Below are positions 1 through 30,346 of a DNA stretch of 30,346 nt, piece by piece. Origin of the DNA: a virus; the IMG/VR virus record IMGVR_UViG_3300032401_000053, positions 1 to 30,346 of that record. One strand, given 5' to 3'. The notes under the pieces were generated by a model that was not told where the DNA came from, made no database searches, and saw only the letters and a list, made by a program, of their open reading frames with translations. Numbering within the stretch: position 1 is the first letter of the stretch; each line of letters starts with the position of its first letter. Both the position numbers and the translations under genes were made by a program.

Positions 1-75
1 GAGCTTGATGACAAGCTCTTCCATGGTGAAATCTCTAGTATCACCGAAATTAAAATCACTTGGAATTCTACCCAT
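1..75 (-). CDS. Start of a virion protein gene (cut by window edge)
   Basis: The 25 codons seen here start MGRIPSDFNFGD and run off the left edge of the window. The ATG overlaps the stop codon of the upstream tail-hub gene by a few bases (the sequence ATGGGTAG holds both), which fits the tight coupling used throughout this operon. The peptide has no recognisable domain in this short stretch. By position, directly after a P22 gp10-like tail hub, it is probably another tail or neck protein; that is inference from gene order only. A second in-frame ATG lies at codon 18. Confidence 0.6.
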   Translation of the reverse strand, partial: MGRIPSDFNFGDTRDFTMEELVIKL

Positions 76-1984
76 CTGTTAATGCTCCAGGTGCACAATA
101 TATTCGCATCGAAGATAAACGTAATTGAACCGCCGGACTTGTTTGCTTCATGACGAATGTTATAAAATTCGCCTCTTGATCCACTGTCATTGAAATCCAT
201 TCAGTAGCTTGATTTGTAATAGAGGGCTGTAAAAGTGTGTCAGCTTTAAACGGCGTTGTCTGCTCATCTGCAAAAACATCCACTTTTAAACTTCCTCCAT
301 TCGTTGAGATAAGGAAGTCTACATGAGAAATATAGCAACGATATCCCTTATCACGGTATGGATTAAAGGGTATCGTTTCAGCGTAAAAAGAAATAGGCTT
401 TGAAACATTCCCATTGCTTGTATACACATCAAATAAGGTGGAATCGACATCGATCTCAATGGAGGTTGGAGTTGCAGCGATCACATTATATAGATCTCCT
501 AACATTTCGTTAGTTTCAGGATTAAAATTATTTATTTGAGCCATACCTTCCACGTTAGAAACAGTGACCAAATCACCTGCTTGGATTCCATTAGCAGATA
601 CAGTAATAGTAGTTGTAGCACCAGACGCAATAGCGGAAATGCTCGTATAATAATCGTCATAATCTTGGTTAAGTTCGTAAATGAAACCAAGGTCGTCACC
701 AGCTAACGTTTTCTGTACAGACGATCCAAGACCAATACGATTCCAGATCTCTTCTGTAGTATCCCATTGAGCCCATGATTCATTACCAGTTGTTTCGTCT
801 ATATCATCCCAGGTTAAATTTAACCCTAAATCTGTTTGACCAAAAACACTGATACGCTGATCAAATATCGACCAAGTACCTTGCTCATAATTCCTTACAA
901 GAACACTATTTTGCGTATTTGTATCCGTTTCAGATTCTTTGTAGGACCATAAAAATTGGTTATTTACCCTATCGAATCCACCGTATGTCAAGTTAAAATC
1001 TAACTGGTCTATCTCATCTGCCGTAAAATATGGAATCTTATCGTCAATGCGTAAATTGCTTCTTCCATCCGCCCCTAAAATACCGGTTTTTCCTATAGAC
1101 CTAACCGTATCACTCCACGAAACCGCCGAAAACTTAGCATTTGTTCCTATGACACCAGGAACAGCTCTACCAAAATAGGGATTAAATGCATCTGTTGTTC
1201 TCTCTAGCGTATAGGCCATTCTATCGAAATTTAATACGATGATTTGTCCTAAAATTGTAGCGCCTGTAATGTTCTGGTATGTATCGGCCTGAAACAATCC
1301 TGAACCGGATACATTGAATTTATCGCCATTACCGGAGGTTGTCCGGATACCTGAATATAAAATACCTTGTTGATATTCAATGCCTGCAATGACGGGAATT
1401 ATAAAATTTATCCTTTCATTAAACCATAAAACATATGTTGCCGAGGATAAAGCACCGCCCGGAGGAGCTGCATAATTTGCGTTATCAGCTACATTTGTAA
1501 AGTCTCGAACATCTGTACCATTGTAAAAAAAGATCGACGATCCAGCTGCATTTGCTGCAATACCATCCCCTACAAAAACAAATCTTGCTCCATTGGTCGC
1601 CGTTGGATATGAAAATCCTGAAATATACTGATCATTAGCGCCAATGGCGAAACCCGCATATGCTGCCATACTTCCAGCAAACGGAATCTGATTAAATACG
1701 CCTGTTCCAGTGTTATATTTATACAAAAAATTCATGTCAAAAGCTAAAAGCTCTTTCGTAGAATTCGGTAATGTATGCTCAAAAATACCCATGATTCTAG
1801 TATTTCCAGCTAAACGAGGAGCAAAATAACCAACCCCTTGCCTAGATTGAAGCACTTGCCGATACACAAAACCGTTTATAATATTCTGAAAGGCATCAGC
1901 AGGTTGTAAATAATTTACACCCGATCTAGAAATGCCTGTCTGAAATCCAGGAGTTTGAGCTGTAGATATCTCAAAAACATCCAT
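68..1984 (-). CDS. Putative tail hub (P22 gp10-like) with an embedded FCCH-like domain
   Basis: The 638-aa protein has repeated blocks of beta strands ending in aromatic and glycine residues (for example FVFVGDG, YVLWFNERINF, NFDRMAYTLERTTDA), the style of the propeller-like hub that plugs the portal in P22-type phages (gp10, 472 aa). The extra length is partly explained by an inserted beta domain at about residues 447-529, also seen in the proteins at 4547-4876 and 5795-6559 and resembling phage domains annotated as ubiquitin-activating E1 FCCH. I chose the ATG at 1984, which overlaps the upstream stop as TAATG, over the ATG eleven codons earlier, because the earlier one lies inside the upstream gene. 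Assignment to the hub is by style and gene order, not by firm homology. Confidence 0.55.
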   Translation of the reverse strand: MDVFEISTAQTPGFQTGISRSGVNYLQPADAFQNIINGFVYRQVLQSRQGVGYFAPRLAGNTRIMGIFEHTLPNSTKELLAFDMNFLYKYNTGTGVFNQIPFAGSMAAYAGFAIGANDQYISGFSYPTATNGARFVFVGDGIAANAAGSSIFFYNGTDVRDFTNVADNANYAAPPGGALSSATYVLWFNERINFIIPVIAGIEYQQGILYSGIRTTSGNGDKFNVSGSGLFQADTYQNITGATILGQIIVLNFDRMAYTLERTTDAFNPYFGRAVPGVIGTNAKFSAVSWSDTVRSIGKTGILGADGRSNLRIDDKIPYFTADEIDQLDFNLTYGGFDRVNNQFLWSYKESETDTNTQNSVLVRNYEQGTWSIFDQRISVFGQTDLGLNLTWDDIDETTGNESWAQWDTTEEIWNRIGLGSSVQKTLAGDDLGFIYELNQDYDDYYTSISAIASGATTTITVSANGIQAGDLVTVSNVEGMAQINNFNPETNEMLGDLYNVIAATPTSIEIDVDSTLFDVYTSNGNVSKPISFYAETIPFNPYRDKGYRCYISHVDFLISTNGGSLKVDVFADEQTTPFKADTLLQPSITNQATEWISMTVDQEANFITFVMKQTSPAVQLRLSSMRIYCAPGALTDG

Positions 1985-2634
1985 TACAACGACCGATAGG
2001 TAATGATATAATTCCACGTCACAGAGCCGGCCGTTGCTCTCCTAGCCCTTATATTCAAACCTGAAGCGCTTGTACCATTACCAAGTTTTAATGCAATGCT
2101 TGCAGTATTTAACTCATTCGGCCAATCCACAACAGACCATGACTCTACCGTTGCCCCATTGCTCCTAAAAAATCCTGTAACAACACTATATTGACCTAAT
2201 GCAGTTGTATACATAAATATTTCACCGTATACGTTTGCTGGAACAGCTACAATATTTGTATAAGATGAATCGGATGGGATAGCTATAGTTCCCCTTAAAA
2301 CAGCCGGGGTTATCTGCCACACAGCAACCGTATTTCTATGGAACCATTGTACTGTTCCGGATGTCGTTTTTAAATATTGCACGCCATCCATCCCGGTACC
2401 GATCACAGGATCAGTAGCAATCCCGCCCACAGTAAAAGCAGGACTTTGCATGAATCTATGACGACCGTCTTCGTTTGCTCCAACATTCCAGAAATGATCT
2501 CGAGTTGTAACAGCATTTGTACCGATTATACTATTGCCCATAGTGACTTCGATATAGGTCGTGTTATCTTGTCCTATAGTCTTATTTGACTTAACAGATA
2601 CAGAACCTAAAGGAAATGTTGAATTCCAAACCAT
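1984..2634 (-). CDS. Virion surface or tail protein, function unknown
   Basis: The 216-aa protein has no signal peptide or membrane segment and is rich in Thr, Ser, Asn, Val and Gly, as in phage fibres and head decorations. A short segment around residues 46-62 (DHFWNVGANEDGRHRF) resembles the capsid- or tail-attachment part of several phage fibre proteins, and the C-terminal half has the alternating beta pattern of a small receptor-binding or decoration domain. It overlaps the tail-hub start by one base (TAATG), so the two are probably co-translated. A neck fibre, head fibre or small tail appendage would all fit. I do not recognise a named family. Confidence 0.55.
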   Translation of the reverse strand: MVWNSTFPLGSVSVKSNKTIGQDNTTYIEVTMGNSIIGTNAVTTRDHFWNVGANEDGRHRFMQSPAFTVGGIATDPVIGTGMDGVQYLKTTSGTVQWFHRNTVAVWQITPAVLRGTIAIPSDSSYTNIVAVPANVYGEIFMYTTALGQYSVVTGFFRSNGATVESWSVVDWPNELNTASIALKLGNGTSASGLNIRARRATAGSVTWNYIITYRSL

Positions 2635-2636
2635 GA

Positions 2637-2855
2637 CTATTTAACCTTTTTTTGTCCGTGCACTAATTTTCCAGGCTTTTTTTCGCCTTGAACGCGCGGT
2701 TTATTTGAAAAACCTTCATCTTTTTGTGACTTTTTCAAAAGAACTTCTATACCAGCAGTTTTCATGCTTTTATCTTCTTTCTTACGTGTCTTTTTATCGT
2801 AAACTTCATCGACAGCAACGAATTTACTACCTTTAACTGCTTTGCCTTTAGCCAT
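2637..2855 (-). CDS. Small lysine-rich phage protein
   Basis: This 72-aa protein is about one quarter lysine and very basic (MAKGKAVKGSKF at the start, GQKKVK at the end), with no hydrophobic stretch. Its ATG overlaps the stop codon of the previous small gene by one base (TAATG). Small basic proteins are common among head genes of short-tailed phages, where they may bind DNA or fill gaps in the shell. Nothing here shows a specific role. The reading frame is real by its tight packing and clean boundaries. Confidence 0.65.
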   Translation of the reverse strand: MAKGKAVKGSKFVAVDEVYDKKTRKKEDKSMKTAGIEVLLKKSQKDEGFSNKPRVQGEKKPGKLVHGQKKVK

Positions 2856-3016
2856 TATTTCTTACCTTTTTTTGTACTCTTAGGTTTGTAACCTGATTTT
2901 GCAGCAACATTTAACGCAATGGCTACAGCTTGTTTTTGTGGACGTTTTCCAATTTTCATTTCAGTTTCGATATTTTGTCTAATATCTTTTTGACTTTTTC
3001 CTTTAACTAAAGGCAT
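2855..3016 (-). CDS. Small conserved phage protein (DUF6496-like)
   Basis: This 53-aa gene starts MPLVKGKSQKDI and contains KRPQKQAVAIALNVAAKSG, a pattern I know from small phage proteins of the DUF6496 type, found next to capsid and portal genes in many short-tailed and long-tailed phages. Its function is not known. A good Shine-Dalgarno site (AGGAG, five bases before the ATG) supports the start, and its stop overlaps the ATG of the next gene. It fills the gap between the genes at 2637-2855 and 3026-3724 exactly, which is strong evidence that it is translated. Confidence 0.8.
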   Translation of the reverse strand: MPLVKGKSQKDIRQNIETEMKIGKRPQKQAVAIALNVAAKSGYKPKSTKKGKK

Positions 3017-3025
3017 TTTTTACTC

Positions 3026-3724
3026 CTAAAATCTTGGTAATGCTCTCGCTAATTTTATCTGATTATGCGTATGTGTTAACTGTAACTTTCTTTCACTCTT
3101 AAAACTTGCTTCTATCATCGATCTTGCCGAAGCTTCATAACGATAGTCTCTAACATAGTTTACCGCTGCACCGTACGCTAAATACCGTAACCAGTAATCA
3201 AACTGTATCGGTTGATCTGCATCCGGATAATCATTATTCTTCTTATATCCATAAATCTTAACTAGATACGAAGTATTAGGTATCGTTCTAAAGGTGAACT
3301 CATGCCCGTAATATAACATCATTGTTGGATAACCAGGAATTAGGATCTCATCGTTATTGATACCCCAAATTGCAAAAAATTCACCAGGATCTTGGAAAAT
3401 CGGAAGTTGGTTCCATGACACCGAATTATCTACAGGATCCAATAGTGAGATATATGCATTTTGCGAAATATTCATAAAATCCGCATCGGCACCTACGTCA
3501 TTAAATGTATAAACACCGGTAGTATTCGATTGGTCTATAGTAAAACTCAACGTTCCAAAACTTTCAAAAATCTTAATGTCATTTGGCATTGAAAGACTCA
3601 CAAAATCATTCAGATATCGCAATAATGTATCATCACTAGAATCAGGATCGTTTTCGTTTCTTCTTCCAATAATAACACGAACCAAATCTAAAACATCTTG
3701 TACAAATCTTTCACCCATTGCCAT
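3026..3724 (-). CDS. Putative head-tail adaptor (neck) protein
   Basis: The 232-aa protein begins with an alpha-helical segment (ERFVQDVLDLVRVIIGRR, then DDTLLRYLNDFVSLS), has a beta-rich middle, and ends with a long helix and the tail KLARALPRF. This architecture, helices binding the portal plus a C-terminal arm, is typical of the adaptor that sits under the portal ring (P22 gp4, T7 gp11). The position between head genes and the tail hub fits. AGAGG seven bases before the ATG at 3724 supports the start. It is longer than P22 gp4 (166 aa). The role is inferred from layout and secondary-structure pattern; no catalytic or binding residues can be named. Confidence 0.5.
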   Translation of the reverse strand: MAMGERFVQDVLDLVRVIIGRRNENDPDSSDDTLLRYLNDFVSLSMPNDIKIFESFGTLSFTIDQSNTTGVYTFNDVGADADFMNISQNAYISLLDPVDNSVSWNQLPIFQDPGEFFAIWGINNDEILIPGYPTMMLYYGHEFTFRTIPNTSYLVKIYGYKKNNDYPDADQPIQFDYWLRYLAYGAAVNYVRDYRYEASARSMIEASFKSERKLQLTHTHNQIKLARALPRF

Positions 3725-3725
3725 T

Positions 3726-4244
3726 TTACGCCTCTTGGTACACTGTATTTATAGAAAATCTATTTTTCATACCAGTTTTTCTAGTTTCTTTCGATCCATC
3801 AGATAATGTAACCCAACTCCATACTGGATATCCTTTCTCGCTTAGATAATGCACGATGCACTCTGGTACGTCATATTCATGACCTGGATTCAGTTTTTCG
3901 TCGTAGTGAATCAAATGATTACTGACAAAAACAGGAATTGGGTTTGTAGATTGGTCGTTATTACTAAATTTAATTCTTTGCTTTGGGTGTAGTTCTATAG
4001 GACATTGCTTGATCGGATAACGACAAACACGCAATTTTTTATTCAACTTGCGAGCTTCTTCATTATACATTCTATAGTCTCGTAGAGTCTCTAGAGGCAT
4101 TTCATCAATCGGTAACTTTTCAGATTCAATCTGATTAATAGATGATGTCATCATATCGCCTTGCGATCTATTAGCTACATGGTCGTGTTTTTTCATCAAA
4201 TTGACGGTGTATATACCTCGTCCTTTAGGGCCACGAGGAAACAC
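3726..4244 (-). CDS. Structural-operon protein of unknown function
   Basis: The 172-aa frame has no domain I recognise. It includes a basic helical segment (residues 53-75, with YRMYNEEARKLNKKL), two cysteines and a C-terminal part rich in aromatic residues (GYPVWSWVTL). The start is doubtful: the GTG at 4244 has AGGAG only two bases upstream, and the next candidate, the ATG at 4197, has no good ribosome site. The residues between the two (PRGPKGRGIYTVN) look coding, and the frame is open a further 50 bases upstream without a start codon. This makes it possible that the real beginning lies across the 300-nt structured stretch. Its ordered place before the adaptor gene suggests a virion role. 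Confidence 0.55.
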   Translation of the reverse strand: MFPRGPKGRGIYTVNLMKKHDHVANRSQGDMMTSSINQIESEKLPIDEMPLETLRDYRMYNEEARKLNKKLRVCRYPIKQCPIELHPKQRIKFSNNDQSTNPIPVFVSNHLIHYDEKLNPGHEYDVPECIVHYLSEKGYPVWSWVTLSDGSKETRKTGMKNRFSINTVYQEA

Positions 4245-4546
4245 CGCTCCTATATTAAAATTGTTAAAAAGTGGGGGATTTCTCCCCCTTAGCGGTTACC
4301 CGCAATCTCCACTCGGCTTACGCCTAATGGGTAATGTTCCTCTCGCCAATGTTATGGAGCGGTTTTGTGTTAGTAGCACTTGCTTAACCCTTACACATGT
4401 TTAACCACTAACCGCAGAGCTTGGAACTGAGGCGGCATTCCAAGGTGCCTATATATTCGCTCCTAACGTAGCTCTAAGTTTCCCTAGAACTGAGGCTGGT
4501 CAACTCGGCTTTTGCAAGCCTCCTCCTTTAGGGAATGGGTGATTGA
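4245..4546 (-). ncRNA. Candidate structured RNA in a 300-nt gene-free gap
   Basis: No convincing reading frame fills this gap. On the minus strand it holds three short hairpins closed by GNRA tetraloops: GGCTT(GCAA)AAGCC at 4507-4520, GGC(GTAA)GCC near 4315-4324 and GCGG(GTAA)CCGC at 4292-4303. Other pairs are TTCCCTA with TAGGGAA (4480-4486, 4529-4535) around the first of these, CTTGGAA with TTCCAAG (4420-4426, 4438-4444), and GCG-GTTAGT with ACTAAC-CGC (4407-4415 with 4369-4374 and 4359-4361). A 10-base direct repeat GAACTGAGGC (plus strand) sits at 4424 and 4487. GNRA loops form only in the minus-strand transcript, the direction of the operon. I do not recognise a known class; group I intron core motifs were not found. 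Confidence 0.5.
4263..4290 (-). terminator. Rho-independent terminator or attenuator inside the late operon
   Basis: The minus strand reads AAGGGGG-AGAAAT-CCCCC followed by ACTTTTT: five G-C pairs, a six-base loop and a short T tract. It is the 3' end of the structured gap and lies about 20 bases before the candidate GTG of the 172-aa gene. A terminator at this point would cut the late operon in two, so it may be conditional (attenuation) or mark the end of a distinct small RNA. Confidence 0.55.
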
Positions 4547-4876
4547 CTAACTATCTCCATAATAATAAAATTCTGTTTCTACTAAATTACAATAACCGCC
4601 TGAAACATAAGGGGTAAAATTGGTTGAATCTACGTCTATATGTGTAACGGGATGTTTCAGATAAAATGTTGTATCACCGGTTAACACTATTTGCCATCTA
4701 TAATTATTTAAAGGATCCTCTCCTCGTGGTACAGGCATTGCACCGTTTAAATCAGTGAGACGAACGAAGTTTCCTGTAACATAACCAGGATTAACGTCAA
4801 TTTCAACAACACAGGGCAAAGCGTTCGTTATTGAAACTATGTTCGATCGGCGTGGTATCTGTCCTATGTCTGGCAT
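4547..4876 (-). CDS. FCCH-like beta-domain virion protein
   Basis: Almost the whole 109-aa protein is one beta domain (residues about 13-98) that matches a domain in the protein at 5795-6559: both have PCVV near the start, then an NxxR/RF-type strand, NNYRW or NNRYR, TTFYLK or TTFSLK, and end YVSGG. A looser copy is in the tail hub at 68-1984. Phage proteins with this fold are often annotated as ubiquitin-activating E1 FCCH domain proteins and occur in tails and head decorations. The gene lies directly behind the duplicated 208-bp element. The last residues (YYYGDS) precede a stop that opens the structured gap. It may be a complete small protein or the first part of an interrupted gene. Confidence 0.6.
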   Translation of the reverse strand: MPDIGQIPRRSNIVSITNALPCVVEIDVNPGYVTGNFVRLTDLNGAMPVPRGEDPLNNYRWQIVLTGDTTFYLKHPVTHIDVDSTNFTPYVSGGYCNLVETEFYYYGDS

Positions 4877-4879
4877 TTC

Positions 4880-5087
4880 TTATCCGTTGGACGCGAGAAA
4901 ACTCGCTCATTTATGGGCGAGATGAAGCGCGCCTCTTGTATTTAATTCGTTTTCCATAATATACTACCTCTCTTGTCAGGCAAGCAAGGCCTAGTTGCCT
5001 TAAAAACCTTAAGTTAATTGGCCCTCGGATTAGATGGCTTGGGAGTAATCCCTAGAAGCCTTCGCATTTATGCGAGGGAGTAATCAC
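4880..5087 (-). repeat. 208-bp structured element, copy A (other copy at 24907-25114)
   Basis: This element occurs twice, both on the minus strand, with the same length and about 13 differences by my count (near 94% identity); the 97 bases at 4991-5087 are identical. In the minus transcript it begins inside the last six codons of the HNH gene and folds as a junction: CCCTCG pairs with CGAGGG around CGCA(TAAA)TGCG and GGCTT-CTA-GGGA(TTAC)TCCC-AAGCC, followed by AGGCAA...TTGCCT, then a small frame starting MENE, then mutually exclusive CTCGC/GCGAG/CTCG stems. Seven of the differences fall in the ten-base loop between conserved CTCGC and GCGAG arms. It ends exactly at GGATAA. Structured leader RNA, or the tail of an endonuclease insertion, are the main readings. 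Confidence 0.8.
4907..4957 (-). CDS. Mini-ORF in element copy A (possible leader peptide)
   Basis: Sixteen codons (MENELNTRGALHLAHK) start at an ATG preceded by GAGAGGTAG. The stop is a TGA inside the variable loop. In the other copy the same frame continues to 25 codons, and past this TGA the frame here would read on in a matching way (A-x-FL-x-SNG). The stop falls between the alternative CTCGC/GCGAG stems, a layout reminiscent of attenuator leader peptides. Translation is not shown. Confidence 0.3.
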   Translation of the reverse strand: MENELNTRGALHLAHK

Positions 5088-5733
5088 GTTCCTCTACATG
5101 ACATTGCTTGCAAAGCCAAATTACATCAAGTGGTTTTGAATAATCTGGGTGGTGGCCCTCTGGTTTACATTCTTTACTGCATTTAATGCATTGGCCTGGT
5201 CTTTGTATCGTTCCGTTTTTCACTGAGTAATGTACCAATTTTCTTGCTTTACCTTCTAACGTCTTATGTATCTGTCTAGAAGCAGACCATGCTTTAAGCC
5301 ATTGCTTGTAGCTGTCTTTTGCTTTTGTGCGAATATTATATTCTTTAATTTTATCGGGTATTTTTTTAAGGTATTCTTTATGTCTAGCATTAACTTTTTC
5401 TTTGTGTTTCTGATAATACTTTCTTCTACCCTCTTTTACTTTGTCTGGGTTATTCTCTCTCCACTTTTTTGTGGTTTCTAATACTTGCTCTTTATTGTTT
5501 TCTTTCCATTCTTTATTTATCGCAATAAATTTTTCTCTATTCTTTTTCCAATAGCCTTTACGATCGCATTTTTCTAATGATGCCTTTCGTTTTTCTGGGT
5601 TTTTTTTTACCCATTCTCTAGCTACTTCATTTCTACACTTTTTGCATTTTGTATTGTATCCATCTTTACTTTTTTTGAGTTTTGAAAACTCTTGTAATTT
5701 TTTTTCTATCCCACATCCCATACATATTTTCAT
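5068..5733 (-). CDS. HNH homing-type endonuclease with zinc-ribbon N-terminus
   Basis: The 221-aa protein has an N-terminal zinc ribbon (C4, C7, C30, C33: ICMGCG then CKKC), a lysine-rich middle made of repeated helical units of about 18 residues (WRENNPDKVKE style), and a C-terminal HNH nuclease with C182-x2-C185, the GHHPDYSKP core (H194, H195) and C208-x2-C211-H. Such proteins cut phage DNA at a specific site and spread by repair. It sits alone between two virion genes that share a domain, so it is probably a selfish insertion. Its start is directly under a 12-bp hairpin, and its last codons belong to the duplicated 208-bp element. Short consecutive runs of lysine codons make it more AT-rich than its neighbours. 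Confidence 0.9.
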   Translation of the reverse strand: MKICMGCGIEKKLQEFSKLKKSKDGYNTKCKKCRNEVAREWVKKNPEKRKASLEKCDRKGYWKKNREKFIAINKEWKENNKEQVLETTKKWRENNPDKVKEGRRKYYQKHKEKVNARHKEYLKKIPDKIKEYNIRTKAKDSYKQWLKAWSASRQIHKTLEGKARKLVHYSVKNGTIQRPGQCIKCSKECKPEGHHPDYSKPLDVIWLCKQCHVEERDYSLA

Positions 5734-5765
5734 AGACTATACCTCTGGTTAAAGAGATATAGTCT
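5734..5765 (-). promoter_or_regulatory. Hairpin hiding the HNH ribosome site
   Basis: In the minus transcript AGACTATATCTC pairs with GAGGTATAGTCT over 12 bp (one U-G wobble) with an eight-base loop, and the ATG follows immediately. The Shine-Dalgarno bases AGAGG lie in the stem. The wobble would be an A-C mismatch on the plus strand, so the minus RNA is the likely functional form. T-even phage homing endonuclease genes are held down in early transcripts by the same kind of hairpin. Confidence 0.65.
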
Positions 5766-5794
5766 AAATGAATGTGATTGAAAGTCAATCGCTA

Positions 5795-6559
5795 TCAGGC
5801 AAGATCACCTAAATCGGTCACATTTCCATATTTTATAACCTCTATGAGAAATACGTCATTGTCCGATTGCATTATATCAGAACCGGCTGTCAGCTGGTAA
5901 ACAATAGGCAAGTACTCGTACGGATTTGGGCTGTACGGACTAGTGTTACTGTAAGGAGATACTTGAGGGTTATTTAAAGAAATAACATGAGTCTCAAGTG
6001 TGATACGTCCACCGCTTACATAAGCTGTATAAGCTGACGAGTCGATAGGCTCACCAGTAATAACATCCTTCAACGAGAATGTTGTAGGACCTAGAACAAC
6101 GATTCTATACCTGTTGTTGTCCAATTGAGCCATACCGTTATTAACAACACCAGTGTCACCAAAGTTAGTGAATCTTACGATCTGGTTTGTTTGGAATGTA
6201 AACGTTGAATGTGTCACAACGCACGGATCAGCAGCAGTAACTGCACTAACTGTAGCGTGTGAAGTTGACTGTCCACCGGCTGTATCAGCGACAGTAAAGC
6301 CGTTGGTTGCTGCATCTTTAAAGTTAAATGAAGCACCGGCAGAACTATCAATTACAGTCTCTTGGAATGCATGAGCTGTTGTCGTCTGTCCTCTAAACCA
6401 AACGGAAATAGGATCGCCACCAGCGGTAGCAGTCCACTTCGTTAGGTTATAAAATGTTACCTTGTCCGGCTGAAAGTTGAACGAAAATGTATGGGCTGCA
6501 CCAGCAGAGATAAACTTAAAAGCCTCTGTGCAAGTTTGACCAAAAAATAGATCTGACAT
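5795..6559 (-). CDS. Virion protein with FCCH-like domain, next to capsid gene
   Basis: The 254-aa protein has a beta-rich N-terminal part (residues 1-100; VTFYNLTKWTATAGGDP is in it), then the FCCH-like domain at about 102-190 shared with 4547-4876, and a C-terminal tail with a repeated Pro-Tyr-Ser pattern (SPYSNTSPYSPNPYEYLP). It follows the major capsid gene with 18 bases between them, the usual place for head decoration or completion proteins, and has a clear TAAGGAG ribosome site. The shared domain on both sides of the HNH gene suggests an old duplication of virion genes that the endonuclease later entered. Decoration protein is the best guess; a tail protein is possible. Confidence 0.6.
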   Translation of the reverse strand: MSDLFFGQTCTEAFKFISAGAAHTFSFNFQPDKVTFYNLTKWTATAGGDPISVWFRGQTTTAHAFQETVIDSSAGASFNFKDAATNGFTVADTAGGQSTSHATVSAVTAADPCVVTHSTFTFQTNQIVRFTNFGDTGVVNNGMAQLDNNRYRIVVLGPTTFSLKDVITGEPIDSSAYTAYVSGGRITLETHVISLNNPQVSPYSNTSPYSPNPYEYLPIVYQLTAGSDIMQSDNDVFLIEVIKYGNVTDLGDLA

Positions 6560-6577
6560 AATTATGTCTCCTTAATC

Positions 6578-7510
6578 TTAAGCTTTAGTTGAAAGCAGGG
6601 TTACGATATGCGAATCATCAAGGATTGCAGCATTAAACCAAGCTGAAAAACCCATAGATTGAAAACGGTTTAAATAATCGTTAAAACCAAGAGGCTTCAA
6701 AATCATTTCTGTAGATACGTCGTCTAAACCAACATATCCGTAAGCATTAGCTCCAACGAAAGTATTGTTGTAAACGGGTGGATTTGCTGTTGACACTTGA
6801 ACTAGGGTAGATGTTACCCATCTCGCTTCATCAGTTGCACCAAATTCAGCTTGCAAAACTGCTTCTTGAGATCCGTACTGTGAAGTTGAAACAAAAGAGT
6901 CAAGATTTCTGATATCAGGCTTAAGATTAACGTGAGCAGTAACCCAGAATCCGGCTTCGACTGGACCTGTACCGAAACGTGAAGTTCCTTCGATGGTAGG
7001 AGTCATTTTCTCTGTATCATTATCATCTAGATATTGAATAGCGCGGTTAACATCAGTTTGTGTTAGCTCTGTGATTGCATTACCATTGATACCGTTTAAA
7101 CAGGCGATTTGTGGAACTGAGGCGTTCCAAACATCCCTTGTAACCTTATCTAGCATAGTGTGCATGCACTGGGATAAGTTATCAGCTGTTTCAGAAGCGG
7201 TATCGTCTTCAACAACTAAAAGAACTTTACGACCTAACAAAACAACTTTTCCAAATTCTTGGATAGTTACGTTGATGTCGAATTTCTGTACTTGTTCAGG
7301 TGCTGGATCAGCGTCTTGAGACAAAACAACTGGATCAGAATTTAAATTCTCTTGGCGTCTGAATGCCATGGTGTCGGTGTTTTTTTGAGGTAGAGTAAAC
7401 GCTCTCCCAAAAAGATTATGTACACAGCGAGGTTTTGATCTCTGTAGAAGTGCACGATGTGCCCATCTATCAGCCATCGATCCATAGCCGGATGTTGTGG
7501 TTACTGACAT
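6578..7510 (-). CDS. Major capsid protein, N4-gp56 family
   Basis: The 310-aa protein carries the N-terminal pattern of the N4-gp56 capsid family: a helix, then FGRAFTLPQKNTDTMAFRR, an EG/QD-type loop before NVTIQEFGKVVLLGRK, followed by the long spine helix with repeated contacts (LSQCMHTMLDKVTRD). This is an HK97-type fold that forms the icosahedral shell. Length is somewhat short for the family (commonly 300-400 aa). It lies in the expected order behind portal and scaffold, and ahead of the decoration candidate. The start MSVTTTSGYGSMADRWAHRAL has a ribosome site AGG before it. Pairing this capsid type with a P22-type portal is seen in several podovirus groups. Confidence 0.85.
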   Translation of the reverse strand: MSVTTTSGYGSMADRWAHRALLQRSKPRCVHNLFGRAFTLPQKNTDTMAFRRQENLNSDPVVLSQDADPAPEQVQKFDINVTIQEFGKVVLLGRKVLLVVEDDTASETADNLSQCMHTMLDKVTRDVWNASVPQIACLNGINGNAITELTQTDVNRAIQYLDDNDTEKMTPTIEGTSRFGTGPVEAGFWVTAHVNLKPDIRNLDSFVSTSQYGSQEAVLQAEFGATDEARWVTSTLVQVSTANPPVYNNTFVGANAYGYVGLDDVSTEMILKPLGFNDYLNRFQSMGFSAWFNAAILDDSHIVTLLSTKA

Positions 7511-7522
7511 AGTTTCCTATGC

Positions 7523-8152
7523 CTACCTGCTTCTTTTTTGCGCTGCCTTCCAGTCTGAAAATTCTTTATCTGACATCTTCATAACGTCGACACTAGCATT
7601 CATTGCAGCTGCCTTTGGCATTCCACCAGGAGAATTTGGAGACTCTTTTCTAGGGGGTGCCGCTTGCTTAACTTGTTGTTGCTGCCTTGGCGTTAGTGCT
7701 TCCATTAATGTGTATGCCTCTTCATATCTATTTCCAGCCTGATTGATCGCAGAGGCTAGGTTAGGTCTTTGTTTTAAAAAGTTAGGTAAAAAATCATTTA
7801 TCTTTTCATATTTTTCTGGGTTCTGCCTAATCCATAATCTTTCTTCAATTTCGCGGATTGCTTCATCCCTAGACACATGTAAATCTTCTTTAGTAGCCGA
7901 TTCATAACGAGAATTATCTTCTTCAATAGGTGATTGTGCAGGCTGTGCATACTTTTGCTTCATCCATTGATTTTCAAGCTCTAGCTCCTTTCTCTTTAAT
8001 CTCTCTTTTTGGAGAGCAGATAGGGGAACCATCGTTTTATCATGCTTATCATGATCGTTATTTTCTTGAGCCTGTTGATCTGCAACAATTGCTTGATCTA
8101 AAACTTGCTCAATTTGTTCGACTTCTTGAGGCTCTACGGCTTCCTCGTTCAT
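7523..8152 (-). CDS. Scaffold protein for capsid assembly
   Basis: The 209-aa protein is highly charged and Gln-rich, with long predicted helices and coiled coil (residues 45-70, KERLKRKELELENQWMKQK) and an acidic N-terminus full of Glu and Gln. A basic C-terminal end (DWKAAQKRSR) is typical of scaffolds, which use a positively charged helix-turn-helix to bind the inside of the capsid protein. It lies directly before the capsid gene, the standard place. It would be lost or expelled when DNA is packaged. The sequence itself is not conserved among phages, so the call rests on composition and position. Confidence 0.75.
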   Translation of the reverse strand: MNEEAVEPQEVEQIEQVLDQAIVADQQAQENNDHDKHDKTMVPLSALQKERLKRKELELENQWMKQKYAQPAQSPIEEDNSRYESATKEDLHVSRDEAIREIEERLWIRQNPEKYEKINDFLPNFLKQRPNLASAINQAGNRYEEAYTLMEALTPRQQQQVKQAAPPRKESPNSPGGMPKAAAMNASVDVMKMSDKEFSDWKAAQKRSR

Positions 8153-8188
8153 ATATTGTCTCCGTTATTTATAGCGTGAAAAAGCCTT

Positions 8189-8569
8189 TCACGATGGCAT
8201 AGCACCCTTTGCTTGCAGGTAGGCGACACCTGATGTATTAAATTCTACCGCTATTTTTATATTCTTTTTACTCGTCATCCATAACAACTCACATATTCCT
8301 TTTTGGTTTGAAATCCAAAAACAAAATTGATTTGTTATAAATGGAGGTAATTTAAATGTTATGACAGGCTGACTAATCATAAATTTTGATGAGTCACGAT
8401 TGTCAAATTTTGCGTGCAATGATAAATAGTATGTTTCTCTAATGTGTTGATTAGCGTTAACAACATCATTAAGTAAATCATCCATGACCTTTTTCAATGA
8501 AACCTTCTCATCAACAAAATGACTAGGAAGAATTAACTTTGAAACTGGATCCTGTACCATTGCAGTCAT
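8189..8569 (-). CDS. Unknown small protein between portal and scaffold
   Basis: The 126-aa protein has a helical first half (VSLKKVMDDLLNDVVNANQHI) and a beta-rich second half with several aromatic residues (FITNQFCFWISNQKGICELLW). It has no signal peptide or membrane segment. The phrases LLWMTSKKNIKIAVEFNTSGVAYL at the end look like a small sandwich fold, but I do not recognise a family. It starts one base after the stop of the previous gene and lies in the head module, so a capsid or neck accessory role is likely. No firmer statement is possible. Confidence 0.6.
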   Translation of the reverse strand: MTAMVQDPVSKLILPSHFVDEKVSLKKVMDDLLNDVVNANQHIRETYYLSLHAKFDNRDSSKFMISQPVITFKLPPFITNQFCFWISNQKGICELLWMTSKKNIKIAVEFNTSGVAYLQAKGAMPS

Positions 8570-8570
8570 A

Positions 8571-8783
8571 TTACATTCCGCTCATTCCGCGAAGTGAATC
8601 TTGTTGTTTTTGTGCCTTTTGCAATAACTTATTTGCTAGTGCTTGGTCAGCATTCATTCCAGGACCGCATTCAGGTTTTACTCTGCTTGCTGCGCTCATT
8701 GGATTCTTCTTGTAAGAACACATGCCGCTTCCTGACTGTAGAAGGCCTTTCTTCCCGCTACCACTTGATTTATCGTAAGCCAT
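8571..8783 (-). CDS. Small Gly/Ser/Lys-rich head-module protein
   Basis: The 70-aa product starts MAYDKSSGSGKKGLLQSGSG and ends in a Gln-rich helix with two Met-Gly turns (DSLRGMSGM). A strong ribosome site (AAAGGAGTAAGT before the ATG at 8783) decides this start over the longer frame, which would begin within the tail of the portal gene. It has two cysteines and no hydrophobic stretch. Small disordered proteins of this kind often follow portal genes in short-tailed phages. Function is unknown. Confidence 0.65.
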   Translation of the reverse strand: MAYDKSSGSGKKGLLQSGSGMCSYKKNPMSAASRVKPECGPGMNADQALANKLLQKAQKQQDSLRGMSGM

Positions 8784-8811
8784 ACTTACTCCTTTGTTTT
8801 TCAATAGGATG

Positions 8812-10983
8812 TTACCCACCCTGATTAATATCACTCATAATAGACTGTTGGTCTTGCTGAATCTGCATGTTTTCTTGTCTCTGAATATTCTCTTCAGAAC
8901 CTTGCGTTTCAGCGTTAATCGCATCTGCTTGGTGATTGACTTGAGATTTTTGCAACTCTCTTCCAGCAGCTTCTTGTCTCTCCATCTCATTAACTAATGC
9001 TAATACCTTTATCAGGCGATCTTCATTCATCTTAGCTATTTCTGTGATGGCTCTAGCTCTATCTAATGCAGCCTGTGCAATATTTTGCTGTGCCTCTGAT
9101 TCGCGCTCATCTTTAAGAGATAGATTGCTAACTACTCTAGATCTTCTCTCTTGAGCAAGTCCTAGGTCAGCCTCTTTCTTAGCGTTCAGACTTTCAATCT
9201 GCATTTTCCTAATTTCATCATCTTGAGCAGATTTTGCAGCAAGCATTTCATCTTGTTTTTCCATTGCTTCCTCAAGATCGCTCAGACCTGCCATTGCAAG
9301 AGAACGGATAATTTCAGCTTGAGGCACGTCAACAATGCCATCTCTTTTAAGGTTAACGAGTTCGTAGTAGTACGCATCTTTTTGAGATTTAGAACGAACG
9401 CCTTCCTTGATCACCGCATCGTATTGCTCGAATTCTTTGTCGTAAAATTGATCGGTTGGAGTTTCTGCTAAAATCCTCTCCACTTTGCCGGGAGGATAAT
9501 GCTCTTGAATGGATTTTAGAACCAACCCGCCTAAAATCTGTTGTGCAGTCTCAACGTTATCGAACATTTTGCGGTTACCGCGTAGCCCTTGAGCGATACG
9601 CACTTCGGCAAGTTTTCCAGATATTTGAGTATTTCCACCTTGATCGATTCCAAGCGCACTCTCTGTAACATTTGATAGCGTTAACGTTAACTGATCTAAT
9701 ACCTGTTGGTATTGTATAAGTGCAGGGTTCGCTCCACCGCCGGTTAACTGCTGTACTGAATTGAGTCCTTCAGGAGCATTTTCAGGATCTACGCCAATGA
9801 TCTTATTTTGACCGGATTGCTGTAAATCTTGCGGATCGGGAACAGATCCAATTAGATATTTAAATCCTGTAGAGATGTCAGAATCCATCATATCTACGAT
9901 TTTCATATGGCGTTTGTTAAATTGACGCTGGGCACTCCAATTGCATGAAGCTATGCCCTGTATACGTTGCGATGGCATCCAGATCGAAGGCTCTAGATAA
10001 CATATTAGAGGAACAAACGGGAACGTCTGGTTGATTCCTGTCTTGTCTTCTCCACAGTATACATGTTGACCGTTTAGCAAAATGTTAAGCTCAACAAATC
10101 CGCGCTCTACAGATCTAATCTCAACGTCTGGAACCTCGTCAGGGTTAATATCTAATATTTCCGCGTCGTCTTTCATGCGTTTTAGTCGATTCAAACCGAA
10201 CTTGAGCTTTTTGATCTCTTCATTTGGCAAATCTGTGATGTCTCTATAATACGAGCTCTTTATATCGACTAAAAATTGACGTGTTTTAGTGATACGCTTA
10301 TAATACTGATCGTATGCCACAAGATTTCTGTTTCTTGAGAATGTCGTGAACTGAGGATGATACGTTAAAAATTTGTCATCTCTAAATCCGTAGGGGAGAT
10401 CGTCAATTTCTGTAGGATCGATGAATGGAAGCAACTGCTTGATGTATTCTTTTCCGAACAGATCTCTAGTGATAGCAAATGAAGAGTCTGATAAATCTAT
10501 GGATTCGAATGTTGGGTCAAGGAAAAATGAATTATATACTCTTTTAAAGAATTTAACATCACCATTTACAAAATCTTTAGAATAATCCATGTGCACACCG
10601 CACAAAGAAATACCGCTTTTAAACGCCTCGTCTGCTGCATCTAAAAATGTCGGGTAGCCTAACCCCTTATCCCAAATATAATACGAAAGTTTGGTGAATT
10701 GATCAGCGGTCTTTTGGTCGGAACCTTCAACCGGTGAATAGATAATCTGATTAATATTATCGCGCAAATATCCAGAAAAAAACTGGAGCGGTCTACGCAT
10801 AATGTTAAGCTCGAGAGGCTCACGGCCCTCTTTGATCAAAGATTTTCTCTCGTCATCACTCCATGTATATCCAGACGACGCGAGCGTGTAGACTTGCGCA
10901 TCTTTGATAAATGGCGCCCAATAATCATGAGCGTATCGATAGGATTCTTGAAATTCTCCGCGAATTTCGTTGTTCGTGTACAT
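8812..10983 (-). CDS. Portal protein, P22 type
   Basis: The 723-aa protein matches P22 gp1 (725 aa) in length and order: N-terminal wing (RYAHDYWAPFIKDAQVY, then RRPLQFFSGYLRDN), a central stem and crown-forming core with GIDQGGNTQISGKLAEVR, then a very long Gln/Glu/Ala-rich helical C-terminus (residues about 590-723) like the P22 barrel that lines the DNA exit. Twelve copies form the ring at one vertex through which DNA is packaged and ejected. It follows terminase with 47 bases between them and precedes the scaffold and capsid genes. The start MYTNNEIRGEF is the first ATG and there is no better one. Confidence 0.9.
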   Translation of the reverse strand: MYTNNEIRGEFQESYRYAHDYWAPFIKDAQVYTLASSGYTWSDDERKSLIKEGREPLELNIMRRPLQFFSGYLRDNINQIIYSPVEGSDQKTADQFTKLSYYIWDKGLGYPTFLDAADEAFKSGISLCGVHMDYSKDFVNGDVKFFKRVYNSFFLDPTFESIDLSDSSFAITRDLFGKEYIKQLLPFIDPTEIDDLPYGFRDDKFLTYHPQFTTFSRNRNLVAYDQYYKRITKTRQFLVDIKSSYYRDITDLPNEEIKKLKFGLNRLKRMKDDAEILDINPDEVPDVEIRSVERGFVELNILLNGQHVYCGEDKTGINQTFPFVPLICYLEPSIWMPSQRIQGIASCNWSAQRQFNKRHMKIVDMMDSDISTGFKYLIGSVPDPQDLQQSGQNKIIGVDPENAPEGLNSVQQLTGGGANPALIQYQQVLDQLTLTLSNVTESALGIDQGGNTQISGKLAEVRIAQGLRGNRKMFDNVETAQQILGGLVLKSIQEHYPPGKVERILAETPTDQFYDKEFEQYDAVIKEGVRSKSQKDAYYYELVNLKRDGIVDVPQAEIIRSLAMAGLSDLEEAMEKQDEMLAAKSAQDDEIRKMQIESLNAKKEADLGLAQERRSRVVSNLSLKDERESEAQQNIAQAALDRARAITEIAKMNEDRLIKVLALVNEMERQEAAGRELQKSQVNHQADAINAETQGSEENIQRQENMQIQQDQQSIMSDINQGG

Positions 10984-11030
10984 CTGGCTTTACAATAGAA
11001 CATTAAAATTTAAACTCAAAGAAATTTAAG

Positions 11031-12527
11031 TTAAAAAGTTCTACGATATCGACTGTCAACAACTTTTTTATGTTTATCTAGAGCGCCCGATAATGACGAG
11101 ACGGATTCTAAGTGCGCAACCGCTTGTACGGTATATTGAAATGCATCGGCATAATTTGAAGCGATATTGTGCTCTGGATCCTCAAGATATCGCCCCTGTT
11201 GCTCGCTCCATTTTTTGCGATATTTTAACAGCTGATCTATAAACGGCTTAACCTTAGACGCATTGAACACGCAACGATCTAGCATAATATTTGCATGCGA
11301 AATCGATAACTGTTTATCCATGCGTTTTAATACGTGAAATTTGGTGTTCGTTGCAGAAAATAAACGCCTAAAATCTCTCTCGTATGTATTCGACGTGTCC
11401 AAAATATCGCGTTTTCTAGCATCATGCGGCAGGAAAATCGTGTGATACTGATAGGGTTTGTCCTGTAAAAGAAATTTTGCATAGAAATCGATGCCTTTAT
11501 TTTTGTCCTCGTAGTAATCGATAATGCGTATTTCACCATGTAATATTTGGAAAAATATGATCACTGTGAGATCGTTTACACCGATGTCCATCGCTAGGTA
11601 GACTGGAAATAGAGCGTCAAACAGAGGTGTATACAAACACCGGCTTTGCAAATATGCGTTGCTAATAGACTCTGCAAAATAGTACGCGTCTGATGATGAT
11701 AAAAACGACTCTGAAACAGTAGACGGGAATTCCTGTTTGATTTTATCGCCCAAAATTCTCGACTGAACAGCATACCAATTACGTTGAAATTGCGATATTT
11801 TCCTACCTGATTCCCGCTCAATTCTATTGAAATAATCAGTTAACGAAACGTCGTAAACAACTTTTTCCTCTAAAATATACGACGGCTCATCCAACCATGG
11901 ATAGAAAAATAGATGGTATTCCAGTTGTGATATATTCTCGTTGCCCCGTCTATTCGCCTCCACGACCATCTCAGCAAAAAAACCGTCTGATCCCTCACCC
12001 GTGCTCTCTATTATAATCGTTCCGTCTCTAGAAACAGATTGCAACGTTCCAGTCACAACCTCCTCAGCTTTTTGCGGATTTCGAGCACATGTTTTACCAA
12101 ATTCTGATATTAACACGAGAGGATACGAACCACCCCTCAGAGTTGTGTCAACGCGCAAAGAGCTTCCGTTATTAAATGTAATCTCTCTAGCCGATCTTTG
12201 AGTGATTCCTATGAGTGGCTTTAATTGAGACGGAAACGTATCAATTGCATGGCCGATGATTCGCTTGAAAATATGCTGTGCGTGCTCTAACGAGTATGAA
12301 ACAATTCCAGCTGCAACGTTTTCATTAAATAGAGCCTCGTCTAATAGATAGAGCACTGCAAATGTTGACATTCCCAGTTGGCGGGCTTTTAAAATAAGAT
12401 TACGGTTATGGATGTTATTTAAAACATCCATTTGAACATTATTAAGCTTGAACGGAATAGAATTCGAATTTCTATCTATAATTCTATAGAGATTATTCAG
12501 TCTCCACGATTTACTAGTGACCGTCAT
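11031..12527 (-). CDS. terL: Terminase large subunit
   Basis: The 498-aa protein (P22 gp2 is 499 aa) is the DNA packaging motor and nuclease. The ATPase part shows a Walker A-like loop at residues 47-54 (KARQLGMS), Walker B with the catalytic acid at 137-142 (LVLISE) and the coupling motif at 175-179 (STGEG). The nuclease part begins with an acidic strand at about 310-318 (LAMDIGVND, Asp314), includes IDYYED near 336-341 and ends with a conserved Asp in NYADAFQYT. Its ATG overlaps the small-subunit stop by 14 bases, as is usual for the pair. It docks on the portal and works with the small subunit. Confidence 0.95.
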   Translation of the reverse strand: MTVTSKSWRLNNLYRIIDRNSNSIPFKLNNVQMDVLNNIHNRNLILKARQLGMSTFAVLYLLDEALFNENVAAGIVSYSLEHAQHIFKRIIGHAIDTFPSQLKPLIGITQRSAREITFNNGSSLRVDTTLRGGSYPLVLISEFGKTCARNPQKAEEVVTGTLQSVSRDGTIIIESTGEGSDGFFAEMVVEANRRGNENISQLEYHLFFYPWLDEPSYILEEKVVYDVSLTDYFNRIERESGRKISQFQRNWYAVQSRILGDKIKQEFPSTVSESFLSSSDAYYFAESISNAYLQSRCLYTPLFDALFPVYLAMDIGVNDLTVIIFFQILHGEIRIIDYYEDKNKGIDFYAKFLLQDKPYQYHTIFLPHDARKRDILDTSNTYERDFRRLFSATNTKFHVLKRMDKQLSISHANIMLDRCVFNASKVKPFIDQLLKYRKKWSEQQGRYLEDPEHNIASNYADAFQYTVQAVAHLESVSSLSGALDKHKKVVDSRYRRTF

Positions 12528-12939
12528 GTTGCATTATTTCGTTTTTCTCACAACTATTTTTTAAATCGCTTAGATTTGAAACAGCCTCTTTTTCGTCTGC
12601 TTTTTTATCCCAACCATATTTATTTCTCATGACCATTTGTAGAGAAGCGGTGTTGGAAACCCCTCCATCTGAACCAGTAGCAGCATTTTCAGTTATTTGT
12701 TCCCATTTTTGAAAACCTTTAGTTTCTGAAATTTTTCTTTTTATGGGCGGGAACTCATCCTCGTTTTTAAGGTATGTTTCGAACGTTTCCCATGTACAAG
12801 AATATTTTTTATCTTCATAGTACCAGGACTTTCTAGATTTACCTAAAGCGAGATGATCGCAATAACTTTTATATGCTAATTGTCTGACTGCAGGATCGGG
12901 TAATGCTAACCCATATTGATTACCTTTAGGAGCTGCCAT
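12514..12939 (-). CDS. terS: Terminase small subunit
   Basis: The 141-aa protein starts MAAPKGNQYG, a start typical of phage small terminase subunits, and contains helical DNA-binding segments and the phrase ASLQMVMRNKYGWDKK that recurs in this family just before the C-terminus. The small subunit recognises the packaging site and feeds DNA to the large subunit. I prefer the ATG at 12939 over that three codons earlier, since it follows the upstream stop by one base and gives the usual MAAPKGNQ start. The packaging start site (pac or cos) probably lies in or near this gene but is not visible as a repeat. Confidence 0.85.
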   Translation of the reverse strand: MAAPKGNQYGLALPDPAVRQLAYKSYCDHLALGKSRKSWYYEDKKYSCTWETFETYLKNEDEFPPIKRKISETKGFQKWEQITENAATGSDGGVSNTASLQMVMRNKYGWDKKADEKEAVSNLSDLKNSCEKNEIMQHDGH

Positions 12940-12940
12940 T

Positions 12941-13123
12941 TTACACACTCATTGATATTTTAATTGTTACGTCGTCTGGTTGACCTAAAAAGTCTTTTTT
13001 AGCATCGTCAATACATTCTTTTATAAATGTATCATTTGTATCTATTGAATAGATATTGTAGCACATGAATTTTTTGCGGTATGTGCGTTCTGCATCTTTC
13101 AGTATAACCGTTAGCTCGCTCAT
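12941..13123 (-). CDS. Small protein upstream of terminase
   Basis: Sixty residues (MSELTVILKDAERTYRKKFM at the start, then a short acidic helix with IKECIDDAKKDFLG) with no known domain. The ATG has GAGG six bases upstream and the stop is one base from the terminase small-subunit start, so it belongs to the head of the late operon. The beta-alpha-beta look (KDAERTYRKKFMCYNIYS followed by VTIKISMSV) suggests a small folded protein. Function is unknown. Confidence 0.65.
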   Translation of the reverse strand: MSELTVILKDAERTYRKKFMCYNIYSIDTNDTFIKECIDDAKKDFLGQPDDVTIKISMSV

Positions 13124-13197
13124 GTCGCCTCAATTTTTATGTATACCTCTTTATGCCAAATGTTTATTTATTTTCCTAGTGCGATTATTTTTATGAG

Positions 13198-13226
13198 TTG
13201 AGAGAAAAATTTACACTCTTTACTGT
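13198..13226 (+). promoter_or_regulatory. Sigma70-type promoter of the plus-strand cassette
   Basis: TTGAGA (13198-13203) and TACTGT (13221-13226) are separated by exactly 17 bases, 34 bases before the ATG at 13260. It lies in a 136-bp gap between divergent genes, so a cassette inserted into the minus-strand genome would be independently expressed. Confidence 0.55.
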
Positions 13227-13259
13227 ATTGGGTTTAATATTAAAAATTAGGATAACGAA

Positions 13260-13466
13260 ATGAATGCAGAATTAGCGATATGTTTGATGAAATATTTTAT
13301 AAACATATTAGGAATGTTGCAACTTGCAAACGCTATTTACACATTTTTAGTATATTTTCCGGATAAATTTAAAAAAAGGAAGCGTTTTTCATGTATAATG
13401 CATTTGTTAGGACTAATGTTTTGTTCCTATGTTTTTTGGCAATGTTTTCGCATTACAATACTGTAG
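13260..13466 (+). CDS. Two-helix small membrane protein
   Basis: The 68-aa protein has two hydrophobic helices (about residues 5-33 and 45-66) joined by a very basic loop (FPDKFKKRKRFS), so both ends probably face outside if the positive loop stays in the cytoplasm. The ribosome site is TAGGATAACGAA. The gene overlaps the next one by 76 bases in a different frame, an arrangement that favours coupled translation. Size and topology are like a small holin or an inhibitor of superinfection, but no family is recognised. Confidence 0.55.
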   Translation: MNAELAICLMKYFINILGMLQLANAIYTFLVYFPDKFKKRKRFSCIMHLLGLMFCSYVFWQCFRITIL

Positions 13467-14050
13467 AAGCTGGAGACTATAGAGATTTGAATGAAATAGA
13501 ATCTCATCAAATAATTTCATTTGTTGAAAAAATGGTTGCAGACGCTGAACAATCTGAAAACCCGTGGCAACAGCTATTTCAAATTCTCGATATGTTCGAG
13601 GAGATTGGTATTGATTTAAAAGATCACCCTGAAATTTTCGAATTTGTATTTAACACAATGTCTGAAAATGGCATTGAAATGACAAAAGATCAGTTTGAAG
13701 ATTTCAAACAATACATTCGAGAACGACACATGATTTCTACATTCATGCATAGACAGGCTTTCGAGCCTGTTTATCCATCTAAAAAACAGCCGGACTTTCG
13801 AATAAATACTGTTTTGGGGTGTGTGCAGATTTTCGGTGGTGTGCTTTTAGCTATTATTCCCATTCCTGTCGTTTCCAGTGTGGGTGTTGGAATGATTGTA
13901 TCTGGTGTGGGTGTCATGCTATATGATGTTAGTGACCAGTATAAGGAACAAAAGTCCAATGCAACAGCTATTACATATCAACTACTGCAAGAACACTCTT
14001 GTCTTTTAGAAAAAGCTCGAAATATGCAACCAAGAAAAAAAATGCTTTGA
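13391..14050 (+). CDS. Secreted or membrane-inserted protein (probable moron)
   Basis: The 219-aa protein has a Sec-type signal peptide (residues 1-27; hydrophobic core NVLFLCFLAMF, cleavage after VEA), then an acidic all-helical domain (about 31-128: SFVEKMVADAEQ, LDMFEEIGIDLKDHPEIFEFVF) and a glycine-rich hydrophobic hairpin at 140-179 (FGGVLLAIIPIPVVSSVG, then GMIVSGVGVML), ending in a basic tail. It has the ribosome site AAGGAAG. It is opposite in strand to the surrounding late genes and has its own promoter and terminator, so it is probably expressed in the host during lysogeny or early infection. A role in the host envelope, such as exclusion or lysis, is inference. Confidence 0.65.
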   Translation: MYNAFVRTNVLFLCFLAMFSHYNTVEAGDYRDLNEIESHQIISFVEKMVADAEQSENPWQQLFQILDMFEEIGIDLKDHPEIFEFVFNTMSENGIEMTKDQFEDFKQYIRERHMISTFMHRQAFEPVYPSKKQPDFRINTVLGCVQIFGGVLLAIIPIPVVSSVGVGMIVSGVGVMLYDVSDQYKEQKSNATAITYQLLQEHSCLLEKARNMQPRKKML

Positions 14051-14108
14051 AAATATGCTAAAGGGTATACGTTAAAAGCATAATTTCATTAAACGCGAAT
14101 CCTTTTTA

Positions 14109-14134
14109 GTCCACTCATCCGAGTGGGCTTTTTT
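14109..14134 (+). terminator. Rho-independent terminator after the plus-strand cassette
   Basis: AGTCCACTC pairs with GAGTGGGCT (9 bp with one G-U), loop ATCC, then six T. It ends exactly at the stop codon of the minus-strand gene at 14134-14313, so convergent transcription from the cassette is stopped there. The stem shares CCACT/AGTGG arms with hairpins at 14402 and 17915. Confidence 0.85.
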
Positions 14135-14313
14135 CATGTAATACAGTTAAAAGGACCCTTCGCCCATTCTTTTTCTTTATAAATTTTGTGATTTCCGTAG
14201 TCCCAGGATGATCCTGTCCACCAACCTGTTTGTATTTTTCCATTAACGTCTTTAATCCTAACAAGATCGAATGGAAACGGCTTTTTTTTGTTAACATCTA
14301 TCCACGTAGTCAT
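14134..14313 (-). CDS. DUF551-like small phage protein
   Basis: This 59-aa gene starts MTTWIDVNKKKPFPFDLVRI and has GKIQTGWWTGSSWDYGNHKI, a pattern of small phage proteins with the DUF551 style (W-x-x-V, then GWW and WD). Function is unknown. The ATG has TAGGTG seven bases upstream. A different frame over the same bases has a longer apparent length but no known composition; the frame given here has the conserved aromatic pattern and a proper ribosome site. It ends inside the terminator of the opposite-strand cassette. Confidence 0.8.
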   Translation of the reverse strand: MTTWIDVNKKKPFPFDLVRIKDVNGKIQTGWWTGSSWDYGNHKIYKEKEWAKGPFNCIT

Positions 14314-14561
14314 ATTTTCACCTATATTTTTTGTAGACTATAATGACTAAAAATTTTAAATTAAACATAACACAGCATGTGTTGAACAGATTTTTTTATT
14401 TATCCCACTTTGAAAAGTGGGATTTTTGTTTCCTAAAAATATCTTAAAACATATTCTGAGTGAAATATCGAGTTTTTATCCTAATTCTCGATTTGTAAAT
14501 AGATTTTTTCATTATTTTAATTTGTTAAGTTAATTTAGGCTGACTGAAAAGTCGGCCTTTT
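14314..14561. other. Gap of about 250 bp with promoter-like, palindrome and terminator signals
   Basis: No gene is visible. It holds a promoter-like pair on the plus strand (TTCACC at 14317, TATAAT at 14339, 16-base spacer), a 15-bp palindrome AACACA-gca-TGTGTT at 14369-14383, a plus-strand terminator at 14402-14427 and, at its end, another at 14537-14563. Between them is ATCGAG...CTCGAT, a 6-bp inverted repeat near 14478-14503. The promoter-to-terminator spacing of about 85 bases would make a small RNA, but no conservation can be shown from one sequence. Confidence 0.4.
14402..14427 (+). terminator. Rho-independent terminator
   Basis: ATCCCACTT pairs perfectly with AAGTGGGAT (9 bp), loop TGAA, followed by TTTTG. 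No plus-strand gene lies directly upstream, so it may end a small RNA starting at about 14350 or stop stray transcription. Confidence 0.7.
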
Positions 14562-14563
14562 TT
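14537..14563 (+). terminator. Rho-independent terminator with GAAA loop
   Basis: AGGCTGACT pairs with AGTCGGCCT (9 bp, one G-U), GNRA loop GAAA, then six T. Its T tract overlaps the only plausible start of the zinc-ribbon gene that follows, which makes that start odd. Confidence 0.8.
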
Positions 14564-14780
14564 GTGCGGAAATTTGAACTGGCTAGATAACCCTTTAATT
14601 GAACCTAAAAAAAATTTAACTTATATCTGCTTCCGATGCGCTGAAAATTTAGGTGCAAAATGGCAAGTGAATCATAAAATCGTGTGGTATTTGAATAATT
14701 GCGACAGATGTAATCGAATGATTGGCGTGGCAAATATAAAATCGTGGGGATGGGAAAGAACGCCCTCTAATTGCGATTAA
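14562..14780 (+). CDS. Zinc-ribbon small protein, plus strand
   Basis: The 72-aa frame has two CxxC pairs (C23-x2-C26 in ICFRCAENL and C47-x2-C50 in CDRCNR) separated by a helical and aromatic stretch (WQVNHKIVWYLNN), ending GVANIKSWGWERTP. This is a compact zinc-binding fold of the sort found in small phage regulators and HNH relatives. Start is uncertain: the TTG at 14562 lies in the T tract of a terminator and has no ribosome site; the same frame is open back to 14541. The gene may be translated from a readthrough transcript or be a broken piece of a longer one. Its stop overlaps the end of the minus-strand neighbour by four bases. Confidence 0.5.
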   Translation: MCGNLNWLDNPLIEPKKNLTYICFRCAENLGAKWQVNHKIVWYLNNCDRCNRMIGVANIKSWGWERTPSNCD

Positions 14781-14947
14781 ATATCATTTTTTGGCGGATC
14801 TTTTTCATTTTTTTTACGTAGATGAAACCAACCAAAACTATTGTTTTGTTTTTTCAGTTTTCGACCAACGATCCAGTTTTCATTTGATTGAGCTATTTTT
14901 TTAAGCCTCTCTTCATTAGATTGTTTACGGTTAGAAACTCTGCGCAT
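14777..14947 (-). CDS. Small basic protein
   Basis: The 56-aa gene starts MRRVSNRKQSNEERLKKIAQ and has WIVGRKLKKQNNSFGWFHLR near the middle; about one third of residues are charged, mostly Lys and Arg. The ATG directly follows the TAA of the previous gene (TAAATG). Its stop overlaps the stop of the convergent plus-strand gene (the sequence TTAA serves both). It is likely a DNA- or RNA-binding accessory protein by composition; no family is recognised. Confidence 0.7.
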   Translation of the reverse strand: MRRVSNRKQSNEERLKKIAQSNENWIVGRKLKKQNNSFGWFHLRKKNEKDPPKNDI

Positions 14948-15292
14948 TTAGCAATCTTTGTTTATTTTTTTCTTTGCCTTTAGGCGAGGGAGTAGTGTGT
15001 TGTCGGTATCACTAAAATGCATATATGAATCAGATTTAGAAAAACCAGATGCTTGAAGGTTTTCCAATGGAGAATTTAGATCTCCTCCGAAAATATATGT
15101 AAACTTTGTCTTTTGCATAACTTCGACTCTGATTTGAGGATCAGGATCTTTAATCAATCCTTTTAATCTTTCTTTTGCGATATTGGCAACTTTTTCAATT
15201 ACAGGATGATCTTTTTCAGGGAACCGATGAACGATTATTGCTCCTGATACTACCGTTAAAGATCCATAATAAGCCTTAATTTCTATTTTCAT
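14948..15292 (-). CDS. Early-region protein of unknown function
   Basis: The 114-aa protein (MKIEIKAYYGSL start) has a beta-rich N-terminus, a helix ending RLKGLIKDPDP, another strand (RVEVMQKTKFTYIFGG) and a basic C-terminal tail (KAKKKINKDC). The ATG at 15292 follows GGTG by five bases and overlaps the upstream stop as ATGA, which is better supported than the GTG three codons earlier. I do not recognise a domain. It is part of the early gene string from 18933 leftward. Confidence 0.6.
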   Translation of the reverse strand: MKIEIKAYYGSLTVVSGAIIVHRFPEKDHPVIEKVANIAKERLKGLIKDPDPQIRVEVMQKTKFTYIFGGDLNSPLENLQASGFSKSDSYMHFSDTDNTLLPRLKAKKKINKDC

Positions 15293-15471
15293 GTAAAACA
15301 CCGTTTTTCTTTGTAAATCGCTTTGATCGAATGTGGTTTTAATGCTTCGTCGTTTTTTTGATGTCCTAACATATATGCATGGTGAAAAATAAATGCTCCA
15401 GCCAGCAATATGCAGATTGCAGCTACAAAAAACAAAAATAGATGAATATCTGTACGTTCGCTTTTATCCAT
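15289..15471 (-). CDS. Single-pass membrane protein
   Basis: The 60-aa protein has a charged N-terminus (MDKSERTDIH), one strong transmembrane helix at residues 11-34 (LFLFFVAAICILLAGAF is in it) and a basic, soluble C-terminus (IKAIYKEKRCFT). The ATG at 15471 has AAGGAAAAA upstream and is preferred over an earlier one that lies inside the previous gene. Small one-helix proteins of this type occur in early operons, sometimes as host-takeover or exclusion factors. Its stop overlaps the next start as ATGA. Confidence 0.65.
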   Translation of the reverse strand: MDKSERTDIHLFLFFVAAICILLAGAFIFHHAYMLGHQKNDEALKPHSIKAIYKEKRCFT

Positions 15472-15478
15472 TTTTTCC

Positions 15479-15796
15479 TTATTTTTCTGTTCTCTCTTTA
15501 TCGACATCTGCGAGTTCTTTCTGTTTTTCAGCACGTTGCCAAAATCCCGGAGCAACACGCTTAACTTTTTTTAATAGATCAGCATGATTATGCGCAAGTC
15601 TCGATAAAAGAAATGCAGTCCGTGCAATGCGTACATTTCTAACATCTTGCTCACCAACGATATCGCGTACCCAATCATTCTCATCCGTAACATCGTATAA
15701 CTTTAATATCTCTGATGTGTCGTAAAAAAATGAAATTAACTGATCGCATTTATATATGCCAATGATTTTTTCAATGTCTGAATTTAAGTCACTCAA
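15479..15796 (-). CDS. Early-region protein of unknown function
   Basis: The 105-aa protein starts from a TTG (MSDLNSDIEKIIGIYKC) that overlaps the nuclease stop as TTGA; AAGGA lies 11 bases before it, and no other start codon is near. It is helical throughout, with an acidic N-terminal half and a basic C-terminal half (DLLKKVKRVAPGFWQR, then KERTEK). It has no known domain. The close coupling with the PD-(D/E)XK gene suggests they act together, but this is inference. Confidence 0.6.
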   Translation of the reverse strand: MSDLNSDIEKIIGIYKCDQLISFFYDTSEILKLYDVTDENDWVRDIVGEQDVRNVRIARTAFLLSRLAHNHADLLKKVKRVAPGFWQRAEKQKELADVDKERTEK

Positions 15797-16170
15797 TTTA
15801 AAATAAGTCCTTTAAGTATTGCTGCATTTTTTGAAATCCCATCTGACTTAATGACTTTGAGTGTCTCGTTAGGGTAATATTTAGCAAAACGTTTGATTTT
15901 TGTAGCTGATTTGGCGTCCATGTATCCCTTGATTTCGACAAAAAAGTGTTTGTCGTCAAGTCGTATAACTTTGAAGTCCGGTTTGTAGCTTCTGACACCG
16001 CGTTTTATCTCCAAGAACCAAAATGTTTCGGGTTCATATTCGTAATCTTTTATTTCATTATGCTCTTTTAGGTATTGTAAATACATAGCAAAACGCTTCT
16101 CTGCTAAAGACTTAGTGTAAAAACGTTTACCACCAAGTTCAACCCAGGAGGCTTTAGAAATGTGTTTCAT
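15793..16170 (-). CDS. PD-(D/E)XK nuclease (DUF1064 / resolvase-like)
   Basis: The 125-aa protein has the order of the restriction-endonuclease fold: a helix with Glu24 (SLAEKRFAMYLQYLK), then YKPDFKV with Asp65, then VEIKG with Glu79 and Lys81, and a helix with RFAKYYP. These are the residues that bind metal and cut DNA. The layout matches small phage nucleases of the DUF1064 type, thought to resolve branched DNA or trim ends in phage replication. It lies in the early operon with the replication protein and overlaps both neighbours by four bases. Which DNA structure it cuts cannot be said from sequence. Confidence 0.75.
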   Translation of the reverse strand: MKHISKASWVELGGKRFYTKSLAEKRFAMYLQYLKEHNEIKDYEYEPETFWFLEIKRGVRSYKPDFKVIRLDDKHFFVEIKGYMDAKSATKIKRFAKYYPNETLKVIKSDGISKNAAILKGLILN

Positions 16171-16373
16171 GCAGGAAACTCAAAATCAAAACAATCTTTT
16201 AAGAATTTTTTAACTTCAAACCAGGTCATTTTTTGAGCGAAACAATCTTTAGTCCACATTATTTGAGTAGCTGTAGATGCTACCCATTCATCCTCTTCTC
16301 CACACCAAGCTTCGCCATAGGAATTAAACACAATCCATTTGCTTTTTCCTATGTATTCCAGTCTAAAATTCAT
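16167..16373 (-). CDS. Small aromatic-rich early protein
   Basis: The 68-aa protein (MNFRLEYIGKSKWIVFNSYG start) has seven Trp or Tyr and a helical C-terminus (TWFEVKKFLKDCF). It is acidic in the middle (GEEDEWVAS). The stop overlaps the next gene start as ATGA, so translation is coupled. No known family; a small protein made early in infection. Confidence 0.65.
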   Translation of the reverse strand: MNFRLEYIGKSKWIVFNSYGEAWCGEEDEWVASTATQIMWTKDCFAQKMTWFEVKKFLKDCFDFEFPA

Positions 16374-16401
16374 TTTTGCTCCTGTCTAGCCACTTCAATT
16401 G

Positions 16402-16788
16402 TTAGCATTTGTTCTTTTCAATTTTGTTACACTCAAAAAAATCTATTGCATCTACAACTACCGCTTTTAGCAATCCGATCTCGATGCAAGCTCTCTCAAC
16501 TCGTCTATCTGAGAAATGCTCTATAATTGAAGCAATCGTTTCGTCGACTAGAACTAAAGTTTCGTACAAAAACTGTTCCTCATTTAAATCGTCGTGGCTG
16601 CACGATTTTTCTTTATTGGTACTTTGTGTCATTTGATCATCCTTTCGTTGATCCTTGACCATTTCTGGGGGCTTATCGCTTAAGTCGCGATATAATTCGT
16701 ATTGCCGTTGAAGAAACGAGCAGTATTTTTCAGCATCGTCTTCTATTTTTTTGCATAGAATTGAAAGTTGTTTGTTATGTTCTGTCAT
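16402..16788 (-). CDS. Helical early protein of unknown function
   Basis: The 128-aa protein is almost entirely helical with two coiled-coil stretches (residues 5-35 with LCKKIEDDAEKYCSFLQRQ, and 75-120 with VDETIASIIEHFSDRR) separated by a polar linker, and it has six cysteines. It starts right after the replication protein stop (the ATG is three bases downstream of TAG). There is no known domain. Position next to the replication gene suggests a partner, possibly for helicase loading, but the sequence does not show it. Confidence 0.55.
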   Translation of the reverse strand: MTEHNKQLSILCKKIEDDAEKYCSFLQRQYELYRDLSDKPPEMVKDQRKDDQMTQSTNKEKSCSHDDLNEEQFLYETLVLVDETIASIIEHFSDRRVERACIEIGLLKAVVVDAIDFFECNKIEKNKC

Positions 16789-16791
16789 TTT

Positions 16792-17718
16792 CTATCTTTT
16801 GTGTTTAATAAAGTTGTCTAATATTTCCGTAAATGTATCCGGTGGCAAATTTAACGCTATTGAATCATTATTTATTTTGACGATTGTTTTCATTACAAAA
16901 ATTTCATCATTTGAAAGATTGTGCTGCAACTTAACAAACTGAGCATAGAGCAAGTTTTGATATTTATTTTTGTCCTTTAAAGCATAATCTTTATTTATAA
17001 AATCTTGAAGCATACACTCGTAACTTTTTTTAGGATGCATTCCTAAGCTTAACATTACATTAAAATATACTATATTAGCCTTGAGTCGTTCTTTAGCTTG
17101 ATCATTGTACTTAGAAAATGCACGGCGTGTTCTCGTTGAAAGTTTAGATCCATCTGGAAAAATCCCTTCATCCAAATTGAAAACGGTAATCTCATTGAGA
17201 TCTGAAAACGATAAATCAGGATCCTTTGGAAGTTGATCGCATATATTATCGTTCTTTATATCCTTATCAGGATATCGATATTCAGTATTGGTATACTCAG
17301 TATTAGTAGTAGCGGATTTTCCGCCACGGAAAACCCGCTTCGGTACTTTTTTCTTTAATTCTGGTTTTTTAGTAATTTTTTCAACTTCATTTTTATTAGA
17401 AATTTCTTCAATCAGAGGCTCTTCATAAATTGTCCATTCGATTTTTTTAAACTTTCCGTCTTCGCCTCTTTCTTGTTTCGTTCGTCGTAAATAACCGCAT
17501 TTCTCTAACTCCTTAAGACCTGCCTCAAAACTATCTTTACCTTCAATTGATTGATTTATGAAAAATGCTTTATTAAAACTCCAATCGGATGGCCTACTTA
17601 ACAAATGACTCATTATGCCTTTTGCTTTGTACGACATGCGATTATCGTCAAGAATATCGTTGCTTACCGGAGTATAATTTTTTCTTATAACTTTTCTTAG
17701 AATCGTATCGTCGGACAT
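16792..17718 (-). CDS. Replication protein with winged-helix N-terminus
   Basis: The 308-aa protein has an N-terminal winged-helix domain (about residues 18-105), with YKAKGIMSHLLSRPSDWSFN and LKELEKCGYLRR, a pattern found in phage replication initiators that bind the origin (lambda O and DnaD-like roles). A basic linker follows (KKPELKKKVPKRVFRGGKS), then a polar helical C-terminal part with no clear domain (about 190-308). It has AAGGAAAC before the ATG. A 90-bp leader with three hairpins lies directly upstream. As no helicase or polymerase gene is in view, it may recruit the host replisome. The initiator call is by family resemblance, not by a mapped origin. Confidence 0.7.
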   Translation of the reverse strand: MSDDTILRKVIRKNYTPVSNDILDDNRMSYKAKGIMSHLLSRPSDWSFNKAFFINQSIEGKDSFEAGLKELEKCGYLRRTKQERGEDGKFKKIEWTIYEEPLIEEISNKNEVEKITKKPELKKKVPKRVFRGGKSATTNTEYTNTEYRYPDKDIKNDNICDQLPKDPDLSFSDLNEITVFNLDEGIFPDGSKLSTRTRRAFSKYNDQAKERLKANIVYFNVMLSLGMHPKKSYECMLQDFINKDYALKDKNKYQNLLYAQFVKLQHNLSNDEIFVMKTIVKINNDSIALNLPPDTFTEILDNFIKHKR

Positions 17719-17760
17719 TTTGTTTCCTTTTTTAAGAAACTGCCTATCGCGAAAAAGAAG

Positions 17761-17893
17761 GGATCTGTTATATTAGAGATCCGGAACAAACTAAACATCT
17801 TTAGTTTGCTCCCTATTCGAAATTGCTTGAGACGGTTTCGGGTTAATGTAAGGTAAGTATTGACCCTTTCTACAGAATCATGATACTTACCTT
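17761..17893 (-). promoter_or_regulatory. Three hairpins upstream of the replication gene
   Basis: In the minus RNA: AAGGTAAGTAT pairs with ATACTTACCTT (11 bp, 17850-17893), GGAGCAAACTAAA pairs with TTTAGTTTGTTCC (13 bp with one G-U, loop GATG, 17783-17812), and GGATCT pairs with AGATCC (17761-17782). The G-U pair would be an A-C mismatch in the other strand. The leader may control replication-protein expression, or the inverted repeats could be part of the origin. Confidence 0.6.
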
Positions 17894-17914
17894 TTAAGAT
17901 AAAGTGCATAATAG

Positions 17915-17978
17915 ACCCACTCGGATTTATTTTCCAAGTGGGTTTATATTTTTAGACACTTTTCAGAGTGTTTTTTTT
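17915..17978. terminator. Two adjacent hairpins between SpoVG-like and replication genes
   Basis: ACCCACT pairs with AGTGGGT and the stem continues GGA/TCC across one mismatch that is a U-G wobble in the minus RNA (17915-17943). It shares CCCACT/AGTGGG arms with the hairpins at 14109 and 14402. A second, ACACT/AGTGT at 17956-17971, has eight T on its plus-strand side, so it can stop plus-strand transcripts coming from within the replication gene. In the minus direction it has no T tract. Confidence 0.5.
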
Positions 17979-17979
17979 C

Positions 17980-18369
17980 TTACACACTTGTTTTATTTTT
18001 AACAAATTTAGACGTCGTTCTTGCTTTCAAAACGTCAACTGCTTCTTGCACAACTTGTTCAGCAACTTGAGGCTTACCGTCAGGATATTTCTGTATAAAT
18101 TCGACACCCTTTTTTTGCAGCTCGTCTGAAAATTGTTTTCTTTTCTCTAAATCATCTATGTAAATTAAAGGAAAAAATATAGGCATGCCAGTCTCTTTTT
18201 GAAAATCTTTGCGCTGCGGTACACAAAATGTTATTTTTTTTCCTTTTTTTATTACCAAAACTCCCAACAATTTCATTTTCCACTCAGTAAATTGAATTGC
18301 TAACGTTCCTATAATTTGAGAGTGAGGTTTTATTATCTCATTTGGATAAAAATTTAAAACTTCGATCAT
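17980..18369 (-). CDS. SpoVG-like protein, long form
   Basis: The 129-aa protein is a diverged copy of the neighbour at 18407-18730: both start with IEVLNF or IEIINY, have an IIG or LIG strand, a GVLVIKKGKK or GCTIFEKDGRK turn, a PQRKDF or PQKEYV motif and a helical C-terminal part. The pattern resembles SpoVG, a small site-specific DNA/RNA-binding protein that phages often carry next to replication genes. This copy has a longer, basic C-terminus (KARTTSKFVKNKTSV) and lacks the acidic tail of its neighbour. A role in nucleic-acid binding is inferred. Confidence 0.6.
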   Translation of the reverse strand: MIEVLNFYPNEIIKPHSQIIGTLAIQFTEWKMKLLGVLVIKKGKKITFCVPQRKDFQKETGMPIFFPLIYIDDLEKRKQFSDELQKKGVEFIQKYPDGKPQVAEQVVQEAVDVLKARTTSKFVKNKTSV

Positions 18370-18406
18370 TTTTCGCTCCTATTTTTTATTTTATTTTTCC
18401 ATATTT

Positions 18407-18730
18407 TTAAAATGGTTCTTCTTCATTAAACATATTTTCTTCTTGCTTAATCGTTTTCTTAGGCTGCATCAATGCAACAGCTTCAATAACAGCTCTACTA
18501 AACGCATCCTGTTTTGCACGATCTCTAAAACGACTTACAGACGAATATTTTTTTTCGCCATCTTTGTTTACATATTCTTTTTGCGGCATAGAAACCCATT
18601 TCCTGCCATCTTTTTCAAAGATCGTGCATCCATGTATTTCTAATCCAAATGTTGAAATATATACGTCAACAAATCCAATCAAAGGACTATTTGACTTAGT
18701 TTCTCTGTAATTAATAATTTCAATAGTCAT
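18407..18730 (-). CDS. SpoVG-like protein with SSB-type acidic tail
   Basis: The 107-aa protein has the SpoVG-like N-terminal pattern (IIGxxDVYISTFGLEIHGC, with the MPQKEY motif) and a helix (RFRDRAKQDAFSRAVIEAV), then ends in NMFNEEEPF. That ending is like the acidic-PF tail through which bacterial single-stranded DNA binding protein recruits replication and repair enzymes. Its start overlaps the regulator stop as ATGA. It could be a single-strand binding protein or a partner of the Bet annealase, which ends the same way. Binding has not been shown; the tail match is seen, the function is inferred. Confidence 0.65.
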   Translation of the reverse strand: MTIEIINYRETKSNSPLIGFVDVYISTFGLEIHGCTIFEKDGRKWVSMPQKEYVNKDGEKKYSSVSRFRDRAKQDAFSRAVIEAVALMQPKKTIKQEENMFNEEEPF

Positions 18731-18933
18731 TTTTTACCTATATTTTTAGATTTTGTTACATCTATTTCTCCGTTCGTCAGTTCTCTAATTTTAAAAGCAA
18801 CTCGTTTGCTAAAAGGTTTACTTCCTGTCAAACATGAAGAAAAATATACTTTGTTTACTCCGATCTTATCAGCAAACTCTTTGACTAATAAGTTGTTGCG
18901 ATAAATATACTCTCTAAGACTCAAATGATCCAT
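18727..18933 (-). CDS. Helix-turn-helix regulator (Cro/CI or YdaS-like)
   Basis: The 68-aa protein (MDHLSLREYIYRNNLLVKEF start) has a helix-turn-helix at about residues 15-38 (VKEFADKIGVNKVYFSSCL), with the G-V in the turn, and a basic tail (IDVTKSKNIGKK). The size is that of a Cro-type repressor or a YdaS-like antitoxin regulator. The ATG at 18933 has TAGGT upstream and is preferred to a longer frame that would start in the divergent promoter region. It faces the recombination operon across about 120 bp containing an inverted repeat over the plus-strand promoter, so it likely controls both directions. Confidence 0.75.
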   Translation of the reverse strand: MDHLSLREYIYRNNLLVKEFADKIGVNKVYFSSCLTGSKPFSKRVAFKIRELTNGEIDVTKSKNIGKK

Positions 18934-19004
18934 GTTTTTACCTACATTTTTTTTATAATAACAATATATCATGAACATATATTTTGACGAATATTTATTT
19001 TGTG

Positions 19005-19046
19005 TTGAAGGTCTTGTTTAATTTTGTTATACTTTGTACAACAAAG
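19005..19046 (+). promoter_or_regulatory. Early promoter with overlapping operator-like inverted repeat
   Basis: TTGAAG (19005-19010) and TATACT (19028-19033) are exactly 17 bases apart, 24 bases before the start of the early operon. CTTTGT-aca-ACAAAG (19032-19046), with 6-bp arms, covers the -10 end and start point, where a repressor would block RNA polymerase. The divergent helix-turn-helix gene at 18933 is the obvious candidate to bind. No clear minus-strand promoter was seen. Confidence 0.6.
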
Positions 19047-19056
19047 GAGAAAAATA

Positions 19057-19239
19057 ATGAGGTATGCAGAACGTAGAACAGAAGACAATATCGACGGATA
19101 CGGATATTACGATTATCTTTACGAACAATCTTTTGAGATATTAGTAGATGAGCTGGGAAGAGATCCTACCGAATTAGAGCTAGCACGTCATATTGCAGCT
19201 ACTATAGAAGAAGCGCAATTAAGCAGGATGGAGGGTTAA
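19057..19239 (+). CDS. First gene of recombination operon; sigma-region-3-like
   Basis: The 60-aa protein (MRYAERRTEDNIDGYGYYDY start) is acidic with a Tyr-rich start and a segment ELGRDPTELELARHI that resembles the helix-turn-helix part of sigma factor region 3 (typically ELGREPTxEELA). It is too short to be a sigma factor. It may bind RNA polymerase or DNA, or the likeness may be chance. The ATG at 19057 follows a strong AAAGGAGAA site and is chosen over an upstream in-frame start inside the promoter. It opens the early plus-strand operon. Confidence 0.65.
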   Translation: MRYAERRTEDNIDGYGYYDYLYEQSFEILVDELGRDPTELELARHIAATIEEAQLSRMEG

Positions 19240-19240
19240 A

Positions 19241-19417
19241 ATGGACTGGATTCAAGCTATAACTATTATAGGAGTGTTAGGCGGGTTTATGTTGTATCAA
19301 TTCAACAGACTTGATAACGACATCAAATCAGCAAACGACAGACAAGATGCACAAATGGCTAGGATCGATCAACTGTATTCTATGTTCGTAGATTTGTTGA
19401 AAAAGGGTAAAAAATGA
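19241..19417 (+). CDS. Small one-helix membrane protein with coiled coil (1 of 2)
   Basis: The 58-aa gene starts MDWIQAITIIGVLGGFMLYQ, a membrane helix, then a polar helix (FNRLDNDIKSANDRQDAQMA) and a basic end (DLLKKGKK). It is the first of two neighbouring proteins with the same plan. GAGGG lies before the ATG and the stop overlaps the next start as ATGA. Similar small anchored coiled-coil proteins are known from phages and their hosts but without a defined role. It could hold the phage replication proteins at the membrane; that is a guess. Confidence 0.75.
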   Translation: MDWIQAITIIGVLGGFMLYQFNRLDNDIKSANDRQDAQMARIDQLYSMFVDLLKKGKK

Positions 19418-19611
19418 TTGAGCTATTGGCAACTCTTGCAACCATTGCAGGATTGTTTATCTGGAATCGATCAGAATCCAGAAATGATATCCGGCATATG
19501 GATAACAAATTAGAGGCTATTAGAGAACTTTCTAGAGAAATTCATTTAGAGATGAAGGATTTTCATAACAGGTTAATAGATATTGAAAGGAGAAAAAATC
19601 ATGACAAATGA
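19414..19611 (+). CDS. Small one-helix membrane protein with coiled coil (2 of 2)
   Basis: The 65-aa protein (MIELLATLATIAGLFIWNRS) has an N-terminal membrane helix and a long coiled coil (RHMDNKLEAIRELSREIHLE and onward) ending in basic residues. Its plan is the same as the preceding gene, though the sequences are not close. Its start overlaps the previous stop and its end overlaps the bet start by 11 bases, so all three are translated as a unit. Confidence 0.75.
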   Translation: MIELLATLATIAGLFIWNRSESRNDIRHMDNKLEAIRELSREIHLEMKDFHNRLIDIERRKNHDK

Positions 19612-20419
19612 TCTTGTAAAGCCAGAAAAACCACATTGGGATGAAAAACAAATGTCTATCATCAGATCCACAATATGCAAAAATTGCTCAGACGATGAGA
19701 TCGCTTTATTTAGCTATATCTGCCAGAGAACTGGATTAGATCCATTTGCAAGACAGATCTACGCTGTAAAGCGAGGGAGTGCAATGACTATACAAACCGG
19801 AATTGATGGATTCAGGTTAATTGCAGAGCGTACGAATAATTATGCTCCAGGCAAAGAACCTGATTATGAATACGATAAACATGGAAAGATCTTAAAAGCT
19901 ACTGCATATGTTAAAAAGCTGACTCCAGATGGTACATGGCATGACGTGTCTGCTTCAGCTTATTGGGCTGAGTATGCGCAAGAATATAATGGAAAACCTT
20001 CCACATTTTGGGGAAAGCTTCCTCATTTAATGATCGGAAAGTGTGCCGAAAGCTTAGCTTTACGTAAGGCTTTCCCCGCTGATTTAAGTGGTATTTACAC
20101 AGAAGACGAAATGGCTCAAGCTGATAAATCTATCGATGTAAAGCCGATTGACAACGTTGCACAACCAGAAAAAAGTGCAACCGTTACACAACATAAATCA
20201 GAAAATGACGAAGAAATATTTAAAGATCATTGCAAAAAAGTCGAAGAACTTTTAAAACTAGTTGAGCAATGTCCAGAAGAAAGAAGGACTAATTTTTACG
20301 CTATTATAGACAAAAAAGGATGGACCCATCCATCTGACATGAGTCCCAAATTTCTAGAGACTCAACTTTCTAATGCTAAAAAACTTTTACAACAAAAAGA
20401 TGAGGAGGTGCCATTTTGA
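19601..20419 (+). CDS. bet: Phage recombination protein Bet (single-strand annealase)
   Basis: The 272-aa protein anneals complementary single strands and pairs with the exonuclease two genes downstream, as lambda Bet does with Exo. The family core covers residues about 15-175: FSYICQRTGLDPFARQIYAV, the IQTGIDGFRLIAER stretch, WGKLPHLMIGKCAESLALRK and the FPADLSGIYTEDEM end. The C-terminal 80 residues are a polar linker and helices ending KDEEVPF, an acidic-PF tail like that of bacterial SSB. The ATG at 19601 has AAGGAG nine bases upstream, preferred to the earlier start inside the neighbour. The gene is the centre of the early operon. Confidence 0.95.
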   Translation: MTNDLVKPEKPHWDEKQMSIIRSTICKNCSDDEIALFSYICQRTGLDPFARQIYAVKRGSAMTIQTGIDGFRLIAERTNNYAPGKEPDYEYDKHGKILKATAYVKKLTPDGTWHDVSASAYWAEYAQEYNGKPSTFWGKLPHLMIGKCAESLALRKAFPADLSGIYTEDEMAQADKSIDVKPIDNVAQPEKSATVTQHKSENDEEIFKDHCKKVEELLKLVEQCPEERRTNFYAIIDKKGWTHPSDMSPKFLETQLSNAKKLLQQKDEEVPF

Positions 20420-20598
20420 CGCCGGAACAAGTAATTGATGAAATATATGATATCTACGGGGATATGTTCGAGATATGCCCCGAAGAACAACATTTAAGTT
20501 TGCTTGTTAGTATATTGACAAAGATGATAATGAAAAAGAACGAAGAAATCCATTATTTATATCAATGTGTTAAACCTCAAGGAGTCGTGAATGTCTAG
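20416..20598 (+). CDS. Small acidic protein between annealase and exonuclease
   Basis: The 60-aa protein begins at a TTG (MTPEQVIDEIYDIYGDMFEI) that overlaps the bet stop as TTTGA. A near-perfect ribosome site (GAGGAGGTG) inside the end of bet, about eight bases before, supports this rare start. It is acidic and helical with a Met- and Leu-rich middle (LSLLVSILTKMIMKK) and no known domain. Being locked between Bet and YqaJ suggests it may link or regulate the pair. Confidence 0.65.
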   Translation: MTPEQVIDEIYDIYGDMFEICPEEQHLSLLVSILTKMIMKKNEEIHYLYQCVKPQGVVNV

Positions 20599-21178
20599 AA
20601 TCGAACTAATTCAAGGCTCCAAAGAATGGCTAGAGTATCGATCTAGCCATATTACAGCTACAGATATTGGAAGTATCATGGCGTTGAATCCGTTTAAGTC
20701 TGCTATTGCATTGTTTGAGGAAAAGATCGGCTTACGAGATGTTGTTATCACTGACAAAATGAAAGCAGGATCTGAAATGGAAAGTGTGGCTTTACAACAG
20801 TTTATCGAGGAAACAAAACTCAATGTAAAGCCGGCTGTACTTGTCTCTGACTCCCACCCATTTTTGATGGCTTCTGTTGATGGAATTAGCGATGATGGAA
20901 AGCATTTAGTTGAGATTAAATGCGGTAAACGGGCTTATAAAGAAGCGATCTTAGGAATCATAGCTTCTTACTACAATTCTCAAATGCAGGCACAATTATT
21001 CGTTTGTGAGCTAGATGAAATGTCGTTCTATTGTTTTAACGGAACTCATGGGATATTGCAGATAGTGCATAGAGATCAGGAATTCATCGATAAAATGCTG
21101 ATTGCAGCAGAAAAGTTTTACGATAATCTGATAAATTTGCGTGAACCTGTTATTGAATGTGAAATTTTTAACTACTAA
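20591..21178 (+). CDS. YqaJ-type viral recombinase exonuclease (lambda Exo family)
   Basis: The 195-aa nuclease has the full motif set of the YqaJ family: the start SKEWLEYRSSHITATDIGSI, GSEME at 60-64, ASVDG with Asp97, VEIKC with Glu108 and Lys110, and NSQMQAQLF at 129-137. It degrades one strand from DNA ends to give the single strands that Bet anneals. AAGGAG precedes the ATG and the gene overlaps its neighbour by eight bases. Its stop abuts the end of the convergent adhesin gene without any gap, so the two transcripts must overlap. Confidence 0.95.
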   Translation: MSRIELIQGSKEWLEYRSSHITATDIGSIMALNPFKSAIALFEEKIGLRDVVITDKMKAGSEMESVALQQFIEETKLNVKPAVLVSDSHPFLMASVDGISDDGKHLVEIKCGKRAYKEAILGIIASYYNSQMQAQLFVCELDEMSFYCFNGTHGILQIVHRDQEFIDKMLIAAEKFYDNLINLREPVIECEIFNY

Positions 21179-21910
21179 TCACCCAAAAAGCAAGAACCCG
21201 CCAAAATTAGAAAGGGCTTGAAGTCCACCAATTATAGTATTTTTAGTTCCGCCTGATCCTGTGACATTGATATACGCTGTATTTGTTGCAGTCATCGGAA
21301 CAATTACTGAAAAACTATCAACTAAAGTTCCGTTAGTTACATTGGGAGCTCCGAAACTTGACACATTATAAGTTGCTCCAGTTGTGACAAGTTGAGTTAA
21401 ATATGTAGTTGCTACTGTCACTGAAGATGCCCAATAGATTGTTCCTGTAAAAATATAACGACCAGTTACAGGAGCTGTAAATGTAAATGTTCCGGTATTA
21501 AAAGAAGATCCCACATTTGCTACAGTTGAATTGAAAGCCACTGTATAAACTGTTCCATCGCCTGTTACGTTTCCTGTATTGGCTGAAAGATATGCCTGAA
21601 AATAAGGTTGAGCAGAATTTTGCAGTCTTCCGGTAGAGTCTATCGTAACTGTGGAATTATTAAAAAGAGCTGTTGAACCTGTTCCATTCCATGTTGCCAC
21701 TGCTCTGTCTGTTGAACTTGCAGGTCCTGTTATTGCACTTGGTGCAGTTTGAAAAGTTGGTGCTGATCCGGATCCATTACTAGTTAGTAATTGTCCTGCA
21801 GTGCCTGTAGCAGTACTAGTAAGTACTCCGCTAGCATCAGAGTATATCACACCGTTTGTGGTCAAACTTGTATCAAAAAAGTGTCCACTGGTATTACTTC
21901 CTATTGTCAT
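21179..21910 (-). CDS. C1q-like adhesin (tandem copy 1)
   Basis: The 243-aa protein has a repeat-rich linker (residues 1-85 with TSLTTNGVIYSDASGVL and STDRAVATWNGTG) and then a C1q/TNF-like beta-sandwich (about 95-243; PYFQAYLSANTGNVTG, FNTGTFTFTAPVTGRY and GGFLLFG at the end). Such trimer-forming heads at the tips of phage fibres bind receptors. The first 46 residues are almost identical to the tandem neighbour while the head domain is diverged. The ATG has AAAGGGA. It is probably a virion fibre tip. Confidence 0.75.
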   Translation of the reverse strand: MTIGSNTSGHFFDTSLTTNGVIYSDASGVLTSTATGTAGQLLTSNGSGSAPTFQTAPSAITGPASSTDRAVATWNGTGSTALFNNSTVTIDSTGRLQNSAQPYFQAYLSANTGNVTGDGTVYTVAFNSTVANVGSSFNTGTFTFTAPVTGRYIFTGTIYWASSVTVATTYLTQLVTTGATYNVSSFGAPNVTNGTLVDSFSVIVPMTATNTAYINVTGSGGTKNTIIGGLQALSNFGGFLLFG

Positions 21911-21922
21911 AAAATCCCTTTT

Positions 21923-22651
21923 TTAACAAAGCAGATATCCGCTGAATGTTGTAAATCCTGCTGTTCCTTCTACATCAATAACTTTTGTTGAACCATTCAC
22001 AGTAATTGAAACGGTTGCTGTATTTGTAGCAGTCATAGACACAACAGCACAAAAACTGAACGCTAATTCTGTCTGAGAGAATGGGCTTTTATAGCTTCCA
22101 ATAAAATACGATGTTCCTGTCGTCACTAAATTCGCTTCTATTCTTGAGTGACCTGCCAAATATCCGGATGTGTAGATTACACCGCATAATAGGTATTTTC
22201 CTGTCACCGGAGCTGTGAATGTTCCAGTACCTGTATTAAAATTACTGTTATTATCAAACGCTTCTGAATCGAATGCAATGGTATAAGTAGTTGCATCTCC
22301 TGTAACATTTAATACATCTGCCGACAAATAGGCTTGAAAACACGGCTGTACAGAGTTAGTATACCTTCCTGTAGAATCTATATTTGTCGTCGAGTTATTA
22401 AAAAGGGCTGTTCCACCTGTGCCATTCCACGTCGCAATTGCTCGATCTGTAGAACTACCTGGCCCAGTGACGTTTCCAGTAGCTAAAGCCTGATAGGTAG
22501 GTGCAGATCCAGCACCGTTACTTGTAAGAACATGAGTAGAAGTTCCCGCTGCTGTGCTAGCAAGTACACCGCTAGCTTGTGAATATACCACACCATTCGT
22601 CGTTAGGCTTGTGTCAAAAAAATGACCGCTTGTATTACTTCCTATTGTCAT
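21923..22651 (-). CDS. C1q-like adhesin (tandem copy 2)
   Basis: The 242-aa protein has the same plan as the gene at 21179-21910: linker with TSLTTNGVVYSQASGVL and STDRAIATWNGTG, then a C1q-like head (about 95-242; FQAYLSADVLNVTG, FNTGTGTFTAPVTGKY, end FSGYLLC). The two heads agree at strand ends but differ in the loops that would touch a receptor. Twelve bases separate the genes. The pair looks like a duplication followed by divergence of the head, giving the phage two binding specificities or alternative tips. Confidence 0.75.
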   Translation of the reverse strand: MTIGSNTSGHFFDTSLTTNGVVYSQASGVLASTAAGTSTHVLTSNGAGSAPTYQALATGNVTGPGSSTDRAIATWNGTGGTALFNNSTTNIDSTGRYTNSVQPCFQAYLSADVLNVTGDATTYTIAFDSEAFDNNSNFNTGTGTFTAPVTGKYLLCGVIYTSGYLAGHSRIEANLVTTGTSYFIGSYKSPFSQTELAFSFCAVVSMTATNTATVSITVNGSTKVIDVEGTAGFTTFSGYLLC

Positions 22652-22658
22652 ATTTTTC

Positions 22659-23774
22659 CTATAATAACGTTGCTAATGGTGTTTTAGTCGTGGTATTCAC
22701 AGTAGAAGAGGCCCCAGCTCCATAGAATGCAATTAGCGCATATTGTAGTGTTCCTAACCCTGTAATCGCATTTGTGTTAGTGCTGAATACAGAACAACTG
22801 ATGACGGGCAATGTTGCACCTGTACCAATTGAAATTGCACTTCCTGTACCCCCTTCGATTCTAGAGAAATATAGAAAGCTAGATCCGCTTCCTCCGATCG
22901 TTAGAGTTGTGGCATTTAAAACATTAAAAAAAGTATGTTCTGAAGAAAATGATCCTGTCCCGCTTGTTGTAACAGGGCAGTACATTGCACTAGAAGAAAA
23001 ACTAACGTTTGCAGATGCGAACGTGGAGGCTGTTGTTGAATTCGTTGACGATAAAATAGAGTAGTAAACATTCACTGCGCCGGCTGTGTAAATAAAATAT
23101 GTATTTGTGCCACAATTTCCATTGCATCTATAAAGTTGCAATCCAGCGTTAGCATTTGTGCAGTTGATAGCGTTTGCATTCGTTGCAGTGATAAAACAAT
23201 TTATTAAATAAACAGTCGTTGCATTAGCTCCCGTCATCTGTAAAACATAATCACCGTTAGTTTTCAGGTTAATACCGCTGATTGCGTATGATCCCGTTGC
23301 TGTGACTGTCATTTTACCAAGAATTGTGACGTTAGGAGTATACGCGTCGCAATCGAATGCACAGAGGTTAATGCCTGGAGAAAGTGTTAAATTTTCTGTA
23401 TATATTCCTGGTTGAATAAATATCGTTTGAGGTGCTACGGCTGCTGCTGCTGCTGTGATAGCAGACGAAATGGTTGTGTAATTTGCTCCATCTGCTGCAC
23501 CGCCTGCGCTGACTATATAGCGTGCTGAATGATAATCGTTAGCAGGTCCAGTATTTGTAACTGTGATTGTACCTGGACCATTTGTAATAGATATTCCTGA
23601 TCCAGCCGTAAGAGTATTGACGTCAATATGTGTTCCGCCAGCATTAACCGCTGTCCTTCCTATCCACAACTGACCATTGGAAATTAAACCATTAGATTCA
23701 GATGCTCCACCAGCTCCAGCAGTAGAAAAATCTGCATTTGTCGAATACATTATATCATTATCAAAACCGCTCAT
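22659..23774 (-). CDS. Beta-helix tail spike or adhesin
   Basis: The 371-aa protein has an N-terminal attachment and hinge (about 1-80; GQLWIGRTAVNAGGTHID, then GSGISITNGPG), followed by the right-handed parallel beta-helix pattern of the pectate-lyase fold: YTTISSAITAAAAA, FIQPGIYTENLTL, then short repeated strands with Asn and Thr ladders. No catalytic residues are recognisable, so carbohydrate binding is more likely than cleavage. I chose the ATG at 23774 (MSGFDNDIMYST), which overlaps the upstream stop as TAATG, over an earlier frame start inside the neighbour. Confidence 0.7.
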   Translation of the reverse strand: MSGFDNDIMYSTNADFSTAGAGGASESNGLISNGQLWIGRTAVNAGGTHIDVNTLTAGSGISITNGPGTITVTNTGPANDYHSARYIVSAGGAADGANYTTISSAITAAAAAVAPQTIFIQPGIYTENLTLSPGINLCAFDCDAYTPNVTILGKMTVTATGSYAISGINLKTNGDYVLQMTGANATTVYLINCFITATNANAINCTNANAGLQLYRCNGNCGTNTYFIYTAGAVNVYYSILSSTNSTTASTFASANVSFSSSAMYCPVTTSGTGSFSSEHTFFNVLNATTLTIGGSGSSFLYFSRIEGGTGSAISIGTGATLPVISCSVFSTNTNAITGLGTLQYALIAFYGAGASSTVNTTTKTPLATLL

Positions 23775-24322
23775 TAACTTACCCTCACGTAATATCCTAC
23801 AACAGACCAATTTACAGTAAATCCAGCAGTTCCAGTAACTCTCAAAATTGCATTATTTCCCGAAACAACAATATCTGCTGTTCCAGGCATTAACGCCAAA
23901 CTTTCGTTGTTAATCTTGTCTGGTGTTCCTACTAAAGATGACACTATACCAGTTGTTTGTACGGTACCAAAAAGACTATATCCAGCTCCAGCGGGTGTCG
24001 TTGACTCAAAAGCTGCAAAATTAGCTTCAATTACAAATACTGCAGGTGTTACACCTAAAGAAAAAGTTACTAGATTTGTTGTAACCGCTCCTATCGTAGA
24101 GGCTGTTCCCTGTAGACGATTTGTAAGCTGTACTGTTAAAGTATTGCTTCCAGATGAACCATCGGTTTGAATCCCATTAGCGTTATCTGTGGTAACATAT
24201 CCACCTGAAACATTGAGAATATTCAGAGCTGGTATTGCAGGTGAATTTATATCAGTAACGTAATCAGTAGCTACTGATGGAGGAGATGGACCAGTTGATC
24301 GATCCTTATATATTTGGCTCAT
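23774..24322 (-). CDS. Tail appendage protein, beta-rich
   Basis: The 182-aa protein has a short N-terminal attachment segment (MSQIYKDRSTGPSPPSVAT), a Gly/Asn/Asp-rich middle and a small beta domain at the C-terminus (about 90-182; VVSGNNAILRVTGTAGFTVN) of the type found at fibre ends. TAGGA lies before the ATG. It sits in a run of virion surface genes and overlaps the beta-helix gene by one base, so it is likely assembled with it. No named family. Confidence 0.6.
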   Translation of the reverse strand: MSQIYKDRSTGPSPPSVATDYVTDINSPAIPALNILNVSGGYVTTDNANGIQTDGSSGSNTLTVQLTNRLQGTASTIGAVTTNLVTFSLGVTPAVFVIEANFAAFESTTPAGAGYSLFGTVQTTGIVSSLVGTPDKINNESLALMPGTADIVVSGNNAILRVTGTAGFTVNWSVVGYYVRVS

Positions 24323-24328
24323 TTTTTC

Positions 24329-24667
24329 CTAGCTTGGATATACATTACTGATTCTAATACTACCACTAGTTCCTACTGATGCATTAGTTGAAAACTGCGT
24401 ATTTATTGCCATGGAAAAAGTTGCAGCGGTTCCATGATTTGCTCGTAAGTCTAAAACAAAAGACTGTCCTGCCTCTAATGTCATCCAGGTGTTTGTATTA
24501 TCTACTGAAATCGGAACCGAAACGTCAGACTGATTATCGAAAATAATGATTGCTGGATTTTTAGTAAGTGCAATACCAATATTTTGGTAAGCTCCATTAA
24601 ATGTAGTTGCTAATCTAGATCTTTCAGTGTCAAAACCTACGTAAATACTAGAAATTGGACTAGTCAT
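24329..24667 (-). CDS. Small virion surface protein
   Basis: The 112-aa protein (MTSPISSIYVGFDTERSRLA start) is a single compact beta domain with Trp and aromatic core residues (NTWMTLEAGQSFVLDLR). Such small proteins in short-tailed phage fibre clusters often cap the fibre or connect its parts. It overlaps the start of the next virion gene region by four bases. Function is inferred from context. Confidence 0.6.
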   Translation of the reverse strand: MTSPISSIYVGFDTERSRLATTFNGAYQNIGIALTKNPAIIIFDNQSDVSVPISVDNTNTWMTLEAGQSFVLDLRANHGTAATFSMAINTQFSTNASVGTSGSIRISNVYPS

Positions 24668-24867
24668 GAAACCTCACAATTTGATAAAGCTTCTTGTTCT
24701 TCTGTTTCTTTTTGTTGTTGTTTATGGGCTTCAACCATTCTATCTACCATCATACCCTTCAATTCCATAAGAAAGTCGTGAAATACTCCAATAGGCATAT
24801 CATTGTCAACTAAAACTTTAACTTTTCCACAATCGCTATTGAACATTTGAACTGGTTTATTTTGCAT
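24664..24867 (-). CDS. Small helical protein behind the duplicated element
   Basis: The 67-aa product (MQNKPVQMFNSDCGKVKVLV start) ends in a Gln- and Glu-rich helix (AHKQQQKETEEQEALSN). I chose the ATG at 24867 because AGGAG lies five bases before it; a longer frame from 24891 has no ribosome site. It is the first gene after copy B of the 208-bp element, just as the FCCH-domain gene follows copy A. A chaperone or linker role in fibre assembly is possible, but nothing in the sequence proves it. Confidence 0.65.
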   Translation of the reverse strand: MQNKPVQMFNSDCGKVKVLVDNDMPIGVFHDFLMELKGMMVDRMVEAHKQQQKETEEQEALSNCEVS

Positions 24868-24906
24868 TTTTACTCCTGTGCATATTTTCAAGTTTCTCTA
24901 GTTTTT

Positions 24907-24984
24907 TTATCCGTTGGACTCGAGAAATCTCGCCACTAAAGGAGCGAGATGAAGCGCGCCTCTTGTTTTTATTTCGTTTTCCAT
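24907..24984 (-). CDS. Mini-ORF in element copy B (possible leader peptide)
   Basis: Twenty-five codons, MENEIKTRGALHLAPLVARF then LESNG, from an ATG with GAAAGGTAG upstream. The stop TAA is the last triplet of the element. Copy A has the same frame but stops nine codons earlier. The shared pattern RGALHLA-x3-A-x-FL-x-SNG could mean a real peptide or simply the pairing needs of the RNA. Confidence 0.3.
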   Translation of the reverse strand: MENEIKTRGALHLAPLVARFLESNG

Positions 24985-25114
24985 AATATACTACCTTTCT
25001 TGTCAGGCAAGCAAGGACTAGTTGCCTTAAAAACCTTAAGTTAATTGGCCCTCGGATTAGATGGCTTGGGAGTAATCCCTAGAAGCCTTCGCATTTATGC
25101 GAGGGAGTAATCAC
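24907..25114 (-). repeat. 208-bp structured element, copy B
   Basis: Same length and about 94% identical to copy A at 4880-5087, in the same strand, without an endonuclease gene in front. The last codons of the HNH frame (D-Y-S-L-A-stop) are still readable here, so this copy may be the scar of a second HNH insertion. The conserved stems (CCCTCG/CGAGGG, GGCTT/AAGCC, AGGCAA/TTGCCT, CTCGC/GCGAG/CTCG) are all kept, while the loop between CTCGC and GCGAG differs at seven of ten bases. It lies between the repeat fibre gene and the gene at 24867, with no homology beyond its two ends. Confidence 0.8.
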
Positions 25115-25192
25115 ACTTGAACTGACTTTAATATTCATTAAATATTTTTTTTGCAATATCAACGTGAAATAGCAAGTCTCGTGTTTTTTCAT
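25079..25192 (-). CDS. Small ORF entering element copy B
   Basis: Thirty-seven codons (MKKHETCYFTLILQKKYLMN start) begin at an ATG with a strong ribosome site, CACAGGAGGTTAT. The frame runs into the 208-bp element and stops within its first 35 bases, in a frame different from that of the HNH tail. It may be the truncated start of a gene whose middle was lost when the element arrived, or a leader peptide. The gap 25115-25237 has no other gene. Confidence 0.4.
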   Translation of the reverse strand: MKKHETCYFTLILQKKYLMNIKVSSSVITPSHKCEGF

Positions 25193-25237
25193 ATAACCTC
25201 CTGTGATTGGTGCCACAGAAGGTAATTAAATTAAATA

Positions 25238-27664
25238 CTAGGTTTGCCTTACAATAAAATAATCAAATGTACTTACATCTGTTGCTACAGCAGCCCCAAC
25301 AGCACTAAAAGATGCAATGACGAATGAAGCACCAGCACTAATCGTGGTAATTGGAAATCCTAAAGCTGGAGATCCGTTAAGCGCTGAACGTGTAACAAAT
25401 ATTCTATCACCAGCTGCTATATTGGTATTTGCAACTGTCACCGTACCTGCAATTAGGGTTGCTCTTCCGATAAAATCTGTAACAGCTCCACCATTCAATT
25501 GAAGTTGAGTTGCAACGTTTACAAGTGCTAAGTTACCAGAAACGTTTACTCCTCCAGATCCAGCTTTCAGAGCTAAACTAGCAGATCCTGTTTCTGTACC
25601 AACCGTAATCACGTTAGCTGCTGCGCCAGTTCCAAAATTCAAAGTCTTAACACCAGTATTTGCTGCGTAGTTAATTGTTTGAATTCCAGTACCTCCAAAG
25701 ATAGTACCTGTACCTGTTTGTGCAGTTCCACCTATACTCAAGGTTCCGCTTGTTGTAGCTGCACCGATTGTATAGGTTGTAGTTGCTGCGCCATCTAGCG
25801 TGAAGTTGCCTGTTCCAGCTTTTAGAGAAAGGGATGCTGCGCCTGAAATCGAGCCGATTGTGACTAAGTTAGCTACAGCACCTGTAGCAATATTAACAAC
25901 CTTAGCAGCTGTTGCGCCACCGGCGATGTTAACTGTTGTAGCCCCTTCACCTGCTCCGATTGCCACAATATTAATTCCAGAACTTGATCCTAATGTCATA
26001 GTTCCAGTCTGTGCAGTTCCACCAATAGCTATCGTTCCTGTTGTTGTAGAAGCTCCGATGGTATATGTACTTGCTGCGTTACCGTCTAAAGCAAAGTTAC
26101 CAGTGCCGTTCAATAGAGTTAAACTTGATGCGCCGTTACTTGAGCCTATAGAAATAAGATTAGCTCCGGCCCCTGTCGCGAGTGTGACAGTTTTACCGCC
26201 GGTGGAATTGGCAATATTTATCGTTTGGGCCCCTGTACCTCCAGCTATGGTCATAGTGCCTGTATTGGCACCGGTACCACCAAAGTTTATGGTTCCGCTA
26301 GTTGTTGTAGGACCAAATGTGTAAGCTGTAGTAGCTGCACCATCAAGGCTAAAATTACCAGTTCCGGCTTTTAAAGTAAGAGATGCGGCACCTGAAGCCG
26401 AACCGATTGTCACTACGTTAGCAACCGCCCCGTCGGCAATTTTTACCACTTTAGCACTTGTTGCCCCTGTAGCGATGTTGACGGTTGTCGCGCCTTCACC
26501 AACTCCAAGAGACAGTATATTTGTACCAGAAGATGAACCAACTGTAATGGTTCCAGTCTGTGCAGTTCCGCCAACCGAGATAGTACCAGTTGTCATCCCT
26601 GTACCGACGTTTACAGCACCCGCTACTTGTACGGCAGCTATGGAAACGGTTGTCGCTCCAGATCCGCCGGCAATTATAAGAGCATTTGTACCTGAAGACG
26701 ATCCGAGCGTCATAGTTCCAGTCTGTGCGGTTCCACCAACCGAGATAGTACCTGTAGTGGTTGCTGCGCCAACTGTATAAGTTGAAGTTGCAGCGCCATT
26801 AAGAGAAAAGTTACCAGTGCCGACAAGGAGTGAGATTGAAGAAGTTGATGAAACACTACCTAGGGTCAACACATTAGAAACCGCTCCGGTTCCTATATTA
26901 ACGGCTTTAGCTGAACCAGCTCCGCCGGCGATATTTACGGTTGTCGCCCCTGTCCCCGCGCCAACTGCCACAATATTTGTGCCTGAAGACGATCCGATCG
27001 TCATGGTGCCTGTTTGTGCAGTTCCGCCTACGGTGATAGTGCCTGTAGTTGTTGCAGCTCCTATCGCGTAAGTCGATGTTGCAGCGCCATTAAGAGCAAA
27101 GTTACCTGTTCCTACGTTGATATTTACAGCCGCAGCACCGCCGGTATTCCCGATTGTAGTTACGATGCCACTACCATTACCGATAGTTGTTGTATTGTTT
27201 GAAGTAAGAGTTGTGAATGCACCTGCTGCTGGAGTTGTGCCACCAATTGCGGGTGGGGCTGCAAATACATCTGCTAGGTTTGATGGTGTAACTAATAAAG
27301 CAAGTGCGGGTGTTGACGGGGTACCTGCAACAGCTTCTGCATTTGTTGCAAGTTGACCAATACCTGCTACTGTATCAGTAGCCACAGGAGCACCGGCGAT
27401 TGCCAAAGCATCAGCGTAAAACTTTGTAGCCACAGGATATAAGATTGAAGATGTTCCTTCAGTAATAAAAACTACACCCTCGACAGCAGCTGTAGCAGAT
27501 GGGACAAGATCGCCAACGGCACTTGCAAGAGTTGCAGGACTAATGTAAAGCTCTTGGCTATCTCCTGCTGCTGCTTCTACAGAATTAGCCGCTCTTGTAG
27601 ATCCTGTTAACGATTGATTTGATTGGCTTCCAGTGTAACTGGTAGAACGGGCAAATTTTCCCAC
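25238..27664 (-). CDS. Repeat-built tail fibre
   Basis: The 808-aa protein has an N-terminal phage-fibre type domain (about residues 1-150; ELYISPATLASAVGD, then DTVAGIGQLATNAEAVAG), then five consecutive repeats of roughly 85-150 residues, each opening GNF-[AST]-L-[ND]-G and containing TGTISVGGTAQTGTMT, GSSSGTN and GATTVNIA, which predict a long beta-solenoid or triple-stranded shaft. A short C-terminal part (about 730-808) is different and may be the tip. It starts at GTG with AAGAGG upstream. Near-identical repeat DNA makes recombination-driven length change likely. Ala, Gly and Thr codons make it more GC-rich than the neighbours. Confidence 0.85.
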   Translation of the reverse strand: MGKFARSTSYTGSQSNQSLTGSTRAANSVEAAAGDSQELYISPATLASAVGDLVPSATAAVEGVVFITEGTSSILYPVATKFYADALAIAGAPVATDTVAGIGQLATNAEAVAGTPSTPALALLVTPSNLADVFAAPPAIGGTTPAAGAFTTLTSNNTTTIGNGSGIVTTIGNTGGAAAVNINVGTGNFALNGAATSTYAIGAATTTGTITVGGTAQTGTMTIGSSSGTNIVAVGAGTGATTVNIAGGAGSAKAVNIGTGAVSNVLTLGSVSSTSSISLLVGTGNFSLNGAATSTYTVGAATTTGTISVGGTAQTGTMTLGSSSGTNALIIAGGSGATTVSIAAVQVAGAVNVGTGMTTGTISVGGTAQTGTITVGSSSGTNILSLGVGEGATTVNIATGATSAKVVKIADGAVANVVTIGSASGAASLTLKAGTGNFSLDGAATTAYTFGPTTTSGTINFGGTGANTGTMTIAGGTGAQTINIANSTGGKTVTLATGAGANLISIGSSNGASSLTLLNGTGNFALDGNAASTYTIGASTTTGTIAIGGTAQTGTMTLGSSSGINIVAIGAGEGATTVNIAGGATAAKVVNIATGAVANLVTIGSISGAASLSLKAGTGNFTLDGAATTTYTIGAATTSGTLSIGGTAQTGTGTIFGGTGIQTINYAANTGVKTLNFGTGAAANVITVGTETGSASLALKAGSGGVNVSGNLALVNVATQLQLNGGAVTDFIGRATLIAGTVTVANTNIAAGDRIFVTRSALNGSPALGFPITTISAGASFVIASFSAVGAAVATDVSTFDYFIVRQT

Positions 27665-27788
27665 GTAGACCTCTTTTTAAATTTTAAATCTCAATGTACA
27701 ACTTTGTCTTGCAACATCCTAATAAATACTAGATAGTCAGACACAATCACATATAATTGAATAATATAATTTAAATTTGGTTTCTTAA
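27665..27788. other. Divergent gap of 124 bp
   Basis: It separates the fibre gene from the plus-strand regulator gene. A TATAAT at 27765-27770 lies about 20 bases before the regulator start, but the -35 region is poor. I see no terminator or clear operator repeat in it. Confidence 0.35.
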
Positions 27789-27962
27789 GTGAATAATAAT
27801 AAGAAATTTAGAACAACAACGTTTCAGATAACCGAACATCAACACACTCAACTAAAAACGATGTGTATCCTAACACACAAAAGCATGGGCGAATTTATAC
27901 GGTTAGCTATCCACGATAAAATTGAGCAGTTGAAAAAAAATAAAAACACCCAATCTTTATAA
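27789..27962 (+). CDS. Ribbon-helix-helix DNA-binding protein
   Basis: The 57-aa protein (from GTG; MNNNKKFRTTTFQITEHQHT) has the pattern of the Arc/MetJ fold: a strand FRTTTFQIT that would enter the DNA groove, a helix EHQHTQLKTMCIL, a short turn, and a second helix SMGEFIRLAIHDKIEQLK. Dimers of such proteins repress promoters. The GTG directly follows a stop codon in its own frame and is the only start giving the full fold; the ribosome site is weak. It is a plus-strand gene in a minus-strand block, so it may regulate the fibre gene beside it, or be the antitoxin-like part of a small accessory pair. Confidence 0.8.
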   Translation: MNNNKKFRTTTFQITEHQHTQLKTMCILTHKSMGEFIRLAIHDKIEQLKKNKNTQSL

Positions 27963-27978
27963 TTGAAATTCGTCTATT

Positions 27979-27987
27979 TGGTATAAT
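27979..27987 (+). promoter_or_regulatory. Extended -10 promoter before the 26-aa gene
   Basis: TGGTATAAT (TG at 27979-27980, TATAAT at 27982-27987) is a full extended -10 element, about 22 bases before the ATG of the small membrane gene. A good -35 is lacking, which extended -10 promoters do not require. Confidence 0.5.
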
Positions 27988-28008
27988 AATATAGAAAAGG
28001 GGAAATTG

Positions 28009-28089
28009 ATGTTATATTATATGATTGCTATACCGATATGTTTAGTATTTTCATTTTTTGGAATGTTATTTTTAGCTTGGACAGATTAA
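28009..28089 (+). CDS. 26-aa membrane peptide
   Basis: The gene encodes MLYYMIAIPICLVFSFFGML then FLAWTD: one hydrophobic helix with almost no charge except the final Asp. A ribosome site AAGGGG is eight bases before the ATG and an extended -10 promoter is upstream. Tiny hydrophobic peptides like this are the toxin part of type I toxin systems or small membrane-targeting phage factors. Its stop shares the sequence TTAA with the stop of the convergent gene at 28086. Confidence 0.55.
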   Translation: MLYYMIAIPICLVFSFFGMLFLAWTD

Positions 28090-29645
28090 TCTTTAATTAA
28101 AAAACTCCAATCTTCATTTGGGTGCTTTCTGTCTAAATATTCCTTAACCTGATTGACTGATTGAGTCATTCCTTTTAGAGAACTTTGATTAAAATTTTTC
28201 ACTAATTTTGTAGCCACATTTTGAAAATAAGGATTAATTAACATCTCTCTTCCTAAAACTCTCATTGCATGTTCTGAAGCTAACCCGCTTAATATAAAAG
28301 GATTACCAGAAACTAAAGAAATTGCTGCCCCAGGAATTGCTAAAACTTCCGCCTTACTTATAAAAGAGTCTATAATATCAGGCTTCAATCTTTTTGAGAT
28401 TTGAGCATATTTTGAATATAATTGATTCGTCATCTCAAAATCTTTAGCAATCTGTGGAGAAACTTTTTGCAAAGATTCAAGAATGGGTTTTTTTAATTGC
28501 GCAAGAGCTTTTTTCCCACCCTGAATGCTATTCCATTTAACAGATTTATTAATATCCTGCCAAAAATTTACAAGATGTTCAGGCGTTATTTGAGAGTTAG
28601 ATAAATTTTTTACAGAAGTTTCTATAAATTTTATAGCTGCTTCTTTATCTGGGGAGGGGGCTAATGTTTTGGATAAATTACCTCTAATTTGGTTAAATTC
28701 GTCAATAAGATTAGATCTCTCAACTATAGGTATTGCACGACCTGCTTCAGGACTAGATTTTATAGTCTCATATGAATCTCCCAACTTCTCTTTGATATTT
28801 GCAAAAAGTTTTTTTGTTTTAGGTCCTTTACGTGAAACTTTGGATAAAAGTTCAGCTTTATTTTCACTTTGGATTAGAGGGGTAATGAGTTTGTCATCTA
28901 ATCCAATTTTTCTTCCAGCATCTACAATTTCTTTTGTTTTTTTTGTTGGAATAAGCTTTTTAGAAATACCGCTTGGTAGCAATGCTCCGCCTATTTCTAC
29001 ACCTGTTGCTAATCCTTCAGGTCCTCCAGCTTCTCTGATACCTTGACCAAACAAACCAGAAGCACCTAAACTAAGTAATGCTTTTGCTCCACCACCCGTC
29101 GCAAGCCCTTCTCCTGCAAATTCAGCACCGCGCCCAGCAATCCTTCCAGATGGAGTTTTTCCTTCTCCTATTCCAGTAAATTTTTCTATACCCGATGATA
29201 TTTCTTTTGATGTTGGCAACCGACTCAAAGAAGGTGTTACATCTTCATCAGATAACAACATCAATTCCCCATATGAAGGAACTTCACCCTTATTTATCCT
29301 ATCTAAAATTTCAGATTGAATCGAATTTATAGCTTGTTGACCTGGTAAAGTTTCTCCTTCTTTTAATTGAAGGCCAAAAGTATCTAATATGTTTCCATAA
29401 GCCCCACCAATTCCAGATATTCCTTTTGAGACTACCTGCTCACCAATATCTCTTACTGTGTCTAAGAAATTAAAATTATCATTTTTTTTTGCTTCTAATT
29501 TCTTTGACATTCTTTCAAAAATATTAGCATTAGGTTCTAAATCTAAACCTTCAGGATATTGTTGAGATGTATCTATGATGTTTTCAAAATTTGAATAATC
29601 ATTATTCTTAGCTAATCTATTAAAAATATTATTGCTATTACTCAA
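28086..29645 (-). CDS. Large internal virion (ejection) protein candidate
   Basis: The 519-aa protein has a polar N-terminus, a Gly/Ala-rich central segment (about residues 165-225; GGGAKALLSLGASGLFGQG and VEIGGALLPSG) and a helical C-terminal half with a hydrophobic stretch (about 432-452, VLAIPGAAISLVSGNPFILSG). This composition, soluble helical ends with a weakly hydrophobic centre, is typical of DNA ejection proteins stored in podovirus heads, which enter the host envelope to form a channel. The start overlaps the upstream gene by eight bases. No peptidoglycan-cleaving domain was seen. The role is inferred from size, composition and neighbourhood. Confidence 0.55.
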   Translation of the reverse strand: MSNSNNIFNRLAKNNDYSNFENIIDTSQQYPEGLDLEPNANIFERMSKKLEAKKNDNFNFLDTVRDIGEQVVSKGISGIGGAYGNILDTFGLQLKEGETLPGQQAINSIQSEILDRINKGEVPSYGELMLLSDEDVTPSLSRLPTSKEISSGIEKFTGIGEGKTPSGRIAGRGAEFAGEGLATGGGAKALLSLGASGLFGQGIREAGGPEGLATGVEIGGALLPSGISKKLIPTKKTKEIVDAGRKIGLDDKLITPLIQSENKAELLSKVSRKGPKTKKLFANIKEKLGDSYETIKSSPEAGRAIPIVERSNLIDEFNQIRGNLSKTLAPSPDKEAAIKFIETSVKNLSNSQITPEHLVNFWQDINKSVKWNSIQGGKKALAQLKKPILESLQKVSPQIAKDFEMTNQLYSKYAQISKRLKPDIIDSFISKAEVLAIPGAAISLVSGNPFILSGLASEHAMRVLGREMLINPYFQNVATKLVKNFNQSSLKGMTQSVNQVKEYLDRKHPNEDWSFLIKD

Positions 29646-30346
29646 AGGTATACCCTAGTTTTTTCGCTTCTGCCTCTGCTTTCTTTATATCATTGTTAAA
29701 TCTTATCAATAGCGATTGAGCTACCACTTCAGACACGGGAGTTCCCGGAGTCACATTATGAAATGATTTTGACTCTTTATCTTCAATGGATGCGATTGCT
29801 CTCAAATCATTGTATAATTCATTTTGCTTTTCAGAGGCATATTTAGATAGTCGCTCTTGTACTATTGGACCTAACTTTGATAGGGATTTTAAATCGCCAT
29901 TTTGTTCAAATTCATCTGACAATTCATTTGTAATCCTAATGCGCTCACGATCAAGGTCTAATTCATTATTTAAAGCACGAGTTACAGATAAGTTTGCTGC
30001 TATAGATCTACCAAGTTTTGGCATCATATCAGCAATTTGTTGTTCGATCCATTGGTTCGGTCTTGCTCCAGCTCTTGAAATATTTCCTAAGAAAAATTCT
30101 TTACCAGCTGTCTTAAAAACTGCTCCTTCAGGTGATCTAAGACCTTCAATCCCTGTTTTTTCAGCTAAATTATCCAATGTAAAAAAAGATAAGTCCTTGT
30201 TAGCTAACGCATTATTCATTAAATTTAAGGAAGATTCTTTTAAAGGTAGTTTTTCAGCTATATTGTCTGCATTTTCCAAAACTTTGTCTGCTCGTTTTGT
30301 TGCCCTATCGAACGCTTTTTCATCTTTTCTAGTAATTAGCTTATTT
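29638..30346 (-). CDS. C-terminal part of a second ejection protein candidate (cut by window edge)
   Basis: At least 235 residues are open to the right edge, so the start is outside the window; the TTG near 30279 is internal, since the same frame continues upstream with coding-like sequence (NKLITRKDEKAFDRATKRAD). The visible part is helical and charged (KLGRSIAANLSVTRALNNELDLDRERI, then FNNDIKKAEAEAKKLGY), as in large podovirus internal proteins. It overlaps the next gene by eight bases, indicating coupled translation of the two. No enzymatic motif is visible in this portion. Confidence 0.6.
   Translation of the reverse strand, partial: NKLITRKDEKAFDRATKRADKVLENADNIAEKLPLKESSLNLMNNALANKDLSFFTLDNLAEKTGIEGLRSPEGAVFKTAGKEFFLGNISRAGARPNQWIEQQIADMMPKLGRSIAANLSVTRALNNELDLDRERIRITNELSDEFEQNGDLKSLSKLGPIVQERLSKYASEKQNELYNDLRAIASIEDKESKSFHNVTPGTPVSEVVAQSLLIRFNNDIKKAEAEAKKLGYTFE

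Follow-up and report, generated by a model that had tools for sequence, protein, structure and literature searches.

Gene-less IS200/IS605-type elements with a TnpB omegaRNA core in a phage genome record

A duplicated element and its insertion sites

The window (i.e., the whole 30,346-nt stretch analyzed, positions 1 to 30,346 of IMG/VR record IMGVR_UViG_3300032401_000053) contains a single pair of long intergenic repeats, at 4880-5087 and 24907-25114. A pairwise comparison revealed 13 mismatches over 208 bp and no gaps, in agreement with the equal lengths and approximately 13 mismatches reported by an earlier, sequence-only reading of this DNA. The similarity is far above chance (BLASTN E value, 1.9e-91) and breaks off sharply at either end. 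The length of 208 bp given in that reading holds for the repeat; the element proper comprises 204 bp, the leading four bases (TTAT) being the target motif and lying outside the element. The element reads on the + strand, and the flanking phage genes are on the - strand. The features of the two sites are as follows.

4880-4883 (+), TAM-like motif TTAT (CTTAT with its preceding base) on the left side of copy 1, from a motif survey of 26 insertions
4884-5087 (+), first 204-bp non-autonomous IS200/IS605 element (copy 1); its removal in silico recovers the HNH 3' end, and its boundaries were set by comparison with chlamydial copies
4889-4933 (+), left-end imperfect hairpin of copy 1, with an inner stem-loop at 4902-4921 (arms CTCGC/GCGAG); covariation across 15 left ends
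5068-5733 (-), HNH endonuclease gene, C terminus replaced by copy 1 (EEHKKCQT to EERDYSLA); homologs and in-silico excision
24906-24910 (+), TTTAT target motif left of copy 2, from the same motif survey
24911-25114 (+), copy 2 of the element, 204 bp; pairwise copy comparison and the HNH excision analysis
24916-24960 (+), left-end hairpin of copy 2, with the loop at 24934-24943 apparently flipped; covariation and flip control

A fixed short motif lies 5' of the insertions: TTTAT directly precedes 22 of the 26 related insertions (a count that leaves out L023, a chance match), compared with a background frequency of 0.24%. When 4884-5087 was cut out in silico, the HNH protein ended in CHVEEHKKCQT, with a stop codon that overlaps the beginning of the gene that follows. 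Four HNH homologs of related phages, located beside homologs of the same neighboring genes and without the element, end in CHxxEH. Excision restores CHVEEH at this position; the final histidine of the motif was thus lost through insertion of copy 1, which disrupted the HNH endonuclease gene. The expected HNH end is obtained without assuming any duplication, i.e., a target-site duplication is absent. A natural allele of the same phage without the insertion was not detected, and a pattern search for relatives of the HNH protein returned only distant matches, which lacked the element. In locus L050, TTTAT occurs at the homologous, unoccupied HNH position.

Seven of the 13 mismatches between the copies fall at 4907-4916, and the CTCGC and GCGAG arms around them are identical in both copies, as previously counted. 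A single assumed flip of the loop lowers these seven mismatches to three, which was equaled in 4 of 301 trials with random substitutions at the same sites. The cluster therefore need not represent seven independent, or many selected, changes.

Derivation from IS200/IS605 elements of Chlamydiota

Neither copy contains a transposase gene, and neither tnpA nor tnpB is encoded in the 30-kb record, which may be a fragment. Both ends carry subterminal imperfect hairpins in common with an element that encodes a Y1 TnpA. In IS200/IS605 elements, such subterminal hairpins are recognized by TnpA as single-stranded DNA. A complete element of the parent type was identified in a Simkania metagenome-assembled genome (MAG; locus L076), where tnpB (317 aa; PF01385, PF07282, and NCBIfam NF040570 guided_TnpB) is divergent from tnpA (139 aa; PF01797) and where the right end of the element consists of the last tnpB codons, LALGLDGLGAIPRSLR. 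The right end in the window is likewise a tnpB tail, and thus the repeat represents a deletion derivative retaining the left end, the tnpB tail, and the right end. The IS605-type elements of Chlamydiota (L076 and L133) and their tnpB-only relatives (L099 and L101) share the same left and right ends at approximately 80 to 96% identity; unlike the window element, they carry tnpB, with or without tnpA. Each copy is thus almost certainly a tiny non-autonomous transposon of the IS200/IS605 family (MITE/PATE type) that has lost its own genes and retains an omegaRNA core, the guide-RNA component of the RNA-guided DNA nuclease TnpB.

Searching with the portal protein yielded 57 loci of related phages, including G015, in which the two element ends occur separately, one just 3' of tnpB and the other just 3' of a Y1 tnpA. 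Within the G015 record, these pieces are located at the two extremities, an arrangement consistent with a circular or broken assembly. Another related phage has an element of approximately 100 bp composed of only left- and right-end hairpins (L016:4107-4203), together with a lone right-end-like piece (L016 1218-1250). A different left-end-like motif, GGCCGTGCTTCCTCTCTGTCCTAAAGGACAGAGTACCCGCGC, is repeated in the related phages L026, L027, and L028 (e.g., L027:5000-5097) and probably represents another IS605-type lineage. Within the window, a 23-nt match to the right-end hairpin at 14972-14994 (-), in the 3' end of an ORF at 14948-15301, is a possible old remnant of the element. The window also encodes, at 25238-27664 (-), an 808-aa tail-fiber-like protein with degenerate internal repeats of 107 to 300 nt.

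BLASTN, which had been suggested as a check, returned no match for a 212-bp query against phages and plasmids, and viral contigs scanned for exact occurrences of the first motifs gave none either. A right-end motif scan of approximately 85,000 species yielded genuine matches exclusively from this phylum (Parachlamydiales, Simkania, Simkaniaceae, and a MAG grouped with them); pattern matches in Shewanella, Halobacillus, and Pseudoalteromonas were rejected as chance hits in unrelated sequence. Among the Chlamydiota, which were reached via the Simkania MAG, relatives of the element (with or without tnpA/tnpB) were detected in 40 of 234 genomes. Several of these contain full-length gene-less copies, identified with a model of the element's middle part. 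Genome G104 contains at least 20 near-identical element pieces, many of which terminate contigs, as would be expected for a repeat that multiplied recently. It shows a burst of a 271-bp version with extra hairpins in the right end (L185:244-514).

Because the element lineage was restricted to Chlamydiota in the species scan, the group of phages with P22-type portals that includes the window, G015, and G037 probably infects Chlamydiota. Portal relatives occur in 9 of the 234 Chlamydiota genomes at just 24 to 32% identity; at this level, the portal is no proof of host. The isolated phages known for Chlamydiota are mainly small single-stranded DNA microviruses.

The sequence-only reading had interpreted the repeat as an RNA under folding selection, possibly an attenuator with alternative hairpins near a mini-ORF, placed upstream of virion genes. 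The constraint on folding is real: across 15 diverse related left ends, 94.7% of the hairpin pairs are kept, and the covariation score is 0.367, compared with 0.168 after shuffling (reached in 0 of 500 shuffles), which bears out the stem covariation that had been proposed as a check. The CTCGC/GCGAG hairpin is nevertheless the left end of an IS200/IS605 transposon, and the constrained RNA is the omegaRNA core at the other end. A role in cis as an attenuator or regulatory leader of the virion genes downstream, to which the intergenic position of both copies and their stable hairpins would lend themselves, is contradicted by the evidence and very improbable. Copies occur at unrelated sites in bacterial genomes, copy 1 lies inside the HNH gene, the constrained RNA and the phage genes are on opposite strands, and the downstream gene (the 4547-4876 family) is present in relatives, few of which match the element. 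Both copies do lie upstream of phage genes; this position is the insertion site, and RNA from the element would be antisense to those genes. The mini-ORF differs in length between copy 1 (16 codons) and copy 2 (25 codons) and is therefore not conserved.

A HEARO-like or intron-like mobile RNA belonging to the neighboring HNH gene is equally improbable and likewise contradicted. Copy 1 does adjoin the HNH gene, with a HEARO close by, but copy 2 has no HNH gene beside it, the chlamydial copies are found in other contexts, and the four HNH homologs mentioned above lack the element. Restriction of the element to HNH genes, which had been named as a possible refutation of the folding proposal, is contradicted by copy 2 and by the chlamydial copies. 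Rfam searches gave no match in the element or in the chlamydial copies, and the covariance model of HEARO (RF02033) did not match the element. The nearby HEARO RNA, a guide RNA of the IscB type, is itself complete (4331-4547 on the - strand; 144.9 bits over the full model; 337 bp from copy 1), has no adjoining IscB/IsrB gene, and is absent in eight related phage loci.

The omegaRNA core and upstream motifs

In the preferred reading, each copy is a miniature, gene-less IS200/IS605 transposon composed, in order, of a left-end hairpin, a promoter-like sequence, a short structured 5' part, the TnpB omegaRNA core, and the right end. The parts downstream of the left-end hairpin are as follows.

4936-4965 (+), promoter-like TTGTAT - 18 - TATACT of copy 1, right after the left end; spacing kept in most gene-less copies
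4978-5009 (+), element-specific 5' RNA part, putative helix P1 with inner hairpin H1; modest covariation
5018-5083 (+), last 21 codons of the lost tnpB, LALGLDGLGVIPRSLRIYARE, followed by the stop codon; matches the tnpB 3' end in L076
5020-5087 (+), TnpB omegaRNA core: stem 1 at 5020-5039, pseudoknot of 5028-5032 with 5081-5085, GGG/CCC stem at 5041-5052, and UUUA-capped stem 4 at 5059-5078
5088-5103 (+), predicted guide of copy 1, GTTCCTCTACATGACA, in the HNH gene; placed immediately after the right end according to PMC8612924
24963-24992 (+), promoter-like TTGTTT - 18 - TATACT of copy 2, from the same spacing survey
25115-25130 (+), predicted guide of copy 2, ACTTGAACTGACTTTA, assigned by position only

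The core resembles the omegaRNA (reRNA) of ISDra2 (PMC8612924 and PMC10097598), whose cryo-EM layout includes a UUUA loop (PMC10097598). In both, stem 1 is pseudoknotted to the last bases of the scaffold, stem 4 is capped by UUUA, the scaffold ends at the transposon right end, flanking DNA serves as the guide, and the TAM is at the left end. The scaffold of the window element overlaps the tnpB 3' end and the right end, and its guide is assigned by position. The two systems differ in TAM (TTTAT in the window element and TTGAT in ISDra2), in the length of the scaffold core (approximately 68 and 116 nt, respectively), and in the lack of tnpB in the window element.

In an alignment of 23 sequences, made from sequence alone, 96% of the cells of the core pair, with 43 double changes (0/500). 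For the pseudoknot, which joins the loop of stem 1 to the final bases, pairing holds in 115 of 115 cells, and 19 double changes occur. Pseudoknots slid along the alignment paired in at most approximately 50%, a comparison that is biased toward the chosen layout, since the structure was placed after reading PMC10097598 and viewing the sequences. Most of the 23 rows are tnpB-bearing elements; right-end conservation is partly inherited from such parents and is not by itself proof that gene-less copies act as guides. The gene-less rows (window, G227, G230, G104m, and G135) all retain the pseudoknot, with several different base combinations.

Upstream of the core, TTGNNN - 17/18 - TANNNT stands straight after the left end in most gene-less copies; a consensus promoter scanner did not call the motif on the + strand of the window because its -35 element is weak. 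For the P1 and H1 helices, which follow the motif, own arms paired better than swapped ones, with P values of 0.009 to 0.12 and 0.05 to 0.07, respectively, varying with the copies included; this modest covariation is suggestive but does not amount to proof.

Possible guide function and spread

Ends-only derivatives of IS200/IS605 elements (PATEs) have been described in Haloquadratum walsbyi (PMC3119063) and Halanaerobium hydrogeniformans (PMC7290912). Like these, the window element has ends with subterminal palindromes, no genes, an oligonucleotide target, and no target duplication, and the Halanaerobium PATE also keeps a tnpB tail and the right end. The window element differs from PATEs in being phage borne, in its Chlamydiota lineage, in the recurrent promoter-like motif and 5' helix, and in the covarying omegaRNA core. 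The PATE kind is thus already known; less usually, this member is carried by a phage, belongs to a Chlamydiota lineage, retains the omegaRNA fold in copies without genes, and has a nuclease-less HEARO nearby. A search of the openly available literature turned up nothing on guide RNAs of PATEs, and we claim no priority.

The element may be mobilized by a Y1 transposase (TnpA) supplied in trans by the chlamydial host or a related phage. By the single-strand transposition mechanism of IS200/IS605 (PMC8612924), TnpA would excise the element as a single-stranded circle, which would reinsert 3' of TTTAT. Transcription from the putative left-end promoter would give an RNA whose last approximately 16 nt derive from the flanking DNA, like those of a TnpB guide RNA, and TnpB of the host or of a co-infecting element could be directed by this RNA to cleave the unoccupied site, in which TTTAT adjoins the flank. 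We propose that such cutting would preserve or spread the insertion. No exact target for either predicted guide was found elsewhere; the best for copy 1 was a 12/16-nt match at the homologous HNH site of L050.

We judge the chances that the RNA is actually used as a guide to be about even. The main rival explanation, which has the same identity and a different function, is that of an inert ends-only relic moved by TnpA, whose omegaRNA core is a passenger unused by any TnpB. We regard this as a strong contender that falls a little short of an even chance: the Halanaerobium PATE has the same makeup (left end, last 58 nt of tnpB, and right end; PMC7290912), right-end bases also serve transposition, and many copies in G205 are decayed. 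Against it, diverged gene-less copies (G227, G230, G104, and G135) keep the long-range pseudoknot by compensatory changes, and the promoter-like motif and the extra helix recur upstream.

More tentatively, guide use may extend to a long-lived family of mobile, protein-less guide-RNA genes shared by Chlamydiota and their phages. Each unit would combine transposon ends, promoter, and omegaRNA, depending on TnpA of the host for movement and on its TnpB for homing; phage-borne units, which in the window stand beside a nuclease-less HEARO, might act in guide-only homing against co-infecting phages that lack them. The element links a group of tailed phages to probable Chlamydiota hosts. Two types of OMEGA guide-RNA unit without a nuclease are present in this phage genome (i.e., two TnpB-type copies and one HEARO), and the presence of both types in one phage makes guide-only selfish spread testable.
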